This document shows, piece after piece, positions 1 to 64,000 of a DNA stretch of 64,000 nt. The stretch spans positions 868,001 through 932,000 of the forward strand of contig AP017968.1 of NCBI GenBank assembly GCA_002356455.1. Reading direction: 5' to 3'. The translations under genes were made by a program, and so were the position numbers. Below the pieces are notes generated by a model. The model saw only the letters and a program-made list of their open reading frames with translations. It was not told where the DNA came from and made no database searches. Numbering within the stretch: the stretch's first letter is position 1; every line of letters starts with the position of its first letter. The DNA comes from Fusobacterium varium. GTDB taxonomy: Bacteria > Fusobacteriota > Fusobacteriia > Fusobacteriales > Fusobacteriaceae.

Positions 1-510
1 CATTGTAAACAGATATTTCCATCTAAACTTGTGAATAGTTTAAAATGCATAAATGTTCATCCTGGATTTAATCCATATAATAGGGGATGGTTTCCTCAAG
101 TATTTTCAATATTAAATAAAATGGATTGTGGAGTAACCATACATTATATGGATGAGCAGTTAGATCATGGAAAAATATTATTTCAAGAAAAAGTAAATAT
201 GTACAATTGGGATACTTCAATGTCTCTATATAATAGAGTTCAAGATAAAGAAATAGAACTTCTTAAAAAGAACCTTTATGATATTTTAACTAAAGATATT
301 GAAGGTTTTGAAGTTGGAGAGGGAAATATAAATACTTTAAATGATTTCAAAAAATTATGCGAAATTGATTTAGATGAAAAAATTACAATGGGGGAAGCAA
401 TAGACAAATTAAGGGCTTTAACTCATGGCGAATATAAAAATGCATATTTTATTTCTGGTAATGAAAAAATTTATGTTAAATTAATTTTAGAAAAAGAGGA
501 GAAAATATGA
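1..510 (+). CDS. Sugar N-formyltransferase (VioF-like), 5' truncated
   Basis: Partial gene. The reading frame is open from base 1, so the start lies outside the window and the GTG at 31 is internal. The stretch [16 protein letters not shown] followed by LDHGKIL matches the catalytic core of 10-formyl-THF-dependent formyltransferases, with the Asn, His and Asp triad visible. The longer motif resembles enzymes that formylate dTDP-4-amino-4,6-dideoxyglucose. The last bases overlap the rmlA start (ATGA), so the genes are translationally coupled. With rmlA and rmlB next door, it most likely makes a formylated amino-sugar for a surface polysaccharide. The family is clear; the exact sugar is inferred. 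Confidence 0.8.
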
Positions 511-1376
511 AAGGAATAATATTAGCAGGAGGGAGTGGAACAAGACTTCATCCATTAACTAGAAGTATATCAAAACAAATATTACCTATTTATGATAAAC
601 CAATGATATATTATCCCTTATCAGTATTAATGTTAGCTGGAATAAAAGATATACTAATAATTTCAACTCCAAGAGATTTAGCATGTTTTAAGGAATTATT
701 GGAAGATGGAAAAAAAATTGGATTAAATATAGAGTACAGTATTCAAGAACAACCAAATGGATTAGCAGAAGCCTTTATTATAGGAGAAGAATTCATAGGG
801 AAGAGTAATGTGGCTTTAATATTAGGTGATAATTTATTTTTTGGACAAGCTTTTTCACCTGTAATTAAAGAATCTGCAAAATTAAAGACAGGAGCAGAAA
901 TTTTTGGATATTTTGTAAAAAATCCAAAAGAATATGGAGTAGTAGAATTTGATGAATATAGGAATGTTTTATCTTTAGAGGAAAAACCAGAAAAACCGAA
1001 ATCCAAATATGCAATACCAGGACTTTATTTTTATGATAATACAGTAGTAGAGAAAGCTAAAAGATTAAAACCAAGTAAAAGAGGAGAATTAGAAATAACT
1101 GATCTAAATAAATTATATTTAGCTGAAGGAAACTTAAAAGTCAATCTCTTAGGAAGAGGTTTTGCATGGTTAGATACAGGAACCCATAAGAATTTATTAC
1201 AAGCAGCTAATTTTATAGAAACTATTCAAGATAGACAGGGAAATTATGTAGCTTGTATAGAGGAAATAGCATATAAGAATGGTTGGATAACTAAAGAGGC
1301 ATTAATAGAACTTGCAGAACCATTATTAAAAACAGAATACGGAAAATATCTGATGGAAATAAGTGAGGAGATATAA
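507..1376 (+). CDS. rmlA: Glucose-1-phosphate thymidylyltransferase
   Basis: Makes dTDP-glucose from glucose-1-phosphate and dTTP, the first step of the dTDP-deoxysugar route. The N-terminal nucleotide-binding signature [11 protein letters not shown], followed by [18 protein letters not shown], is diagnostic of RmlA. The length of 289 residues is standard. GDNLFFG near residue 110 and the EEKPEKPKS loop are also family features. It starts inside the stop codon of the upstream formyltransferase, and rmlB begins directly after it, so the three are one transcription unit. The product could feed a formylated dideoxy-amino-sugar, rhamnose or another 6-deoxysugar; no rmlC or rmlD is visible here. 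Confidence 0.96.
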
Positions 1377-1377
1377 G

Positions 1378-2538
1378 ATGAAGACATATCTTGTAACAGG
1401 GGCAGCAGGATTCATAGGAACAAACTTTGTAAAATATATGCTTGAAAAGTATGAAAATAATATAAGAATAATAGTTCTGGATAAACTTACTTATGCAGGA
1501 AATATTGAAAATATACAAGAAGAAATAACTTCTAAAAAAATAGATTTTGTAAAGGGAGATATCTGTAATAGAGAATTGGTGGAAGATATATTTTCCAGAT
1601 ATGAAATAGATTATGTAGTAAATTTTGCAGCAGAATCTCATGTAGACAGGAGTATATCAAATCCTCAGATATTTTTGGAAACAAATATACTGGGAACACA
1701 AAACCTGTTGGAAGTATCTAAGAAATTCTGGAGTATAGGAAAAGATGAAAATGGATATCCTGTATACAAGGAAGGAAAGAAATTTCTGCATATATCTACA
1801 GATGAAGTGTATGGATCACTGTCAAAAGAGTATACAGAAGCAAAAGAGCTAATACTTAATGATAGAGTAAAGAAAGTGGCAGAAGGAAGAAAGAATTTAA
1901 AAACATATGGAGATAAATTTTTTACGGAAGAAACACCGCTTGACCCAAGGTCGCCATATTCAGCCTCAAAGACATCAAGCGATATGATAGTAAGAGCATA
2001 TGCAGAAACATATAAGTTTCCAATGAATATAACAAGATGTTCAAATAATTATGGACCATATCAATTTCCAGAAAAACTGATACCACTTATTATAAAAAAT
2101 ATACTGGAAGGTAAGAAACTGCCAGTATATGGAGATGGAAGTAATGTAAGAGACTGGCTGTATGTAAAAGATCATAATAAAGCAGTAGATATGATAATAA
2201 ATAAAGGAAGATTAGGGGAAGTATATAATATTGGTGGTTTTAATGAAGAAAAGAATATAAATATAGTAAAACTGACAATAGATATAATAGCCAAGATAAT
2301 GAAAGAAGAACCAGAGTACAGGAAAGTATTGAAAACAGAAGCAGAGAATATATCATATGACTTAATAAGTTATGTACAGGACAGATTGGGGCATGATGCA
2401 AGATATGCAATAGACCCAGAAAAGATAGTAACAGAATTAGGATGGTATCCAGAAACATCATTTGATGAGGGAATAGAAAAGACAATAAGGTGGTATTTGC
2501 ATAATCAGGAATGGATAAAAGAAATTGTGAATAAATAA
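1378..2538 (+). CDS. rmlB: dTDP-glucose 4,6-dehydratase
   Basis: Converts dTDP-glucose to dTDP-4-keto-6-deoxyglucose with bound NAD. An N-terminal Rossmann motif (TGAAGFIG), the STDEVYG segment and the catalytic YSASK pair are all present. I place the start at the ATG at 1378 because GAGGAG lies just upstream; an in-frame GTG at 1363 is open but would embed that ribosome site. At 386 residues it is somewhat longer than many RmlB proteins, owing to an insertion between the STDEVYG and YSASK motifs. The gene is co-directional with rmlA in the polysaccharide locus. Confidence 0.95.
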   Translation: MKTYLVTGAAGFIGTNFVKYMLEKYENNIRIIVLDKLTYAGNIENIQEEITSKKIDFVKGDICNRELVEDIFSRYEIDYVVNFAAESHVDRSISNPQIFLETNILGTQNLLEVSKKFWSIGKDENGYPVYKEGKKFLHISTDEVYGSLSKEYTEAKELILNDRVKKVAEGRKNLKTYGDKFFTEETPLDPRSPYSASKTSSDMIVRAYAETYKFPMNITRCSNNYGPYQFPEKLIPLIIKNILEGKKLPVYGDGSNVRDWLYVKDHNKAVDMIINKGRLGEVYNIGGFNEEKNINIVKLTIDIIAKIMKEEPEYRKVLKTEAENISYDLISYVQDRLGHDARYAIDPEKIVTELGWYPETSFDEGIEKTIRWYLHNQEWIKEIVNK

Positions 2539-2560
2539 AATATAATCTAGGAGAAAAAAT

Positions 2561-4054
2561 ATGGGGAAAAGTTTTGGTAACTTAATGGTAGTATTTCTAA
2601 TAATATTTTCATTAAATAAAATAATTTCAAAAGGAAACGAAATAAAAAATATAGAATTAAATACTCCAATAATATTGAAAATCAATAAACAAAAGATTAT
2701 GATAGACAGATTTTCATTAAATAAAGTTTATAATATAAATGAATTAAATTCAGAAGTTCCTATAGAGTTTGAAATTGAATATGCTCCTGAAGAAATAGAA
2801 TTAAAAATTTTAGGAAATGTTTTAAAAAATAAAACTAAAATAAAAATAGAGAAAATTGCAAGAGAAATAAAAATACCAATAGAAATATTGAATAAAAGTA
2901 ATAATTTAAAATCAATTTGTCATATAAACACTCTTCATGAAAAGTTTCCAAAGTATACTGTGATAGGAGAAAGTCCATATCCTGGAGATTATTATGGAGA
3001 TTTTATTTCTGATAATAATAATATAGAAAAAAAAGATTCAATGTTTATTTATAAAATGAATTCTAAGGGAGAAATTTTATATTATAAAAAGCATACTTCA
3101 ACAATATCAGACTTTAAAAAAACAAAGTTGAAAAATAATCAAATAAGATACAGTTATTTTTTACAAGATGAAAATGCTTATTCTTATGAAGGAGTAGGTT
3201 ATGGTCCAACAAAGCTGATAATAATGGATGAAAATTATGATATTATTGATGAAGTAACTTCAAAACAATTTAAAGAAATACCAGAAAACTTTCCTTTAGA
3301 AAGCCATGATAGTTTAATTGTAAATGATGGACATTATATTACAGCTGCATATTTTGGCAAAATAGTAAATAATGTAGATAAAGATCTTATTGAAAACCAC
3401 AATGGCTCTAGAGTAATAGCTTCCATTTTACAAGAAGTAAAAGATGGAAAAGTTATATGGCAATGGGATAGTACAGAACATCCAGAATTATATAAATTAA
3501 GTGTAGAAGGGAATGATTTTAAAAATTCTACAAGTAAATGGGCAGATTATATTCACTTTAATTCAGTAACTATTGATCCTAAGGATGGAAATTTAATGTG
3601 TTCTTTTAGAAATATAGATTCAATTTTAAAGATAGAACGAGGTACTGGTAAGATATTATGGATACTTGGTGGTAAAGGAGATCAGTTTGGATTAACTGAA
3701 GAACAAAAATTTTCAAGACAACATTATGCAAGGTTTATTAAAGATGGAAGTATAACACTTTTTGATAATGGAAATTTAAGTGGGAAATCAAGAGTTTTAG
3801 AAATAAAAATGGATGAGAAAAATAAAAAGATTTTAAATTATAAAGATTTTTATTTAAATGACTATTTTTCTTTTGCTTGTGGCTCAACAGATAAATTAGA
3901 TAATAAAAAAGATGTTTTTATTATAGGATGGGGAATGGGAGATTTTAGCAAAAGAGAGAATATGACAGAAATAGATTTTTCTACAAATAAGAAGATATTT
4001 GAGTTAATTTTTCATGGAAATATGACAACTTACAGAATTACTAAAATAAAATAA
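2561..4054 (+). CDS. Arylsulfate sulfotransferase-like protein
   Basis: Probable member of the bacterial arylsulfotransferase family (ASST, PF05935), periplasmic beta-propeller enzymes that move sulfate from a phenolic sulfate to another phenol through a sulfohistidine. Matching pieces are ESHDSLIVNDGHYITA, HFNSVTIDPKDGNLM, GKILWILGGKGDQF and QHYARF (His388 is a candidate catalytic residue). The N-terminus has a hydrophobic stretch fitting a signal peptide or anchor, then a region of about 100 residues before the propeller. It follows rmlB by 22 bp, so it may tailor the same surface glycan. That role is inference, and no sulfate-activation genes are nearby. 497 residues. Confidence 0.72.
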   Translation: MGKSFGNLMVVFLIIFSLNKIISKGNEIKNIELNTPIILKINKQKIMIDRFSLNKVYNINELNSEVPIEFEIEYAPEEIELKILGNVLKNKTKIKIEKIAREIKIPIEILNKSNNLKSICHINTLHEKFPKYTVIGESPYPGDYYGDFISDNNNIEKKDSMFIYKMNSKGEILYYKKHTSTISDFKKTKLKNNQIRYSYFLQDENAYSYEGVGYGPTKLIIMDENYDIIDEVTSKQFKEIPENFPLESHDSLIVNDGHYITAAYFGKIVNNVDKDLIENHNGSRVIASILQEVKDGKVIWQWDSTEHPELYKLSVEGNDFKNSTSKWADYIHFNSVTIDPKDGNLMCSFRNIDSILKIERGTGKILWILGGKGDQFGLTEEQKFSRQHYARFIKDGSITLFDNGNLSGKSRVLEIKMDEKNKKILNYKDFYLNDYFSFACGSTDKLDNKKDVFIIGWGMGDFSKRENMTEIDFSTNKKIFELIFHGNMTTYRITKIK

Positions 4055-4060
4055 ATATAT

Positions 4061-4099
4061 AATGAAGTGCACTTTGTAAGTTTGAGAGTGCACTTCATT
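4061..4099 (+). terminator. Hairpin after the polysaccharide genes
   Basis: A perfect 13-bp inverted repeat (AATGAAGTGCACT with its complement) with a 13-base loop, seven bases after the sulfotransferase stop codon. It lacks a good T-run, so it may be a weak terminator or mRNA 3' stabilising stem. The IS256 element begins about 12 bp beyond it. Confidence 0.5.
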
Positions 4100-4223
4100 A
4101 ATTTAGAGAGTGTGAAAAAATTTCTGTAAATCATAACTTTCTATGATAAAAAATTTTAAATTCTTAAATTATTAATTTTTGTAATGAAAATAGTATAAAA
4201 CAGATTTTTTTCTATGTCAACGG

Positions 4224-4247
4224 CACTCTCGTTTGAGAGTGTTCTTT
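4224..4247 (+). terminator. Small hairpin inside the left end of the IS
   Basis: CACTCTC, a GTTT loop and GAGAGTG, followed by TTCTTTT on the + strand. It could block transcription entering the element from the polysaccharide side. The stem is only 7 bp, so confidence is modest. Confidence 0.4.
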
Positions 4248-4265
4248 TCATATTCTTAATCTCAT

Positions 4266-5491
4266 TTATTCTGAAAAGCGATCTTCATACATAATTTTGA
4301 GTTCTCCATAAATTCTTCCCCAGTTTTTCAATGTTGAAGTCCATTTTTTTGTTGCTTCAAAAGTTGATAGATACAAAGCTTTTAATAGCGCTGAATCACT
4401 TGGAAATACGCTTCTCTGACTATTTAAACGGCGATATATACTGTTTAAACTTTCTATGGCATTAATAACTTTTCTAACCTCAGCAGAAAACTTAAATATT
4501 GGGCTGATAACATTCCAGTTTTTACTCCAACTTTTCATTGAACTTGGATAGAGTTTTTCCCAAGTTTCTGTTACTGTTTTTAAATTTTCTAAAGCTATTT
4601 TTTCAGATGGAGCTTGATAAATAGTTTTTAAATCATTAGCAAATAGTTTTTTATCTTTATCGCCAACATATTTTAGAGTATTACGTACTTGATGTACTAT
4701 GCAACGTTGATATTCTGTCTTAGGAAAAGCTGTAGTAACAGCTTCCTTCATTCCAGTTAAGCCGTCTGCACAAAGGCTCAAAATATCTTTTAGTCCTCTA
4801 TTTTTTAAACTATTAAGAATACCTAACCAATATTTACTGCTTTCATTATCTCCAATTTCTATACTTAAAACTTCTTTTTTTCCATTTTCATTTATTCCTA
4901 AAATGATATATGCAACTTTTTTTCTGATAATTCCATTATCTCTAACAGAGAAATGAATAGCATCTACAAAAATGACTGGGTAAAGTTCTGATAATGATCT
5001 TTGCTGCCATTCTTCTATTTGAGGAAGAAGCTTGTCAGTAATATCAGAAACAAGTCCTTCGCTTACTTCAAACCCATATATATCTTCAATTTGCTCAGAT
5101 ATCTGACGCATAGTCATTCCTTTAGCATACATAGAGATAATTTTATCTTCAATAGCTGAAATATCTTTCTGACGTTTTTTTACAACTTGAGGTTGAAAAG
5201 TTCCCTCTCTATCTTGAGGGACTTCAATTTCAGTTTCACCATACTTACTATGGATAGTCTTAGTTTTTCTTCCATTACGAGAATTAGTATTTTCAGAACG
5301 CTCATACGCTTCATAGCCTAAATGTTGAGCCATTTCAGCTTCAAGCATTTCTTGGATAGTGCCACCAAGGAGATCTCTCAAAGCATCTTGTATATCTTCA
5401 GCAGAGTGAATATCATATTCGTCAATTAAAGCAGCAATGATATTTTTTTACCATCAGTTAATCTAGAAGCTTTTCTTCTTTTTCTTTCCAT
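4266..5491 (-). pseudogene. IS256-family transposase with a -1 frameshift in an A7 run
   Basis: DDE transposase of the Mutator/IS256 group. The natural start is the ATG at 5491 behind AGGAGG, giving MERKRRKASRLTDGKK. Reading then meets a stop five codons later. Moving to the -1 frame at the seven-A run (5443-5449) continues into NIIAALIDEYDIHSAED and the remaining intact protein, for about 408 residues in all. The downstream part keeps FVDAIHFSVRD, LCADGLTGMKEA and the C-terminal region with the expected acidic residue. Either one A was lost and the copy is dead, or slippage on the A-run restores the product. An internal TTG at 5381 could give a protein lacking about 37 N-terminal residues. 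Confidence 0.85.
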
Positions 5492-5590
5492 AAAAATAGC
5501 CTCCTATGATTTTAATTTTATCATAGAAAGCTATTCAAATCACTCTTTATTTAATTTACAGAAATTTTTTCACATACCTTTAATTATGTT

Positions 5591-6970
5591 TTATTTTATA
5601 ATTTCATTATAAAGTGAAATATATTTTTTAGCAGATGTATTCCAGTTGTTATCTCTAGTCTTAGCACTTTTTACAATTTTTTCCCATTTATCTTTATCTT
5701 CATAAATAGAAATTGCATATTCCAGAGTTTGATATAATTCATTGCTGCTTATATTTTTAAAACCAAATCCATCTCCTTCTCCAGTATATTCATTATAAGG
5801 AGTGACCGTATCTTTTAATCCACCTGTTTCTCTGACAATAGGAACACAGCTGTATCTCATAGCAATCATTTGAGAAAGGCCACAAGGTTCGAAGATAGAA
5901 GGCATCAGAAACATATCTGATCCACTGTATATCTCCATAGATAAAGGCTGATTAAATCCAATATATGAGCAGACTCTTCCAGGATATTGTCTTTCTTTCC
6001 ATTTAAAGAAATCTTCATATTTAGGTTCTCCATTTCCAAGAAGTACAAATTGAATTCCTAACTTCATTAATTTATCAAAATTATCTATAATTAAGTCAAT
6101 TCCTTTTTGTCTGTCTAATCTTGTGATGATAGAAACAAGAGGAACATTAGGATCTTGATTAAGCCCTAGTCTTTCTTGAAGTTCAGATTTTAGTCTTTTC
6201 TTTCCTTTTCTAGGAAGTTTATATACAGTTCCATCTATTCCATTAACGATACCTTTTAATTTATAATCAAGTTTTCTGAATAGTCCATCTAGCCCTTCAC
6301 CAAGTTCAGGAGTTTTTATTTCTTCAGCATATGAATCACTGACAGTAGTGATATAGTCAGAATATACAACTCCTCCTTTTAAGAAAGATATCATATCATA
6401 ATATTTAATTCCATCTTCAATGAAGTATCGCCCTCTATCTATTTCTAAAGTTTTTTCTATTACATCATTATAGAAGAAACCTTGGAATCTTAAATTATGA
6501 ATAGTGAAAATAGTTTTTATATTATTCATTCCTCTTTCTTTAAGATAAATAGGAACCAATCCAGTATGCCAGTCGTTACAATGAATTATATCTGGTTCAA
6601 ATCCTGTGATATAGAATGTTTCTATAATAGCTTTTGCAAAGAATGTAAATCTTTCGCAATCGTCAACTTCCCCATAGATTTTACTTCTATTGAAATATCT
6701 TTCATTATCAACAAAATAGTAAGTTACACCATCAAGTTCACAATAGTCTATTCCTACATATTCATTATGATGAGCCACCCATATTTGTTTATCTCCTAAG
6801 TGCTGCATCATTTCCTTATATTTGTCAGGAATGGCACTGTACTTAGGTAATATTACTCTTACATCTATTTTTTCTTTTTTTAATGCTTTTGGCAGTGAGT
6901 AAGCTACATCACCAAGCCCTCCTGTTTTTACAAAAGGCCATGCTTCTCCTGCTGCAAAAAGTACTTTCAT
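5591..6970 (-). CDS. glgA: Glycogen synthase (ADP-glucose)
   Basis: GT5 glycosyltransferase that extends alpha-1,4-glucan from ADP-glucose. The N-terminus MKVLFAAGEAWPFVKTGGLGD carries the KTGGL ADP-glucose loop, and the C-terminal half has the IFEPCGLSQMIAMRY nucleotide-binding motif with TGGLKDTV. I take the ATG at 6970: AAAGGAG lies 8 bases upstream, whereas the ATG at 6976 and GTG at 6979 are too close to it. It is the last gene of the seven-gene glycogen operon, 23 bp after glgD. The IS256 element begins 16 bp past its stop codon and may have displaced the original terminator. 459 residues is usual length. Confidence 0.96.
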   Translation of the reverse strand: MKVLFAAGEAWPFVKTGGLGDVAYSLPKALKKEKIDVRVILPKYSAIPDKYKEMMQHLGDKQIWVAHHNEYVGIDYCELDGVTYYFVDNERYFNRSKIYGEVDDCERFTFFAKAIIETFYITGFEPDIIHCNDWHTGLVPIYLKERGMNNIKTIFTIHNLRFQGFFYNDVIEKTLEIDRGRYFIEDGIKYYDMISFLKGGVVYSDYITTVSDSYAEEIKTPELGEGLDGLFRKLDYKLKGIVNGIDGTVYKLPRKGKKRLKSELQERLGLNQDPNVPLVSIITRLDRQKGIDLIIDNFDKLMKLGIQFVLLGNGEPKYEDFFKWKERQYPGRVCSYIGFNQPLSMEIYSGSDMFLMPSIFEPCGLSQMIAMRYSCVPIVRETGGLKDTVTPYNEYTGEGDGFGFKNISSNELYQTLEYAISIYEDKDKWEKIVKSAKTRDNNWNTSAKKYISLYNEIIK

Positions 6971-6993
6971 CTTCATCACTCCTTTATGAAGAA

Positions 6994-8163
6994 CTAGTCT
7001 CTACCCTTCCCTTTTAGATATTCTAAAAGATCTCTGTAGTGTTCTTTATCCCATTTGATGCTCTTTTCAATAACTAGAGGGTAATTTCTAGAAGCACTTA
7101 GTCTTTCATTACATTTAATTACATTATTTTTGTCTACAATGATATTTTTTAATACAGCTCCAGATTTAACAACACTGTCCTGTAAAAGAATACTATCCTC
7201 AACTATAGCTCCCTCTTCGACTGTGGCTCCTCTTGCTAAGATAGAATTCTTAACTTTTCCACCTAAGATACATCCATTAGCTATAACTGAATTTACTATT
7301 TCAGCTTTTTCTTTAAACATTGATGGAGGAGTATCCTTTGTCTTAGTATATACTTTTCTTCCATCCTTATTAAATATATCATCTCTTATTTCTTTATTTA
7401 AAAGATCCATATTAAAGTCAAAATATTCTTTTGTTGAATTTATACAGGCTAAATATCCTTTAAATTCATATCCATTTATACTCAATCTAGCTATATTTCT
7501 AGAGATAAGATCTTTAACTGTGTAGTAAGCTCCATCTTGAATTCCATCACATATTAATTTTATTAGAAGTTCTTTTTTTATAATAAAAACTTCCATAGAA
7601 ATATTTTCATCTTTTTTAAAGAAAAGATTTTGTCCAATTCCTAATATTTCTCCATTTTCTCCAACTTTTACACTATCACAATTATCAAATCTTTCATTTG
7701 CATTATCTACTTTTTTATATACAAGAGTAACATCTTTTCCACTTTCTTCATGTTTTTTTACAACATCAGCAATATCAATATTGCACACCATATGTGAGCT
7801 TAGTATAACAACATTTTGCTGTTTGCTGCGGAAGAAGTATTCCATATTCTTTTTAACTCTTTTTATATTAGTAGAATAAGTAGAATCAGCCATTTGTTTG
7901 AAAATGAATATACCATCTTTTTTTCTGTCTAAATCCCATTCTGTACCTCTTCCAATATGGTCAGTAAGTGAATTCATATCATCATTTCCACCAAAAATAC
8001 CAACATTTCTTATTCCAGCATTAACTAAGTTTGATAAAGCAAAATCTATTATTCTGTAAGTTCCACCTACTGGAACAGATGCCAGAGGTCTCATTTTAGT
8101 AAGAGATCTGATATTATCTAGAGATTCGGCTAAAAATATTATAGCCATATAATTATTTAGCAT
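6994..8163 (-). CDS. glgD: Glucose-1-phosphate adenylyltransferase, GlgD-type subunit
   Basis: Homologue of GlgC that in Firmicutes and relatives acts as a non-catalytic or modulating partner in a GlgC-GlgD complex. The N-terminus RPLASVPVGGTYRIIDFALSN aligns with GlgC, but the Gly-rich nucleotide loop found in glgC at GGQGSRL is replaced by ESLDNIRSL. That degeneration is the hallmark of GlgD. The C-terminal part shows left-handed beta-helix repeats (VEEGAIVEDSILLQDSVV). It lies between glgC and glgA with short gaps, consistent with co-translation. 389 residues; start set by GGGAGGA 5 bases before ATG. Confidence 0.93.
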   Translation of the reverse strand: MLNNYMAIIFLAESLDNIRSLTKMRPLASVPVGGTYRIIDFALSNLVNAGIRNVGIFGGNDDMNSLTDHIGRGTEWDLDRKKDGIFIFKQMADSTYSTNIKRVKKNMEYFFRSKQQNVVILSSHMVCNIDIADVVKKHEESGKDVTLVYKKVDNANERFDNCDSVKVGENGEILGIGQNLFFKKDENISMEVFIIKKELLIKLICDGIQDGAYYTVKDLISRNIARLSINGYEFKGYLACINSTKEYFDFNMDLLNKEIRDDIFNKDGRKVYTKTKDTPPSMFKEKAEIVNSVIANGCILGGKVKNSILARGATVEEGAIVEDSILLQDSVVKSGAVLKNIIVDKNNVIKCNERLSASRNYPLVIEKSIKWDKEHYRDLLEYLKGKGRD

Positions 8164-8182
8164 AAAGTCCTCCCTTGCAAGC

Positions 8183-9328
8183 TTATTTTATAACTTCGCT
8201 TTTTATTATTCTTCCATGACCAATGACAGCAATTTCAGTATCATCTCCAATAACTGTATTCTTTTTGATAACTACCTCATCAGCTATGATTGCTTTATTT
8301 ATGATAACATTTTCTTCAATAACTGTGTCTTGCATTATTACAGAATTGATGATTTTACTATTTTTTCCGATTTTTACACCAGGAAAAATGACAGAATTTT
8401 TAACTACTCCTTCTATCTCACAACCCTTATCAACCAGTGAAGTTGTAATTACAGCATCATCACTTACATATAGAGGCGGATAAACTCCCTGACGAGTATT
8501 AATTTTCCAATCTTTATCAAATATATTCAATTTATTATCAGGTTTTAAAAGATCCATATGAGCATCCCAGAAACTTTCAATGGTTCCTACGTCTTTCCAG
8601 TATCCTTCAAATGGATATGCGAATAATCTTTTATGGTCATTTAATAAATTAGGAATTATATTTTTACCAAAGTCATTGCTTGATGCAGGATCTCTTTCAT
8701 CTTCAAGTAGGTATTCTTTTAGAACACTCCATTTAAAAATATAGATTCCCATTGAAGCAAGCGTACTTTTTGGTTGTTTTGGTTTTTCTTCAAATTCATA
8801 TATTGAATAATCTTCATTGGCATTCATAATACCAAAGCTAGGTGCATCTTTCATTGGAACATTAAAAACTCCAATGGTAGCATCTGCATCTTTTTCTTTG
8901 TGAAATTTAAGCATTTTTTCATAGTCCATTTTATATATATGATCTCCTGACAGAATTAAAACATTTTCAGGATCATATTTATCTATGAATTGGATATTTT
9001 GATAAATGGCATTAGCAGTTCCTTTATACCATCCACCTTCATCATTCTTTTTAGTATGAGGCTGTAATACAGTTACCCCTCCATCCATTCTATCTAAGTC
9101 CCAAGGAGAACCTCTTCCAATGTGGTCGTTAAGAATATGAGGTTCATATTGAGTAAGTACTCCTACTGTGTCTATACCAGAGTTAGAACAATTGCTTAAA
9201 GTAAAGTCTATGATTCTATATTTTCCACCAAATGGAACTCCAGGTTTAGCTATTTTTTCAGTTAAATCTAATAAACGGCTTCCTTGTCCTCCAGCTAGTA
9301 TCATAGCTATAATTTGTTTTTTCTTCAT
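8183..9328 (-). CDS. glgC: Glucose-1-phosphate adenylyltransferase (catalytic)
   Basis: Makes ADP-glucose, the committed step of glycogen synthesis. [17 protein letters not shown] is the intact nucleotide-binding loop. [26 protein letters not shown] and [11 protein letters not shown] are catalytic-domain motifs, and the C-terminus has hexapeptide beta-helix repeats. 381 residues, matching bacterial GlgC. It is followed 19 bp later by glgD, so the two subunits are probably made together. The start has an AGGAGG site. Allosteric control by glycolytic intermediates is a family property and cannot be read from the sequence. Confidence 0.96.
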
Positions 9329-9355
9329 AACTTCCTCCTAATATTCGATGTAATA

Positions 9356-11314
9356 CTATTTGGCTAACTTTTTGTTTTTAGTTGATGATTTTGTTACAGT
9401 TGTTTCTATATTTTTCCCAGTCCCTTTTTCCTTTATTCCCCCTTTTTTCTTTTCAGTCTTCTCAGTTTTTAAAAAAATTACTGTGTTTCTAGGGATATCC
9501 AATTCTATATGTTGTTCTCTATAGTTCCAGCTTTTATCAATAGGTTTGTATTTTTTCTTTTTAGCACTTCCCTTTCCACCAAACTTTTTGTCATCGCTGT
9601 TTAAGATGACATTATATATTTTATTTTCTGGTACACCAATCTTGTACTTTTTTTTGTCTTCACCAGAAAAGTTAAAAACTATGATTAAATGTTCTTTAAA
9701 ATCTTTAGTCTTTCTTAGAAAAGCAAGCATATTTTCAGTATAGTTTTCATGTTCAATCCACTCAAAAGTATCCCAGCTGTCTTCCCATAAAGATTTATCT
9801 TCAAGATAAAGTGTATTTAAAGCTTTCACATAAGTTTGTACTTCTTTGTTTCCATTGCTTTGATCTAATAAATGCCATTCAAGAGATTCATAGAATCTCC
9901 ACTCAAGACCATGGGCAAATTCATTCCCCATAAAATTTAACTTCTTTCCAGGATGAGCCATTTGATAAGAGTAAAGAGATCTTGTGTGAGCCAGTTTATC
10001 CTCATGATACCCAGGCATTTTCTCAACTATTGATTTTTTACCATGGACCACTTCATCATGAGATAAAGGGAGTACATAATTTTCAGAAAAAGCATACATA
10101 AATGAGAAAGTCAGCTTTCCATGATGTTGATATCTGAATATAGGATCTATACTAAAATATTTAAGTGTATCATTCATCCATCCCATATTCCATTTGCTGT
10201 CAAATCCTAATCCACCATCAATAGGATGTTTTGTAACATTAGGCCAGGCAGTTGAATCTTCTGCAACTACAAGAATATCAGGAAAGTCATCATGTACAAC
10301 AGAATTCAGTTCTTTAAAAAAATCTACTGCACCTAAATTTTCTTTTCCACCATATTTATTTCTTAAATCATCCTCACCATCTTTTCCATAAGAAAGATAA
10401 AGCATGTTAGCTACAGCATCCATTCTTACACCATCTATATGAAATTCTTTGAACCAGTAAGTTAGATTAGATATTAAAAAACTTTTTACCTCATTTCTTG
10501 TAACATCAAAATTACAAGTTCCCCATTCTTTATTTTCACCAATTCTTGAATCGAGATATTCATAAGTAGGAGTTCCATCAAATCTGTAAAGTCCATGAGC
10601 ATCTTTACAAAAGTGTCCAGGTACCCAATCTAAAATAACTCCAATATTATTTTTATGCATAAGATTTACAAGAAACATGAAATCTTCAGGAGTTCCATAT
10701 CTGCTTGTAACTGAATAATATCCAGTAGCCTGATATCCCCAGGAAGCATCAAGCGGATATTCGTTTATAGGCATTATTTCAATATGTGTATAGTTCATTT
10801 CTTTAAGATATTCAGCAAGCATAATAGCAGAATCTTTATAGTTTAACCATTCACCATGTATTCCTCTTTTCCATGATCCTAAATGAACTTCATATATGTT
10901 AATAGGCTTATCCAGACCAGTAGTTCTTTTATTTAACCATCTTTTGTCTGCCCATTTGAATTTTGGAATGCCATAAACAATAGATGCTGTATTAGGTCTC
11001 ATTTCAGAATAGAAAGCATAAGGATCAGCTTTCATTTCTATTCTTCCATCAGCACCTTCTATCTTATATTTATATTTTTCTAATTTTTTAAGATTTGGTA
11101 TTTCAAGTTCCCATATTCCTTCATTATTTATTCTTTTCATTATATGTTCATTGCCAATCCAATTGTTAAAGTCTCCAACAACAGCAACCGATTTAGCATG
11201 AGGTGCCCATACTCTGAATATAACTGAATTTTTAGTTAAATGTGCTCCCATATAGTTATACGCTTCTCTGTGCTCTCCTCTGTGAAAAAGGTACACATCC
11301 AATTCGTGCTCCAT
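9356..11314 (-). CDS. glgB: 1,4-alpha-glucan branching enzyme
   Basis: Introduces alpha-1,6 branches into glycogen. It has an N-terminal CBM48 module (residues about 20-110) and a GH13 barrel with catalytic residues in GVRMDAVANMLY (Asp nucleophile), VVAEDSTAWP (Glu acid/base) and LSHDEVVHG (Asp). The C-terminal domain ends in a Lys-rich tail. The ATG at 11314 is chosen because AAGGAGGTGC is 9 bases upstream; an in-frame start at 11341 would place the ribosome site inside the gene. 652 residues. It lies between glgP and glgC in the operon. Confidence 0.95.
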   Translation of the reverse strand: MEHELDVYLFHRGEHREAYNYMGAHLTKNSVIFRVWAPHAKSVAVVGDFNNWIGNEHIMKRINNEGIWELEIPNLKKLEKYKYKIEGADGRIEMKADPYAFYSEMRPNTASIVYGIPKFKWADKRWLNKRTTGLDKPINIYEVHLGSWKRGIHGEWLNYKDSAIMLAEYLKEMNYTHIEIMPINEYPLDASWGYQATGYYSVTSRYGTPEDFMFLVNLMHKNNIGVILDWVPGHFCKDAHGLYRFDGTPTYEYLDSRIGENKEWGTCNFDVTRNEVKSFLISNLTYWFKEFHIDGVRMDAVANMLYLSYGKDGEDDLRNKYGGKENLGAVDFFKELNSVVHDDFPDILVVAEDSTAWPNVTKHPIDGGLGFDSKWNMGWMNDTLKYFSIDPIFRYQHHGKLTFSFMYAFSENYVLPLSHDEVVHGKKSIVEKMPGYHEDKLAHTRSLYSYQMAHPGKKLNFMGNEFAHGLEWRFYESLEWHLLDQSNGNKEVQTYVKALNTLYLEDKSLWEDSWDTFEWIEHENYTENMLAFLRKTKDFKEHLIIVFNFSGEDKKKYKIGVPENKIYNVILNSDDKKFGGKGSAKKKKYKPIDKSWNYREQHIELDIPRNTVIFLKTEKTEKKKGGIKEKGTGKNIETTVTKSSTKNKKLAK

Positions 11315-11360
11315 TTTAAAACTGCACCTCCTTAATAACAAAGATGTTATATGAACCAGC

Positions 11361-13742
11361 CTATAGTTTAGCTGGTTCTATATGCCATATTTCATCTGCA
11401 TATTCTTTTATAGTTCTGTCAGATGAGAATTTCCCTGCATTTGCAATGTTCATAAGCTGTTTTTTAGCCCATCCCATTCTATCTCTGTATTCTTTATTGA
11501 TTGTTTTTTGAGCTTTTCTATATGCTTCAAAATCTTCCAGTACAAAGTATTGATCTGCCTGCTGCCATGGAGCATTTTCCATAAGAGATCTATGAATGTT
11601 TCCATAAATTCCTGTTCCAAGATCATTAAAAGTTCCATCAATTAATGAATCAACTATTTTTTTAAGTCCTTCTACATTATTGTATGGAACATGAGGATCA
11701 TATCCTTTAGTTCTCATTTCTTCAATTTCATTAACTTTTAGTCCAAAAATATAGTTATTTTCTATCCCTGCTTCTTCTACAATTTCCACATTAGCTCCAT
11801 CTAAAGTTCCAATAGTTAAAGCACCATTCAGCATAAACTTCATATTTCCAGTTCCAGAAGCTTCTTTTCCTGCTGTGGATATCTGTTCAGAAATATCTGC
11901 TGCTGGGAATAATTTTTCAGCTACAGATACTCTGTAATTTTCAACAAATACTATTTTTAATTTTCCATTTATATCAGGATCTCTGTTTACCACTTGAGCT
12001 ACTTCATTAATAAGTCTTATTATACCCTTAGCTAAAAGATATCCTGGAGCAGCTTTTGCTCCATAAATATAAGTAACTGGATTGAACTCCATTGATGGAT
12101 TCAATTTTAATTTATGATATAGACCTATAACATGGAATATATTTAAAAGCTGTCTTTTATATTCATGAAGTCTTTTTATCTGCATATCAAATATAGAATT
12201 TGGATTGATTTCTATTCCTTGTGTATTTCTTAAATAATTTACTAATTCAATTTTTTTATCATGTTTAATCTCTAGAATTCTTTTTAAAATTCCTTCATCA
12301 TCAATATATTCTTCTAATCTTTTTAACTGGCTTAGATCAGTAATCCATTTTTCACCAAGCAATTCAGTTATCAGTTTTGCCAGTTGTGGATTTGATTGAA
12401 GCAACCATCTTCTTTGTGTTATACCATTAGTTTTATTTTGGAATCTTTCAGGGTATATTTCATACCAGTCTTTTAATTCTTTCTTTTTAAGAATTTCTGT
12501 ATGAAGAGCAGCAACTCCATTTATTGTATGGCTTCCATATATAGCAAGCCATGCCATATGAATCATATTTCCTTGTATAATAGCCATTCTTCCCTGTCTA
12601 GCTGGATCATTAGGAAATTTTTCAGCAAGGAATCCTTTCAGCTGTTCATTTATTCCCTGAGTTATTTGATATACTCTTGGAACAACTTGTTCATATAATC
12701 CAACCCACCATTTTTCAAGTGCTTCTGCTAATATAGTATGATTAGTATACGAAAAAGTTTTTTCAACTATTTCCCAAGCTTTTTCCCAAGATACTCCCTC
12801 AACATCTAAAAGTAACCTCATTAGTTCTGGAATAGCTATAACAGGATGAGTGTCATTTAATTGTATAGCTGTAAATTCAGCAAATTTATCAAAATTTCTT
12901 CCATGTATTTTTTTGAATTTTCTTAAAATGTCTTGCAATGATGCAGATACAAAGAAATACTGTTGTTTTAATCTTAATTTTTTCCCTTCATCAGTTGAGT
13001 CATTTGGATAAAGAACTCTTGATATATCTTCTGCTCTAGTTTTTTCCTGAGTGGCATGAAGATAATCCTGCTGATTGAATTTTCCAAGATCGAGATCTAT
13101 TATAGAATGAGCTTCCCATAATCTTAAAGTATTTATATTTTTAGTTCCATAACCTATTATTGGCATATCATATGGAACTGCTCTTACATTTTCATCTCCA
13201 AAACTTACTATGACTTCATCAGCTGGTCTTTCAACAGACCATACATCTCCATATTTAAGCCATGTTTCAGGTTTTTCTACTTGATATCCATCTTTAAATG
13301 ATTGATTAAAGATACCATTTCTATATCTGATACCATATCCTTGTCCTGGAAGATTAAGTGTTGCAAGTGAGTCAAGGAAACATGCAGCAAGTCTTCCTAA
13401 TCCACCATTTCCTAAAGCAGAATCTTCTTCTTCATCTTCTATTTTATTATAATCAATACCATATTCTGCCAATACTTCTTTGACTTCACCTAACAATCCA
13501 AGATTAATAAGATTATTTCCTAATGCTCTTCCCATAAGAAATTCTGCTGAAAGATAAAAAGCCTGTTTTTTTTGAGAATAAAGTTTTTTGGTTTCATACC
13601 AGTCTTCAGCAATTTCTTCCATAATAGCCTGTCCTAAAGCTCTATAGATTTCAAATTCATTAGCTTCAGTTATATCTTTACCAAAACTTATCTTTACATA
13701 TTTTTCAATTTGTTTCTTTAACTCATTTTTTTCAATTTTCAT
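11361..13742 (-). CDS. glgP: Glycogen/maltodextrin phosphorylase
   Basis: GT35 phosphorylase that releases glucose-1-phosphate from alpha-1,4-glucans using pyridoxal phosphate. The PLP region EASGTGNMKFMLNGALTIG contains the Schiff-base lysine in GNMKF. AQLNDTHPVIAIPELMR-type and RLHEYKRQLLN motifs are present. At 793 residues it has the compact bacterial size, without the N-terminal phosphorylation segment of animal enzymes. Its place between malQ and glgB couples breakdown with synthesis in one transcript, implying control at the enzyme level as well. Confidence 0.96.
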   Translation of the reverse strand: MKIEKNELKKQIEKYVKISFGKDITEANEFEIYRALGQAIMEEIAEDWYETKKLYSQKKQAFYLSAEFLMGRALGNNLINLGLLGEVKEVLAEYGIDYNKIEDEEEDSALGNGGLGRLAACFLDSLATLNLPGQGYGIRYRNGIFNQSFKDGYQVEKPETWLKYGDVWSVERPADEVIVSFGDENVRAVPYDMPIIGYGTKNINTLRLWEAHSIIDLDLGKFNQQDYLHATQEKTRAEDISRVLYPNDSTDEGKKLRLKQQYFFVSASLQDILRKFKKIHGRNFDKFAEFTAIQLNDTHPVIAIPELMRLLLDVEGVSWEKAWEIVEKTFSYTNHTILAEALEKWWVGLYEQVVPRVYQITQGINEQLKGFLAEKFPNDPARQGRMAIIQGNMIHMAWLAIYGSHTINGVAALHTEILKKKELKDWYEIYPERFQNKTNGITQRRWLLQSNPQLAKLITELLGEKWITDLSQLKRLEEYIDDEGILKRILEIKHDKKIELVNYLRNTQGIEINPNSIFDMQIKRLHEYKRQLLNIFHVIGLYHKLKLNPSMEFNPVTYIYGAKAAPGYLLAKGIIRLINEVAQVVNRDPDINGKLKIVFVENYRVSVAEKLFPAADISEQISTAGKEASGTGNMKFMLNGALTIGTLDGANVEIVEEAGIENNYIFGLKVNEIEEMRTKGYDPHVPYNNVEGLKKIVDSLIDGTFNDLGTGIYGNIHRSLMENAPWQQADQYFVLEDFEAYRKAQKTINKEYRDRMGWAKKQLMNIANAGKFSSDRTIKEYADEIWHIEPAKL

Positions 13743-13765
13743 ATTTTCTCCCTTTAATAATTTGT

Positions 13766-15280
13766 CTATCTTTTAAATTTTCTAGTTATTATCTTTATAT
13801 TATTACATAATTCATCTGTAATATATTTTTCATTGAGTCTCCATTTCCAATTTTTTCCTAATGTAGATGGAGCATTCATTCTTCCCTCTTCTCCTAAACC
13901 AATAAAGTCCTGCATTTGAGCTATAGCTATATTAGCTTTTGATGCCCATATTGCATCAATAAATCTAAGATTAATAGGAAGCCAGTAATCACTCCCGAAT
14001 TTACTGAGATAATTTTTTAAATACTCATCACAATAATGTTTAATCTCAGGAGAGATAGTTTCATACCATCCAGTCACAGTGTTGTTATCGTGGGTTCCTG
14101 TATATGCTACACAATTTTCTTCATATTTATGTGGCAGATAATCACTATCTTCTGAATCAAAAGCAAATTCAAGAACTTTCATTCCAGGAAAACTGCTTCT
14201 TTTTAAAAGTTTTTTAACTCTTTCAGTAAGAAGTCCTAAATCTTCAGCAATTATTGGAAGTTTTCCTAATCTTCTTTCAACAGCTCTGAAAAAATTCATT
14301 CCTGGACCTTTTTCCCAATGCCCTCTTACAGCAGTAGTATCTTTTGCTGGAATGCTCCAGTAAGCTTCAAAACCTCTGAAATGATCTATTCTGACAATAT
14401 CATATATTTCAAAACAATAAGCTATTCTTTTTATCCACCAGTCATAATTTGTTTTTTTAAGGTATTTCCAATCATATAGGACATTTCCCCATAATTGTCC
14501 ATCTTTACTGAAATAATCTGGAGGACATCCTGATACTCTTTTTGGTTTTTTATATTTGTCAAATTGGAATATTTTTGATTCACCCCAAGTATCAGCACTG
14601 TCTGTTGCTACAAAGATTGGAATATCACCAATTATGCTTATTCCTTTGGAATTTGCATAAGATTTCAGTCTAAACCATTGTTTATAGAAAGTATATTGCA
14701 CAAATGAAAAATAATCCATATCTTTTTTTATTCTTTCATCACTTTTATCAATTTTTTTTAGATTTCTATATTTATAATATTTAGGCCAGCTTTGCCAAGA
14801 TTTTCCAGAAAATTTTTCTTTCAATGCCATATACAGAATATAATTATCCAGCCAGTAAGCATTTTTTTCTTTAAAACTTTTTAAGTCTTTCTTTATTTCA
14901 TCATTTTTTTCAACTTTTTTCAAGAAAATTTCAAAAATATTTTTTAAAAGTTTAGTTTTTCTTTCATTTATTTGTTCATAGTCAAGATTGTTATTGTAAT
15001 TTATTTCTCTCAAAGGAGAAAGCTCTTCATCATTTATATATCCGAGTTCTATAAATTCTTCTAAATCTATAAAATATGGATTACCTGCAAAGGCTGAAAA
15101 AGATTGATAAGGGGAATCACCATATCCTGTAGGTCCCATAGGAAGTATCTGCCATAGTTTCTGCTCAGATTTTTCAAGGAAGTCTATAAATTCATATGCT
15201 TTTTTCCCAAAATCCCCTATTCCATATTCACTTGGAAGAGAAGTTATATGCATAAGTATACCACTGCTTCTTTTAAACAT
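13766..15280 (-). CDS. malQ: 4-alpha-glucanotransferase (amylomaltase)
   Basis: GH77 disproportionating enzyme that shuffles glucan segments between maltodextrins and so supplies GlgP with longer substrates. Visible motifs are HITSLPSEYGIGD at the N-terminus, DSPYQSFSAFAGNP, VRIDHFRGFEAYW (nucleophile Asp), AEDLG (acid/base Glu) and TGTHDNNT (transition-state Asp). 504 residues is normal for the family. It is the second gene of the operon, between the TrmB regulator and glgP; gaps on both sides are short. Confidence 0.95.
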   Translation of the reverse strand: MFKRSSGILMHITSLPSEYGIGDFGKKAYEFIDFLEKSEQKLWQILPMGPTGYGDSPYQSFSAFAGNPYFIDLEEFIELGYINDEELSPLREINYNNNLDYEQINERKTKLLKNIFEIFLKKVEKNDEIKKDLKSFKEKNAYWLDNYILYMALKEKFSGKSWQSWPKYYKYRNLKKIDKSDERIKKDMDYFSFVQYTFYKQWFRLKSYANSKGISIIGDIPIFVATDSADTWGESKIFQFDKYKKPKRVSGCPPDYFSKDGQLWGNVLYDWKYLKKTNYDWWIKRIAYCFEIYDIVRIDHFRGFEAYWSIPAKDTTAVRGHWEKGPGMNFFRAVERRLGKLPIIAEDLGLLTERVKKLLKRSSFPGMKVLEFAFDSEDSDYLPHKYEENCVAYTGTHDNNTVTGWYETISPEIKHYCDEYLKNYLSKFGSDYWLPINLRFIDAIWASKANIAIAQMQDFIGLGEEGRMNAPSTLGKNWKWRLNEKYITDELCNNIKIITRKFKR

Positions 15281-15291
15281 TTTTCCCCCTG

Positions 15292-16077
15292 TTATTGAAT
15301 AAAGTTTTTCTTTTCATGAAGACTGTTTATACTGATTTTTTTTTCAAAAGATTTTTCATATATCTCAGCTAACCTTGCCATATAGATATCGCTGTGTATA
15401 TGTTCTGAAATTATTTGTACATAGACTTCATTGTCTGTAAGAGTACCTATTATTTTATTACCAGTATTAGTCACTACAAAACTGTTAGAGAGATCAGCTA
15501 CCATCATTATTCTCTTTGGGTTTTTATGAGTTTCTTTTACTTCTGTTTTATGATAATATTCGATTTCTTTTCCAATATCTTCTAATTTATTAAATGAAAA
15601 TATTATAATCCTTACTCCTCTTTCAGCAGCTTCTTTTAAATCAGACTTCATTATTTCTAAATTAAAATCTGTGTTTAAATATATTTCCTTTTTTGCTTCT
15701 TTTATTATATTGTGAAGAGTATGAAGAATGTTTTCATATCCTTCTATTCTTAGATAATAATCTTTTTTTAAAGGCCTTTCTATATTTTTAAGCTGTTGCT
15801 TTATACTTTCGGCATTTTTATGAAATTTCTTTTCTATTTCTTCAAAAATCATCTCAGGTTCTTTTGCTTCATATTCTTTACTGCCATTAGGAATCATAAA
15901 AATATATCCATTTTTATATAAAGATTCTAAAGCCTGATAAACAGTGGATCTTGAGAGATTTAGTTCCTTAGCTAGCTTATAACCATTTGTTTTTCCTGAT
16001 TTAAGCAAGGTTATATAGACTATTGCTTCTGTTTTAGTGAAGCCAAAATTCATAAGTTTGTCTACCACATCTTGCAT
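15292..16077 (-). CDS. TrmB-family transcriptional regulator of the glycogen operon
   Basis: An N-terminal winged helix-turn-helix (about residues 5-70, with FTKTEAIVYITLLKSGKTNGY and SRSTVYQALESLYKNGYI) is followed by a short helical linker. A PLD-like ligand domain then contains EIYLNTDF, RGVRIIIFSF and a segment on retention of state. This is the TrmB architecture, known in archaea and some bacteria as a sugar-responsive regulator of sugar and glucan genes. The start at 16077 is favoured by GGGAGGA; an in-frame ATG exists at 16113. First gene of the operon, so it probably regulates itself and the glucan genes. The ligand is unknown. 261 residues. Confidence 0.85.
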   Translation of the reverse strand: MQDVVDKLMNFGFTKTEAIVYITLLKSGKTNGYKLAKELNLSRSTVYQALESLYKNGYIFMIPNGSKEYEAKEPEMIFEEIEKKFHKNAESIKQQLKNIERPLKKDYYLRIEGYENILHTLHNIIKEAKKEIYLNTDFNLEIMKSDLKEAAERGVRIIIFSFNKLEDIGKEIEYYHKTEVKETHKNPKRIMMVADLSNSFVVTNTGNKIIGTLTDNEVYVQIISEHIHSDIYMARLAEIYEKSFEKKISINSLHEKKNFIQ

Positions 16078-16099
16078 AACTTCCTCCCTCTGGATTTTA

Positions 16100-16121
16100 A
16101 GTAGTCCATTCATGTACTACT
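16100..16121. promoter_or_regulatory. Candidate TrmB operator palindrome
   Basis: A 22-bp interrupted dyad of form AGTAGT-n-CAT-nn-ATG-n-ACTACT lies just downstream of the predicted transcription start of the trmB operon; only four central or spacer positions break symmetry. The position suits a roadblock type of autorepression. Binding is inferred. Confidence 0.5.
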
Positions 16122-16133
16122 ATTCTTATCTTA

Positions 16134-16162
16134 ATTATACTTTATAAAGTGTATAATATCAA
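16134..16162 (-). promoter_or_regulatory. Promoter of the trmB-glg operon
   Basis: On the minus strand TTGATA (16162-16157) and TATAAT (16139-16134) are separated by exactly 17 bases. This is a near-consensus sigma70-type promoter about 57 bases before the trmB ATG. The spacer contains a perfect 12-bp palindrome, ACTTTATAAAGT (16139-16150), a plausible operator. Confidence 0.8.
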
Positions 16163-16558
16163 TAGCAATTGTAGTAAAAAAAGCTATTTTTTTCAAAAAA
16201 TATTTAGAAAAATAATTTTAATAAAAAAAGAATGACTTTTAAGAAAAATATATATGAATAACTTCTAAACAGAAATATAATTTTAGAAATTTTCTAATAG
16301 AAAAATTTGCTGTTAACTTTGTTTTTGAAATTAAAAATAAAATGAATAATTACAACAGTTCCATTACTGCAGCTTAGTAATTGTGAAAGTTAAAACTACC
16401 TTAATTACTGGAACATAAACATCTTATTTTTTATATTTTATCCACATTGTTAATTATACAAATTTTTCTTATTTTCAAATTGTTAAAATTTAATCTGATT
16501 TTTAGGCTATTCACTTAATTTATCTTTTCAGTCATTCTTAATTATTTAGATTGAATTA
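16163..16558. other. Intergenic region, no gene seen
   Basis: AT-rich spacer between the glycogen promoter and the stop codon of the flavoprotein gene. The only structure I can support is the GTTCC-bounded hairpin element at 16358-16414, which resembles one at 22488-22526. No ORF with a credible ribosome site was found. Confidence 0.5.
16358..16414. repeat. Hairpin element, copy 1 (GTTCCA ... TGGAAC)
   Basis: Outer GTTCCA (16358) and TGGAAC (16409) are complementary, and an inner AGTAATT/AATTACT pair (16376-16382, 16403-16409) can form a stem. About 28 of 40 bases of the right half match the element at 22488-22526. Both lie 3' of minus-strand genes. Confidence 0.45.
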
Positions 16559-18322
16559 TTATTTATTATCTTTTACTACATTTTGTCCAGCTATTCTTCC
16601 GAATACTGTAATATCAGCGATTGCGTCACTACCTAGACGATTAGTACCATGGATATCACCAGTGACTTCTCCAGCTCCATAAAGTCCTTTTATGATTTCT
16701 CCTTTAGTATTGATAACTCTTGCATTTTCATCAATTTTTACTCCACCCATTGTATGGTGTACAGCAGGAACAGCTTTCATGATATAGAATGGTCCTTTTG
16801 CTTCAAATGGAGCAAGTTTTCCTCTTTTATTAAATTCAAGATCTTTTCCATCTTTAGCATATTGATTATATTTTTCAACAGTTTTTTCAAGCTCAGCAGC
16901 ATCTATTCCAAAGAAATCAGCAGCCTCTTTAATAGTATTAGCTTTAACTAAAAGTTTATTATTAAATAAGTAATTCATCTCATCAGCATGATGTTCAGCT
17001 ACTCCGCTTAATTTAACCTGTGCCTCATCACAGAATTGATAAGCTGCATTTCCAGTCTGTTTTTTTATTGCCATAGAGATAACATCTCTTCTTTCTAGTT
17101 CCTCAACAAAACGTTTTCCTTCTTGATTAACAAGAATGCTTCCACCAACGAGTCTTACATCTCCAAAATAGAGAAGAGCTCCACTTATAGGATCACATGT
17201 AGGGTAGGTTTGAATAAAAGGCATATCTTCAAGCTGTGCACCTATTTTTTCAGCCATAGTTATTCCATCACCAGTTATTCCAACTGTATTAGTAGAAAGT
17301 ATATTTTCATCTACATCTTTATTATATTTAACTCTCATTTCAAGATTAGAACCAAATCCACCACTTGCCAGAATAACTCCATCTTCAGCAAGGAAAGTAT
17401 ATTCTTTGTCTTCACTTAAAGCTTTTACACCAGTAACTCTTCCTTTATCAACTATAAGTTCTACAGCAGGAGTTTCATACAATACAGGGATATTTAATTC
17501 TTCAGCTTTAGCAAGAAGTTTAGATATCATTTCAACACCAGTGGCACCTAAAGGTACAAGACTTCTTTCTACAGAGTGTCCTCCAAAAAACATCTGTCTG
17601 TCTTCAAAAGTCATATTGATGTAATCTTTCAGCCATTCAGCTCCACTTAGAGCATTATCAGCCAGAACTCTTACCAGTTTAGGATCTCCTTCATTATCTC
17701 CGCCTTTTAATATATCATTGTAAAAAGCGTCATTGCTGTCTTTTAACCCTTTTTTTACCTGCACCCAGTTGTTAGGAGCGGCATATTCTCCACCAGATAT
17801 AAGAGTATTTCCACCAGCAAAAGCCATTTTTTCAAGGACTATAACATTTTTAGCTCCATTGTTTTTAGCTTCAATAGCAGCTACAAGCCCTGCCCCTCCA
17901 GCTCCAATTACAACTACATCTTTTTTCTGAGTTTCTTTAACTAATTTTTTAGATTCTATAACAGGTTTTTTATTTAACTCTTTAAGGTCAGCTCCAGAAT
18001 TTTTAAGAGCATTTCTTACTGCAGAAGTAAGAGCTCTGCTTGTACCAGTAGCACCAGATACTCCATCAACTCTTAAAGATTGATATTTAACTATTTGTTC
18101 AGGAACCTTTTTTGCTGCTGCTTCAGAAATTATAGGAGTATCAGTATTTTTTATTACTTTTACTTCTTCGATTTTATTTTTAGAAGTTTTTACTTCTACC
18201 TTTACTTCACCTCTGTATCCTTTAGCTTCTCCAACATATGTTCCTTCTTTGAATTCAACTCCAAAAGCTGAAACTGTCAAAGCTGCACATAACATAAGAG
18301 ATAAAATTCTTTTTCTGTTCAT
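16559..18322 (-). CDS. Exported FMN-binding flavoprotein reductase (fumarate reductase/urocanate reductase-like)
   Basis: Signal peptide (MNRKRILSLMLCAALTVSAFG). Residues 25-115 form an FMN-binding domain with DGVSGATGT (86-94), the ApbE flavinylation motif with Thr94 as predicted acceptor. An FAD-binding reductase domain follows from GAGGAG (140-145) through GGNTLISGGE and HHTMGGVKID to a C-terminal NRLGSDAIAD. These resemble the soluble fumarate reductase/flavocytochrome c flavin domain, including catalytic His and Arg positions. The heme domain is absent, as in relatives that take electrons through covalent FMN. The acceptor could be fumarate, urocanate or another enoate; sequence alone does not decide. 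587 residues, apparently monocistronic. Confidence 0.87.
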   Translation of the reverse strand: MNRKRILSLMLCAALTVSAFGVEFKEGTYVGEAKGYRGEVKVEVKTSKNKIEEVKVIKNTDTPIISEAAAKKVPEQIVKYQSLRVDGVSGATGTSRALTSAVRNALKNSGADLKELNKKPVIESKKLVKETQKKDVVVIGAGGAGLVAAIEAKNNGAKNVIVLEKMAFAGGNTLISGGEYAAPNNWVQVKKGLKDSNDAFYNDILKGGDNEGDPKLVRVLADNALSGAEWLKDYINMTFEDRQMFFGGHSVERSLVPLGATGVEMISKLLAKAEELNIPVLYETPAVELIVDKGRVTGVKALSEDKEYTFLAEDGVILASGGFGSNLEMRVKYNKDVDENILSTNTVGITGDGITMAEKIGAQLEDMPFIQTYPTCDPISGALLYFGDVRLVGGSILVNQEGKRFVEELERRDVISMAIKKQTGNAAYQFCDEAQVKLSGVAEHHADEMNYLFNNKLLVKANTIKEAADFFGIDAAELEKTVEKYNQYAKDGKDLEFNKRGKLAPFEAKGPFYIMKAVPAVHHTMGGVKIDENARVINTKGEIIKGLYGAGEVTGDIHGTNRLGSDAIADITVFGRIAGQNVVKDNK

Positions 18323-18390
18323 AATTTAATCCTCCTCAAGATATTTTAGTCGCTATTGTAATTATAACTTAAATTTCATGCTTTGACAAT

Positions 18391-18421
18391 AAAAAAGAGA
18401 CGAAATGAATTATTTCGTCTC
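18391..18421 (-). terminator. Rho-independent terminator of the nitroreductase gene
   Basis: GAGACGAAAT (18397-18406) pairs with ATTTCGTCTC (18412-18421) across a 5-base loop, and on the minus strand is followed by six Ts. It begins 14 bases past the nitroreductase stop codon. Confidence 0.88.
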
Positions 18422-18434
18422 ACAATGTTAATAT

Positions 18435-19034
18435 TTATAATACTATTACTCTTTTTTCTATTGGAAGAAACTCTTTTCCAGGTGCTGGAGCAGTAGGTTT
18501 TCCAAAAGGCATCTGTGCTATAAGTTTCCAAGATTTTGGAATTCCAAATACATCTTTTACTTCATCATCAATTAGAGGATTGTAATGCTGAAGATTTGCA
18601 CCTAGTCCTTGTTCTTCCAAAAGAGACCAGACAGCAAACTGTAACATACCATTTGCCTGTTCAGCCCATACAGGAAAATTATCTCTATAAAGAGGGAATT
18701 TTTCCATAAGTTCTTTTGTTGTTCTTGTAGAATCAAAGAAAAGAACAGTCCCATATGAATCAGCTAAACCTTTGATTTTATTTTCAGTTGGCTCAAATTT
18801 TCCTGCTGGAACCACTTTGCGAAGAGTATCCATGACAATTTTCCATAATTTTTTATGATTTTCCCCATAGAGTATTACAACTCTTGCACTTTGATTGTTA
18901 AATGCAGATGGAACATGTTTTACTGCATCTTTTATTATTTCTTCTATTTTTTCTTTTGAAATAGTTGTTTCCTTAGAAAGAGTATATATAGTTCTTCTAT
19001 TTTTTAATACATCCATAAAGCTTTTATTATTCAT
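18435..19034 (-). CDS. Nitroreductase-family flavoprotein
   Basis: FMN-dependent NAD(P)H oxidoreductase of the nitroreductase fold. The N-terminal pattern KNRRTIYTLSKE and the HVPSAFNNQSARVV segment (FMN phosphate contacts) are typical. The central EQANGMLQFAVWSLLEEQGLGANLQHYNP matches the YdgI/fatty-acid-repression branch of small nitroreductases. 199 residues. Physiological substrates of this branch are poorly known; reduction of quinones or nitro compounds is the usual in vitro activity. It has its own terminator, and the next gene upstream ends about 80 bp away, so it is probably transcribed alone or with ccdA. Confidence 0.88.
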   Translation of the reverse strand: MNNKSFMDVLKNRRTIYTLSKETTISKEKIEEIIKDAVKHVPSAFNNQSARVVILYGENHKKLWKIVMDTLRKVVPAGKFEPTENKIKGLADSYGTVLFFDSTRTTKELMEKFPLYRDNFPVWAEQANGMLQFAVWSLLEEQGLGANLQHYNPLIDDEVKDVFGIPKSWKLIAQMPFGKPTAPAPGKEFLPIEKRVIVL

Positions 19035-19117
19035 AATAGTCCTCCTTTTAATACATTAACTTAAAATTTGTATATTACATTATTCAAGTAGAAACTATTA
19101 TTTCTTTTTTTTAATTA

Positions 19118-20356
19118 TTATTTTTCATTGCCTAATGTCATTTCAATTATTTTTTTCATATTTTCTTTAGAAAGACCACCTGCAACATATCCCATTATAT
19201 TTCCATCTTTATCTATCATAAAAGTAGTAGGGAAAGCGTTAATATAGTAATTTCTGAATATTTCTCCCTTTACATCAAATACAACAGGAAATGTATAATT
19301 GTTTTTTATAAGAAAAGCTTTTATTTTTTCTTCTGACTCATCTTGAGGAGAAGGATTTTCAGTAGTTGCTGGACTTGCAGCTCCCAAGATGACAACATCA
19401 TTTTTATTATATCCATATTCTTTATAGATTTCTTCTATATGTGGCATTTCTTCTCTGCAAGGAGGACACCATGTAGCCCAGAAATTAAGAAAAACTACTT
19501 TTCCTTTATAATCTGAAAGTTTATGAAGATTTCCATATTGGTCTTTCAGTTGAAAATCATAAGCTGGAAGTTTTTCTTCCTGAGCAGGTTTAGCTGACTC
19601 TTCATTTTTTGCAGCATAGTCTGTATTTTGTATCTGTTGTCCAGATGCAAGTATATTTAAATTAAATCCACTTAAAGTCATAATTCCAATTATTATTAAA
19701 ATAGCCCCACTGATTTTTATACTATATTTTAAGAAAGATTTTTTTGTTTTTAAAAAATTTAATACTTTAGTAGTAAATATTCCAAGAAGTAAAAATGGAA
19801 TGATAAACCCTAAACTATATACCAAGATAAGCATATTTCCAAGAAAAGAAGTTTTAGCCCCAGATGCCATAATAAGAACAGTGGATAATACTGGACCTAT
19901 ACATGGTGTCCATGCAAAACTAAAAGTAAATCCTATAATAAATGCAATCAATGGATTTATTTTTTTAGAATCAAATCCTATTCTATGTTCTCTTTCCATA
20001 AAATTATTTTTTAATAGTCCAATTTGAAATAAACCTAAAAGCAGAATGAGAATACCACTTATTCTTGTAAATAAAACTCTGTTACTGTTAAAGAAACCTC
20101 CTAATTTAGAAAAAGAAAGTCCTAGGATAAAAAAAGCAGCAGATATACCAAGGATAAAAAATATGGTATGAAAGAATACTTTTTTTTGATTGTAGAAAAT
20201 ATTGCCATTTTCATCTGTTACAGCAGTATTTCCAGACAGATAACTCATATAAACTGGGAGAAGAGGAATAATACAAGGTGAAAAGAAAGAAAATATTCCT
20301 CCTAAAAAAACTAAAATAAAATTTATGTTGTCTGTTAAAAGTATGTCATTAAACAT
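19118..20356 (-). CDS. CcdA-thioredoxin fusion (membrane thiol-disulfide reductase)
   Basis: Residues about 1-230 form a CcdA/DsbD-type membrane domain with six hydrophobic segments and two reactive cysteines in FFSPCIIPLLP and AWTPCIGPV. A linker is followed by a periplasmic TlpA/ResA-like thioredoxin domain (about 265-412) with WATWCPPCREE. The protein carries reducing equivalents from cytoplasmic thioredoxin across the membrane. CcdA is named for cytochrome c assembly, but no c-type cytochrome is encoded nearby. A role in reducing periplasmic methionine sulfoxide reductase or other thiol proteins is the more likely use; this is inference. 412 residues. Confidence 0.92.
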   Translation of the reverse strand: MFNDILLTDNINFILVFLGGIFSFFSPCIIPLLPVYMSYLSGNTAVTDENGNIFYNQKKVFFHTIFFILGISAAFFILGLSFSKLGGFFNSNRVLFTRISGILILLLGLFQIGLLKNNFMEREHRIGFDSKKINPLIAFIIGFTFSFAWTPCIGPVLSTVLIMASGAKTSFLGNMLILVYSLGFIIPFLLLGIFTTKVLNFLKTKKSFLKYSIKISGAILIIIGIMTLSGFNLNILASGQQIQNTDYAAKNEESAKPAQEEKLPAYDFQLKDQYGNLHKLSDYKGKVVFLNFWATWCPPCREEMPHIEEIYKEYGYNKNDVVILGAASPATTENPSPQDESEEKIKAFLIKNNYTFPVVFDVKGEIFRNYYINAFPTTFMIDKDGNIMGYVAGGLSKENMKKIIEMTLGNEK

Positions 20357-20615
20357 ATGGTCCTCCTTAGTTGTATAAATAAAATTTATTATATACTATA
20401 AATATTAAATATATTTAATTATTTAGCAAAAAGTCTTTCAATTCCTCTGCAGACATGAAAAAATATTGTAAAAAAATTATTCAGAATGGAAGACTTAAAG
20501 TATCTTTAGTTAATAAAATAGCGAGCAAATATAATTGTATACATTTCCCAAAATAAAAATTAATAAATTTTAATAATCATTATAATAAAACTTATTATGA
20601 AAAATTATTTTTTCC

Positions 20616-20691
20616 TTTGTAACATAAATGACATAATGACTTGGTATTATTATTTTATAAATCTTTCCCCAAGATGTTTTAATATATAGAT
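20616..20691. repeat. 76-bp flanking repeat, copy 1
   Basis: Matches 22274-22349 at 72 of 76 positions without gaps; all four differences are transitions. It contains ACAT-n5-CTTGG and CCAAG-ATGT arms about 24 bases apart, which can form a bulged hairpin. It abuts a strong terminator on its right side, as does copy 2. The two copies are direct repeats on either side of the HD-domain gene. Confidence 0.9.
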
Positions 20692-20731
20692 TAAAAAAAA
20701 ATCTCCCTATTATTTTAGAGAGATTTTTTTT
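20692..20731 (-). terminator. Terminator after the HD phosphohydrolase gene (bidirectional)
   Basis: AAATCTC (20699-20705) pairs with GAGATTT (20720-20726), with A-runs on the left and T-runs on the right. It can therefore end minus-strand transcription of the HD gene, and also any + strand transcript coming from the 76-bp repeat. Confidence 0.75.
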
Positions 20732-20738
20732 ATTTAAA

Positions 20739-22184
20739 TTACAATTCCTCTTTTATTATTTTTAAAAATAATCTTTTAATTTCTTCTTTCTTTTCTCCTG
20801 GCCCAAAGATATAAAAAGATATATTACTGAATCTTTTAAAACTTTTTTGTGGAAGAAGATCAGAGAGAAGTTTATCTTCACCATTAAGTGACACATATAT
20901 TTTAGCTTCAGAAACAGCATGGTAAAATTTATTATATCTTGTTATTATAAATATTTCACCTTTTTTAAGCTTTAATGTATTACCAATTTCTCCTACTATT
21001 TTTTTAATTTTTTCATTATCTTTCAGTATTTTATCTAATCTGTCTGTTACAATTTTTTCTAATTCTAATTCATCTTCCAGACATTCATATTCATAAATAG
21101 TTTTCCATAGAGGTTTTAAAAATTTTCTTTCCATCAGCTGCTTCATAACAATAGAAGTGTATTCAATAGTTTTTCCATTAAGAGATGCTAGATATGCTTT
21201 TCTTAAATGAGAATAAATATCATCATCTATTACTAGATTATCTATTACTGCCTCAGTTGAGAAGAAATCTTTTTTATTCATTTCTTCAGGAAATGTTCCT
21301 CTTTGCTCATCATAAAGTTTCATAAAATGACCAAGAATATCTCTTATGATAAATTCGGTATAAACAGAAATGTGATGATTATATACCCAAAGGTATAGCA
21401 GATCTCTGGAATCAACAACAGACTGCATAGCAGGAATAGCTTTAGAACTATATTTTAATTTTTTATCTTCTCCTATAAAAGTACAGGAAAAAAGTCTTTC
21501 AATATCTATTCTTGGAGCTATGTAACCACTCATATAATTATCTCTGATTAGATAATCAAGTTTATCTACATCTATTGTTTTAGAATTAACTATTTCTATT
21601 AAGATATTTTCCAGCCATAAATTTTTGTCTGAATATAGATTTCCTATAATTATTCTGCATATTAATTCTACATTAGTATCAGGATTTATTTCAATGAGGA
21701 GAGGCTTTAATTTTTTTATAATACATAAGCATGACATTAATTCATGTGAACTCCCTACAATGTTTCCTTTTTTATCTTTAAATATTTTGTCAGCTTCTTT
21801 TTCATTTGCTAGGTTTTTTATTAATGCTTCATAAATTTCTTTCTTATCATAAAAAGATTCACCTAGATGAGAAAGGGGAGCATGTCCTATATCATGTAAA
21901 AGAGCTGCAAATTTTATATGAAATCTATAATTTTCTATTTGTTTTTTAGATATTCCAAACTTTTCCATATCTTTATTCAAAGAATCAAAAAAATCACAAG
22001 CCAGTTTCATTACTCCAAGGGAATGTTCATATCTTGTATGGTTGAGAGAAGGAAAAAGATATTCACAAGTAAGCTGTTTTATCCTTTTTAATCTTTGAAA
22101 AGATGGGGTATCTACTATTTTTTGAACATCAATATCTATTGTTATATAACTGTGTATTAAATCTTTAATTACTTTATTTCCCAT
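20739..22184 (-). CDS. HD-domain phosphohydrolase (dGTPase/SAMHD1-like)
   Basis: Large HD superfamily protein. The metal-binding ligands are visible as His54 in NHTRYEHSLGV, His97-Asp98 in FAALLHDIGHAPLSH and the late Asp in IDVDKLDYLIRDN. The arrangement RLKRIKQL, SLNHTRYEHS and HDIGHAPLSH matches the YdhJ/SAMHD1-type group of nucleotide triphosphohydrolases and related HD proteins. The last 150 residues are Lys/Glu-rich and unassigned. Function could be dNTP hydrolysis or another phosphodiesterase activity. 481 residues; start behind AAAGGAG. It stands alone between two copies of a 76-bp repeat. Confidence 0.83.
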   Translation of the reverse strand: MGNKVIKDLIHSYITIDIDVQKIVDTPSFQRLKRIKQLTCEYLFPSLNHTRYEHSLGVMKLACDFFDSLNKDMEKFGISKKQIENYRFHIKFAALLHDIGHAPLSHLGESFYDKKEIYEALIKNLANEKEADKIFKDKKGNIVGSSHELMSCLCIIKKLKPLLIEINPDTNVELICRIIIGNLYSDKNLWLENILIEIVNSKTIDVDKLDYLIRDNYMSGYIAPRIDIERLFSCTFIGEDKKLKYSSKAIPAMQSVVDSRDLLYLWVYNHHISVYTEFIIRDILGHFMKLYDEQRGTFPEEMNKKDFFSTEAVIDNLVIDDDIYSHLRKAYLASLNGKTIEYTSIVMKQLMERKFLKPLWKTIYEYECLEDELELEKIVTDRLDKILKDNEKIKKIVGEIGNTLKLKKGEIFIITRYNKFYHAVSEAKIYVSLNGEDKLLSDLLPQKSFKRFSNISFYIFGPGEKKEEIKRLFLKIIKEEL

Positions 22185-22273
22185 AATTCTCCTTTCTATG
22201 ATATATATTTATAATATATTATAACTTTATTTTTTCTTAAAAGCTAATTTAATATTGAATAGTTTTTTATATA

Positions 22274-22349
22274 TTTGTAACACAAATGACATAATGGCTT
22301 GGTATTATTATCTCATAAATCTTTCCCCAAGATGTTTTAATATATAGAT
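22274..22349. repeat. 76-bp flanking repeat, copy 2
   Basis: Direct repeat of 20616-20691 (72/76 identical, no gaps), ending at the same TATAGAT sequence, beyond which the two loci diverge into unrelated terminators. It lies 90 bp upstream of the HD gene start. It may be a promoter or leader element, a small RNA body, or the footprint of a duplication that inserted the HD gene. Confidence 0.9.
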
Positions 22350-22350
22350 A

Positions 22351-22390
22351 AAAAAATAGGACTCTCACAAAATGTGAAGTCCTATTTTTT
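22351..22390. terminator. Strong bidirectional terminator
   Basis: AAATAGGACT (22354-22363) pairs with AGTCCTATTT (22378-22387), extended by TCACA/TGTGA inside. A-run on the left and T-run on the right allow termination on either strand. It could end smc transcripts or a short RNA starting in the adjacent repeat. Confidence 0.85.
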
Positions 22391-22487
22391 TAGTTGTTTA
22401 TTAGAGAAAACTAAGAATTATTTTATATTCAAAGAAGTTGATTAGCTTAGAGTGAGAAAGGCTTATAATAGCTTTGCTGTTGTATCT

Positions 22488-22526
22488 CAGTAATTATAGC
22501 AATTAAAATTGTTTAATTACTGGAAC
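22488..22526. repeat. Hairpin element, copy 2 (CAGTAATTA ... TAATTACTG)
   Basis: Nine-base inverted repeat, 22488-22496 and 22514-22522, followed by GAAC. The region resembles 16376-16414, including the AATTACTGGAAC right arm. It lies about 120 bp after the smc stop codon. Confidence 0.45.
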
Positions 22527-22643
22527 TTGACTATCTCTTAAACAGGTATATTTTTCAGTATTCAATTTCATTACATTAATCTAACTTTTATTCATAAATT
22601 TCACACTTTTTCATGTTTTCTTATTAAATTAAAAAAACAATTT

Positions 22644-25600
22644 TTAGAATTTAACAGGAACTATTTTAGAGATACCTATCTCTTTATTCATAGTTACTCC
22701 AAATATAGATTCCGATTCTCTCATAGTGTCCTTGTTATGTGTAATAAGAATAAATTGAGATTTTTCAGTAAATTCCTTTAATTTTCCAATAAGTTTTCTG
22801 GTATTTTTTTCATCCAAAGCAGCTTCTATTTCATCAAGAAATGTAAATGGACTAGGTTTGTACATGAAAATAGACATTATGAATGCTATGGCAACCATAG
22901 ACTTTTCTCCTCCTGAAAGAAGGGATAATGTCTGCCTTTTTTTATTTTTAAATTTTACAAATATTTCAACACCACATTCATCAAAATTCTCTGGATTGAG
23001 GACAAGAAGCTTTCCTTCAGAATTATTAAGAGTTTCCATACACATTTGATTAAAGTTAGCATCTATCTCTTTATAAGCAGTAAAGAATTTTTCATGAATG
23101 GTATCATCAATTTCCTTAATTAATTCCATTAAAACATCCTTTCCTTTAACAAGATCATCTTTTTGGGTAGTAAGGAAAATATATTTATCATTTAATTCTT
23201 TAAATTCTTCTATAGCTAAAAGATTTACTGCTTGGAAATTTTTTAATCTGTTATCCAGAGTTTTTAATTTATCTTTCAATTCTTTCAGCTTTTCTTCTTC
23301 CACCTCTATTGCAGCCACATCTTCCAGAGTGCTTAGAATATCTTTTAATCTTTCTAAATCAATTTTAGTTCTTTCCAGACTTTCTTCTACTCTATTTAGG
23401 CTGTCTTTTTTGTGAAGAAGATAACTTTCAGTTTCTTTTCTTTTTTTGTTAAGACTTCTCTCTTCTTCTGTAAGAGTTTCATTTTTAGTTTTTCTTTCTT
23501 GTACTTCAGTATTTTCACTTTCGTATTTATTTATTCTTTCTTCAATTTCTGCCTTTAATATTTTTTCTTTTTCTTCCAGAGAAATTATTTCATCTTCAAG
23601 AAAAGTAGTTTTTTCTTCCATGTTTCTTTTTTCATCTACAAGAAATTCATACTCTTTCTTTTCCCTTTCTTCTTCTCTGTCTAATTGTCCAAGTCTGTCC
23701 TGACTATTCATAAAGAGAATTCTTACATCAGAAAATTCTTCTTTTTTCTTTTCAATAGAAGCATTTATCTCTCTTATTTTTTCAGTTTCATGTTCTTCAT
23801 CAGCTTTGATTTCAGCAATAACCTGTTCAACTCGCTCTCTTTCATCCTTAGAGCTGTTTATCCTCTTTTCGAATTCCTGACTGTATTTTTCTTCTTCTTC
23901 CAGTTCTACTTTGACAATTCTTCTATCTTTTTCTATTCTTTCTTTTTTCAAAATATAGTCATTATATAATTCTTCTGCTAATTTAAGCTGTTTTCTAACT
24001 CCATCTTCCAGAGAATCTATCTTATCAATTTCGTTTTCAAAATTTTCAAGAGTTTTACTTATTTCATTTTGTTCAGCAGAAGCATTTTTTATGGCAGCAG
24101 TCAGTTTTTCAACAGTTTCTTTAAGAATTCTTATTTCTTTTTTTCTTTCAAATATTTGACTGGCTGTAGAATTCCCAGAATCACCACCAGTTATTCTTCC
24201 CCTTGAACTCATAAGTTCACCAGAAAGAGTTACTACATTTCCCATAAACATATTGTTTTTAACTATTTTTAATGCCGTATCCAGATTTTCAACTATGAGA
24301 AGATTTCCAAGAACAAATTCAACCACACTTTTGTATCTTTCATCAGCTGTTACCAGTTCAGCAGCTCTTCCTATTACTCCAGGAATATTTATTTTTATTT
24401 CTCTTTTTAAAGGAACTTTAATGGTATCTAGTGCAAGAAATGAAGCTCTCCCAGCTTTTCTTTCTTTAAGAAAATTTATTGCTTTTTTAGCAGTATCTCC
24501 AGTGTCTACAACTATATCCTGTATATTTCCAGGGATTCCAGCTTCAATAGCTTTTTCTAACCTTTCAGGAATAGTCACAAGGGAGATAAAAACACCTTCT
24601 ATTCCAATAATTTTACTATTGAGAACTTCTTTTACTCCTTTGAAGAATCCTTCATTATTTTCTTCCATTCTTACAAGAGCTTGAAGTTTAGCAGAATGTC
24701 TTTTTTCATCATATTCAGCAGTTCTTACTATTTCAGAAAGTTTATTGCTTCTCTGACTCAGTTTACTTATTTCCTCTTCCAGAAAAGTTCCTCTTTCTTC
24801 AATTTCAACAAGTTTCTTTTCTTTTTCGTTTTTAGATATTTCAGCTTTTTCCAATTCTACTGCAGCAGAGTTTAATTTTATATCATAAGATGAAAGTTCT
24901 TCTCTAAGATTTGTAATTTTAGTATTGCTTCCCTTTACCCTTCTGCTTGAACTTTCTATTTCATTTAAAAGTTTTAGCTTTTCCAGTTCAAGCTCCATAA
25001 CTTTTTTCTTTTTTAGTTCCATTCCTAAGTCAAATTCTTTTTTTGTATTTTCCAATTCTTTCAATTGAGATTCAAATTTTAAATTTTCTTCTGAAAGTTT
25101 TTCTATTTTTTCTTTGAGAGTTTCTCTCTCTTCAATAAGCATATCAAGAGATTTTAATTTTTCAGATATTTTAATGTCACTGTTTTTCATTCTCTCATGT
25201 CTATCACTAACTTCTCTTTTATATCCTTCTACTCTTTCACTTATTCTTACTTTTTCTCTCTCTTTAAGCTCTATTTCCCTTTTTAATTCTTGATTTTTTC
25301 CACTCAATTCTTCAATTTCTTTTTTTAATACAAGTTTTTCTTTATCAATTTCATCAAGTCTGTTTTCAATAGAGTTAAATTCTTTTTCTAATTCAGCAGC
25401 TTCAGAAGTAAGCTTTTCTTTTACTGCATCTCCATCATTTAATTGAGCTTGTTTTTCATTAAACTCACTCATGTATATTCCCTTTGCCAGTTTATCCCTT
25501 TCATCTTTAAGATTAAGATATTCTTGAGCTTTTCCAGCTTGTTTTTCTACTCTGTCTCTGTTTTCTTTTACTTCTCTTAAAACCAGATCTATTTTTTCCA

Positions 25601-26162
25601 GTTCAAGTTCTACATTACTAAGATTTTTGACAGCTTCATTCTTTTTTATCTGAAATTTTTTTATTCCAGCAGCTTCTTCAATAATTCCTTTTATTTCTTT
25701 TGAGGATGAACCAATAATACGTTCTACTTTTCCTTGTCCAATAACCGAATAAGCACTTTTACCTACTCCAGTATCAAGGAAAAGGTTTCCTATATCTTTC
25801 AATCTTGTTTTCACATCATTTATATAGTATTCATTATCACCAGTGGCATAAAGTTTTCTTGTTACTTTGATTTCCTCATTTTCCAGTGGAAGAAAAGAAT
25901 CAGTGTTGTCTATGTACAAAGAGACTTCAGCTGAATTCATTGGTTTTTTATCTTTTCCACCAGAAAAAATGACATCAGAACTTTCTTTTGCTCTGATATT
26001 TTTATAGGACTGTTCTCCAAGTACCCATAGAACTGCGTCCAGAATATTTGATTTCCCACTTCCATTAGGGCCCACTATAGATGTGATCCCTCTGTTGAAT
26101 TCTATATATACTCTCTCTCCGAAAGATTTGAATCCAAATATTTCAACAGCTTTTAAATACAT
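22644..26162 (-). CDS. smc: Chromosome segregation SMC ATPase
   Basis: Structural maintenance of chromosomes protein, core of the SMC-ScpAB condensin. The N-terminal head has GPNGSGKSNILDAV (Walker A). Long coiled-coil arms flank a hinge at roughly residues 500-650 (GIEGVFISLVTIPERLEKAIEAG region). The C-terminal head has LSGGEKSMVAIAF (signature) and TFLDEIEAALDE (Walker B). 1172 residues, normal for bacterial SMC. The start has a TAGGAGA site. Its promoter must lie in or before the 80 bp separating it from the immA-like gene of the tailocin locus. That locus is transcribed in the same direction, so read-through is possible. Confidence 0.97.
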   Translation of the reverse strand: MYLKAVEIFGFKSFGERVYIEFNRGITSIVGPNGSGKSNILDAVLWVLGEQSYKNIRAKESSDVIFSGGKDKKPMNSAEVSLYIDNTDSFLPLENEEIKVTRKLYATGDNEYYINDVKTRLKDIGNLFLDTGVGKSAYSVIGQGKVERIIGSSSKEIKGIIEEAAGIKKFQIKKNEAVKNLSNVELELEKIDLVLREVKENRDRVEKQAGKAQEYLNLKDERDKLAKGIYMSEFNEKQAQLNDGDAVKEKLTSEAAELEKEFNSIENRLDEIDKEKLVLKKEIEELSGKNQELKREIELKEREKVRISERVEGYKREVSDRHERMKNSDIKISEKLKSLDMLIEERETLKEKIEKLSEENLKFESQLKELENTKKEFDLGMELKKKKVMELELEKLKLLNEIESSSRRVKGSNTKITNLREELSSYDIKLNSAAVELEKAEISKNEKEKKLVEIEERGTFLEEEISKLSQRSNKLSEIVRTAEYDEKRHSAKLQALVRMEENNEGFFKGVKEVLNSKIIGIEGVFISLVTIPERLEKAIEAGIPGNIQDIVVDTGDTAKKAINFLKERKAGRASFLALDTIKVPLKREIKINIPGVIGRAAELVTADERYKSVVEFVLGNLLIVENLDTALKIVKNNMFMGNVVTLSGELMSSRGRITGGDSGNSTASQIFERKKEIRILKETVEKLTAAIKNASAEQNEISKTLENFENEIDKIDSLEDGVRKQLKLAEELYNDYILKKERIEKDRRIVKVELEEEEKYSQEFEKRINSSKDERERVEQVIAEIKADEEHETEKIREINASIEKKKEEFSDVRILFMNSQDRLGQLDREEEREKKEYEFLVDEKRNMEEKTTFLEDEIISLEEKEKILKAEIEERINKYESENTEVQERKTKNETLTEEERSLNKKRKETESYLLHKKDSLNRVEESLERTKIDLERLKDILSTLEDVAAIEVEEEKLKELKDKLKTLDNRLKNFQAVNLLAIEEFKELNDKYIFLTTQKDDLVKGKDVLMELIKEIDDTIHEKFFTAYKEIDANFNQMCMETLNNSEGKLLVLNPENFDECGVEIFVKFKNKKRQTLSLLSGGEKSMVAIAFIMSIFMYKPSPFTFLDEIEAALDEKNTRKLIGKLKEFTEKSQFILITHNKDTMRESESIFGVTMNKEIGISKIVPVKF

Positions 26163-26241
26163 ATTATCTCCTACTAAGTACGGTTTTTTCTAAAAGTTCT
26201 ATTTTCTAGACTAGATATTTTAAAATAAGGAATAATTTATT

Positions 26242-26652
26242 TTAATTATTTGCGAGTTCTACTAATTCATTTAAAGTTTTTAAAGTTAATACAGAGTTGC
26301 AATGAAAAATATCAAAATTGAAATCTTTCAGTATTTCTACAGCAAATTGATTTGCCTCTTTTTCCCAAATTGAAGTTTTAGGGAGAGTATGAAAATCTTG
26401 CATAAATCTAATAGTTTTTGAGCTATGTAAGATAGAATGACCTAATTCATGTGACAAAACTATTAAAGTATCTAATTCATTCAAATTTTCATTGATAACG
26501 ATATATTTATTAGATAATATTTTTTTAAAAATTCCCTTAGTTTTTCCTAAATCTTTATATTGGATATCTATTCCAAGATAGTGACATAGTTTGTAGGGAT
26601 CTTTAGTTCCAAATTTTTTATAAAGATTTTTGACTTTTAAAGGAATATTCAT
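26242..26652 (-). CDS. ImmA/IrrE-type metallopeptidase
   Basis: Small zinc-peptidase-like protein with HELGH at residues 68-72, preceded by LIVLS and followed by the KEANQFAVEIL helix containing the third ligand region. This is the ImmA/IrrE (PF06114) layout. Relatives cleave a partner HTH repressor after DNA damage or other signals and so switch on mobile elements or stress genes. The gene begins 2 bp after the repressor gene ends, so the two are translated together. Predicted role: inactivate the adjacent repressor and induce the tail operon. The trigger is unknown. 136 residues. Confidence 0.85.
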   Translation of the reverse strand: MNIPLKVKNLYKKFGTKDPYKLCHYLGIDIQYKDLGKTKGIFKKILSNKYIVINENLNELDTLIVLSHELGHSILHSSKTIRFMQDFHTLPKTSIWEKEANQFAVEILKDFNFDIFHCNSVLTLKTLNELVELANN

Positions 26653-26654
26653 CG

Positions 26655-27062
26655 TTATTCCCCCTTGTTATTTCTTTTATTTTTTCTCTTTTCTCTATTT
26701 TTTTCCTTGGAATCAAAATATAATTCAGTCATTATTTTATAAAGTTTATCTTTATCTTCGTCAGAAATTTTTTCATCATTAAAAAAAAGAGCAGCTTCAC
26801 TCATAAAAGTATCATATTGCAATTTATCTTTTTTTGATAAAAGATTTATTTGTTCGTTTTCTTCAACCCAACCCATAATATATGAAGGTGTAGTTTTTAG
26901 AGCTTTTGCAAAACTAAGAATTTTAGACTGAGGAATATCAACTTTTCCAGATTCTATTTTAGCTATGGATGAACGAGAAATATAACCAAGTTCTTTGGCA
27001 AGTTCTTCTTGAGTTAATCCTAATTTTTCTCTTCTTTCTTTTATTCTATCATATATAGTCAT
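26655..27062 (-). CDS. Cro/CI-type (XRE) repressor
   Basis: N-terminal helix-turn-helix of the XRE family (residues about 6-60: ERREKLGLTQEELAKELGY, SRSSIAKIESGKVDIP), then an acidic/Lys-rich tail of about 70 residues. It has no LexA-like self-cleaving domain, which fits use of a separate ImmA-type protease. It starts behind GGAGG. Divergent from the tail operon, with palindromes GTGAATT-w-AATTCAAC in the shared control region. Predicted repressor of the tail operon and of its own promoter. 135 residues. Confidence 0.88.
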   Translation of the reverse strand: MTIYDRIKERREKLGLTQEELAKELGYISRSSIAKIESGKVDIPQSKILSFAKALKTTPSYIMGWVEENEQINLLSKKDKLQYDTFMSEAALFFNDEKISDEDKDKLYKIMTELYFDSKEKNREKRKNKRNNKGE

Positions 27063-27088
27063 CTTTTTCCTCCATTCTTTTTATTATA

Positions 27089-27117
27089 ATAATATCATTG
27101 ATGTGATTTTATTTCAA
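27089..27117 (-). promoter_or_regulatory. Leftward promoter of the repressor-immA genes
   Basis: Minus-strand TTGAAA (27117-27112), 17-base spacer, TATTAT (27094-27089), ending about 27 bases before the repressor ATG. Operator-like sequence 27103-27118 covers its -35 box, suggesting autoregulation. Confidence 0.75.
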
Positions 27118-27118
27118 C
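27103..27118. promoter_or_regulatory. Operator-like site O1
   Basis: GTGATTTTATTTCAAC: a degenerate form of the site found at 27177 and 27282, overlapping the -35 box of the leftward promoter. Confidence 0.5.
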
Positions 27119-27140
27119 TAAAAAAAATTTTTTAAAAAAA

Positions 27141-27157
27141 GTTGACAAATTTTCAAC
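27141..27157. promoter_or_regulatory. Operator-like site O2
   Basis: GTTGA-n7-TCAAC dyad overlapping the TTGACA box of the rightward promoter. Confidence 0.5.
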
Positions 27158-27170
27158 AAAGTGTTAAAGT
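27142..27170 (+). promoter_or_regulatory. Rightward promoter of the tail operon
   Basis: Consensus TTGACA (27142-27147), 17-base spacer, TAAAGT (27165-27170). One dyad lies on the -35 box and spacer, and a better one (27177-27192) covers the start site, as expected for a repressed phage promoter. The transcript would have an approximately 225-base leader. Confidence 0.65.
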
Positions 27171-27176
27171 TATGTT

Positions 27177-27192
27177 GTGAATTAAATTCAAC
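27177..27192. promoter_or_regulatory. Operator-like site O3
   Basis: GTGAATTAAATTCAAC, a dyad centred on GAATT-A-AATTC, placed at the predicted rightward start site. Confidence 0.65.
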
Positions 27193-27281
27193 AAAAAAGA
27201 ATTTGTATTTTAAGATTTTTGTAATTTAAGTAGCAAAATTTTGTGTTTGTTTTATGAAAAATATTTTTTTTACCATTTTTA

Positions 27282-27297
27282 GTGAATTTAATTCAAC
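27282..27297. promoter_or_regulatory. Operator-like site O4
   Basis: GTGAATTTAATTCAAC, differing from O3 at the central base only. It lies about 105 bp downstream of O3 in the leader, where it could support looping or a roadblock. Confidence 0.65.
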
Positions 27298-27315
27298 AGA
27301 AGGAGGTGGAATAAA

Positions 27316-27400
27316 ATGTATATAATTTTTAGTCTTCATTGAATAAGGAGTAGTTAAAAAGATGGGAGGGATGAAAAAGAAAAATAGAAAAGGTAGGTGA
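27316..27400 (+). other. Leader with two tiny ORFs
   Basis: ATG at 27316 behind AGGAGGT encodes 8 residues (MYIIFSLH), and ATG at 27362 behind GGAG encodes 12 basic residues (MGGMKKKNRKGR) ending 3 bases before the first tail gene. They may be translated leaders or remnants of lost phage genes. No function is assigned. Confidence 0.35.
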
Positions 27401-27403
27401 AGT

Positions 27404-27883
27404 ATGCCTAATAGTGTAAGAAAATATCAAATTTTTAAAAAAACTGAAAAAGATGATGGAATAAGAGTTCCACTAGGACCTTGTAAGTTAAAGTTAGATG
27501 GAATAAATATTGGAAATACTTTAAAAGACGAAGGAACTTCTTTAAAGGTAGTTCCTATCACAGAAGAATTAAAAACAGATGAAAGCAGTGAAGTAAAAGA
27601 AATTTTAGAACTTGGAAGAATAATAACATTTGAAACAGCAGTTATTTTTTCAAATGAATCAATGTCTATCTTAAATTTGAATGGAAATTTAACTAATTTA
27701 GTTAAAAGAGGAAAACTGGAAATAATAACATTAGATGGAACTACTTGTGTAGAATTATATAATGTTAGTTTAATAATAGAACCTAGTTATACTTTCAAAG
27801 AAAATAAAGTTAATATGTTCAAAATAAAAGTTAAGGCATGTAAGAATGAAAACGGAAAAGATATAAATATAATATTTAATTAA
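27404..27883 (+). CDS. Tail-tube-like protein 1 (tentative)
   Basis: First substantial gene of the tail operon, 159 residues. Composition suggests an all-beta protein without signal peptide or membrane segment. Near its N-terminus PLGPCKLKLDG resembles PLGECEIRYTLEG of the next protein, and both then show a strand-rich, acidic region. This suggests distant paralogy, as in tube or tube-initiator subunits. Phage operons of this type place tail terminator or tube genes before the assembly chaperone, so position also fits. I do not recognise a named family. It starts with GGTGAAG as ribosome site and is separated from the next gene by 16 bp. Confidence 0.5.
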   Translation: MPNSVRKYQIFKKTEKDDGIRVPLGPCKLKLDGINIGNTLKDEGTSLKVVPITEELKTDESSEVKEILELGRIITFETAVIFSNESMSILNLNGNLTNLVKRGKLEIITLDGTTCVELYNVSLIIEPSYTFKENKVNMFKIKVKACKNENGKDINIIFN

Positions 27884-27899
27884 AATTAGGAGGTAAAAA

Positions 27900-28424
27900 A
27901 TGTCAATATTAAAAGATTATCCATTAGGAGAATGTGAAATAAGATATACATTAGAAGGTGAAAGTGATGCAGTTATTTTGGGGTTAACTTTAAAAGAATC
28001 AGATACAATATTTACAAATACATTTGATATTTTTAAGATAGAAATGGATCAAATGGAAGGACCATATAAGTCAAAGGTTATTCCATCAGAAACTACTTTA
28101 AAATGTTCAATATGGCTGAATGAAGATATTATTACAAAGTTATCAAATGTTTATGAAGCTGGAGCCACAGGAACTGCCTTTTCTACTGCAGGAAAAGAGA
28201 TGAAATTTGGAAAATTAGAAATTCACCCTATGTCAGCAGGGATATCGAAAGAATTTGATATTATTGGAACTAGAGTATTTTGTAAAATTGATACCAATAT
28301 AACATTTAAAAAAGAAGGATTAGCAAAATGTGATTTAACATTTGAATTTTCGTCTGATGAAGATCCAGATTCACCAACATATAAAAAATTATTTACAATT
28401 GGGAATTATACTCCTAAACCTTAG
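27900..28424 (+). CDS. Tail-tube-like protein 2, candidate major tube subunit
   Basis: 174 residues, predicted mostly beta, starting MSILKDYPLGECEI with a strong AGGAGGT site. Position directly before the chaperone-like gene and the tape measure is the usual place of the major tail tube protein. The size is within the range of siphophage tube subunits. A stable hairpin follows its stop codon inside the operon, which often accompanies highly expressed structural genes. Family assignment rests on synteny and fold-like composition only. A structural search would be needed to confirm. Confidence 0.55.
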   Translation: MSILKDYPLGECEIRYTLEGESDAVILGLTLKESDTIFTNTFDIFKIEMDQMEGPYKSKVIPSETTLKCSIWLNEDIITKLSNVYEAGATGTAFSTAGKEMKFGKLEIHPMSAGISKEFDIIGTRVFCKIDTNITFKKEGLAKCDLTFEFSSDEDPDSPTYKKLFTIGNYTPKP

Positions 28425-28431
28425 TATATTT

Positions 28432-28463
28432 AATATCCCTCTATAATTTTTTAGAGGGATATT
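28432..28463 (+). terminator. Intra-operon hairpin after the tube gene
   Basis: Perfect 11-bp stem AATATCCCTCT/AGAGGGATATT with a 10-base loop in the 73-bp gap between the tube-like and chaperone-like genes. Only CTTAAAT follows, so it may be a leaky terminator or an mRNA-stability stem that favours tube protein over downstream genes. Confidence 0.6.
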
Positions 28464-28497
28464 CTTAAATATAAAATTCATAGAGGAGGGATAATTT

Positions 28498-29121
28498 ATG
28501 ATAAAATTTGAAAATTTAAATAAATTTATAAGAGAGAAAGAAAAAATTTTGATAAGATTTAAAAATTATGAAATTAAAGAACCAACAGTTCAAGAATGGA
28601 TTTATATAAATACTTTAAATTTTGAACAAGATTTTAGAAAAATTTCTAAAAGTATGATAGAAATAATGATTCCAGATTTAGAATGTGATATTTTAACTAA
28701 TTTAGAAATGGGAATATGTATAAATAAGTGCCTAAAGGTATTATCTGGAAATAATAACAAAGAAGAACAAGAAAAAAATAAAGAAGAACAAGAAAATAGT
28801 GAAGATATAACAATATCTTTCACTTATTTATTAACTAAATTTTGTCGATATATGCATACATCTTTGGAAGAAACTTTATCGATGAATGTATTTATCTTTT
28901 TTGAATTATTAGAAGGAATAGAAGTTGTAATTGCAGAAGAAAGTCTAAGAGTAGCAGAAATATTTGATAATCATATTCATTTAAAAGCAAAAAATGGACA
29001 TGAAAAATACAGAAAAACTTTAAATAAATATAGAGATATTTATCAAAAAAAAGGAATCAAAATATTGCAGGGAATTGACATTGAAGGATTAAAAAACTTA
29101 AAAAATATGTTAGGAGGTTAA
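28498..29121 (+). CDS. Tail assembly chaperone-like protein (tentative)
   Basis: 207 residues between the tube and tape-measure genes, the slot of gpG/gpGT-type tail chaperones. It starts with MIKFENLNKFIREKEKILIRFKNYEIKEPT, a short beta-rich domain typical of proteins that describe tail core interactions, then is helical. A low-complexity block (NNNKEEQEKNKEEQEN) lies near residue 85. I see no downstream overlapping frame, so the programmed frameshift seen in lambda G/GT is apparently absent. Strong GAGGAGGG site. The tape measure begins 2 bases after its stop. Assignment is by position. Confidence 0.5.
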   Translation: MIKFENLNKFIREKEKILIRFKNYEIKEPTVQEWIYINTLNFEQDFRKISKSMIEIMIPDLECDILTNLEMGICINKCLKVLSGNNNKEEQEKNKEEQENSEDITISFTYLLTKFCRYMHTSLEETLSMNVFIFFELLEGIEVVIAEESLRVAEIFDNHIHLKAKNGHEKYRKTLNKYRDIYQKKGIKILQGIDIEGLKNLKNMLGG

Positions 29122-29122
29122 A

Positions 29123-31852
29123 ATGGGAATGGGAAATTTTATTGGTGAAATTGGGAGTGGTTTTAAAGAAGAACTTATACCTTCTGGCGAAGAAATAGGA
29201 AAAATGCTTGCTGAAAATATAAAAATAGCTACGAGAGAGATAATAGAGTTTCAAAAAGAATTAGCTAATTTAAATACAATATTAAAAGTTTCTCAAACAG
29301 AGTTAAATAAATATGGAGAAAAATTTATTGATTTGTCTATAAATACTGGGATAAATAAAAAAGAAGTTTTAGAAGGAGCACAGCATATACTAACTCTGGG
29401 AGTAAAAAAAAATGAACTTTTAGATTTTTTAGAAATAACAGCTAAAACGGCTACCGCTGGCCAAATAACAACCAATGCAGCAGCAGAAATGTTGCAGACA
29501 ATTACCAAGGCATATGGAACTTCATTGAGGGAAGCAGAGGCTATTGCTGATACTTTGTTAACAATACAAGGTAAAACGTCAATATCACTTGGAATGTTAG
29601 AAGAACCTTTAAAAGCTATAGCAGCAGTATCAGGACCATTAGGAATAAATTTTGATGAAGTAGGAGCAGCAATGATTCAATTCATTAGAAATGAGAATAC
29701 TGCTTCTGAAGCAGCATCTATGTTAAAAAGTATCTTTATAGAATTATCAACAGAAGGCTATAAAGCTGCTGAAACATTTGAAAGTCTTTCAGGAATGACT
29801 TTTGAAAGTTTTATAGCAAGTGGAGGGACCCTTCAGGAAACATTAGAATTATTAGAAAGATCTGCACAAGAAAATAATCAAAGTCTAAAAGAAATGTTTT
29901 CAAGTGTTGAAGCAGGGAATGCAGCTTTTTTATTAACAGGAATGAATTCAGAGGGATTTTCAAGACATCTTGAGAATATGAAAAATAATTCAGGGGAAAT
30001 GTCAGCAGCCTATACAGCAGCTACAGCAAACATAAAAGATGAATGGGATAAATTACTAAATGCAATGACATCTCATTGGGGAAGATTTGTTTCGTTCTTT
30101 GAAAAACCATTATACATGACAATAAAAGAGGTAAGACAACTAGTAGATGGACAGGACAATGGTGAAGAAAATCTAAATGAAACAAAGAGAAAGATAGCAG
30201 AAAATGAAAAAGAAATTCAAAAAATATTGGCTATAGATAATTTAAATAATATTCAAAAAGAAAGAATGATGAAAAGACATGTTGAAATAATTGAAAAATT
30301 AGAAAAAGAAAAAAGAGAAACTGAAAATAAGATAATGGAAGATAATTACCAAAAGAATATTACAGCTTATAAAAATTATCAAAAAAATTTAAATAAGTAT
30401 TTGAAAGATGATTATGCAGGACAAGAGAGAGAAGCCAGAAATTATTTGAAAACAATGGCAAAATTAAATGATGAATTGTATAAAAGTAAAAATCCTAAAA
30501 TTAGTTACAGTGAAAGACAGGAATTAACAGAAGAAAAAGAAATAATAGAAAAAAGAATAAAGTTTTTTAATGAAAAAATAGAAATTCAAGAAAAATATCA
30601 AAGACAGCAAACAGCTTTAAAAAATGAAGAGAAAGAACTTTTAAATCAGCACAATAAAACAATTAGTTCAGCAGAAGGAGAATATTTAAAAAATAAAAAA
30701 AATTATATTGAAGAACAAGAAAAGCTTTTAAATATGGGAGTGATTTCGAAAGAAGAATATAATAAAAATTTGGAAAAAAAAGATAGAGAGCTATTAAACA
30801 TTCAAAAGAATTCAAATGTAGAATCATTAAAAAATTTAGAAGAGTATTATAAAAAAGTTGGAAATCTTGAAAAAGTAGATGAATATAGAAAAAAAAGACT
30901 TAAATTAGAAATAGATATAAAATCAAATACATCCATAACTGCTGGAGGAGACTTTAATGATATAGAAAATACTTATCTTGAAGAAGAGAGGAAAAAAAGA
31001 AAAGAATTTCAAGCACATATTTTAGAAGATGAATGGTTATATATGGAGCAATTAGCAGCTTTGCGAGAAGAGGGGGTATATACTGAAAAGGCAACAGAAG
31101 AAATTGCAGAAGAAACAAGAATGAGATTGGCTGAAAGAAAGCTTCAGTATGAAGAGGAAGAATTAGAAAAAAGATTAGAATTTTATGCTTTAAATAATCA
31201 ATATTCTGAAAAATACAGTGATACTCAGATTGCATTGGCGGAAAATAAACTTAAACAGCAAAAAAATCAAATGGAAAAAGATAAAAAAAATAGAAGTTCA
31301 AAGATAAAATGGGAAGAATGGGCAAGTAAATATGAGGTTGATATATATGCAAGATCAGAAGGTGCACTTCTTTCAAGCCTTGATGCAATTATGAGTGGAC
31401 AGATAAAATCCTTGGATGATTTTAAAAAATTTGCTCAACTTCAATTAGCTGAATTATTATTTGCACTTGGACAGGAAAATGCAGCTAAAGCAATATCTAA
31501 AACAGCAGAAGCAATAGGATATGCAACGAATCCATTTACAGTTTCATTAGCACCACCAGCATTTGCATCAGCTGCAAAATTTGCAACAGTAGCTGCTGCA
31601 TTTGGAGTAGCGGCTTTAGCTATTTCACCTAATGAAAGTGCAGAAAGTAATGGAGAAAACTCAAATACTAATATTGCTACAAAATATGATGAAGGAATAG
31701 AAGAAAGGTTAGAAACTTCAAGTCAAGAAAGTGAAGGAACTGTAATGATAGATGTTTCTGATTCTCAAATGAGTAAACTATGGATAAAGCAAATAGAAAA
31801 AGAGCTCAATGATGGTTATAATGTGACTCTTGTTGGAAAAAAGAAAATTTAA
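29123..31852 (+). CDS. Phage tail tape measure protein (TP901 type)
   Basis: 909 residues. The region of about 40-320 shows the TP901-type tape-measure core, with repeated Ala-rich helices such as KKNELLDFLEITAKTATAGQ, NAAAEMLQTITKAYGTSLRE and a gap ending in IKDEWDKLLNAM. A long charged coiled coil follows (about 345-760), then an Ala-rich hydrophobic patch (FAQLQLAELLFALGQENAAKAI, PPAFASAAKFATVAAAFGVAALA) expected near the end of such proteins. The protein sets tail length and fills the tube. Using the general figure of about 1.5 angstrom per residue, the tail would be roughly 135 nm. Intact and central to the tailocin call. Confidence 0.9.
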   Translation: MGMGNFIGEIGSGFKEELIPSGEEIGKMLAENIKIATREIIEFQKELANLNTILKVSQTELNKYGEKFIDLSINTGINKKEVLEGAQHILTLGVKKNELLDFLEITAKTATAGQITTNAAAEMLQTITKAYGTSLREAEAIADTLLTIQGKTSISLGMLEEPLKAIAAVSGPLGINFDEVGAAMIQFIRNENTASEAASMLKSIFIELSTEGYKAAETFESLSGMTFESFIASGGTLQETLELLERSAQENNQSLKEMFSSVEAGNAAFLLTGMNSEGFSRHLENMKNNSGEMSAAYTAATANIKDEWDKLLNAMTSHWGRFVSFFEKPLYMTIKEVRQLVDGQDNGEENLNETKRKIAENEKEIQKILAIDNLNNIQKERMMKRHVEIIEKLEKEKRETENKIMEDNYQKNITAYKNYQKNLNKYLKDDYAGQEREARNYLKTMAKLNDELYKSKNPKISYSERQELTEEKEIIEKRIKFFNEKIEIQEKYQRQQTALKNEEKELLNQHNKTISSAEGEYLKNKKNYIEEQEKLLNMGVISKEEYNKNLEKKDRELLNIQKNSNVESLKNLEEYYKKVGNLEKVDEYRKKRLKLEIDIKSNTSITAGGDFNDIENTYLEEERKKRKEFQAHILEDEWLYMEQLAALREEGVYTEKATEEIAEETRMRLAERKLQYEEEELEKRLEFYALNNQYSEKYSDTQIALAENKLKQQKNQMEKDKKNRSSKIKWEEWASKYEVDIYARSEGALLSSLDAIMSGQIKSLDDFKKFAQLQLAELLFALGQENAAKAISKTAEAIGYATNPFTVSLAPPAFASAAKFATVAAAFGVAALAISPNESAESNGENSNTNIATKYDEGIEERLETSSQESEGTVMIDVSDSQMSKLWIKQIEKELNDGYNVTLVGKKKI

Positions 31853-31869
31853 TAGGAGGTGTTTAAATA

Positions 31870-32280
31870 GTGCAAATATTAACTTTAAATTCTATTAATA
31901 GTTTAAAAGAAAACAAAATAAAAGGATGCAAATATGAAGGAATAGAAGATGAGAACGGATGTATATATCAAAAAAGTGAGTCAGGAGAAGAATTCAATAT
32001 TGTCAGATGGATTGAACATATTTATACAATTTCTTTACAAATTTTAACGTATCAAGAATGTGAAAATATAATAAAAGAATTTTTAGAAGCAAAAAAAAAT
32101 AGAAAAAATATATCAATTTTAAAAAAAATATTAGTTTTAAAAGGATATATAGATATGAAAAAAGTTCCTGGAGAACCTAAATTCTACTTTGAACTTAAAG
32201 ACATTAAGCCTAATCAGAGTATAGGAAAACCCTTTTATGAAATGTCTATAAAAGTAAAAGAGCGGGTGGAGTTATTATGA
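31870..32280 (+). CDS. Small tail protein of unknown function
   Basis: 136 residues, GTG start behind AGGAGGTG. It begins MQILTLNSINSLKENKIKGCKYEG and has a central SLQILTYQECENIIKEFLEAKKN helix. There is no signal peptide or membrane segment. Located between the tape measure and the hub-like gene, where distal-tail (Dit) or tail-completion proteins are found, though it is short for a Dit protein. The stop codon overlaps the next start (ATGA), so the two are coupled. I do not recognise the family. Confidence 0.55.
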   Translation: MQILTLNSINSLKENKIKGCKYEGIEDENGCIYQKSESGEEFNIVRWIEHIYTISLQILTYQECENIIKEFLEAKKNRKNISILKKILVLKGYIDMKKVPGEPKFYFELKDIKPNQSIGKPFYEMSIKVKERVELL

Positions 32281-33890
32281 ATATTTTAAAAGATTCTAAA
32301 GAAATGAAAAGTATTGATTATTCAAAAGTCTATTATCATTATGCAGTAAAGATATATGATACACTACGTTCAGGAAATTATTCTAAGCCTCTTTATTTAA
32401 GTACAAAAGATGGCATAAAATTAGAAAATGTTTTATGCAAACCATATATGAATATACCTAAGGGTGGAGGAACTGTAATTTCTCCAAAGGATTCACACTC
32501 TTCAGTTAGTTCAATTAACTTTAATATTGTAAATATAAATTATGAAATATCAAAATGGCTTTATGAAAGATTAAATTCCAATTCAACAATGGTGTATGGA
32601 GAGATGGTGGATATATTTGCTATATGTGGTGATGGAAGTTTTAAGTTAATATATAGGGGAATTATAAGAAGTATTTCTAATGATGAATTTGAAAGTGAGT
32701 ATGAAATAGAGGTTTCTGATTTTCAAGATAGGCTCAAATCATCAATTTTTGACAGAGAACTTTCAAAATATTCTAATGAAACTATTTTAGATATTAATAA
32801 TTGTAGACTTCCATATAAAATGGTTAATGGAGTAAGAAAAGGATTTTATATAGAAGAAAGAAATGAAGAAGAAACTGATGAAAATGGAAATAATATCCCA
32901 ACTAGAGTAATAACATTTACAGGACATGTAATAGATATGGTTGAAATGATATTTCAAATAGTATTTTCAACACCAGTTTTAGAAGTTCAGCTTCCATATT
33001 TAACTAATAAATGGATAGATTTTGTTGATATGAATTCATTGAATTCTGTAAGAGCAACATTGAATAGAGCTGTGTATAATTTTTATTTTGAATTTAGAGA
33101 ACCAATAGATGATCCTTATGAGTTTTTAATTGAAAATATTTATAAGCCATGTGCTATATTTCCATATCTTAGTCCAGAGGGAAAATTGGGGCTAAAGTTA
33201 CATAAACAACCAGTAGCAGGAACAGAAGGAATAACATTATCAGAAGAAAATATAATCTCTATAAATGGAAAAACTCTTACTAATGATAACATAGTGAATA
33301 ATATGATTATTAAATATGACTATGATTTTAAAAAAAATAAGGAAAAGAGTAAAAGATATTTTTCATCTTCATCATCTTTTAATAAATTTAAAATGCTTAT
33401 TCCTAACACACCTGATGAATATGAAATTAAAGGCATAAATAAACTATCAGCTACAGATAAAGCAACTTTTTCAGCATCCTTAGCAGATTCAATTTTTAGT
33501 AGATATGGTCTTCCAGGAATAGAATTGGATATAACAGTTCCATTAGAAGTAGCAATGAAATATAAAGTTGGAGATTATCTTTTTCTTACTCATAATACCT
33601 TAGTAGCATGGGAAGGGTTAAAACAAGGAAATCCAGGAATAATGAAAGAAGATATAAGTGACAATGATAAATATAATGGAGTTGCTTATTTTGATGTTGA
33701 ACATGATTGGGGAGGTTTTATAACAGATAATACCTTAGGAAAAGCTATAGATGGAAATTGGATTATTACAACAATTGAAAAAGAAATAAGTTATAAATTA
33801 TTTAATGACACAGATAGTAATTTTAAAAGTTGTTTGGATAATCACAATTATATAAGACAATGGCTTAAAAAGGAGGGAATAAATGTCTAA
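32277..33890 (+). CDS. Tail hub/tip-like protein (tentative)
   Basis: 537 residues, predicted beta-rich with no export signal. It carries an N-terminal region rich in aromatic strands (VYYHYAVKIYDTLRSGNYSKPLYL) and a middle region with VEVQLPYL- and YDPYEFLIE-like strand patterns. Its size and position after the tape measure are those of tail hub or tail-associated lysin-type baseplate proteins, such as gp27-like folds. No peptidase or glycosidase motif was recognised, so it may be structural only. It overlaps the previous gene by 4 bp and the next by 8 bp. Confidence 0.5.
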   Translation: MNILKDSKEMKSIDYSKVYYHYAVKIYDTLRSGNYSKPLYLSTKDGIKLENVLCKPYMNIPKGGGTVISPKDSHSSVSSINFNIVNINYEISKWLYERLNSNSTMVYGEMVDIFAICGDGSFKLIYRGIIRSISNDEFESEYEIEVSDFQDRLKSSIFDRELSKYSNETILDINNCRLPYKMVNGVRKGFYIEERNEEETDENGNNIPTRVITFTGHVIDMVEMIFQIVFSTPVLEVQLPYLTNKWIDFVDMNSLNSVRATLNRAVYNFYFEFREPIDDPYEFLIENIYKPCAIFPYLSPEGKLGLKLHKQPVAGTEGITLSEENIISINGKTLTNDNIVNNMIIKYDYDFKKNKEKSKRYFSSSSSFNKFKMLIPNTPDEYEIKGINKLSATDKATFSASLADSIFSRYGLPGIELDITVPLEVAMKYKVGDYLFLTHNTLVAWEGLKQGNPGIMKEDISDNDKYNGVAYFDVEHDWGGFITDNTLGKAIDGNWIITTIEKEISYKLFNDTDSNFKSCLDNHNYIRQWLKKEGINV

Positions 33891-34842
33891 ATTGATGGAG
33901 ATAATTGAGAAAAGCCCTAATTTTGAAAATGGAACAGCAGTATTAAAATTTTTAGATACTTCTTTTACCATGTTAACTAGAAAAATTGGAAGTAAAATAG
34001 GAGCAAATTTCATCACTGCAAAAAAGGGAGATCCTTTAAGCAAAGAATTATTAGTTTCATTGAATCAAGATCAGTTAGTTTTAAAAAATAAACTTTTAGA
34101 ATGGATAAATAAGTATAATTTATGGATAAATTCAATAAAAAATAAAATAGTTGGAGTCACAAATTTTTATTATAATTTTTCATCTTTAGTGGATTATACA
34201 AGTAAATATATAATTAATGGAACACTAGCAGATTATTATATGCTTACAGAAATTGTAAATGCTGAAAAAGAATTATATGAATTTGGATATTATTTTGCTA
34301 AAAATCATATGCTGACTATTCAAAATCAGCTTAAACAATGGAGTATAACACAACCATACGGAAGTTGTGTAAATAGTGCTGAAATTGAATTTGAAGTAAG
34401 AAACAGTGGAATGTGGTCTATAGAAAATGATGGAGGATTAGGTGTAACTTTAGATAATAATAATAAACATGATAAAAGATGGATATATGTAAGTGGAATT
34501 CAAGGAATAGCTTTAGGAGAAACCAGAACAATTATAGTAAAAGCAGATAATAGTCCATCCAATAATAATTATAAAATATATGCCTTATGCTATTTTTCAA
34601 TAACAAGAGCTAAACTGAATAGTGGAATTGATGATGGAAAAATTGTATTTAAAGCGTGGGGAGAATCATACGATACTACTCCAAGTGATGGTGGTGGCGA
34701 TGGAAAAAGTTTAAGAAGCGGATCATATTATGACAAAGTGAGAAGTGGACCAAATGTAAAAAGTTGGACTGGGAAAATATCTCCACATTTTAATACAGAA
34801 GATATAACATTAGCGTGGATAGTATCAAGAGTTTTAGTTTAA
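33883..34842 (+). CDS. Tail-tip or baseplate protein of unknown function
   Basis: 319 residues. The N-terminal 170 residues are largely helical (KNKLLEWINKYNLWINSIKNK). The C-terminal part is beta-rich, with a Gly/Ser segment (TTPSDGGGDGKSLRSGSYYDK) that looks like a flexible linker. No family was recognised. The gene overlaps the hub-like gene and precedes the BppU-type fibre gene by 21 bp. It may connect the fibre to the tip or be a second adhesin; this is inferred from position. Confidence 0.5.
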   Translation: MSKLMEIIEKSPNFENGTAVLKFLDTSFTMLTRKIGSKIGANFITAKKGDPLSKELLVSLNQDQLVLKNKLLEWINKYNLWINSIKNKIVGVTNFYYNFSSLVDYTSKYIINGTLADYYMLTEIVNAEKELYEFGYYFAKNHMLTIQNQLKQWSITQPYGSCVNSAEIEFEVRNSGMWSIENDGGLGVTLDNNNKHDKRWIYVSGIQGIALGETRTIIVKADNSPSNNNYKIYALCYFSITRAKLNSGIDDGKIVFKAWGESYDTTPSDGGGDGKSLRSGSYYDKVRSGPNVKSWTGKISPHFNTEDITLAWIVSRVLV

Positions 34843-34863
34843 AAATTAAGGAGGAAGATAATT

Positions 34864-36837
34864 ATGAAAAGAATTTTTGAAATAAAAATAGATATAAATA
34901 AAGGAATTACTTATAAAGAAGAGCCATTTTTTACACAAAGTGATAGTGGAACACATTTTTTAAGAGTAATATTTAAAGATCCCATAGATTTTACAAATAA
35001 ATCTATGAAAGTAAATTTTATAAAACCAAATAAAGAGGTCATTTATGAAATGATTCCTTTTATGAGTGGAAATAATATTATAAAAGTACCTAATAATGCA
35101 ATAGATATAATAGGAAATGTACTGATAGAAATTGTACTTATAGATGGAAAAAATATATTAACAACTAATAAATTAGCAGTAATAAATGTAGTAGAAACTT
35201 CTGCAGGAGCTAATTTAACAATGGTTCCTGGAAATAATTTTCAACTTGAAATAAATGAATTAGTAGAAGAATTAGCTAGAATTTTAAGAGAAGCAAAGAA
35301 TGAATTAGATGAAAAAAGCAAAGAAAAAAAAGAGGAGATAAATCAATATACAGAAGATAGAAAAGAAGAATTAGAAGGGTACACAAATGATAAAAAAGAA
35401 GATTTAAATAATTATAGTCAAAATAAGAAAGAAGAATTAGAAGAATATACAATTGATAAAAAGAAAAATTTAGATAATCACATCATAGAAAAAAAAGAAG
35501 AAGTAAAAACATATGTAGAAATAAAAAAAGATGAAATAGATGAGTATATAGAAGAAAATAGAAAAAATTTAAAAGGGGAACAAGGAGAACAAGGAATACA
35601 AGGAGAACAAGGGGTTAAAGGAGAAAAGGGAGATATTAATACTCTGACAATTGGAAATGTTCAAAAAGGTGAAACTGCAGCAGCAGAGATAAAAGGGGAA
35701 AGCCCTAATCAAATATTGAATTTAACTTTACCTAAAGGAGATAAAGGAGAAAAGGGATTAAAAGGAAATGGAATAAGGAAAACAGAATATTTGGGTGAAG
35801 ATGAAAGTTTTACTTATTATAAATTTATTTATGATGATGAAAGTGAATTTAAATGGAAATGTCCAATGCAAATAATAGGGCAAGGAAGCATGGAACCAGG
35901 AAGTTTGGTAGAAACATTCAGCAGAACTTCTGAAACTCCAGAAAATTACTTATCATTAGAAAATTATAAAGCTATAAAAATAGATGAATATCCAGAAATG
36001 GCAGGAAAGTTTCCAATTACTACAACAAAGTGGGAAAGATTAAACCCTAACATTAATTCTGGAACGGGAAATGATGAGTTTAAAGTTCATATGACTTATT
36101 TTGAACAAACAAATGAGGTTATTTCACATGAAATGGATGCTTTGCCACTTATTGATGCTATAAATGGAGGAGGAGAAAAAATAAATTATGTTCAATTTCC
36201 ATTTGCTGCCAGTCAACCGCAGGAACAGGGAGCGACTGTTGTTCCTCTTCATATATGGTTTTCAGGCTCATTAGTAAGAGAAGCTCGAGCTAGAAATCAA
36301 AAAATATTATGTATATTTCATGTAACATTTACAGGGTATGATAGAAGTATATACAATGAAAATAATACAATATGGAATAGTGTAGATATAACTTGTGGAG
36401 AGAGTTTGACATTTTTAGAGGAGGAATATAAACTTGCCAGAACAATGCATTCTTGTTGGAAACATCCTAATACTCTTGAATATCAAGGGTTTTATGAGGC
36501 TCATGGAGTACAATACAATCAAATGGCATTTACAATAGATTATTTACCTACTCATATGAATGGTGGTGACAGTCCAGATCCTAATCATATAGGGATTGCA
36601 TTTGATAATTTAACAAATAATTTTACTGGTATGTATATTCATAAAATAGAATTATGGAAACAGGAAAGAACTGAAGAAAATGTATTAGATATTCCACCAT
36701 ATATTTTTGTGCCATATGCGATTAATTTTACTAAATGGAGTAATGATATTAGTGGGGATATAGGAACTTCAAGAGAATTATATCCAATTGAATATCATCT
36801 AAAAAAGCAAATATATCTTGGAAAAAAGATTGTTTAA
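34864..36837 (+). CDS. BppU-type baseplate upper protein with collagen-like stalk and receptor-binding domain
   Basis: 657 residues with clear modules. Residues 1-130 resemble the N-terminal BppU domain (PF10651) that docks fibres on siphophage baseplates. About 149-235 is a run of 10-12-residue charged repeats (YTEDRKEELEG, YTNDKKEDLNN and so on), likely a trimeric coiled coil. About 237-297 is collagen-like Gly-X-Y (GEQGEQGIQGEQGVKGEKGD), broken by a TIGNVQKGETAAAEI insert typical of phage fibres. The C-terminal 300 residues are predicted beta and unassigned, and should bind the target-cell surface. This protein would set the killing range of a tailocin. Confidence 0.8.
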   Translation: MKRIFEIKIDINKGITYKEEPFFTQSDSGTHFLRVIFKDPIDFTNKSMKVNFIKPNKEVIYEMIPFMSGNNIIKVPNNAIDIIGNVLIEIVLIDGKNILTTNKLAVINVVETSAGANLTMVPGNNFQLEINELVEELARILREAKNELDEKSKEKKEEINQYTEDRKEELEGYTNDKKEDLNNYSQNKKEELEEYTIDKKKNLDNHIIEKKEEVKTYVEIKKDEIDEYIEENRKNLKGEQGEQGIQGEQGVKGEKGDINTLTIGNVQKGETAAAEIKGESPNQILNLTLPKGDKGEKGLKGNGIRKTEYLGEDESFTYYKFIYDDESEFKWKCPMQIIGQGSMEPGSLVETFSRTSETPENYLSLENYKAIKIDEYPEMAGKFPITTTKWERLNPNINSGTGNDEFKVHMTYFEQTNEVISHEMDALPLIDAINGGGEKINYVQFPFAASQPQEQGATVVPLHIWFSGSLVREARARNQKILCIFHVTFTGYDRSIYNENNTIWNSVDITCGESLTFLEEEYKLARTMHSCWKHPNTLEYQGFYEAHGVQYNQMAFTIDYLPTHMNGGDSPDPNHIGIAFDNLTNNFTGMYIHKIELWKQERTEENVLDIPPYIFVPYAINFTKWSNDISGDIGTSRELYPIEYHLKKQIYLGKKIV

Positions 36838-36868
36838 TGGATTAAAATAAAGCTATTTAGGAGAAAGA

Positions 36869-37315
36869 ATGAATAAAAAGTTATCTGAAGAAGGAGTAAA
36901 ATTTTTAATAAAAGAAGAAGGGGAAAGATTTACTGCTTATAGATGTCAAGCTGGTGTATTGACCATAGGAATAGGACATACTGGAAAAGAAGTAATTGAA
37001 GGAATGAAAATTTCAAAAGATCAATCAAGAGAATTACTAAAAAAAGATTTAGAGAAATTTGAAAAAGTTTTGAATAAAATTGTAAAAGTAGAAATTACAC
37101 AATATCAGTTTGATGCTCTTATTAGTTTAATGTTCAATATTGGAGTATATGCTTTTGAGAAGAGTACTCTTATTAAAAAGATAAACTCTAATGCTGATAT
37201 TTTAGAAGTGGAAAAAGAGTTTAGAAAATGGAAGATTGGAGGTGGAAAAATTTTATTAGTACTGCAAAAAAGAAGGGAAAGAGAAATAAAATTATATAGG
37301 GGGGAATTGTGCTAG
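36869..37315 (+). CDS. Phage lysozyme (GH24 endolysin)
   Basis: 148 residues, T4/P1-lysozyme family. The catalytic triad follows E-8-C-5-T: Glu17, Cys26, Thr32 in EEGERFTAYRCQAGVLTIGIGHT. Cys in place of Asp is the arrangement known from P1 Lyz-type endolysins. It cleaves peptidoglycan glycan strands. No signal peptide or N-terminal membrane (SAR) segment is visible, so it should depend on the holin-like product of the next gene for access to the wall. The end overlaps the next gene by 7 bp. Together they provide release of tail particles. Confidence 0.9.
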   Translation: MNKKLSEEGVKFLIKEEGERFTAYRCQAGVLTIGIGHTGKEVIEGMKISKDQSRELLKKDLEKFEKVLNKIVKVEITQYQFDALISLMFNIGVYAFEKSTLIKKINSNADILEVEKEFRKWKIGGGKILLVLQKRREREIKLYRGELC

Positions 37316-37791
37316 TTAAAGAATGGATAATCTTAATTTGCGGAATATTATTAGCACTTATAATATTGTATAAACATAAAAGAGAGCATCTTGAAAAAAT
37401 AACATATTATTTTGTGATTCAAGCAGAAGAACTATTTAAAAATGGACATGGAAAAGAAAAACTTCAGTTTGTTATTAAGAAATTAAAAGAAAAAATACCT
37501 TGGTATTTTTCAATATTAATATCAGAAAAAGTGATTATAGAGATTATAGAAAATACATTAAAAATTCTTCAAGAATTTTTTAAAGATTCAAAAGAAAAGC
37601 AATTGCTAATATTGGATAAAGTTTTAGAAGTTACTGAAAAGAGGAATTATGATAATTTAATAGAAGTAACTGAGGTTATGAAAAAAGAAGTGGAAGATAA
37701 TGGATATATAGAAGGATTTTTAGAAATAAAAAGTAATTTTAAAGGCAATCATACTGCATGTGGTGGAATAAAAGCCAAAATAAAATTATAA
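37309..37791 (+). CDS. Holin-like membrane protein (LLH type, tentative)
   Basis: 160 residues, GTG start with AGGGGGG site, overlapping the lysozyme gene. A single N-terminal membrane segment (EWIILICGILLALIILY) is followed by a cytoplasmic helical region with AEELFKNGHGKEKLQFVIKKLKEKIP, a pattern seen in LLH-family phage holins. The remaining 80 residues are charged helices. Likely the pore or lysis regulator of the tailocin. The C-terminal extension is longer than in most small holins, so part of the protein could do something else. Confidence 0.7.
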   Translation: MLVKEWIILICGILLALIILYKHKREHLEKITYYFVIQAEELFKNGHGKEKLQFVIKKLKEKIPWYFSILISEKVIIEIIENTLKILQEFFKDSKEKQLLILDKVLEVTEKRNYDNLIEVTEVMKKEVEDNGYIEGFLEIKSNFKGNHTACGGIKAKIKL

Positions 37792-37902
37792 AAATAGTAA
37801 AAGAATGAGAAACTGTAAATAATAAATTGTAAAGTCACTAAATCTAATATATAATAAGAGGTAATTCAGACACTAACTTATTAAAATGATGGAGGCACAC
37901 AA

Positions 37903-39885
37903 ATGGAAAACCTAAAATTAAAAGATTTTTTAGACTACAAATATCTTTCTAATCTTGAATTTTCACCTAATGGAGAAAATGCAGGTTTTGTAGTAAATAC
38001 TACAAATTATGATGATAACAATTATCAATCTAATATCTGGCTTCTAAATAACAAAACAAAAAAATATTCAAAATTGACATCGTTAAATGAGGAAAGATCA
38101 TTTTTATGGATAGATAATTCAACAATTATTTTTCCAGCTGCGAGAGATGCTAAACTAAAAGAAAAAGTTAACCAAGGAGAAAAATGGACTGCTTATTATT
38201 CGATAGATATTAATGGAGGAGAAGCGGATAAATATATGCAGATTCCTCTTATGGTTACTGCTATAAAAATGATAGATAAAGATAATTTTGTTCTTACAGC
38301 TAAATATGACAACTATGGAATTAATCTGAATGAGCTTACTGGAGAGGAAAGAAGTAAAGCTGTTGCAAAATTAAAAGAGGAAAAAGATTATGAAGTTCTT
38401 GATGAAATTCCGTTCTGGAGCAATGGCGGAGGATTTACTAATCAAAAAAGAAATAGACTTTATTTATATAACAGAGTTTCGAATGAAGTTACACCATTGA
38501 CTTGTGAACATACAGTTGTAACTTATTTTTCATATAAAGATGGAAAAGTACTTTATGTTGGAAATGTATTTGAAGGAAAGTTGGAACAAAGAGAAGGAAT
38601 ATTCTGCTATGATATAGCTTCTAAGACAACAGAAACACTTCTTCCAGTAAATGCCAATTTCAGAGTAAGTTATGCTGAATTTTTAGAAGATGCAGTTATA
38701 TGTGCCTTGAATGACTGTAAAGAATATGGAATGAATCAAAATCCAAGTTTCTATGTTATTAAAAATGGAAAACTTGAATTATTGAAAAAACATGATACAT
38801 GGATGATAAATACTGTAGGTTCAGACTGCAGATATGGTGGAGGAAAAAGCTATAGAGTAGTTAATGGAAAATTGTATTTCCCAACTACTGTATTTAAAGA
38901 TTCTTTCCTGAATACTATAGATCTTGCTGGAAATGAGACTGTACTTACTAAAGCTAATGGATCAGTAGATGTGTATGATGTGCATGGAGATGAAATTCTT
39001 TTTGTTGGGCTTAGAGGAATCAGACTTCAAGAAATATATAGTTTAAAAGATGGTGAAGAAACTCAAATTACTACATTCAATGAAAATATATATACAGATA
39101 AAAAACTTTCTATTCCTGAAAAATGTAATTTTGTAAATGATGGAATTGAAATGGAAGGATGGGTATTAAAACCTGTAGATTATGATGAAACAAAAACATA
39201 TCCAGCCATCTTGGATATTCATGGAGGACCAAAAACTGTATTTGGAGAAGTATTCTATCATGAAATGCAGGTTTGGGCAAATATGGGATATTTTGTATTC
39301 TTCTGTAATCCACGTGGAGGAGATGGAAGAGGGAATGCCTTTGCTGATATCAGAGGAAAATATGGAACTATTGATTATGATGATTTAATGAAATTTACAG
39401 ATGTAGTGTTAGAGAAATATCCAATAAAAGCTGATAGAGTAGGAGTAACAGGAGGGTCATATGGAGGATTTATGACTAACTGGATAATTGGACATACTGA
39501 CAGATTCAGATGTGCTGCTTCTCAAAGAAGTATAGCTAACTGGATATCTAAGTTTGGAACTACAGATATAGGATATTATTTCAATGCAGATCAGAATGCT
39601 TCAACACCTTGGATAAATCAAGAAAAATTATGGTGGCATTCACCAATGAAATATGCAGATAAAGCTAAAACACCTACATTGTTTATTCATTCAGAAGAAG
39701 ATTACAGATGCTGGCTTGCTGAAGGAATACAAATGTTTACAGCTCTAAAATATCATGGGGTAGAAGCTAGACTTTGTATGTTCAGAGGAGAAAATCATGA
39801 ACTTTCAAGAAGTGGAAAACCAAAGCATAGAGTAAGAAGACTTGAAGAAATGACTAACTGGTTTGAAAAATATTTAAAAGATTAG
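37903..39885 (+). CDS. S9-family serine peptidase (acylaminoacyl-peptidase-like)
   Basis: 660 residues: an N-terminal seven-bladed propeller (about 1-390) and a C-terminal alpha/beta hydrolase. The nucleophile Ser lies in GVTGGSYGGFMTNW, the Asp in FIHSEEDYRCW and the His in GENHELSRSG. This matches prolyl oligopeptidase/DPP-type cytosolic peptidases, which trim short peptides. No signal peptide. It has a GGAGGC ribosome site, its own terminator, and about 110 bp before it that separates it from the tail operon. It appears to be a host gene rather than part of the tailocin. Confidence 0.93.
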   Translation: MENLKLKDFLDYKYLSNLEFSPNGENAGFVVNTTNYDDNNYQSNIWLLNNKTKKYSKLTSLNEERSFLWIDNSTIIFPAARDAKLKEKVNQGEKWTAYYSIDINGGEADKYMQIPLMVTAIKMIDKDNFVLTAKYDNYGINLNELTGEERSKAVAKLKEEKDYEVLDEIPFWSNGGGFTNQKRNRLYLYNRVSNEVTPLTCEHTVVTYFSYKDGKVLYVGNVFEGKLEQREGIFCYDIASKTTETLLPVNANFRVSYAEFLEDAVICALNDCKEYGMNQNPSFYVIKNGKLELLKKHDTWMINTVGSDCRYGGGKSYRVVNGKLYFPTTVFKDSFLNTIDLAGNETVLTKANGSVDVYDVHGDEILFVGLRGIRLQEIYSLKDGEETQITTFNENIYTDKKLSIPEKCNFVNDGIEMEGWVLKPVDYDETKTYPAILDIHGGPKTVFGEVFYHEMQVWANMGYFVFFCNPRGGDGRGNAFADIRGKYGTIDYDDLMKFTDVVLEKYPIKADRVGVTGGSYGGFMTNWIIGHTDRFRCAASQRSIANWISKFGTTDIGYYFNADQNASTPWINQEKLWWHSPMKYADKAKTPTLFIHSEEDYRCWLAEGIQMFTALKYHGVEARLCMFRGENHELSRSGKPKHRVRRLEEMTNWFEKYLKD

Positions 39886-39907
39886 TTTAAATTTTTAATA
39901 AAGTATC

Positions 39908-39944
39908 AGGATGATGTGAATTTATTTTCATATCATCCTTTTTT
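39908..39944 (+). terminator. Terminator of the S9 peptidase gene
   Basis: AGGATGATGTGAA (39908-39920) pairs, with one mismatch, with TTCATATCATCCT (39927-39939), followed by a run of Ts. Confidence 0.88.
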
Positions 39945-40053
39945 ATTTCTTAGGAAATTATAATTTGATAAATTTGTTGAAAAAATAAAAAATATTAATT
40001 ATTTTGTATTCATATTAGATATATTAATTGAATAAGATTAAAATTGACAGCAC

Positions 40054-40077
40054 AAAAAAGCTGATTGTTAATCAGCT
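40054..40077 (-). terminator. Terminator/3' hairpin of the IS91-like element
   Basis: AGCTGATT (40059-40066) and AATCAGCT (40070-40077) flank a 3-base loop, then six Ts on the minus strand. It sits just past the transposase stop codon. It may serve as terminator or as part of the element's terminal hairpin. Confidence 0.7.
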
Positions 40078-40079
40078 GT

Positions 40080-41288
40080 TTAGCGATATTCTTTCCAGCA
40101 AATGGAGCCTGTATGTATATTAAAATATGATATTTTTTTAACTTTCATTCTGGCATTACATTTAAAACAATAAAAAGGATTTACTCCAAAAGCTTTCCAT
40201 ATTTCAAGTTGATAAAAAGTAGAATTGGAATATTTAGAGACATATTTTCTCATGAATTTCATGATATTTTTAAGTTCTGATTTAATATTTCTAGAATAGA
40301 TTCCAAAGCGCCTAATCATTTTGAAATGTTTAGGGGGAATGTGAATAATTAATTTAGAAAGAAATGTTTCTGCATCTAAAGTAAGCTCAATTCTTTGTTT
40401 ATCATCAGCAAGACTTTCATAATAGAAAGTAACCTTATTATCATAGAAATCAATAATTTTATATTCTGCGATAGGAGCTCTTGACAGGTATCTGCCAATA
40501 TATTTAATTGCATAAATATTATTATTTAAATCATTTTTTGCAACATTGAAAAAGAATCTTGTATTTTTGCGATAAAGGTAGTTAGCAGCAGCATAAGCTT
40601 TAGCTTTAATTTCAGGCTTGTCATAATTTCCAGATTTAACAATATCAATAACCATTTTTTTCCATTGTCCAGCAATGGAATTGACATGAAAATATTTTTT
40701 TTCAAGAAATTGGTAGTTTTTATTGAATCCACCTAAAGTAACAATAGCATGAATATGAGGATTCCATTTAAGATCGCGTCCAAAGGTATGAATAACAGTA
40801 ATCAATCCATAATGAATGATATCTGAGTTAGTAAAGTATTTAGAGGAATATTTTGAAATTTTATGAATTCTTTGATTTTTTGCTTTAATGTTATGAAATT
40901 GATATTTAAAAACATCATTAACAGCATAAGCAAGCTTAGTTAAAAGGTCTCTATCATAGAAGAAAAACATTCTAAGTTCTTCAGGAATAGTAAAAAGGAC
41001 ACTTCTATGTTTAACATCAATAAGAGAAGTGGAAGTTTTTTCAGTTCAAACAGCAGAATAACGTTTACCGCAGGAAGGACAAAATCTAGATTTACAAGTA
41101 ACTTTAATTTTATGCGCCTCATGACAATTAGGGCATTGAAGAGAGAGAAAAGATTTATCAATAGAACAGGCTAAGAATTTTTGAATAGTCTGTTTAACAT
41201 CCTCAAAATGCTCATTTTTAAAATATTTTTTGATTTTACCTAAAAGATTTGTTATATTGATTTTAGAGATAATATGTTTGATTTGCAT
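40080..41288 (-). pseudogene. IS91-family (Y2, HUH) transposase broken by one in-frame TGA
   Basis: Read from 41288 on the minus strand. The N-terminal zinc domain has CPNC and CKSRFCPSCGKRY, then an in-frame TGA at 41048-41046 where a Trp (TGG) would fit GKRYSAV-W-TEKTSTS. The frame continues, without shift, through 25 codons to Met at 40970 and on to the end, for about 402 residues in total. The catalytic part is intact: NPHIHAIVTLGG (HUH) and IKYIGRYLSR (the two tyrosines). The start has AAGGAG. One substitution would restore it, so inactivation is probably recent. Hairpins at 40054-40077 and 41340-41376 bracket it. Confidence 0.85.
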
Positions 41289-41339
41289 GAATGTCTCCTT
41301 TGCATAATTAGGGTGGTAACTATATTATACAAAAAAGAG

Positions 41340-41382
41340 AGCTGAGTAAAACATTTTTTTTAAATGTTACTCAGCTTTTTTT
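41340..41382. terminator. Strong hairpin upstream of the IS91-like gene
   Basis: AGCTGAGT with an AACATTT extension pairs with AAATGTT-ACTCAGCT, with T-runs on both strands. On the minus strand it is followed by TATAAT (41328-41323), which may be the transposase promoter. It may mark the element's right boundary. Confidence 0.65.
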
Positions 41383-41744
41383 ATTATAATAATATACTAA
41401 ATGACTATTGATATAAAAAACATTAACAGTAAAACCACTATCAGTTTTTTGAAAACATCAAAATATACTCCTTTAAAGATAAATTGTAAATTTTAGAATA
41501 AATAAAAAATAATAAGATAAGACATAATATTCTATTTTTTATATATTTACATATTTTTTACACCAAAATATAAAAAAATATAATTTTTTTTATAAAAATA
41601 TCCTTTTTAAAATCAGCAAAAATAGTCCTTTGTAGGGAAATAAATTTTTTTTACACAATTTTTACATAGAATTAACAATAGAATAACATTAAAATGATAA
41701 TATATTTTTCAGTTGAAGATGTTTATTAAAATTTAGGAGGAAGA
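41383..41744. other. Intergenic region before the Na/Pi transporter
   Basis: 362 AT-rich bases. I see no ORF, RNA motif or convincing repeat. The transporter promoter must lie in the right-hand third, where several weak TTTACA and TTAACA boxes occur, but I cannot choose one. Confidence 0.4.
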
Positions 41745-43370
41745 ATGTATTTAGATATCATTTTTAATGTTCTTGGGGGATTGGGAATATTTCTTTATGG
41801 AATGGATAGTATGTCATCAGGAATGCAGAAATTAGCAGGACAGAGATTGAAAAAAATACTTGCATTATTGACAACAAACAGAATTATGGCCATACTTATG
41901 GGAATGGGAGTAACTATGTTGGTTCAATCATCATCTGTAAGTACAGTTATGACAATCGGATTCGTAAATGCTTCATTACTGACACTTAAACAGGCACTTG
42001 GAGTAATATTTGGAGCTAATATAGGAACAACAATAACAGGATGGATACTTGTATTAAATATAGGGAAATATGGTCTGCCAATTGTTGGAGCAGGAGCTAT
42101 ATTATATATGTTTTTAAAAGGAGATAGGGCAAAAACAAAAGCTCTTACTTTTATGGGGCTTGGAATGATTTTTTTAGGACTTCAATTAATGAGTAATGGA
42201 TTGAAACCTATTAGAAGTATGCCAGAATTTGTGAGTATGTTTCATATGTTCTCTGCAGATACATATTTTGGAGTAATAAAAGTTGCAGCAATTGGGGCAT
42301 TAATAACAGCAGTTGTTCAATCATCATCTGCTACACTTGGTATTACAATAACTCTTGCAGTTCAAGGACTTATTGATTATCCAACAGCTGTTGCTTTAGT
42401 TCTTGGAGAAAATGTTGGAACTACAATAACTGCTATACTTGCTACATTAAATGCAAATGTAAATGCTAAAAGAGCTGCCTATGCTCATACTATTATAAAT
42501 ACTTTGGGTGTTATATGGGTAACAGCAGTTTTTCCATATTATTTAAAATTCCTTTCAAATTTTGGAAGTCCAGAAGCCAATATAACTATGGCGATAGCAA
42601 CAGCTCATACAATGTTTAATGTAACTAATGTGATAATATTTACTCCTTTTATAGGGGTTATGGCTGACCTTTTAACAAAAATAGTAAAAGATGATGGAAA
42701 GAAAGATGAAAGAGTTACTAAAATTGATTTTCTTATGCTTAAAACACCAAGTGTGGTTGTAGGACAGACAAAGACAGAAATACTTACAATGGGAAAATAT
42801 ATTGAAGAAATGTTTGGAACTCTGGATAATATTTATGTCAATGACGAGTTTATAACAGAGGAAAAAGTGACTCAGATGAGAAAGATAGAAAATGACTTAG
42901 ACCTTTTCCAGAAAGAAATAACTGATGCAAACTTTGTGATATTAAATAAGAATATAACTGATAAAATGAAAATGGATACAAGAAATAATCTTGAAATATG
43001 TGATGAATATGAAACTATCAGTGATTATCTGATGAGAGTAACTAATTCTCTTAAAAAACTTCAGGATAATGCAATAAATCTTACTGAAGATGAAAAAACT
43101 ACATTGAAAGAATTTAATGAAGAAACAAGAGAGTTATTCAGAAATGTAAATACAGCTTATGCTTTAAAAAATAAAGAGATACTTATGAAAGCAGTAATTA
43201 AAGCTAATAAAATAACTGAAAAATATAGAGAAGCAAAACATATACATCTTCAGGATGGAGGACAGGAAAATCCAATAGCTATGCTTACTACAAGCTATAT
43301 GGATATTTTAAACCATTATAGAAGAGTAAGAGATCATATTTTCAATATTATAGAAGTATATAATATTTAA
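41745..43370 (+). CDS. Na+/phosphate cotransporter with PhoU-like domain
   Basis: 541 residues. The membrane half holds the duplicated Na/Pi_cotrans repeat, with signature glutamine-serine motifs in VQSSSVSTVMTIGF and VVQSSSATLGITI. The cytoplasmic C-terminal part (about 340-541) is helical and PhoU-like. This is the NptA/YjbB type of transporter, which moves phosphate with sodium; export has been reported for E. coli YjbB. AGGAGG ribosome site. Single gene ended by a long hairpin. Direction of transport cannot be read from the sequence. Confidence 0.92.
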   Translation: MYLDIIFNVLGGLGIFLYGMDSMSSGMQKLAGQRLKKILALLTTNRIMAILMGMGVTMLVQSSSVSTVMTIGFVNASLLTLKQALGVIFGANIGTTITGWILVLNIGKYGLPIVGAGAILYMFLKGDRAKTKALTFMGLGMIFLGLQLMSNGLKPIRSMPEFVSMFHMFSADTYFGVIKVAAIGALITAVVQSSSATLGITITLAVQGLIDYPTAVALVLGENVGTTITAILATLNANVNAKRAAYAHTIINTLGVIWVTAVFPYYLKFLSNFGSPEANITMAIATAHTMFNVTNVIIFTPFIGVMADLLTKIVKDDGKKDERVTKIDFLMLKTPSVVVGQTKTEILTMGKYIEEMFGTLDNIYVNDEFITEEKVTQMRKIENDLDLFQKEITDANFVILNKNITDKMKMDTRNNLEICDEYETISDYLMRVTNSLKKLQDNAINLTEDEKTTLKEFNEETRELFRNVNTAYALKNKEILMKAVIKANKITEKYREAKHIHLQDGGQENPIAMLTTSYMDILNHYRRVRDHIFNIIEVYNI

Positions 43371-43377
43371 AAGAATA

Positions 43378-43469
43378 AAAAGAATGACTTAAAAGAGGGG
43401 TTATAGTTTAGAGTTTTTTTACTAGAAAAGTTCTAAAAATATATTCCTGCTTGAGTGTCATTCTTTTTT
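43378..43469 (+). terminator. Long-range terminator after the Na/Pi gene
   Basis: AAAAGAATGAC (43378-43388) is complementary to GTCATTCTTTT (43457-43467), enclosing about 68 bases and followed by T residues. Confidence 0.65.
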
Positions 43470-43491
43470 ACTTAATAGTGAAAATGTATTT

Positions 43492-43520
43492 TTGAAATAA
43501 GAGATTCTTTATAGTATAAT
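43492..43520 (+). promoter_or_regulatory. Promoter of the phosphatase-regulator genes
   Basis: TTGAAA (43492-43497), a 17-base spacer and TATAAT (43515-43520), about 40 bases before the TTG start of the phosphatase gene. It probably also serves the sigma54 activator gene downstream. Confidence 0.8.
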
Positions 43521-43558
43521 TAGTATAGAAATTATGTAAATAAAGTGGAGGAATAAAA

Positions 43559-44356
43559 TTGAAGAAAATAATTTTGGGTCTATTTATAGTTACAAGCCTT
43601 TTATTTGGAAAGGAATCAAATATTGATGTAAATAAAAGGCTTACTGACCAAATGATGCTTGGAACTGTGTGGATGCAGCAGTCAGGAGAATACAGAGCAT
43701 TAGTATATCAGGTTTTTAATACAGCAAAGTTATCTTTTGACAATATGGAAATAAAAAAAGGGAGAATAAAGGCAGTGGTTGCTGATTTGGATGAAACATT
43801 GGTAGATAATGGAAAAATGGCAGGCTGGCAGATAAAAAATGGAGTTACATACAATTCAGAGGCATGGCATAAATGGGCTCAGGCAAAGGAAGCAGAAGCA
43901 GTACCAGGAGCAGTTGAATTTTCGAAATATATAAATGATAATGGTGGAAAGATGTTCTATATATCTAACCGTTCACATAAAGAGTTTGATGCAATAAAAG
44001 AAAATTTAATAGCTTTGGGATTTCCTGAAGTGACAGAGGAAACACTTTTGCTAGTAAAAGATAGTTCTGATAAAAAAGAAAGAAGAGAACAGATAGAAAA
44101 AAATGGTTATGAAATAGTAATGCTTCTTGGGGATAATTTAAATGATTTTGATTCTGAAGTCAGAAGAAAAAATAATAATGAAAGAAAAGAATATGTAGAT
44201 AAAAATAAAGATAAATATGGAGTTAAATATATAGTTTTTCCTAATCCAATGTATGGTGATTGGGAAGGAGGACTGTATAAGGATTATTGGAAAAAGACTT
44301 CAGAAGAGAAACTTGAATTAAGATATAAAAGTTTGAAAATATGGAATGGAGAATAA
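43559..44356 (+). CDS. HAD acid phosphatase, e(P4)/class B-like 5'-nucleotidase
   Basis: 265 residues with TTG start behind GGAGG. An N-terminal signal peptide (MKKIILGLFIVTSLLFG) is followed by the HAD catalytic motif DLDET (76-80, nucleophile Asp76). WHKWAQAKEAEAVPGA, ISNRS and LLGDNLNDF match the HAD IIIB e(P4) group. Relatives dephosphorylate nucleotides such as NMN at the cell surface. No lipobox cysteine is present at the signal end, so unlike Haemophilus e(P4) it is likely periplasmic and soluble. The last codons run into the sigma54 activator gene. Confidence 0.88.
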   Translation: MKKIILGLFIVTSLLFGKESNIDVNKRLTDQMMLGTVWMQQSGEYRALVYQVFNTAKLSFDNMEIKKGRIKAVVADLDETLVDNGKMAGWQIKNGVTYNSEAWHKWAQAKEAEAVPGAVEFSKYINDNGGKMFYISNRSHKEFDAIKENLIALGFPEVTEETLLLVKDSSDKKERREQIEKNGYEIVMLLGDNLNDFDSEVRRKNNNERKEYVDKNKDKYGVKYIVFPNPMYGDWEGGLYKDYWKKTSEEKLELRYKSLKIWNGE

Positions 44357-44357
44357 T

Positions 44358-45698
44358 ATGATAAAAATAACAGGACATGCAAAACTTGTATTTGATTCAC
44401 TGTATGACGGAATACTTATAGTAGATAGAGATGGGATAGTGAGATATATAAATCCTGCTTATACAAGAATTACAAAAGTGGAAGAAAAAAATATAATAGG
44501 AAAATATCTTTCTGAAGTACGTCCTGGAAGCAGGCTTACAGATGTAGTAAAAAATGAAAAAATGGAATTGGGAGCTCATCGAAAGATGGGTGAAGCAGAA
44601 TATCTTGTAAATATGGTGCCTATTTATGAAAATGGAAAAGTTATAGGAGGAATATCTCTTCTTAATGAACTGGTAGATATTTATAAACTTACAGAAAAGC
44701 TTAATCTTTCTAAAATAATAATCCAAAATTTAAAAGAACATGTAAAAACATTAGGAAATGGAAAATATAGTTTTGATGATATCATAGCTGTAGATGAAAA
44801 AAGTATAGAGATAAAGGACTTTGCTAAAAGAATAGCTCTTGCTGATTCCAATGTCCTGATAACAGGAGAGAGTGGAACAGGAAAGGAGCTTTATGCAAGT
44901 GCTGTACATAATTTAAGTCCAAGGAAGGATTTTCCGTTTATTCCAGTAAATTGTGCTTCTTTTGAAAAAAATCTTATAGAGAGTGAACTTTTTGGTTATG
45001 AAGAAGGGTCTTTTACGGGAGCAAAGAAAAATGGAAAAACCGGGTTATTTCAGCTTGCACAGGGAGGAACTCTATTTTTAGATGAAATAGGAGAACTTGA
45101 ATATGGGTTGCAGGGAAAACTCCTTAGAGTGCTTCAGGAAAAAAGTATAAGAAAAATTGGGGGATCAAAAGAAATACCAATAGATGTAAGATTGATTTGT
45201 GCCACTAATAAAAATCTTGAACAGATGATAGAGGAGAATACTTTTAGAAGAGATCTTTATTATAGAATAGCAATAATGCCTCTAACTATACTTCCATTGA
45301 GAGAGAAAAGAAATGATATAAAAGCAATAGCAGAAAAATTTCTTTCTGATCTTTCTATGAAATATAAGAAAGAAGTAAAATTAAATGAGAATGCTTTAAA
45401 AGTTTTAAAAGAATATGATTGGCCAGGAAATATCAGAGAATTAAAAAATATTATTGAATTTACATTTAATATGGCTGAAGGAAATGAAATAAAAGCTGAA
45501 CATCTTCCAATAACTATAAAAAATAATTTTAAAGAAAATGAAGTTGTATTCCCACTTAGTGAGGTAGTTAAAGAAGCGGAACAAAATTATTTGAAAAAAG
45601 CAATAGAAATATATGGTGATAGTGTAGAAGGGAAGAAAAAAGCAGCTAAAGCATTGAAAATTTCTCTTGCTACTTTATATAATAAACTTGAAAGATAG
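44358..45698 (+). CDS. PAS-containing sigma54-dependent transcriptional activator
   Basis: Enhancer-binding protein. A PAS sensor covers about residues 10-105 (DGILIVDRDGIVRYINPAYT). The AAA+ domain has Walker A GESGTGKE, the sigma54-contact loop GSFTGA and Walker B GGTLFLDEIGEL. A Fis-type helix-turn-helix closes the protein (KKAAKALKISLATLYNKLER). The start at 44358 has GGAG at proper distance; an in-frame ATG at 44346 would overlap the phosphatase gene more. 446 residues. Three identical-type palindromes and a sigma54 promoter follow, so the CitMHS-AtuA operon is its obvious target. The PAS ligand is unknown. Confidence 0.93.
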   Translation: MIKITGHAKLVFDSLYDGILIVDRDGIVRYINPAYTRITKVEEKNIIGKYLSEVRPGSRLTDVVKNEKMELGAHRKMGEAEYLVNMVPIYENGKVIGGISLLNELVDIYKLTEKLNLSKIIIQNLKEHVKTLGNGKYSFDDIIAVDEKSIEIKDFAKRIALADSNVLITGESGTGKELYASAVHNLSPRKDFPFIPVNCASFEKNLIESELFGYEEGSFTGAKKNGKTGLFQLAQGGTLFLDEIGELEYGLQGKLLRVLQEKSIRKIGGSKEIPIDVRLICATNKNLEQMIEENTFRRDLYYRIAIMPLTILPLREKRNDIKAIAEKFLSDLSMKYKKEVKLNENALKVLKEYDWPGNIRELKNIIEFTFNMAEGNEIKAEHLPITIKNNFKENEVVFPLSEVVKEAEQNYLKKAIEIYGDSVEGKKKAAKALKISLATLYNKLER

Positions 45699-45705
45699 AA
45701 TATTT

Positions 45706-45721
45706 TTCTAAGAAATTAGAA
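45706..45721. promoter_or_regulatory. Activator-binding palindrome UAS1
   Basis: TTCTAAGAAATTAGAA: TTCTAA and TTAGAA arms with four bases between. First of three such sites before the sigma54 promoter. Confidence 0.7.
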
Positions 45722-45737
45722 ATATGACAGCATATTA

Positions 45738-45753
45738 TTCTAAAAAATTAGAA
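45738..45753. promoter_or_regulatory. Activator-binding palindrome UAS2
   Basis: TTCTAAAAAATTAGAA, one base different from UAS1, 32 bp (three helical turns) downstream of it. Confidence 0.7.
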
Positions 45754-45790
45754 ATATATATTGAAGAAGATTATAAGTGTAAAATTATTG

Positions 45791-45826
45791 ATCTGAGTGA
45801 AATAAAATTATTCACTCAGATTTTTA
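45791..45826 (+). terminator. Terminator of the activator gene
   Basis: ATCTGAGTGAA (45791-45801) and TTCACTCAGAT (45811-45821) with an 8-base loop, then five Ts. It lies between UAS2 and UAS3 and isolates the catabolic operon. Confidence 0.9.
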
Positions 45827-45827
45827 T

Positions 45828-45843
45828 TTCTAAGAAATTAGAA
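45828..45843. promoter_or_regulatory. Activator-binding palindrome UAS3
   Basis: Identical to UAS1, about 73 bp upstream of the sigma54 promoter. A degraded fourth site may follow at about 45848. Confidence 0.7.
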
Positions 45844-45915
45844 TTTTTTCCTTAAGAAATTTATTATAAATTTTAAAAACCTTGTCAGACTGAGAAAATA
45901 AAAAAATATTTATTA

Positions 45916-45931
45916 TGGCATATAAATTGCT
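45916..45931 (+). promoter_or_regulatory. Sigma54 (-24/-12) promoter of the citMHS-atuA operon
   Basis: TGGCAT, five bases, TTGCT: the conserved GG and GC elements have the correct spacing. It lies about 65 bp before the CitMHS start, behind three activator-type palindromes, with the activator gene upstream and rpoN just beyond the operon. Confidence 0.88.
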
Positions 45932-45997
45932 TTATATTTTAACAAAAGGAAATATAGAAAAAGGATAGATATACTAAATAAAACAAGGGAGGAAAAT

Positions 45998-47278
45998 ATG
46001 GTAGCGGCTTTAGGATTTATAACGATTATTGTTCTATTGGCAGTAATAATGACAAAAAAAATGTCTCCATTAGTAGCACTTATATCAGTGCCAGTAATTA
46101 CAGCACTTATAGGAGGACATGGGTTAAAAATTGGAACATATATCAATGAAGGAGTAAAATCAATAGCTCCAACAGGGACTATGTTTATTTTTGCAATTTT
46201 ATTCTTTGGTATTCTTACAGATGCAGGAACTTTCCAGCCAATCATTGATAAGATTTTAAAAATTGTTGGTAAGGATCCAATAAAAATAGCTATAGGAACA
46301 GCAATATTGGCTATGATAGTACATTTAGATGGATCAGGAGCAGTAACATTTCTGGTAACAGTTCCAGCAATGCTTCCATTATATGAAGCATTAGGAATGA
46401 GAAAAACTACTTTAGCTACAATAGTAGCTTTAGGTGCAGGGGTAATGAATATTCTTCCATGGGGAGGACCTACTATCAGAGCAGCAACTTCTTTAAAAAT
46501 ACCTGTAACAGAACTTTTTAATCCTTTACTTATACCTGTTCTGGCAGGAATATTGTTTGTTCTTTTTGTAGCTTTTAAACTTGGAAGAGATGAAAAAAGA
46601 AGACTGGGAAATATAGAAAATGTAGAAATCGATACAAACAACCTTGGAGAAAAGAAAGAAAGCAGAAACTTTATTATAAATATATTAACAATAATAGTAG
46701 CAATAGTAGTTCTTGTTTCTGGAAAATTATCACCAACAGTTGTATTTATGATTGCTTTCTGTATTTCAATAGTGATAAATTTCCCATCTGTAAAAGAGCA
46801 GAAAGAAAGAGTAGATGCTCATGCAAAAGCAGCTCTTATGATGGCAAGTATACTATTTGCAGCAGGAGCTTTTATTGGAATTATGCAAAAATCTGGAATG
46901 ATAACAGAGATGTCTACTGTTATAGTAAAGACAATTCCACAGTCATTGGGAAGCTATATGGCAGTTATTACAGGAATAATCGGTATGCCAGCAAGTTTAT
47001 TGTTTGATCCAGATTCGTTCTATTTTGGAGTACTGCCAGTTCTTGCAACTACAGCACAAGAATTTGGAAGTTCAGCAATAGCAGTTGGAAGAGCAGCTAT
47101 ACTAGGGCAAATGACAACTGGATTCCCAGTAAGTCCCCTTACAGCTTCGACTTTCCTTTTAGTAGGATTAACAGGGGTAGAACTTGGAGAACATCAAAAG
47201 AAAACAATACCATATGCATTTTTAACTACAATAGTAATGCTTATAGTAGCAATAGTAACAGGTGCTTTATATAGATAA
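45998..47278 (+). CDS. CitMHS-family citrate/carboxylate transporter
   Basis: 426 residues with about 11-12 hydrophobic segments. KKMSPLVALISVPVITALIGG, GTMFIFAILFFGILTDAGTF, MIVHLDGSGAVTF and PWGGPTIRAATS are features of the CitMHS family, whose studied members (B. subtilis CitM and CitH) carry metal-citrate complexes with protons. Substrate here may be another di- or tricarboxylate. First gene of the sigma54-controlled operon, GGGAGG ribosome site, followed 19 bp later by atuA. Transporter plus AtuA pairs suggest uptake of an organic acid that is then metabolised. Confidence 0.88.
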   Translation: MVAALGFITIIVLLAVIMTKKMSPLVALISVPVITALIGGHGLKIGTYINEGVKSIAPTGTMFIFAILFFGILTDAGTFQPIIDKILKIVGKDPIKIAIGTAILAMIVHLDGSGAVTFLVTVPAMLPLYEALGMRKTTLATIVALGAGVMNILPWGGPTIRAATSLKIPVTELFNPLLIPVLAGILFVLFVAFKLGRDEKRRLGNIENVEIDTNNLGEKKESRNFIINILTIIVAIVVLVSGKLSPTVVFMIAFCISIVINFPSVKEQKERVDAHAKAALMMASILFAAGAFIGIMQKSGMITEMSTVIVKTIPQSLGSYMAVITGIIGMPASLLFDPDSFYFGVLPVLATTAQEFGSSAIAVGRAAILGQMTTGFPVSPLTASTFLLVGLTGVELGEHQKKTIPYAFLTTIVMLIVAIVTGALYR

Positions 47279-47297
47279 TTAACTTCAGGAGGTTAAA

Positions 47298-48650
47298 ATG
47301 AAAAAAGTAAGAATAGGTTCAGGAGCAGGATATGCTGGAGACAGAATAGAACCAGCAGTAGATTTAATGCTCAATGGAAATATAGATTATATAGTTTTTG
47401 AGTGTCTTGCTGAAAGAACAATAGCAATAGCTCAGCAGGAAAAATTGAAAGATCCTGATAAGGGATATAATGGTCTGCTTGAATATAGATTTGAAAAGAT
47501 ACTTCCTATATGTTCAGAGAAAAAAATAAAGGTAATAACTAACATGGGAGCAGCAAACCCTTTAAGTGCCATAAAAAAAATAAAATCAATGGCAGAAGCT
47601 ATGGGAATAAAAAATCTTAAATTAGCAGCTGTACTTGGTGATGATATATCTACACATCTTGGAAAATATCTTGATCGTGAAATACTGGAATTAGGAATGC
47701 CTTTGAAAAATCTGGAAGATAAATTGATATCAGCAAATGTATATTTAGGTGCTGATGGAATAGTGGAAGCATTAAAAAATGGTGCAGATATAGTAGTGAC
47801 TGGTCGTTGTGCTGACCCTGCAATATTTATGGCTCCATTGATTTATGAATTTGGATGGGATGTAAATGATCATGATTTAATTGGAAAAGGTATTATGATA
47901 GGACATTTACTTGAATGTGGAGCTCAGGTATGTGGAGGATACTTTGCTGTACCTGGATATAATGAAGTAAAAGATTTGTGGAATGTAGGTTTTCCAATTG
48001 CTGAAGTAAGTGAAAATGGGGAAGTGGTGATCACAAAAACTGAAACTACTGGCGGACTTGTAACTACACATACTTGTAAAGAACAGCTTATATATGAAAT
48101 ACATGATCCAGCAAATTATTTGACACCTGATGGAGTAGCAGATTTCACAACTATTTCATTGAAAGAAATTGGAGAAGATAAAGTATTATTAACTGGAGCA
48201 ACAGGAAAAGAAAAGCCAAAGACTTTAAAGGTAAGTATAGGATACAGAGACTGCTTCATAGGAGATGCTGAAATCAGCTATGGAGGTTCTACAGCATATG
48301 CAAAAGCTGCTCTTGCAGGAGAAGTTGTAAAGAAAAGATTAGAATATACAGGAGTAAAATTTGAAGAATTGAAAATAGATCTTTTAGGAGTAAATTCTCT
48401 TTATGGAGATACTATTGGAAGAAAATTATGTGATCCATCTGCTTTGGGAGAAGTAAGACTAAGAGTTGCAGGAAGAACGGTCAATAAAGCAGAGGCAACT
48501 AAAATAGTAAATGAAGTAGAAACTCTTTATACTAATGGACCATCTGGAGGAGGAGGAGTAACTAAGAGCGTAAGTGAAGTAGTTTCAATATGTTCTATAT
48601 TTGTTCCTAGAGAAGATATTAAAGTTGAAGTTAAGTATGAGGAGGTTTAA
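47298..48650 (+). CDS. AtuA-family protein (PF07287, DUF1446)
   Basis: 450 residues, close to the N-terminal domain of AtuA, which is needed for citronellol/geraniol catabolism in Pseudomonas but has no settled biochemistry. Characteristic parts are RIGSGAGYAGDRIEPAVDL, VFECLAERTIAIAQ, VTNMGAANP, VVTGRCADPAIFMAPL and GPSGGGGVTKS. Found in many bacteria next to carboxylate transporters, where terpene catabolism is unlikely. Here it sits between a CitMHS transporter and the separate C-terminal AtuA domain, with AGGAGG before the start. Probably a hydratase-like or other organic acid enzyme; function not established. Confidence 0.85.
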   Translation: MKKVRIGSGAGYAGDRIEPAVDLMLNGNIDYIVFECLAERTIAIAQQEKLKDPDKGYNGLLEYRFEKILPICSEKKIKVITNMGAANPLSAIKKIKSMAEAMGIKNLKLAAVLGDDISTHLGKYLDREILELGMPLKNLEDKLISANVYLGADGIVEALKNGADIVVTGRCADPAIFMAPLIYEFGWDVNDHDLIGKGIMIGHLLECGAQVCGGYFAVPGYNEVKDLWNVGFPIAEVSENGEVVITKTETTGGLVTTHTCKEQLIYEIHDPANYLTPDGVADFTTISLKEIGEDKVLLTGATGKEKPKTLKVSIGYRDCFIGDAEISYGGSTAYAKAALAGEVVKKRLEYTGVKFEELKIDLLGVNSLYGDTIGRKLCDPSALGEVRLRVAGRTVNKAEATKIVNEVETLYTNGPSGGGGVTKSVSEVVSICSIFVPREDIKVEVKYEEV

Positions 48651-48651
48651 A

Positions 48652-48951
48652 ATGAAATTATTAGATATAGCTCATTCAAGAACAGGAGATAAGGGAAATA
48701 TTTCAAATATATCTCTTATAGTTTATGATGAAAAGGATTATAAATTAATTTGTGAAAAAGTAACAGCTGAAAGAGTAAAGGAATATTTTAAAGATATAGT
48801 ACATGGAGAAGTAGTTAGGTATGAAATACCAAATTTAGGGGCTTTAAACTTTGTCATGGACGAAGCTTTAGGTGGGGGAGTAACAAGATCACTAGCTTTA
48901 GATAAACATGGTAAAAGTCTGTCTTCAGCATTATTAGAGATGGAGATTTAA
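48652..48951 (+). CDS. AtuA C-terminal-type small protein
   Basis: 99 residues starting MKLLDIAHSRTGDKGNISNIS and continuing through VRYEIPNLGALNFVM and GGGVTRSLALDKHGK, the conserved core of the small domain normally fused to the end of AtuA. Here it is a separate gene beginning one base after the atuA stop codon behind GGAGG, so the two products presumably form one complex. An upstream in-frame TTG at 48601 is rejected because it lies inside atuA. Last gene of the sigma54 operon. Confidence 0.85.
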   Translation: MKLLDIAHSRTGDKGNISNISLIVYDEKDYKLICEKVTAERVKEYFKDIVHGEVVRYEIPNLGALNFVMDEALGGGVTRSLALDKHGKSLSSALLEMEI

Positions 48952-48980
48952 AAAAGCTATATAAAAACACTGGGGGTAAA

Positions 48981-49011
48981 AAAGAGTGCAGATATAATTT
49001 CTGCACTCTTT
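48981..49011. terminator. Bidirectional terminator between the atuA operon and rpoN
   Basis: AAAGAGTGCAGA (48981-48992) pairs with TCTGCACTCTTT (49000-49011), with A and T runs outside. It serves the convergent operon and rpoN, whose stop codon overlaps the right arm. Confidence 0.88.
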
Positions 49012-50249
49012 TATTTTCTTTTTCTTTCTCTGGTAGAAGCAATTCCAAGTTCTTCTCTGTATTTAGCTATAGTCCTTCTCGCAATATTACAGCCATTATT
49101 CTTAAAATATAAAGATATTTTTTCATCTGACAAAGGAGAAGACTTATCTTCAGATTTGATAAGTTCTTCTATAGTTTTTTTGATTTCAAGGCATTCTGAA
49201 TTTAATATAAATAGAGATTTTATAGCAATCATTCCCTGAGGGGTTTCTATAAATTTATCTCTAACTGTTCTGGAAATTGTAGACTCATGAAGATTTAATT
49301 CTTTGGCTATATCTTTTAATGTTAAAGTTTGTAAAAAATCTTTTCCTTTAAAAAAGAAAGGTTTTTGTTTTATTATAAGCTGATTTAGAACTCTTTCCAG
49401 AGTAATATATCTTTTTTCAATGCTTTTAATCAGATTTATAGCTGTATACATATTATTTTTGTCAGAAAGTGAATTTGTAGATTCATATGAACTGTTTATT
49501 TTTATTTTAGGAATAGCTTCATCATTCAATGTAACTACTAATTCTTCATCAATAATTTCTATTTTAGCTTCTGGAACTACATAATTTGTTTTATTCCCTA
49601 CAAAGTATCCACGAGCAGGAATAGGCTCTAATGTCTTGATTATATCAAGATAATCTTCTATTTGCTCAATGGATATATTTAATTTATCACTTATGATGGA
49701 ATAATTTCTGTCTCCAAGTTCTTCCAGATAGTTATCTATAAGAGAAAAGAGCTTTTCATCAATAATATTTTTTACTATAAGCTGTATCTTAAGATTTTCT
49801 TTTAGATTTTCAGCACCAATACCAGCTGGTTCTAAAGAATATATAATATCCATAGCTTCTTTCATTTGAGCTGCAGAAACTTTTAAAGCTTTTTTTATTT
49901 CTAATTTAGAAATAGAAAGATATCCTCTATCATCCAGATTATTTATCACATATTCACATATAGATTTTATTTTAGGTGAAATTTTTAAATAACCAAGCTG
50001 TTCTTCTAAAAAATCAATCAAAGTTTTTTCTTCAATAATAAAGTCAAAAGGTGAAGGAGCTTCTTCATCAGAATTATATTTAGATGAAGGGGCAGAATAT
50101 GTCACTTCCAGCATTGGATTTTTTAATGCTTCTTTTTCAATAAAATCTTTTAAATTAGATGAAGACATCTGAAGTATATTCATAGAAATCTTCATTTCCT
50201 GTGTTAAAGAAAGCTTCATTTCTTGTTTTAATTTTAATGTAAAATCCAA
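49011..50249 (-). CDS. rpoN: RNA polymerase sigma-54 factor
   Basis: 412 residues. N-terminal Gln/Leu-rich activator-interaction region (LKQEMKLSLTQEMKISMNILQMS), core-binding middle (AGIGAENLKENLKIQL, EPIPARGYF) and a DNA-binding end with a helix-turn-helix (KELNLHESTISRTVRDKF) and the RpoN box ARRTIAKYREELGI. It is slightly shorter than proteobacterial RpoN because the acidic region II is reduced. Its gene lies next to a sigma54-dependent operon and 3.3 kb from that operon's activator gene. No evident co-transcribed partner on the minus strand; pssA upstream has its own terminator. Confidence 0.95.
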   Translation of the reverse strand: MDFTLKLKQEMKLSLTQEMKISMNILQMSSSNLKDFIEKEALKNPMLEVTYSAPSSKYNSDEEAPSPFDFIIEEKTLIDFLEEQLGYLKISPKIKSICEYVINNLDDRGYLSISKLEIKKALKVSAAQMKEAMDIIYSLEPAGIGAENLKENLKIQLIVKNIIDEKLFSLIDNYLEELGDRNYSIISDKLNISIEQIEDYLDIIKTLEPIPARGYFVGNKTNYVVPEAKIEIIDEELVVTLNDEAIPKIKINSSYESTNSLSDKNNMYTAINLIKSIEKRYITLERVLNQLIIKQKPFFFKGKDFLQTLTLKDIAKELNLHESTISRTVRDKFIETPQGMIAIKSLFILNSECLEIKKTIEELIKSEDKSSPLSDEKISLYFKNNGCNIARRTIAKYREELGIASTRERKRK

Positions 50250-50329
50250 ATTAAATCACCTCGTTTTTTTAGCCTTATGTATATGATATCATATATTTGG
50301 AAAAATAAAAAATATATTTGATTCTAAAC

Positions 50330-50363
50330 AAAAAGGACAGATTTGATATTATCAATCTGTCCT
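50330..50363 (-). terminator. Terminator of pssA
   Basis: AGGACAGATT (50334-50343) pairs with AATCTGTCCT (50354-50363); on the minus strand the stem is followed by TTTTTG. Confidence 0.82.
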
Positions 50364-50386
50364 AGATTTATATTTTAAATATACTT

Positions 50387-51187
50387 TTATTTATTTTCTT
50401 CGTCTGAATCTTTTTCTTCAGGACTTTCATCTTCTATAACTTCTATTATCTCTTCTATTTCATCATTGTCATCAGATGAACTTTCAGCTCCAAAAAATCT
50501 TTTTGTAACATGGGACATAATATTAATGAGAACATAAGCATAAGTTACTATAAACAGACTTATAGGAAGTGTGATTACTACTAAAATAATAAAGGCACCA
50601 GCAAATTTCTTTGGAATAAAAGGAAATGCTTTATCTGGAGTTTTAAATTTCATAGTGCTTACCATAAGTACAGCAGCAATTACTGTAATTGCCATAAGAG
50701 CATCTATATTAAATAAATCAATACCTAGATGTTTATTTATCATATAACAGAAAAGAAAATAAGAACAAACCATAGAGGCTGCACTTGGAATAGGCATTCC
50801 ACTAAAATCACCTTTTTCACTTGAGGCAACTGTAATAATATTAAATTTTACAAGTCTCATAACTCCACAAAGAGCATATAAAAATGAAACTGGAACAATA
50901 AATGGACTGGCTGCTATTTTTTGTGTCAATATAGAATAAACTAAAAGACTTGGAGCAAGACCAAAAGAAACTGCATCACAAAAGGAATCAAATTCTTTAC
51001 CAAATTCACTGAAAGCATCTAATTTTCTTGCAGTTTTTCCATCTAATCCATCACAAACCATAGCTAATATAATAAAAACTATAGCACGTATAAATTCACC
51101 TTTTATTGATGCTGTAATACTTAAATAACCTAGAAATAAACCAGCAGCAGTGATTGCATTGGGTGCTATATACTTTCTTTTTACCAT
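50387..51187 (-). CDS. pssA: CDP-diacylglycerol-serine O-phosphatidyltransferase
   Basis: Integral membrane enzyme making phosphatidylserine for phosphatidylethanolamine synthesis. The CDP-alcohol phosphotransferase signature DG-xx-AR-x8-G-x3-D-x3-D is visible in DGLDGKTARKLDAFSEF followed by GKEFDSFCD. There are about seven hydrophobic helices and a C-terminal tail that is almost wholly acidic (SSDDNDEIEEIIEVIEDESPEEKDSD). I favour the ATG at 51187 (AAGGAG 12 bases upstream); an ATG at 51199 abuts that site, and a longer open frame to 51298 has no support. 266 residues. Confidence 0.92.
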   Translation of the reverse strand: MVKRKYIAPNAITAAGLFLGYLSITASIKGEFIRAIVFIILAMVCDGLDGKTARKLDAFSEFGKEFDSFCDAVSFGLAPSLLVYSILTQKIAASPFIVPVSFLYALCGVMRLVKFNIITVASSEKGDFSGMPIPSAASMVCSYFLFCYMINKHLGIDLFNIDALMAITVIAAVLMVSTMKFKTPDKAFPFIPKKFAGAFIILVVITLPISLFIVTYAYVLINIMSHVTKRFFGAESSSDDNDEIEEIIEVIEDESPEEKDSDEENK

Positions 51188-51398
51188 TTTAATTTTCATC
51201 TCCTTAATATTGAAAAATACTCTTTTAATTTTAACATAAAAAAAATAAATTTTCAATCTAATGTTGAATACAAGTATCTGAAGTGGCAGAATATCCAATA
51301 CTTTTGTATTAAATAAAAAAACTTTTTTTAGGTATTCCTTTTCTGAATAAAATCATATAAAATCATATAGTAGAGACAAACGAAAAAAGGAGAAAAAT

Positions 51399-52169
51399 TT
51401 GGACAGAAAAAAATTTCAATCAGCATTTCATGATATAGATGAATTTTTAATAGGAGCTATATGTGATGATATAGAACTTTGTGAGGAGATAGATTATCCT
51501 GTGTATACAAGGTATTTTTATCCTCCTAATTTTTGGAGCAGACTGGAAAATTTAAATATGGGAGTTAAATTTTCTTTTTTAGGCATTAATAACAGCTGTG
51601 AGAAGAGAATGGCAGGAATATATCCTAAAGATTTTGATTTAGATATGCTAAAATTTCCAGTAAAATATTTTAAGATAGTCAATGGGTCTAAGTTTAGAGA
51701 ATTAGAGCATAAACATTATCTTGGAAGTATTATGTCTTTGGGATTAAAAAGAGAAATATTAGGAGATTTAATTGTAAAAGATGGTATATGTTATGGTATA
51801 ATAAATGAAGAATTATTTATGTTTTTAAAGGAAAACCTTAAGATGATAGGTAAAATTCCTGTAGAAGTTGAAGAAATAACTTCAGAGGATATTCCAGAAA
51901 CAGAATTCAAGGAGTTGGTAGAGAGTATAGCTTCTTTGAGGCTGGATGTAGTAACAGCAGCTTTAGGAAATTTTTCCAGAAACAGTGCAATAGAAGTTTT
52001 AGAATCTGGAGATGTAGCCTTGAACTATAATATTGATAAAGATAAAAGTAAATTGGTAAAGGAAAAAGATATTATTTCCATAAGAAAAAAAGGAAAATTT
52101 TTGGTTGATTCTGTTTTAGGTGAAAGTAAAAAGGGAAAAATAAGAGTATTAATAAAAAAATTCAGCTAA
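51399..52169 (+). CDS. YlmH-like S4-domain RNA-binding protein
   Basis: 256 residues with TTG start behind AAAAGGAG. The N-terminal part has the YlmH pattern (FHDIDEFLIGAICDDIE, PVYTRYFYPPNFW, KHYLGSIMSLGLKREILGD). The C-terminal 70 residues are an S4 RNA-binding domain (RLDVVTAALGNFSRNSAIEVLESGDVAL). B. subtilis YlmH binds stalled 50S subunits in ribosome quality control. Here it is not next to ftsZ/sepF as in Firmicutes but precedes a membrane protein gene by 12 bp, with which it is probably co-transcribed. Confidence 0.85.
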   Translation: MDRKKFQSAFHDIDEFLIGAICDDIELCEEIDYPVYTRYFYPPNFWSRLENLNMGVKFSFLGINNSCEKRMAGIYPKDFDLDMLKFPVKYFKIVNGSKFRELEHKHYLGSIMSLGLKREILGDLIVKDGICYGIINEELFMFLKENLKMIGKIPVEVEEITSEDIPETEFKELVESIASLRLDVVTAALGNFSRNSAIEVLESGDVALNYNIDKDKSKLVKEKDIISIRKKGKFLVDSVLGESKKGKIRVLIKKFS

Positions 52170-52181
52170 GGAGTTGAAAAA

Positions 52182-53894
52182 ATGAAAAAGATAATTACAT
52201 ATTTAGCAGCAGGAATTATTATAATAATAGTTGGAATATATGCTGCCAGAAACATTATAGTTAAAAATATTTTAGAAAAAAAACTTACAGAAATAAATAA
52301 AGGGAAAGTGGATATAGGAAAAGTTGAATTTTCTCCATTCAGTAAAAGGATAGTAGTGAGAGATATTCAAGCAACGAGCCAGAGAAACAGCATGAAAAAC
52401 TTTATAACAGTAAGAGAGTTTAATGCTGATTATGATATTTATATTTCAGATAAAAAAGTGCTGATAAGTGAAGCCCATATAATAAATGTAGATTTTCTTA
52501 CAGACAGAAAGACAGATGGAAATATTGGAATAAAAGAAAAAACAACTTTAGATGCATCGCAAGTGCTCATTCCGGATGATGAAGAAAAAAATAAAGAAGT
52601 ATTAGTAACAGAAATAGAGAATTCCTATTTGAACAGTGTGAAACTAAATGACTTAAATCTTGAAAATATTCTTAAAAATGAATATGAAAGAAATAATAAA
52701 CTTTTGGAAGAAAAGAGAAATTACTGGGAAACAAGAATAAAAGAAATTGAAAAAGGCAGTGAATTTAAAAGTATAAGGGAAGATTTGAAAAAAGTAACAA
52801 GTTTGAAGAATCCATTGGATATTTTCAAGATGGACAGAGAAGTAAAAAATATAATAGAATCTGCAAAGGTACTAAATGAACAATTGAAAAATGAAAAAGA
52901 ACAGATAAAATTAGATTTGGAAGATATGAAAAATTCTCCTGAATTGAAATTTTCTGTTGAAAAAAGTGTAGAATCTTTTGTACAAAACGGAGAAGTTGCA
53001 ATAAAAGATTTAGATTCTCTGGTAAATATATATTTGAATGAGGTTTATGAAAAGAAAATATATGAAATAGTAGTCAAATACAGAGAAGTTTTAAAAGAAA
53101 TTGAACTAAGAAAAACTGAAGATATGGAACAGAAAAATAAATGGGAAGTATATGTTGAAAAGGTTGACCTTACATCTGAAATATATGGTTTTTCTCTGAA
53201 TGGAGAATTAAATAATATTTCAAGCAGACTTTCAAGAAATGAAGATAATGTGACATTCTTTTTAAATGGAGAGAAAAAAGACAGCCATGGAAAAATGGAT
53301 GGATATTTTAATGTCAATACTTTAGAGGGATATATAAATATAGATATTTCAAAAGTTGAACTTGGAGAACTAAAAGAATTTAATGAATATATACTTGGTG
53401 GTTCAGCTGGACTTTCACAAAAAACTGTTCTTTCAAAAAATGATATAGTTATAAAGGGGAAACTCAATATACATAATATGGATCTTAATGGAGAGAAAAT
53501 AACAGATTCTTTAAATATAAAAATACCTTTGTTAAAAGATATGATAATTCCTCTTTTATGTGATGTAAAAAACGGTGATATCAGTTATAACTATAATTCA
53601 AATACAAGAAGAGTTACTGTAAAAAGTAATCTTTCTGAAAAAATATTAAAAGTATTAAATGATAAAGATGGATATTGGAAAAAGAAAATAATTCAGGATA
53701 TGAAACAAAACAGTGAAAAAGAAATAGCTAAGTATGAAGAACTTTTAAAGGCAAAAGAAGAAGAAATAAGAAAAAAATCAGAAGATGGATTAGAAATTCA
53801 AATGAATGAACTTAGTAAAATTGAGGAGCAGATAAATTTTTTAAAGTCAAAAAACAAAAAAGATATATTGAATGAATTGTTTAAAAGATTTTAA
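52182..53894 (+). CDS. Membrane-anchored TIGR03545-like protein of unknown function
   Basis: 570 residues. One N-terminal membrane segment (MKKIITYLAAGIIIIIVGIYAA) is followed by an extracytoplasmic part whose start, INKGKVDIGKVEFSPFSKRIVVRDIQ, is AsmA-like. This is followed by long charged helices (about 150-300), a second beta-rich region and a final coiled coil. The architecture resembles the TIGR03545 family, whose function is unknown; AsmA relatives take part in lipid transport across the envelope of Gram-negative cells. Placement 340 bp before pcrA and near the lipid A cluster is compatible with an envelope role but proves nothing. Confidence 0.65.
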   Translation: MKKIITYLAAGIIIIIVGIYAARNIIVKNILEKKLTEINKGKVDIGKVEFSPFSKRIVVRDIQATSQRNSMKNFITVREFNADYDIYISDKKVLISEAHIINVDFLTDRKTDGNIGIKEKTTLDASQVLIPDDEEKNKEVLVTEIENSYLNSVKLNDLNLENILKNEYERNNKLLEEKRNYWETRIKEIEKGSEFKSIREDLKKVTSLKNPLDIFKMDREVKNIIESAKVLNEQLKNEKEQIKLDLEDMKNSPELKFSVEKSVESFVQNGEVAIKDLDSLVNIYLNEVYEKKIYEIVVKYREVLKEIELRKTEDMEQKNKWEVYVEKVDLTSEIYGFSLNGELNNISSRLSRNEDNVTFFLNGEKKDSHGKMDGYFNVNTLEGYINIDISKVELGELKEFNEYILGGSAGLSQKTVLSKNDIVIKGKLNIHNMDLNGEKITDSLNIKIPLLKDMIIPLLCDVKNGDISYNYNSNTRRVTVKSNLSEKILKVLNDKDGYWKKKIIQDMKQNSEKEIAKYEELLKAKEEEIRKKSEDGLEIQMNELSKIEEQINFLKSKNKKDILNELFKRF

Positions 53895-53906
53895 GGAATA
53901 AAATTG

Positions 53907-53935
53907 TTGACTGAATTATAAAAACTTGATATAAT
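53907..53935 (+). promoter_or_regulatory. Promoter of the SRP RNA gene
   Basis: TTGACT (53907-53912), a 17-base spacer and TATAAT (53930-53935), ending 5-6 bases before the first paired base of the RNA. Confidence 0.9.
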
Positions 53936-53940
53936 TAATC

Positions 53941-54066
53941 GTCGTGGAAATTGTCTGAGGAATCTCATGGCGTAATATTATCGAACCGTGTCAGGTCTGG
54001 AAGGAAGCAGCACTAAGGTATTTATTGCGGGTATGAGTTAAAACTTCTTTCAGTTTTCACGGCACT
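53941..54066 (+). ncRNA. ffs: Signal recognition particle RNA (small bacterial type or longer)
   Basis: Contains the invariant domain IV loop GTCAGGTCTGGAAGGAAGCA, followed by CACTAAGG on the opposite side. The ends can pair: GTCGTGGAAA at the 5' side with TTTTCACGGCAC at the 3' side. It binds Ffh and targets nascent membrane and secreted proteins. Length about 125 nt, set from the end pairing; the exact ends are approximate. Own promoter upstream; a strong terminator follows at 54080-54108. Confidence 0.93.
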
Positions 54067-54079
54067 AAAAAGCTTACAT

Positions 54080-54108
54080 AGGAAGAAGCAGAGCTTCTTC
54101 CTTTTTTT
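54080..54108 (+). terminator. Terminator of the SRP RNA gene
   Basis: AGGAAGAAGC, a 3-base loop, GCTTCTTCCT, then a T-run. Confidence 0.92.
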
Positions 54109-54175
54109 ATAAACTGTTCAAATGACAAGTATAAATAAAAGATATTGAATATTATAGAGGAATGATGACTTCTAA

Positions 54176-54205
54176 TTGATAAGAGCAGGTGTTTTATGGT
54201 ATAAT
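54176..54205 (+). promoter_or_regulatory. Promoter of pcrA and the lipid A cluster
   Basis: TTGATA (54176-54181), an 18-base spacer and TATAAT (54200-54205), 29 bases before the pcrA ATG. No terminator is seen until after the XTP pyrophosphatase gene, so it may serve the whole run of genes. Confidence 0.72.
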
Positions 54206-54234
54206 TAACTTTTAGAAGGAGTGGAGAAAATAGG

Positions 54235-56412
54235 ATGAGTATATTAGAAAAATTAAATGACAGACAGAAAAAAGCTGCTGAAAAAATAGAAGGGGCATTG
54301 CTTATACTTGCAGGGGCAGGTTCTGGAAAGACAAGAACAATAACTTACAGAATAGCACATATGATTCAAGAGTTAGGAATATCTCCATATAAAATATTAG
54401 CTGTGACATTTACAAATAAAGCAGCTAAAGAGATGAAAGAAAGAGTTGAGGATCTCATAGGAGAAGATGGAAGAAGAACAATGGTTTCTACATTCCACTC
54501 ATTTGGAGTAAGACTTTTAAGAACATATGGGAACAGACTAGGTTATGGAGCTAATTTTACTATATATGATGCTGATGATCAGAAAAGAGTAGTAAAAGGC
54601 ATAATGAAAGAACTTGTAGTAAAGGATAAAAATCTTACAGAAGGAATGGCAGTATCCCTTATTTCAAAATTAAAAGAGGAAGAAATATCTGCTGATGAAT
54701 ATGAAAAATCAGAAAATAAATATAATATGAATGCTGTAGTAGTAGCAGAAATATATAGAAGATATAATATAACTCTTAAAAATAATAATGGAATGGACTT
54801 TTCAGATATACTAATCAATACAGCGAAACTTCTGGAGATACCTGACATTTTAAATAAAGTTCAGGATAAATTCAGATATATAATGGTTGATGAATATCAG
54901 GATACAAATAATATTCAATATAAGATAATTAATAAAATAGCCAGCAAATATGGAAATTTATGTGTAGTTGGAGATGAAAATCAGAGTATATATGGTTTTA
55001 GAGGAGCTAATATTCAGAATATTCTAGATTTTGAAAAAGATTATCCAAATGCAGAAGTGGTAAAACTTGAAGAAAACTATCGTTCAACTTCAGTGATACT
55101 TGATGCTGCCAATGCTGTGATAAGCAATAACTCAAGTGCAAGAGATAAAAAACTCTGGACTAAAAAAACTACTGGTGAAAAAATAACTCTGCTTCAATGC
55201 AACGATGGAAGACAAGAAGTAAATGTTATAATTGAAGAAATAATCAAAGGGAAAAATCAAGGTAAAAAATATAGAGATTTTACTATTCTTTACAGAATGA
55301 ATGCTCAATCAAGATTATTTGAAGAAGGTTTTTTGAGATTTAATATTCCTTATAAAATATTTGGAGGAATGCAGTTCTATCAAAGAGCAGAGATTAAAGA
55401 TATAGTTGCTTATCTTGCTGTTATTAATAATACGAAAGACAGTCTTAATTTAAGCAGAATACTTAATGTACCTAAAAGAAAAATAGGAGATAAGAGTTTA
55501 GAAAAGATAAATGAATTTGCTTCTGTAAATGGACTTACTCTTTTTGAAGCACTAGGAAGAGCTAAAGAAATAGATACTCTTACAGCTAATATGAAATTAG
55601 TTTTAGAAGAATTTTATAAAATGATGACAGAACTTATTGAAATAAGCGAATCTGAACCTGTTTCAGAACTTTTTGATAAAGTGGTAAAAAGTATAAAATA
55701 TTTTGATTATTTGGAAGCAAATTATGAAGATAGCGAAAATAGAATAAATAATATAGAAGAATTGAGAAACTCTATTACAGAAATGGAAAAAATAATAGAA
55801 ACTCTTACTTTAAGAGAATACTTAGAAAATATATCTTTAGTAAGTGCCACAGATAATCTTGAGGAAGAAAAAGATTATGTAAAGCTTATGACTATACATA
55901 ACTCAAAAGGACTTGAATTTCCAACAGTATTTTTAGTAGGAACAGAAGATGAAGTTTTTCCTGGGAAAAAAGCAGATTTTGAACCAAGAGAACTTGAAGA
56001 GGAAAGAAGATTGTGCTATGTAGCAATAACAAGAGCAGAGGATAAATTATATATTTCTTATGCTGCAAGCAGATTTATGTATGGAGAGGAAAGTTTTAGA
56101 ACAAAATCAAGATTTATAAATGAACTTCCTGAAAATCTTCTTGAAAGTAATGTAGAGTCTTATTTTAAAAGAGAAGCAATAAATCCTGTAAAAACTCCTG
56201 TAAAACAGCAATTCAAAAAAATGATAACTATAGAAGATTTGAATAAAACATATAAAGAATACCCTTATTCTATTGGGGAAAAAGTAATGCATAAAAAATT
56301 TGGATTGGGAGTAGTAAGAGGAATAACAGATAAAAAAGTCGAAGTAGATTTTGTAGATGGAAAAAGAGAAATTGCAATGGCAGTTGCAGATAAGTTTTTA
56401 ACAAAAAACTAG
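54235..56412 (+). CDS. pcrA: UvrD/PcrA-type DNA helicase
   Basis: 725-residue superfamily 1 helicase. Motifs in order: AGAGSGKTRTITYR (I), VTFTNKAAKEMKER (Ia), VDEYQDTNNIQY (II), GDENQSIYGFRGA (III), EENYRSTSVILDAAN (IV), LMTIHNSKGLEFPTVF (V) and EERRLCYVAITRAEDKLYI (VI). The C-terminal segment YSIGEKVMHKKFGLGVVRGI is the PcrA/UvrD Tudor-like RNA polymerase-binding domain. The protein unwinds DNA in repair and removes stalled complexes. First gene of the long + strand run; lpxC begins 13 bp after it. Confidence 0.95.
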   Translation: MSILEKLNDRQKKAAEKIEGALLILAGAGSGKTRTITYRIAHMIQELGISPYKILAVTFTNKAAKEMKERVEDLIGEDGRRTMVSTFHSFGVRLLRTYGNRLGYGANFTIYDADDQKRVVKGIMKELVVKDKNLTEGMAVSLISKLKEEEISADEYEKSENKYNMNAVVVAEIYRRYNITLKNNNGMDFSDILINTAKLLEIPDILNKVQDKFRYIMVDEYQDTNNIQYKIINKIASKYGNLCVVGDENQSIYGFRGANIQNILDFEKDYPNAEVVKLEENYRSTSVILDAANAVISNNSSARDKKLWTKKTTGEKITLLQCNDGRQEVNVIIEEIIKGKNQGKKYRDFTILYRMNAQSRLFEEGFLRFNIPYKIFGGMQFYQRAEIKDIVAYLAVINNTKDSLNLSRILNVPKRKIGDKSLEKINEFASVNGLTLFEALGRAKEIDTLTANMKLVLEEFYKMMTELIEISESEPVSELFDKVVKSIKYFDYLEANYEDSENRINNIEELRNSITEMEKIIETLTLREYLENISLVSATDNLEEEKDYVKLMTIHNSKGLEFPTVFLVGTEDEVFPGKKADFEPRELEEERRLCYVAITRAEDKLYISYAASRFMYGEESFRTKSRFINELPENLLESNVESYFKREAINPVKTPVKQQFKKMITIEDLNKTYKEYPYSIGEKVMHKKFGLGVVRGITDKKVEVDFVDGKREIAMAVADKFLTKN

Positions 56413-56425
56413 ATAAGGAGGGAAG

Positions 56426-57250
56426 ATGAAAAGGAAAACACTGGCATCAGAAATTGTTTATTCTGGTATTGGGCTTCATAAAGGTGAAAATATTGATATG
56501 AAACTTATTCCTGGAAATAATGGAATAATTTTCAGAAGAGTTGATTTTGAAGAAGGAAAAAATGAGATAAAATTAGATATAGAAAATACTTTTGATCTTA
56601 CACGTGGAACTAATTTAAAAAACGAATTTGGAGCAAAAGTACATACAATAGAGCATTTTTTATCAGCATTATATGCAGCAGAAATAACAGATTTGGTAAT
56701 AGAACTTGATGGCAATGAACTTCCCATTTGTGATGGAAGTGCAGGTAATTTTATAGAACTTTTTGAAAATGCTGGAATAAAAGAGCTAGATAAAGAAGTG
56801 GAGCCTATAGTTATAACTAAACCAATCTATCTTACAGTAAATGATAAAAGTATAGTTGCTCTTCCATATGATGGATATAAAATAACATATGCTATCAGAT
56901 TTGAGCATAGTTTTTTGAAATCACAGCTGGCAGAATTTGAAATAACCCTTGAAAGTTATAAAAAAGAGATAGCTCCAGCTAGAACTTTTGGTTTTGATTA
57001 TGAAATAGAATATCTTAAGAAAAATAATCTTGCTTTAGGTGGAACTCTTGAGAATGCCATAGTTATAGAAAAAGATGGGGTAATGAATCCAGAGGGACTT
57101 AGATATGAAGATGAGTTTGTAAGACATAAAATGCTTGATATTATAGGAGATCTGAAAATATTGAACAGACCTATTAAAGGTCATATAATAGCAGTCAAAG
57201 CAGGACATGCTTTAGATATAGAATTTGCAAAATTACTGAAAAAATTATAA
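56426..57250 (+). CDS. lpxC: UDP-3-O-acyl-N-acetylglucosamine deacetylase
   Basis: Zinc enzyme of the second, committed step of lipid A synthesis. Visible features are SGIGLHKGE at the N-terminus, zinc ligand His in TIEHFLSALYA, the ELPICDGSAGNF segment, ARTFGF and the HKMLDIIGD zinc region, then GHIIAVKAGHAL near the end. 274 residues, a little shorter than proteobacterial LpxC. It confirms a lipopolysaccharide-making organism. It begins a tight cluster with fabZ, lpxA, lpxI, lpxB and msbA. Confidence 0.96.
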   Translation: MKRKTLASEIVYSGIGLHKGENIDMKLIPGNNGIIFRRVDFEEGKNEIKLDIENTFDLTRGTNLKNEFGAKVHTIEHFLSALYAAEITDLVIELDGNELPICDGSAGNFIELFENAGIKELDKEVEPIVITKPIYLTVNDKSIVALPYDGYKITYAIRFEHSFLKSQLAEFEITLESYKKEIAPARTFGFDYEIEYLKKNNLALGGTLENAIVIEKDGVMNPEGLRYEDEFVRHKMLDIIGDLKILNRPIKGHIIAVKAGHALDIEFAKLLKKL

Positions 57251-57279
57251 ATTTACTTAAATTTTAGGAGGAAAAAAAT

Positions 57280-57705
57280 ATGTTAGATACTTTAGAAATC
57301 ATGAAGAGAATCCCGCACAGATATCCATTCTTACTTGTTGATAGAATTCTTGAAGTGAACAAAGAAGAACAGAAAATAAAAGGCTTGAAAAATGTTACTA
57401 TTAATGAAGAATTTTTTAATGGACATTTTCCAGGACATCCAATTATGCCGGGAGTCCTTATAGTAGAAGGAATGGCACAATGTTTAGGTGTTCTTGTAAT
57501 GGATGGAGTGGAAGGAAAAGTTCCATATTTTGTAGGTGTTGAAAGTGCTAAATTTAAAAGCCCAATAAAACCTGGTGATCAAGTTATATATGAGGTAGAA
57601 GTAGAAAAAATAAAAAGAAACTTTGTAAAGGCTCATGGAGTAGCAAAAGTAGATGGAGTTTTGGCATGCGAAGCTACATTTACATTCTGTATAACAGACA
57701 AATAA
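57280..57705 (+). CDS. fabZ: 3-hydroxyacyl-ACP dehydratase
   Basis: Dehydrates 3-hydroxyacyl-ACP in fatty acid elongation and competes with LpxA for the same precursor. Active-site His in GHFPGHPIMPG and Glu in LIVEGMAQ are present; the N-terminus contains IPHRYPFLLVDRI. 141 residues, standard. Its place between lpxC and lpxA, as in many Gram-negatives, links membrane phospholipid and lipid A supply. Start behind AGGAGG. Confidence 0.97.
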   Translation: MLDTLEIMKRIPHRYPFLLVDRILEVNKEEQKIKGLKNVTINEEFFNGHFPGHPIMPGVLIVEGMAQCLGVLVMDGVEGKVPYFVGVESAKFKSPIKPGDQVIYEVEVEKIKRNFVKAHGVAKVDGVLACEATFTFCITDK

Positions 57706-57723
57706 GATTAGGGGGAATTCATT

Positions 57724-58497
57724 TTGATAGATATTCATAGCACTGCTATAATTGAAGAAGGAGCAATTATAGAAGATGGAGTAAAGATAGGACCTTACTG
57801 TGTAATAGGTAAAGATGTAAAAATAGGAAAAAATACAGTTATACAATCTCATGTAGTTGTAGAAGGAATTACAGAAATAGGGGAAGACAATACTATTTAC
57901 TCATTTGTTTCTATTGGAAAAGCTTCTCAGGATTTAAAATATAAAAATGAACCCACAAAAACTATTATAGGAAACAAAAACTCAATAAGAGAATTTGTTA
58001 CTATTCACAGAGGAACAGATGACAGATGGGAAACAAGAATAGGAAATGGGAATCTTCTTATGGCCTATGTTCATGTTGCTCATGATGTTATCATAGGAGA
58101 TGGATGTATACTTGCAAATAATGTCACTTTAGCAGGTCATGTAGTGGTTGACAGTTTTGCAATAATAGGAGGACTTACTCCTATCCATCAATTCTGCAGA
58201 ATAGGGTCTTATTCTATGATAGGAGGGGCAAGTGCTGTAAATCAGGATATTTGTCCTTTCATACTTGCTGAAGGGAATAAAGCTGAAGTAAGAGGATTAA
58301 ACAGTATTGGACTCAGAAGAAGAGGTTTTTCTGATGAAACATTGTCAAATCTAAAAAAAGCTTATAGAATCATATTTAGAAATGGACTTCCTTTAAAAGA
58401 GGCTGTAAAACAGGTAGAGGAAGAATATGGTGAAGATGATAATATAAAATATTTACTGGAGTTTATAAATAGCAGTAATAGGGGGATAACTAGATAA
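57724..58497 (+). CDS. lpxA: UDP-N-acetylglucosamine O-acyltransferase
   Basis: First enzyme of lipid A synthesis: transfers 3-hydroxyacyl from ACP to UDP-GlcNAc. Left-handed beta-helix from hexapeptide repeats over residues 1-190 (IEEGAIIEDGVKIGPYCVIG), with the catalytic His in AYVHVAHDVIIGDG. The C-terminal helical domain has NSIGLRRRGFS and AYRIIFR. TTG start behind a GGGGGAA site. 257 residues. The stop overlaps the lpxI start by one base. Confidence 0.96.
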   Translation: MIDIHSTAIIEEGAIIEDGVKIGPYCVIGKDVKIGKNTVIQSHVVVEGITEIGEDNTIYSFVSIGKASQDLKYKNEPTKTIIGNKNSIREFVTIHRGTDDRWETRIGNGNLLMAYVHVAHDVIIGDGCILANNVTLAGHVVVDSFAIIGGLTPIHQFCRIGSYSMIGGASAVNQDICPFILAEGNKAEVRGLNSIGLRRRGFSDETLSNLKKAYRIIFRNGLPLKEAVKQVEEEYGEDDNIKYLLEFINSSNRGITR

Positions 58498-59300
58498 TGG
58501 ATAAATTAGGGATAATAGTTGGTAATGGTAAGCTGCCCCTTTATTTCCTACAGGAAGCTGAAAAGCAGAAAATCAATGTTTTTCCCATAGGTCTTTTTGA
58601 AACTATTGAACCTGAAATCAAAAGTTGCAGCAACTTTAAAGCTTTTAATATAGGTGAAGTAGGAGCTATAGTGAAACATTTTCTCTTGAATGATATAAGA
58701 GAGATTATTATGCTTGGTAAAGTTGAAAAAGAAATTATTTTTAAAGAAATGAAATTAGACAAATATGGAGAGGAGCTTCTTAAAAGATTACCAGACAAAA
58801 AAGATGAAACTCTCCTTTTTGCAATTATTGCTTTTTTTAGATTAAATGGAATAAAAGTTCTGCCACAGAATTATCTTTTAAAAAATTTTATGTTTGAGGA
58901 AGAATGCTATACAAAATTAAAACCATCTGAAGAAGATATGAAAACTATAAAAATCGGAATGGAGGCAGCTAAAGCTTTAAGCGAAGTAGATGCTGGACAA
59001 ACTGTTGTATGCAAAGATTCTTCTGTTATAGCTTTAGAAGGAATAGAAGGAACAGATAAAACTATAAAGAGAGCTGGTGAACTGGCTGGAACGGGAACAA
59101 TAATTGTAAAGATGTCAAGACCCCAGCAGGATATGAGAGTAGATATACCAGCTGTAGGAATAGAAACTATAAAGAGAGCAGTAGAGATAGGAGCAAAGGG
59201 AATTGTTGGAGAAGCAGGGAAAATGCTTTTTCTCAACAGAGATGAGGCTGTAAAACTTGCTGAGGAGCACTCTCTTTTTATTATGGGAATAAAAGCTTAA
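58497..59300 (+). CDS. lpxI: UDP-2,3-diacylglucosamine pyrophosphatase, LpxI type
   Basis: Member of the DUF1009/LpxI family, which cleaves UDP-2,3-diacylglucosamine to lipid X and UMP in organisms lacking LpxH. Conserved parts are GNGKLPLYFLQEA, LGKVEKEIIFK, DAGQTVVCKDSSVIALEGIEG, and PQQDMRVDIPAVG with the catalytic Asp region. 267 residues. It lies exactly between lpxA and lpxB in pathway order, which supports the assignment; no LpxH-like gene is in the window. Confidence 0.94.
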   Translation: MDKLGIIVGNGKLPLYFLQEAEKQKINVFPIGLFETIEPEIKSCSNFKAFNIGEVGAIVKHFLLNDIREIIMLGKVEKEIIFKEMKLDKYGEELLKRLPDKKDETLLFAIIAFFRLNGIKVLPQNYLLKNFMFEEECYTKLKPSEEDMKTIKIGMEAAKALSEVDAGQTVVCKDSSVIALEGIEGTDKTIKRAGELAGTGTIIVKMSRPQQDMRVDIPAVGIETIKRAVEIGAKGIVGEAGKMLFLNRDEAVKLAEEHSLFIMGIKA

Positions 59301-59312
59301 AAGGAGATTTTT

Positions 59313-60386
59313 ATGAAATTTTTTGTATCCACAGGAGAAGTTTCAGGAGATTTACATCTTTCATATCTGGTAAAAGCCATGCTTGAGCAGGATAAAAATC
59401 TGAAATTTTATGGAGCAGCAGGAAATCACAGTAGGACTCAAGGAGTAGAAGTAATACAGGACATAGAAGAGCTTGCTGTAATGGGATTTACTGAAGTGTT
59501 CAAAAAATACAGTTTCTTAAAAAAGAAAGCAAATGAATATATTGATTTTATAAAGAAGGAAAAAATAGATAAGGTAATCCTTGTAGACTATGGAGGATTT
59601 AACCTTAAATTTTTGGAACTTTTAAAAAAAGAAATGCCAGAAGTTGAAGTTTATTATTACATCCCACCAAAACTTTGGATATGGGGTGAAAAAAGAATAA
59701 CAAAGCTGGTAAAAGCAGATCATATAATGGTTATTTTTCCATGGGAAGTAGATTTTTATAAAAAACATGGAGTAGATGCTGTATATTTTGGAAATCCATT
59801 TGTGGATAAGTATTCAGTAGTTGAAAGAACTGGAAATAATATACTTCTTCTTCCTGGAAGCAGAAAACAGGAAATAAAAACACTTATTCCTGTAATGCTG
59901 AAAGTAGTAGAAAAGAAAAAAAATGAAACATTTCTTTTGAAGCTTTCCAGCAATGAGCATTTAAAATGGATAGATGAAGACTTAAATAAATATGAAAATT
60001 TAAAAATAGTATCAGATAAAAGTCTGGCTGAATGTGTAAAAGAATCAAAAACAGCTGTTGCAGCTTCTGGAACAGTAACACTGGAACTTGCTTTGATGGG
60101 GATTCCTGTTATTGTTATTTATAAAACAAATTTTATAAATGCTTTTATAGCAAGATATATTTTGAAAGTAGGATTTGTTTCTCTGCCTAATCTCACTCTC
60201 AATAGAGAAGTATATCCAGAATTATTGCAGGAAAAATGCAATCCAGAAGAGATAGAGAGATATCTTGATTACTTTGAAAATTCCAAAGAGAAAATAGCTG
60301 AGGACATAGCTGAAGTGAGAAAAGAACTATCAGGAAAAGATGTCATAAAGAGCTATGGAAATTTTCTGATTAAAGGAGAACAATGA
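59313..60386 (+). CDS. lpxB: Lipid-A-disaccharide synthase
   Basis: GT19 glycosyltransferase joining lipid X and UDP-diacylglucosamine. N-terminal STGEVSGDLHLSYLV, central VYYYIPPKLWIWGEKRI and the C-terminal nucleotide-binding segment LLPGSRKQEI with AASGTVTLELALMGIPVIVIYK are family hallmarks. 357 residues, somewhat shorter than the E. coli enzyme. It overlaps the msbA-like gene by 4 bp, so disaccharide formation and export are coupled in expression. Confidence 0.96.
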   Translation: MKFFVSTGEVSGDLHLSYLVKAMLEQDKNLKFYGAAGNHSRTQGVEVIQDIEELAVMGFTEVFKKYSFLKKKANEYIDFIKKEKIDKVILVDYGGFNLKFLELLKKEMPEVEVYYYIPPKLWIWGEKRITKLVKADHIMVIFPWEVDFYKKHGVDAVYFGNPFVDKYSVVERTGNNILLLPGSRKQEIKTLIPVMLKVVEKKKNETFLLKLSSNEHLKWIDEDLNKYENLKIVSDKSLAECVKESKTAVAASGTVTLELALMGIPVIVIYKTNFINAFIARYILKVGFVSLPNLTLNREVYPELLQEKCNPEEIERYLDYFENSKEKIAEDIAEVRKELSGKDVIKSYGNFLIKGEQ

Positions 60387-62164
60387 TAGGAAAATTAAGT
60401 ATATTTAAAAATAAATCTTTAAATACATTTTTAAGATATAGTTTAAAATATAAATGGGTAATGACTGCAGTAGTATTTACATCAGCTGTAAGTTCAGCAA
60501 TGGGAGCAGTTCCAGCATGGCTGAGTAAATATCTTATAGATGATGTATTGGTAAACAAAAATGCAAGAATGATGGCTTTGGTAATTGGAGGAATATTTAT
60601 TTCAACTATACTAAAAGTTGTAACTGGTTATTTTGCTTCTATTTCATCTAATTATGTAACTGAAACTATAAAAAGAGATATAAAAATAGATGTATATTCA
60701 CATCTTCAAAAGCTTCCAATGTCATATTTCAAAAGAAATAAACTTGGAGACGTAATGGCAAGACTATCTGGAGATTCTGCCACTTTAGGAAGGATAGGTT
60801 TTATCATATTTGATATGTTTAAAGAATTTCTTACAGTAGTGGCTCTTACTTTCAGAATGTTTCAAGTAGATTATATTTTAGCTCTTATAGCTTTAATAGT
60901 AATGCCTCTTATTATAAGTACAGTAAAGAAATATACTAAGAAGATAAGAAAATCTGGTAGAATAAGACAGGACACTTCAGGAGCGGTTACAGCATTTATT
61001 CAAGAAACTCTTTCTGGTATTTTTGTAATAAAAGCTTTTAATAACAGTGATGATATGATTGAGAAATATAAAGTTATAAGTATGGATGAATTTGAAAAAT
61101 CATATAAGAGTACAAAAATAAAAGCAAAGGTATCTCCTATTAATGAGGTAATAACAACTGTGATGGTACTGCTGGTAGCTGCATATGGAGGATACCAGAT
61201 AATTGTATTAAAGAGTATGACAGCAGGAGATCTCATTTCTTTTGTTACAGCTTTGGGATTGATGAGCCAGCCTCTAAAAAGACTTATAAGCAAAAATAAT
61301 GATCTTCAGGAAGCTTTGCCATCAGCAGACAGGGTAATAGAGATATTAGATGTTCCTTTGGAACAGGACTATTATGGAGAAGAAAAAGAACTTACAACAG
61401 AAATAAAGGATATCAAATTTGAAAATTTATCATTTCATTATGATGATTCTCCAGAATTGATACTTAAAAATATAAATCTAGATGTAAAAGCAGGAGAAGT
61501 AATAGCTCTTGTAGGAAAAAGTGGAAGTGGAAAAACTACTCTTGTAAATCTTATACCTAGATTTTATGAAGTTACAGATGGAGCTATAAAAGTAAATGGA
61601 ATAGATGTAAAAAATATTTCATTAAAAAAATATAGAGATTATATAGGAATAGTGCCTCAAGAAAGTTTTCTTTTCAGTGGTTCTATTTCAGAAAATATAG
61701 CTTTTGGAAAAAATGGAGTAACAGAAGATGAGATAATAAACGCAGCTAAAATGGCTAATGCATATGAGTTTATTATGGAACTTCCAAATAAATTTGAAAC
61801 AGAAGTAGGAGAAAGAGGAGTGCTTCTTTCTGGAGGGCAAAAGCAAAGGATAGCTATTGCCAGGGCTCTTATACAAAATCCTGAAATAATGATATTGGAT
61901 GAGGCTACATCTGCTTTAGATACTGAATCAGAAAGATTAGTGCAGGATGCTTTAGATAAATTGATGGTCAATAGAACAACTTTTGTAATAGCTCATAGAT
62001 TATCAACTATAATAAATGCAGATAAGATAGTTGTAATGGAAAATGGAGAAATAAAAGAAATAGGAACTCATCAGGAATTACTTGAGTTTAAAGGTTTGTA
62101 TAAACACTTTTATGAAATACAATTTGGAAAGAAAGAAAAGACAAAGGAAGAAGTATTGGCATAA
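60383..62164 (+). CDS. msbA: Lipid A export ABC transporter (MsbA-like)
   Basis: 593 residues, a half transporter: an N-terminal domain with six membrane helices (to about 320) and a C-terminal ATPase with GKSGSGKTT (Walker A), LLSGGQKQRIAIARAL (signature), IMILDEATSALD (Walker B) and IAHRLST (switch His). As a homodimer it should flip core-lipid A across the inner membrane. Other multidrug-type half transporters look alike, but the overlap with lpxB makes lipid A the likely cargo. Confidence 0.9.
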   Translation: MIGKLSIFKNKSLNTFLRYSLKYKWVMTAVVFTSAVSSAMGAVPAWLSKYLIDDVLVNKNARMMALVIGGIFISTILKVVTGYFASISSNYVTETIKRDIKIDVYSHLQKLPMSYFKRNKLGDVMARLSGDSATLGRIGFIIFDMFKEFLTVVALTFRMFQVDYILALIALIVMPLIISTVKKYTKKIRKSGRIRQDTSGAVTAFIQETLSGIFVIKAFNNSDDMIEKYKVISMDEFEKSYKSTKIKAKVSPINEVITTVMVLLVAAYGGYQIIVLKSMTAGDLISFVTALGLMSQPLKRLISKNNDLQEALPSADRVIEILDVPLEQDYYGEEKELTTEIKDIKFENLSFHYDDSPELILKNINLDVKAGEVIALVGKSGSGKTTLVNLIPRFYEVTDGAIKVNGIDVKNISLKKYRDYIGIVPQESFLFSGSISENIAFGKNGVTEDEIINAAKMANAYEFIMELPNKFETEVGERGVLLSGGQKQRIAIARALIQNPEIMILDEATSALDTESERLVQDALDKLMVNRTTFVIAHRLSTIINADKIVVMENGEIKEIGTHQELLEFKGLYKHFYEIQFGKKEKTKEEVLA

Positions 62165-62197
62165 AAAAATTGACAGATCAAGAGGAGAAATATAATA

Positions 62198-62962
62198 ATG
62201 GAAGTTAAAGAAATGATAATAGAGGAAGATTTAAGAACTTTAAAATTAAGAGAAGATGGAAGAAAAATAGACAGTCTTAGAGAAATAAAAATAACAAAAG
62301 ATTTTAATCTTTATGCAGAAGGATCAGTTTTAATAGAATTTGGAAATACTAAAGTAATATGTACAGCTTCTGTAAGTGAAAAAGTACCGCCTTTTATGAG
62401 AGGGCAAGGAAAAGGATGGCTTACAGCTGAGTATTCTATGATACCTAGAGCTACTGGAGAAAGAAATCAAAGAGAATCAGCAAAAGGAAAGCTTTCTGGA
62501 AGAACTATGGAGATACAAAGACTTATAGGAAGAGCTTTGAGAACAGCTGTAGATTTGGATAAATTAGGAGAGAGAACTATAACTATTGACTGTGATGTTA
62601 TTCAGGCTGATGGTGGAACTAGAACTACTTCTATATCAGGAGGATTTATAGCTCTTGCTTTAGCTGTAAAAAAACTTATGAAAGAGAGAGTTTTAAGTGT
62701 AAATCCAATAGTATCTAATGTAGCTGCTATCAGTGTTGGAATTGTAAGAGGGACTCCTATGCTTGATTTAATGTATACTGAAGATTCTGCTGCTGAAGTA
62801 GATATGAATGTAGTAATGAATGGCAAGGGAGAATTTGTAGAGGTACAGGGAACAGGAGAAGAGGCTACTTATACTAGAAAAGAGCTTAATGAACTGATTG
62901 ATTTAGCAGAAGTTGGAATAAAAGAGATAATCAGACTTCAAAATGAAGTAATAGGAGAATAG
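62198..62962 (+). CDS. rph: Ribonuclease PH
   Basis: Phosphorolytic 3'-5' exoribonuclease that trims tRNA 3' ends. [38 protein letters not shown]-rich [32 protein letters not shown] and [19 protein letters not shown] are diagnostic. 254 residues. Commonly paired with the XTP/dITP pyrophosphatase gene, as here, where the two are 5 bp apart. The start at 62198 has GAGGAG about 10 bases upstream; an ATG five codons later is possible. Confidence 0.96.
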
Positions 62963-62967
62963 ATATT

Positions 62968-63558
62968 ATGAAAATATTTCTAGCAACAGGAAATAAACAT
63001 AAAATAGAAGAGATAACAGCTATTTTTAAAAATGTAAAAAATATAGAGATACTTTCTATTAAAGATGGAATAAATATACCAGAAGTGATTGAAGATGGAG
63101 ATACTTTTGAAGCAAATTCTGCTAAGAAAGCATTGGAAATAGCAAAATATACTGGAATGATAACAATAGCTGACGATTCAGGATTATGTGTAGATGCTCT
63201 AAATGGAGCACCCGGGGTATACTCAGCTAGATATTCTGGAGAAAATGCAACAGATGATTCAAATAATAAGAAACTGATTAAAGAGCTGCAAGGGAAAGAA
63301 AATAGAAAAGCACACTTTGTTAGTGTGGTTACTTTAGGAAAACCAGATGGAAGAAGTTATTCTTTCAGAGGAGAGGTATCAGGAGAAATAATAGATGAAC
63401 CAAGAGGAGATAAAGGGTTTGGATATGACCCTCATTTCTTTGTAGCTGAATATGGAAAAACACTTGCAGAGATGCCAGATATAAAAAATATAATAAGCCA
63501 TAGAGCTAATGCATTAAAAAAGCTTGAGATAGGGCTGGAATATATATTAAAAGATTAA
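62968..63558 (+). CDS. rdgB: XTP/dITP pyrophosphatase (RdgB/HAM1)
   Basis: House-cleaning enzyme hydrolysing dITP, ITP and XTP to monophosphates. The N-terminal ATGNKHKIEEI substrate loop, ADDSGLCVDALNGAPGVYSARYSG, and PRGDKGFGYDPHF followed by SHRANALKKL match the family. 196 residues. It is the last gene of the run that begins at pcrA and is followed by a large terminator. Confidence 0.96.
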   Translation: MKIFLATGNKHKIEEITAIFKNVKNIEILSIKDGINIPEVIEDGDTFEANSAKKALEIAKYTGMITIADDSGLCVDALNGAPGVYSARYSGENATDDSNNKKLIKELQGKENRKAHFVSVVTLGKPDGRSYSFRGEVSGEIIDEPRGDKGFGYDPHFFVAEYGKTLAEMPDIKNIISHRANALKKLEIGLEYILKD

Positions 63559-63580
63559 AAAAATAAAATATGTAATAGTA

Positions 63581-63668
63581 AAAAAGACTGATTAAAAAGT
63601 AAAGCAATTTTAGAAAATAAAAAAATTCTAAACTTAAATTTTTACTTAATAAATCAGTCTTTAATTTT
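63581..63668 (+). terminator. Large terminator after rdgB
   Basis: AAAAAGACTGATT (63581-63593) pairs with AATCAGTCTTT (63652-63662); further pairing inside (AAGTAAA with TTTACTT, TTTAGAA with TTCTAAA) gives a long hairpin followed by AATTTTT. Confidence 0.78.
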
Positions 63669-63846
63669 TAACTTCTGTTTTCATAAGGAGTAATTTATTA
63701 ATTATAAATGAATCTTTATGAATATTCAAAGAATTAAAAAAATAAAATATTATAATTATTTAAATAATAATTGAAGTTTTTTCTTTGATAACTTTATGAT
63801 ATAATAAGCTTAGTGTAAAATTATTTAAAATGCAAAAGGAGAGATA

Positions 63847-64000
63847 ATGAACAGAGGACTTACTCCAAAAAGGATAGTAGAAGAACTTAATAAATATATA
63901 ATATCACAGGAAGAAGCAAAAAAAAATGTTGCTATTTCTTTAAGAAATAGAGATAGAAGAAAAAATATAGAAGATGAGGAATTAAGAAGAGAAATTACTC
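63847..64000 (+). CDS. hslU: HslU ATPase of the HslUV protease, 3' truncated by window end
   Basis: Only the first 51 codons are present. [20 protein letters not shown], followed by [18 protein letters not shown] and EELRREIT, matches the N-terminus of HslU (ClpY), the hexameric AAA+ unfoldase that feeds HslV. The start has AAGGAGA. A TATAAT at 63800-63805 may be its -10 box, but no good -35 sequence accompanies it. Walker motifs lie beyond the window, so the call rests on the N-terminal pattern. Confidence 0.9.

Follow-up and report, generated by a model that had tools for sequence, protein, structure and literature searches.

The window analysed here, a stretch of 64 kb from the chromosome of Fusobacterium varium Fv113-g1, carries an intact headless tail operon at positions 26242-37791, where its insertion separates smc from an S9 peptidase gene (profile match of the latter, E=8e-56). 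The locus holds a divergent pair of an HTH repressor and an M78 protease, eight siphophage tail genes, a lysozyme and a holin-like gene. All twelve open reading frames are unbroken, in agreement with a sequence-only reading of this DNA, which had described ten intact genes in siphophage tail order behind the regulatory pair; the loss of frame named there as counter-evidence is not seen in the single genome that carries the locus. It is absent from the four nearest species. In four related species smc directly adjoins the S9 gene, leaving the site empty, and a full prophage between the two genes, which the same reading had also named as counter-evidence, is found in none of the related genomes compared. 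The intactness of the locus could reflect a recent arrival. An Rfam search gave no match within the locus.

On the reverse strand lie the M78 (ImmA/IrrE-type) metalloprotease, a candidate anti-repressor (26242..26652; PF06114, Peptidase_M78, E=4.2e-14, with an HELGH motif), and the ImmR-like HTH repressor (26655..27062; PF01381, HTH_3, E=1.6e-16), two matches that bear out the divergent regulatory genes claimed earlier. The protease is 49% identical to the one beside the repressor of a full prophage resident in the same chromosome, and the repressor is 37% identical to that of prophage locus L050. The repressor gene is located immediately upstream of the tail genes in opposite orientation, with operator-like repeats at the candidate tail-operon promoter, which is placed on the forward strand by consensus match alone (27142..27170; TTGACA-17-TAAAGT, with TG before the second hexamer). 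These repeats are two forward-strand copies of the near-palindrome TTGTGAATTAAATTCAACA (27175-27193 and, with two mismatches, 27280-27298), the first of them immediately downstream of the -10 element; shuffled sequences gave a mean of 0.16 sites against the two observed, and a role as operators is suggested. The pairing of an HTH repressor with an adjacent M78 metalloprotease, oriented away from the putatively controlled operon, is the layout of ImmR/ImmA systems, and I take the ICEBs1-type ImmR/ImmA as the model for this switch. By that analogy the pair is of the ImmR/ImmA type, and the repressor would be cleaved.

The remaining genes are all on the forward strand. Gene A (27404..27883) encodes a tube-fold protein, a candidate tail terminator or cap by its AlphaFold model (pLDDT 78), Foldseek and its position, which in prophages is between the connector and tube genes. 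The matches of this model are phage tail tubes, a contractile-system cap and a diffocin collar, with E about 5e-4 to 2e-3, and the protein is 59% identical to its counterpart in the resident full prophage. Gene B (27900..28424), the candidate major tail tube gene by homology and position, is 88% identical to the same-position protein of that prophage; its low-confidence model (pLDDT 61) resembles tail tubes too weakly to prove the assignment. Gene C (28498..29121) is by position a tail assembly chaperone, 55-57% identical to the prophage homologues between tube and tape measure. The tape measure protein (TMP, 29123..31852, 909 aa) is of the TP901 type, as had been claimed (PhageMin_Tail, E=2.6e-25). 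It is followed by tail-tip protein D (31870..32280, 76% identical to its prophage homologue), the large tail-tip or hub protein E (32277..33890, 77-80%) and the tail-tip/fibre adaptor F (33883..34842, 53-59%). D, E and F had no Pfam, PHROG or PDB match by which tip genes could be named from sequence, and relatives of E were found neither in two genome-contig scans nor in the phage collection. Of the structure searches proposed earlier for the unassigned proteins, that with the model of gene A gave informative matches; tube and tip assignments are candidate ones, with position and homology as their main basis.

Gene G (34864..36837) is by homology the fibre. Its product has a phage-like N-terminus, then a coiled coil and a collagen-like stalk, and from about 35770 the gene encodes a C-terminal receptor-binding domain. 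The collagen stalk of the sequence-only reading is present, but its label 'BppU-like' was matched by no profile. The N-terminal ~350 aa are homologous to sibling prophage fibres, and the C-terminal 355 aa are 38-44% identical to the fibres of a second headless locus, at pgk, only. The endolysin is a T4-type phage lysozyme, again as claimed (36869..37315; PF00959, Phage_lysozyme, E=1.4e-40), 62% identical to that of prophage L106. The last gene (37309..37791) encodes a protein with one strong N-terminal hydrophobic segment, 45-50% identical to proteins adjoining the lysis genes in L012, L038, L039 and L106. Its naming as holin-like is favoured by this homology, whereas the profile match to holins is weak: phrog_15303 gave E=1e-11, phrog_6918 'holin' E=0.007, and PF09682, at E=0.003, did not reach its cut-off.

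Genes for head, connector, packaging, integrase, replication and sheath are all absent from 26242-37791. When nine sibling-prophage proteins, a series that starts at terminase, runs over portal, protease, decoration protein, major capsid and connector and ends with tail gene A, were compared with the whole 64-kb window, A alone matched, the other two alignments being short with E of at least 0.1. Profiles of the reading frames and this search together uphold the earlier statement that capsid, portal, terminase, connector, sheath and integrase genes are missing from the locus. An R-type tailocin or eCIS should have a tail sheath and a contractile baseplate, but profile searches gave no sheath-type match among the reading frames of the locus, and a PICI-like satellite or other integrative element was rejected, as the locus has no integrase, no replication gene and no flanking direct repeat of at least 9 bp.

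Ten full prophage loci, including one at another site of the Fv113-g1 chromosome (G000:C1, about 2.48-2.51 Mb), have the same tail module. These loci (L011+L050, L012, L013, L051, L052, L053 and L037-L040) are siphovirus-tailed prophages of Fusobacteriaceae with a Mu-like head; the sibling in the Fv113-g1 chromosome has Mu-type portal/F, terminase and neck genes. The order A-B-C-TMP-D-E-F-G is identical in the window locus and in these ten headed loci and is therefore not due to chance. L050 also shares the HTH/M78 immunity pair. Unlike the window locus, the headed prophages have head and connector genes (profiles show these in L011+L050, where a large serine recombinase occurs as well), a full-length TMP N-terminus and another fibre C-terminus. 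On these comparisons the tail module of the window locus is derived from that of a prophage. I reject the idea that a simple deletion in the resident prophage produced the locus, as tail genes and repressor are co-oriented there, whereas in the window locus the tail genes run away from the repressor.

The second headless tail locus adjoins pgk (chromosome 154.9-166.2 kb in Fv113-g1) and is syntenic in four F. varium/ulcerans-type species (L091-L094), whereas the window locus is known from one genome. Its core genes are under purifying selection in these four species (omega 0.05-0.15), and in G010 the tube gene has a frameshift. It resembles the window locus in having no head, in its genes in lysis position, in an N-terminally reduced TMP and in a collagen-stalk fibre with the same receptor-binding domain, but it belongs to another tail family (tube 265 aa, hub 578 aa) and has an S24/CI-type repressor. 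The receptor-binding domain of G is present in 5/5 headless loci and was found neither in the headed loci compared, nor in other genomes among 98, nor in two viral-contig scans. The two headless loci are of unrelated tail families, and for each of them the chromosome also contains a headed sibling prophage.

The two headless loci also agree in their tape measures, of which the N-terminal end is lost or eroded and the C-terminal end kept, whereas the headed relatives retain both ends. The window TMP lacks the N-terminal ~37 aa of its headed homologues, evolves fast over residues 29-300, shows 103 unique changes against 23 in L011 (an N-terminal acceleration) and has a lower similarity to 6/6 outgroups than headed TMPs have; the N-terminal loss in the pgk locus is convergent. 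In total length the window TMP comes close to that of its sibling phage (909 against 940 aa), from which tails of similar length would be expected, and the pgk TMPs have 735-893 aa against 1384-1492 aa in their sibling, for tails predicted to be roughly half as long. The TMP N-terminus is head-proximal and may contact DNA in full siphophages, and the C-terminus lies at the tail tip (PMC11784142). The pattern, seen in two unrelated headless families of one genome against headed siblings with full-length TMPs, tentatively suggests a rule, to which I give somewhat less than even odds: after head loss the N-terminus may become free to grow shorter and more divergent, whereas the C-terminus, which binds the tip and acts on the membrane, is kept constant, a pattern that would be a sequence mark of working tailocins as opposed to remnants. 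For this step alone, and leaving the tailocin reading untouched, the N-terminus may instead have been acquired by a swap with a headed phage lineage that has not been sampled. Synonymous sites between the window locus and its headed relatives are near saturation, leaving rate shifts undatable relative to the headless state, and the window sequence is placed without support in the N-terminal tree, both of which give such a swap some room. I consider it rather unlikely, however, as the nearest relatives of this N-terminus are still its own tail family (44-48%), with nothing closer in 98 genomes or a viral-contig scan and at best about 27% among 50,697 phage records, and a swap within the family alone would not lower the similarity to all outgroups. 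Because of the same saturation, dN/dS of the window locus against the prophages was uninformative as a test of function.

As expected of an F-type tailocin, the locus has the full complement of siphophage-type tail genes, tape measure included and sheath absent, together with lysis genes for release (the lysozyme certain, the holin by weak profile and homology). I read the window locus as a non-contractile, F-type tailocin with a probability of roughly 80%, particle formation and killing being predicted from gene content; the tail-only layout and the F-type interpretation of the sequence-only reading are supported by gene content, gene order and the absent head genes.

Alternatively, the locus may be a recently trapped, decaying prophage whose intact tail and lysis module was kept by chance and makes nothing useful. 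Its occurrence in one genome and the existence of sibling full prophages fit this, as does its mosaic nature, evident from lysis genes similar to those of a different type of phage. Yet a deletion would have had to spare only the immunity pair among the non-tail genes, with twelve genes left unbroken, and, given the orientation relative to the resident sibling, a simple deletion does not yield this layout. The tailocin is further favoured because the receptor-binding end of G is otherwise found only in the conserved pgk locus, and because the head-proximal TMP end is lost or eroded and the tip end kept in both headless loci, so that I regard a remnant as improbable. That the tails instead join heads of the resident full prophage and alter its host range, an option fed by the presence of this phage of the same tail family (the kind of complementing heads the earlier reading had been wary of), by the 88% identical tube and 76-77% identical tip proteins D and E, and by the retention of candidate terminator A, is very improbable, as A is only 59% identical, the TMP end that may contact DNA (PMC11784142) has been shortened and eroded in the window locus whereas headed relatives keep it, headless loci are the only other ones found with the receptor-binding domain, and packaging and integration genes are absent.

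If the locus is a tailocin, the HTH repressor would sit on the operator-like repeats and keep the tail promoter off, until DNA damage or another stress led the M78 protease to inactivate it, as presumed from ICEBs1-type ImmR/ImmA. The operon would then yield a complete headless siphophage tail, with candidate terminator/cap A, tube B, chaperone C, the tape measure, tip proteins D-F and fibre G, and the holin-like protein and lysozyme would burst the producer cell. Freed tails could attach to cells of related Fusobacterium by means of the C-terminal domain of G, and the membrane of the target would be breached as the TMP, whose conserved C-terminus lies at the tip, is ejected.

F-type pyocins of Pseudomonas aeruginosa are headless non-contractile tail operons of siphophage-tail origin with lysis genes and a regulator, and monocins of Listeria monocytogenes are compact non-contractile tail bacteriocins of a Gram-positive host. 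The likeness of the window locus to the former is one of layout, not sequence; it comes from a different phylum and has a repressor/M78 protease pair instead of the pyocin regulators. With monocins it shares, as far as its genes tell, the compact non-contractile tail, a likeness of layout and weak structure, not sequence, in which the model of gene A is weakly similar to the monocin tube chains (Foldseek ranks 28 and 31). R-type tailocins of Pseudomonas and Pectobacterium are reported to exchange their fibres, so that recombination diversifies the fibre ends on a conserved tail core (PMC6331570, PMC13195805); the window locus resembles them in this pattern, although those R-type tails are contractile. 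In the open-access literature, 5.4 million papers, I found no description of a tailocin in Fusobacterium or elsewhere in Fusobacteriota, as the earlier reading had supposed, and the locus probably adds to the known class of F-type tailocins a member that is new for this phylum as far as that literature goes.

Colitis and colorectal cancer have been associated with members of Fusobacterium (PMC5720691). A self-made narrow-spectrum particle would, if the tailocin reading is true, be a natural start for targeted Fusobacterium control and for studies of gut competition. Two unrelated headless loci and their headed siblings in one chromosome form a natural comparison, testable by sequence, of which tail parts serve head and DNA and which serve killing. 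If the rule proposed for headless tails holds, it would provide a sequence signature that separates working tailocins from prophage remnants.

Between smc (start at 26162, minus strand) and the S9 peptidase gene (37903) lie 12 genes, all of them intact; the minus strand encodes an M78 protease and an HTH repressor, and the plus strand then carries ten tail and lysis genes. Profile searches match the repressor, the protease, the TP901-type tape measure, the collagen-stalk fibre and the lysozyme firmly, while the holin is matched weakly. The remaining tail genes gave essentially no informative family match in these searches, and their functions were assigned via relatives. When nine proteins of a sibling prophage were compared with the whole 64 kb, gene A, a candidate tail terminator or cap, was the sole match, in keeping with the tail-only layout proposed earlier. 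I consider it probable, at roughly 80%, that this headless and intact tail operon is an F-type tailocin, as first proposed from the sequence; its killing action and inducibility are inferred. No description of a tailocin in Fusobacterium was found in the open-access papers searched.

A good sigma-70-type promoter (TTGACA-17-TAAAGT, 27142-27170) is directly followed by the near-palindrome TTGTGAATTAAATTCAACA at 27175-27193, with a second copy at 27280-27298. An HTH repressor next to an M78 protease corresponds to the ImmR/ImmA arrangement of ICEBs1 (PMC8960796). In the window locus the pair faces the tail genes directly; in the resident full prophage (L011 and L050, about 2.48-2.51 Mb on the same chromosome) it faces early genes, and the L050 pair is 37% and 49% identical to that of the window.

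Full prophages carry this tail module with an unchanged gene order (A, B, C, tape measure, D, E, F, G): they lie in this chromosome, in genomes G010, G001, G036, G041 and G042, and in four viral contigs. In the resident prophage it is adjoined by a Mu-type portal fused to protein F, Terminase_3, a Neck1/Phage_tail_S protein and a decoration protein, and at the far end L054 encodes a large serine recombinase in its C-terminal portion, as read from the sequence. Compared with L011, the candidate tube protein B is 88% identical, the tip proteins D and E 76-77%, A, C, F and the tape measure 51-59%, and the fibre less. Among 98 Fusobacteriota genomes, only the window locus, one of seven loci with this tail type, is headless. 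It is a mosaic, because its lysozyme and holin resemble (62% and 50% identity) those of L106, a headed phage of a second tail type.

Several headed prophages of the window tail family carry radical-SAM-type genes within the structural region, usually near the fibre genes: L011 4928-6379 (minus strand; PF04055, E=6e-10) and, with a CxxxCxYCY-like motif, L037 14628-16079 (plus), L051 2777-3571 (plus) and L052 5534-6454 (minus). No headless locus has such a gene; the products may be enzymes modifying a virion protein. Small lipoprotein-like genes, candidates for superinfection exclusion, lie between the tape measure and gene D on the strand opposite to the tail genes in headed prophages (L011 11540-12103, L012 10918-11499, L039 8803-9384, L051 10799-11371); the window locus has none.

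The synteny comparison suggested earlier found smc and the S9 gene adjacent, with no insert, in four related species (G008, G009, G010 and G011). Flank homology stops at about 26247 and restarts at about 37767-37804, roughly 195 bp of the empty-site intergenic region are missing, and no direct repeat of at least 9 bp is common to both ends near the locus. The adjacency and the homology breaks therefore indicate a strain- or species-specific insertion, with one genome per species compared and F. varium represented by one strain. Between the window tail genes and headed relatives dS is about 0.6-1.4; for the flanking genes against the closest species it ranges from 0.21 (S9, G009) to 0.53 (smc, G009 and G010). 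Judged from these distances, a locus that had already diverged was probably acquired by transfer.

An IS91-like transposase gene (Y2_Tnp/Zn_Tnp_IS91) is located at 40080-41288 on the minus strand, and also in L041, L054 and L091. It is probably ISFv1, counted 47 times in strain Fv113-g1 (PMC5720691). A single in-frame TGA splits it directly after CPSCGKRYSAV (or SAL); as this TGA is present in all five copies inspected, from two genomes, and the halves are otherwise in one frame, the sequence suggests read-through or recoding.

In the 98 genomes, the last 355 residues of the window fibre have full-length matches only in a fibre of 576-582 aa (38-44% identity), present in F. varium, G008, G009 and G010. 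In all four genomes this fibre belongs to a locus without head genes, at the same place adjoining gap-pgk and an acetyltransferase gene (L091 4884-16183, about 154.9-166.2 kb on G000:C1; also L092, L093 and L094). The gene order is S24/CI-type repressor, tube, chaperone, tape measure, a 238-aa protein, a 578-aa hub, a 236-aa protein and fibre, with a 192-aa and then a 120-aa gene in lysis position. This second tail type is also part of full prophages, which were found in F. varium (1.51 Mb; tube 88%, hub 86%), in G009 and G014, and on two viral contigs. The shared receptor-binding domain was found in no headed locus of either tail type, where at most the first ~55 residues match, and two viral-contig scans gave no relatives. 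Between species, omega is about 0.03-0.15 for the pgk repressor, tube, chaperone, 238-aa, hub and 120-aa genes and 0.08-0.22 for the 192-aa gene; it is 0.45-0.56 for the tape measure and about 0.5 for the fibre between allele groups, the tape-measure N-terminus and the fibre end being hypervariable. The tube gene of G010 is frameshifted (L094 6065-6900), but the S9 gene is also split in that assembly (L043 12873-14854), so assembly errors are possible. Low omega in the core beside a variable tape measure and fibre is what one would expect of a weapon that is maintained and can exchange its specificity. As an example of a conserved tailocin, the pgk locus is more convincing than the window locus.

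The tape measures of both loci differ from those of headed relatives at the N-terminus. The window protein lacks an N-terminal segment of about 37 residues present in all ten headed homologues, and its residues 29-300 are 37-48% identical to L011, where the headed pairs L011-L012 and L011-L013 reach 91-97% and 51-71%; in C-terminal residues 826-900, window-L011 and L012-L011 identities are both 69%. Counted along the full protein, 103 changes are unique to the window sequence and 23 to L011 (chi-square 51), with no such excess in A, B, D and F and at most a mild one in C and E. In a tree of the N-terminal part, the branch of the window protein has a length of 1.14 changes per site, and no single headed branch exceeds 0.31. 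Similarity to six outgroups is 27-36% for the window protein and 36-47% for every headed family member, the latter being about equal to each other. An N-terminus swapped in from an unsampled lineage seems unlikely though not negligible. Neutral decay fits poorly, because it should affect tube and tip genes too. The effect is larger in the pgk locus, whose tape measure (735-893 aa versus 1384-1492 aa in headed siblings) keeps about 570 C-terminal residues, 59-65% identical to L015, and lacks the N-terminal portion, including the PhageMin_Tail-type region; headed siblings conserve that portion at 56-58%.

In T5 and other siphophages the tape-measure C-terminus forms a hub-bound trimer in the tip, and density at the head end, with possible DNA contact, is attributed to the N-terminus (PMC11784142). 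Both headless loci have therefore altered the presumed head and DNA end and retained the tip end. What is more original here is the pairing of headless with headed tails for comparison, together with the common receptor-binding domain. Although drawn from two loci at near-saturated divergence, the tape-measure pattern is what would be expected of two independently derived, working tailocins.
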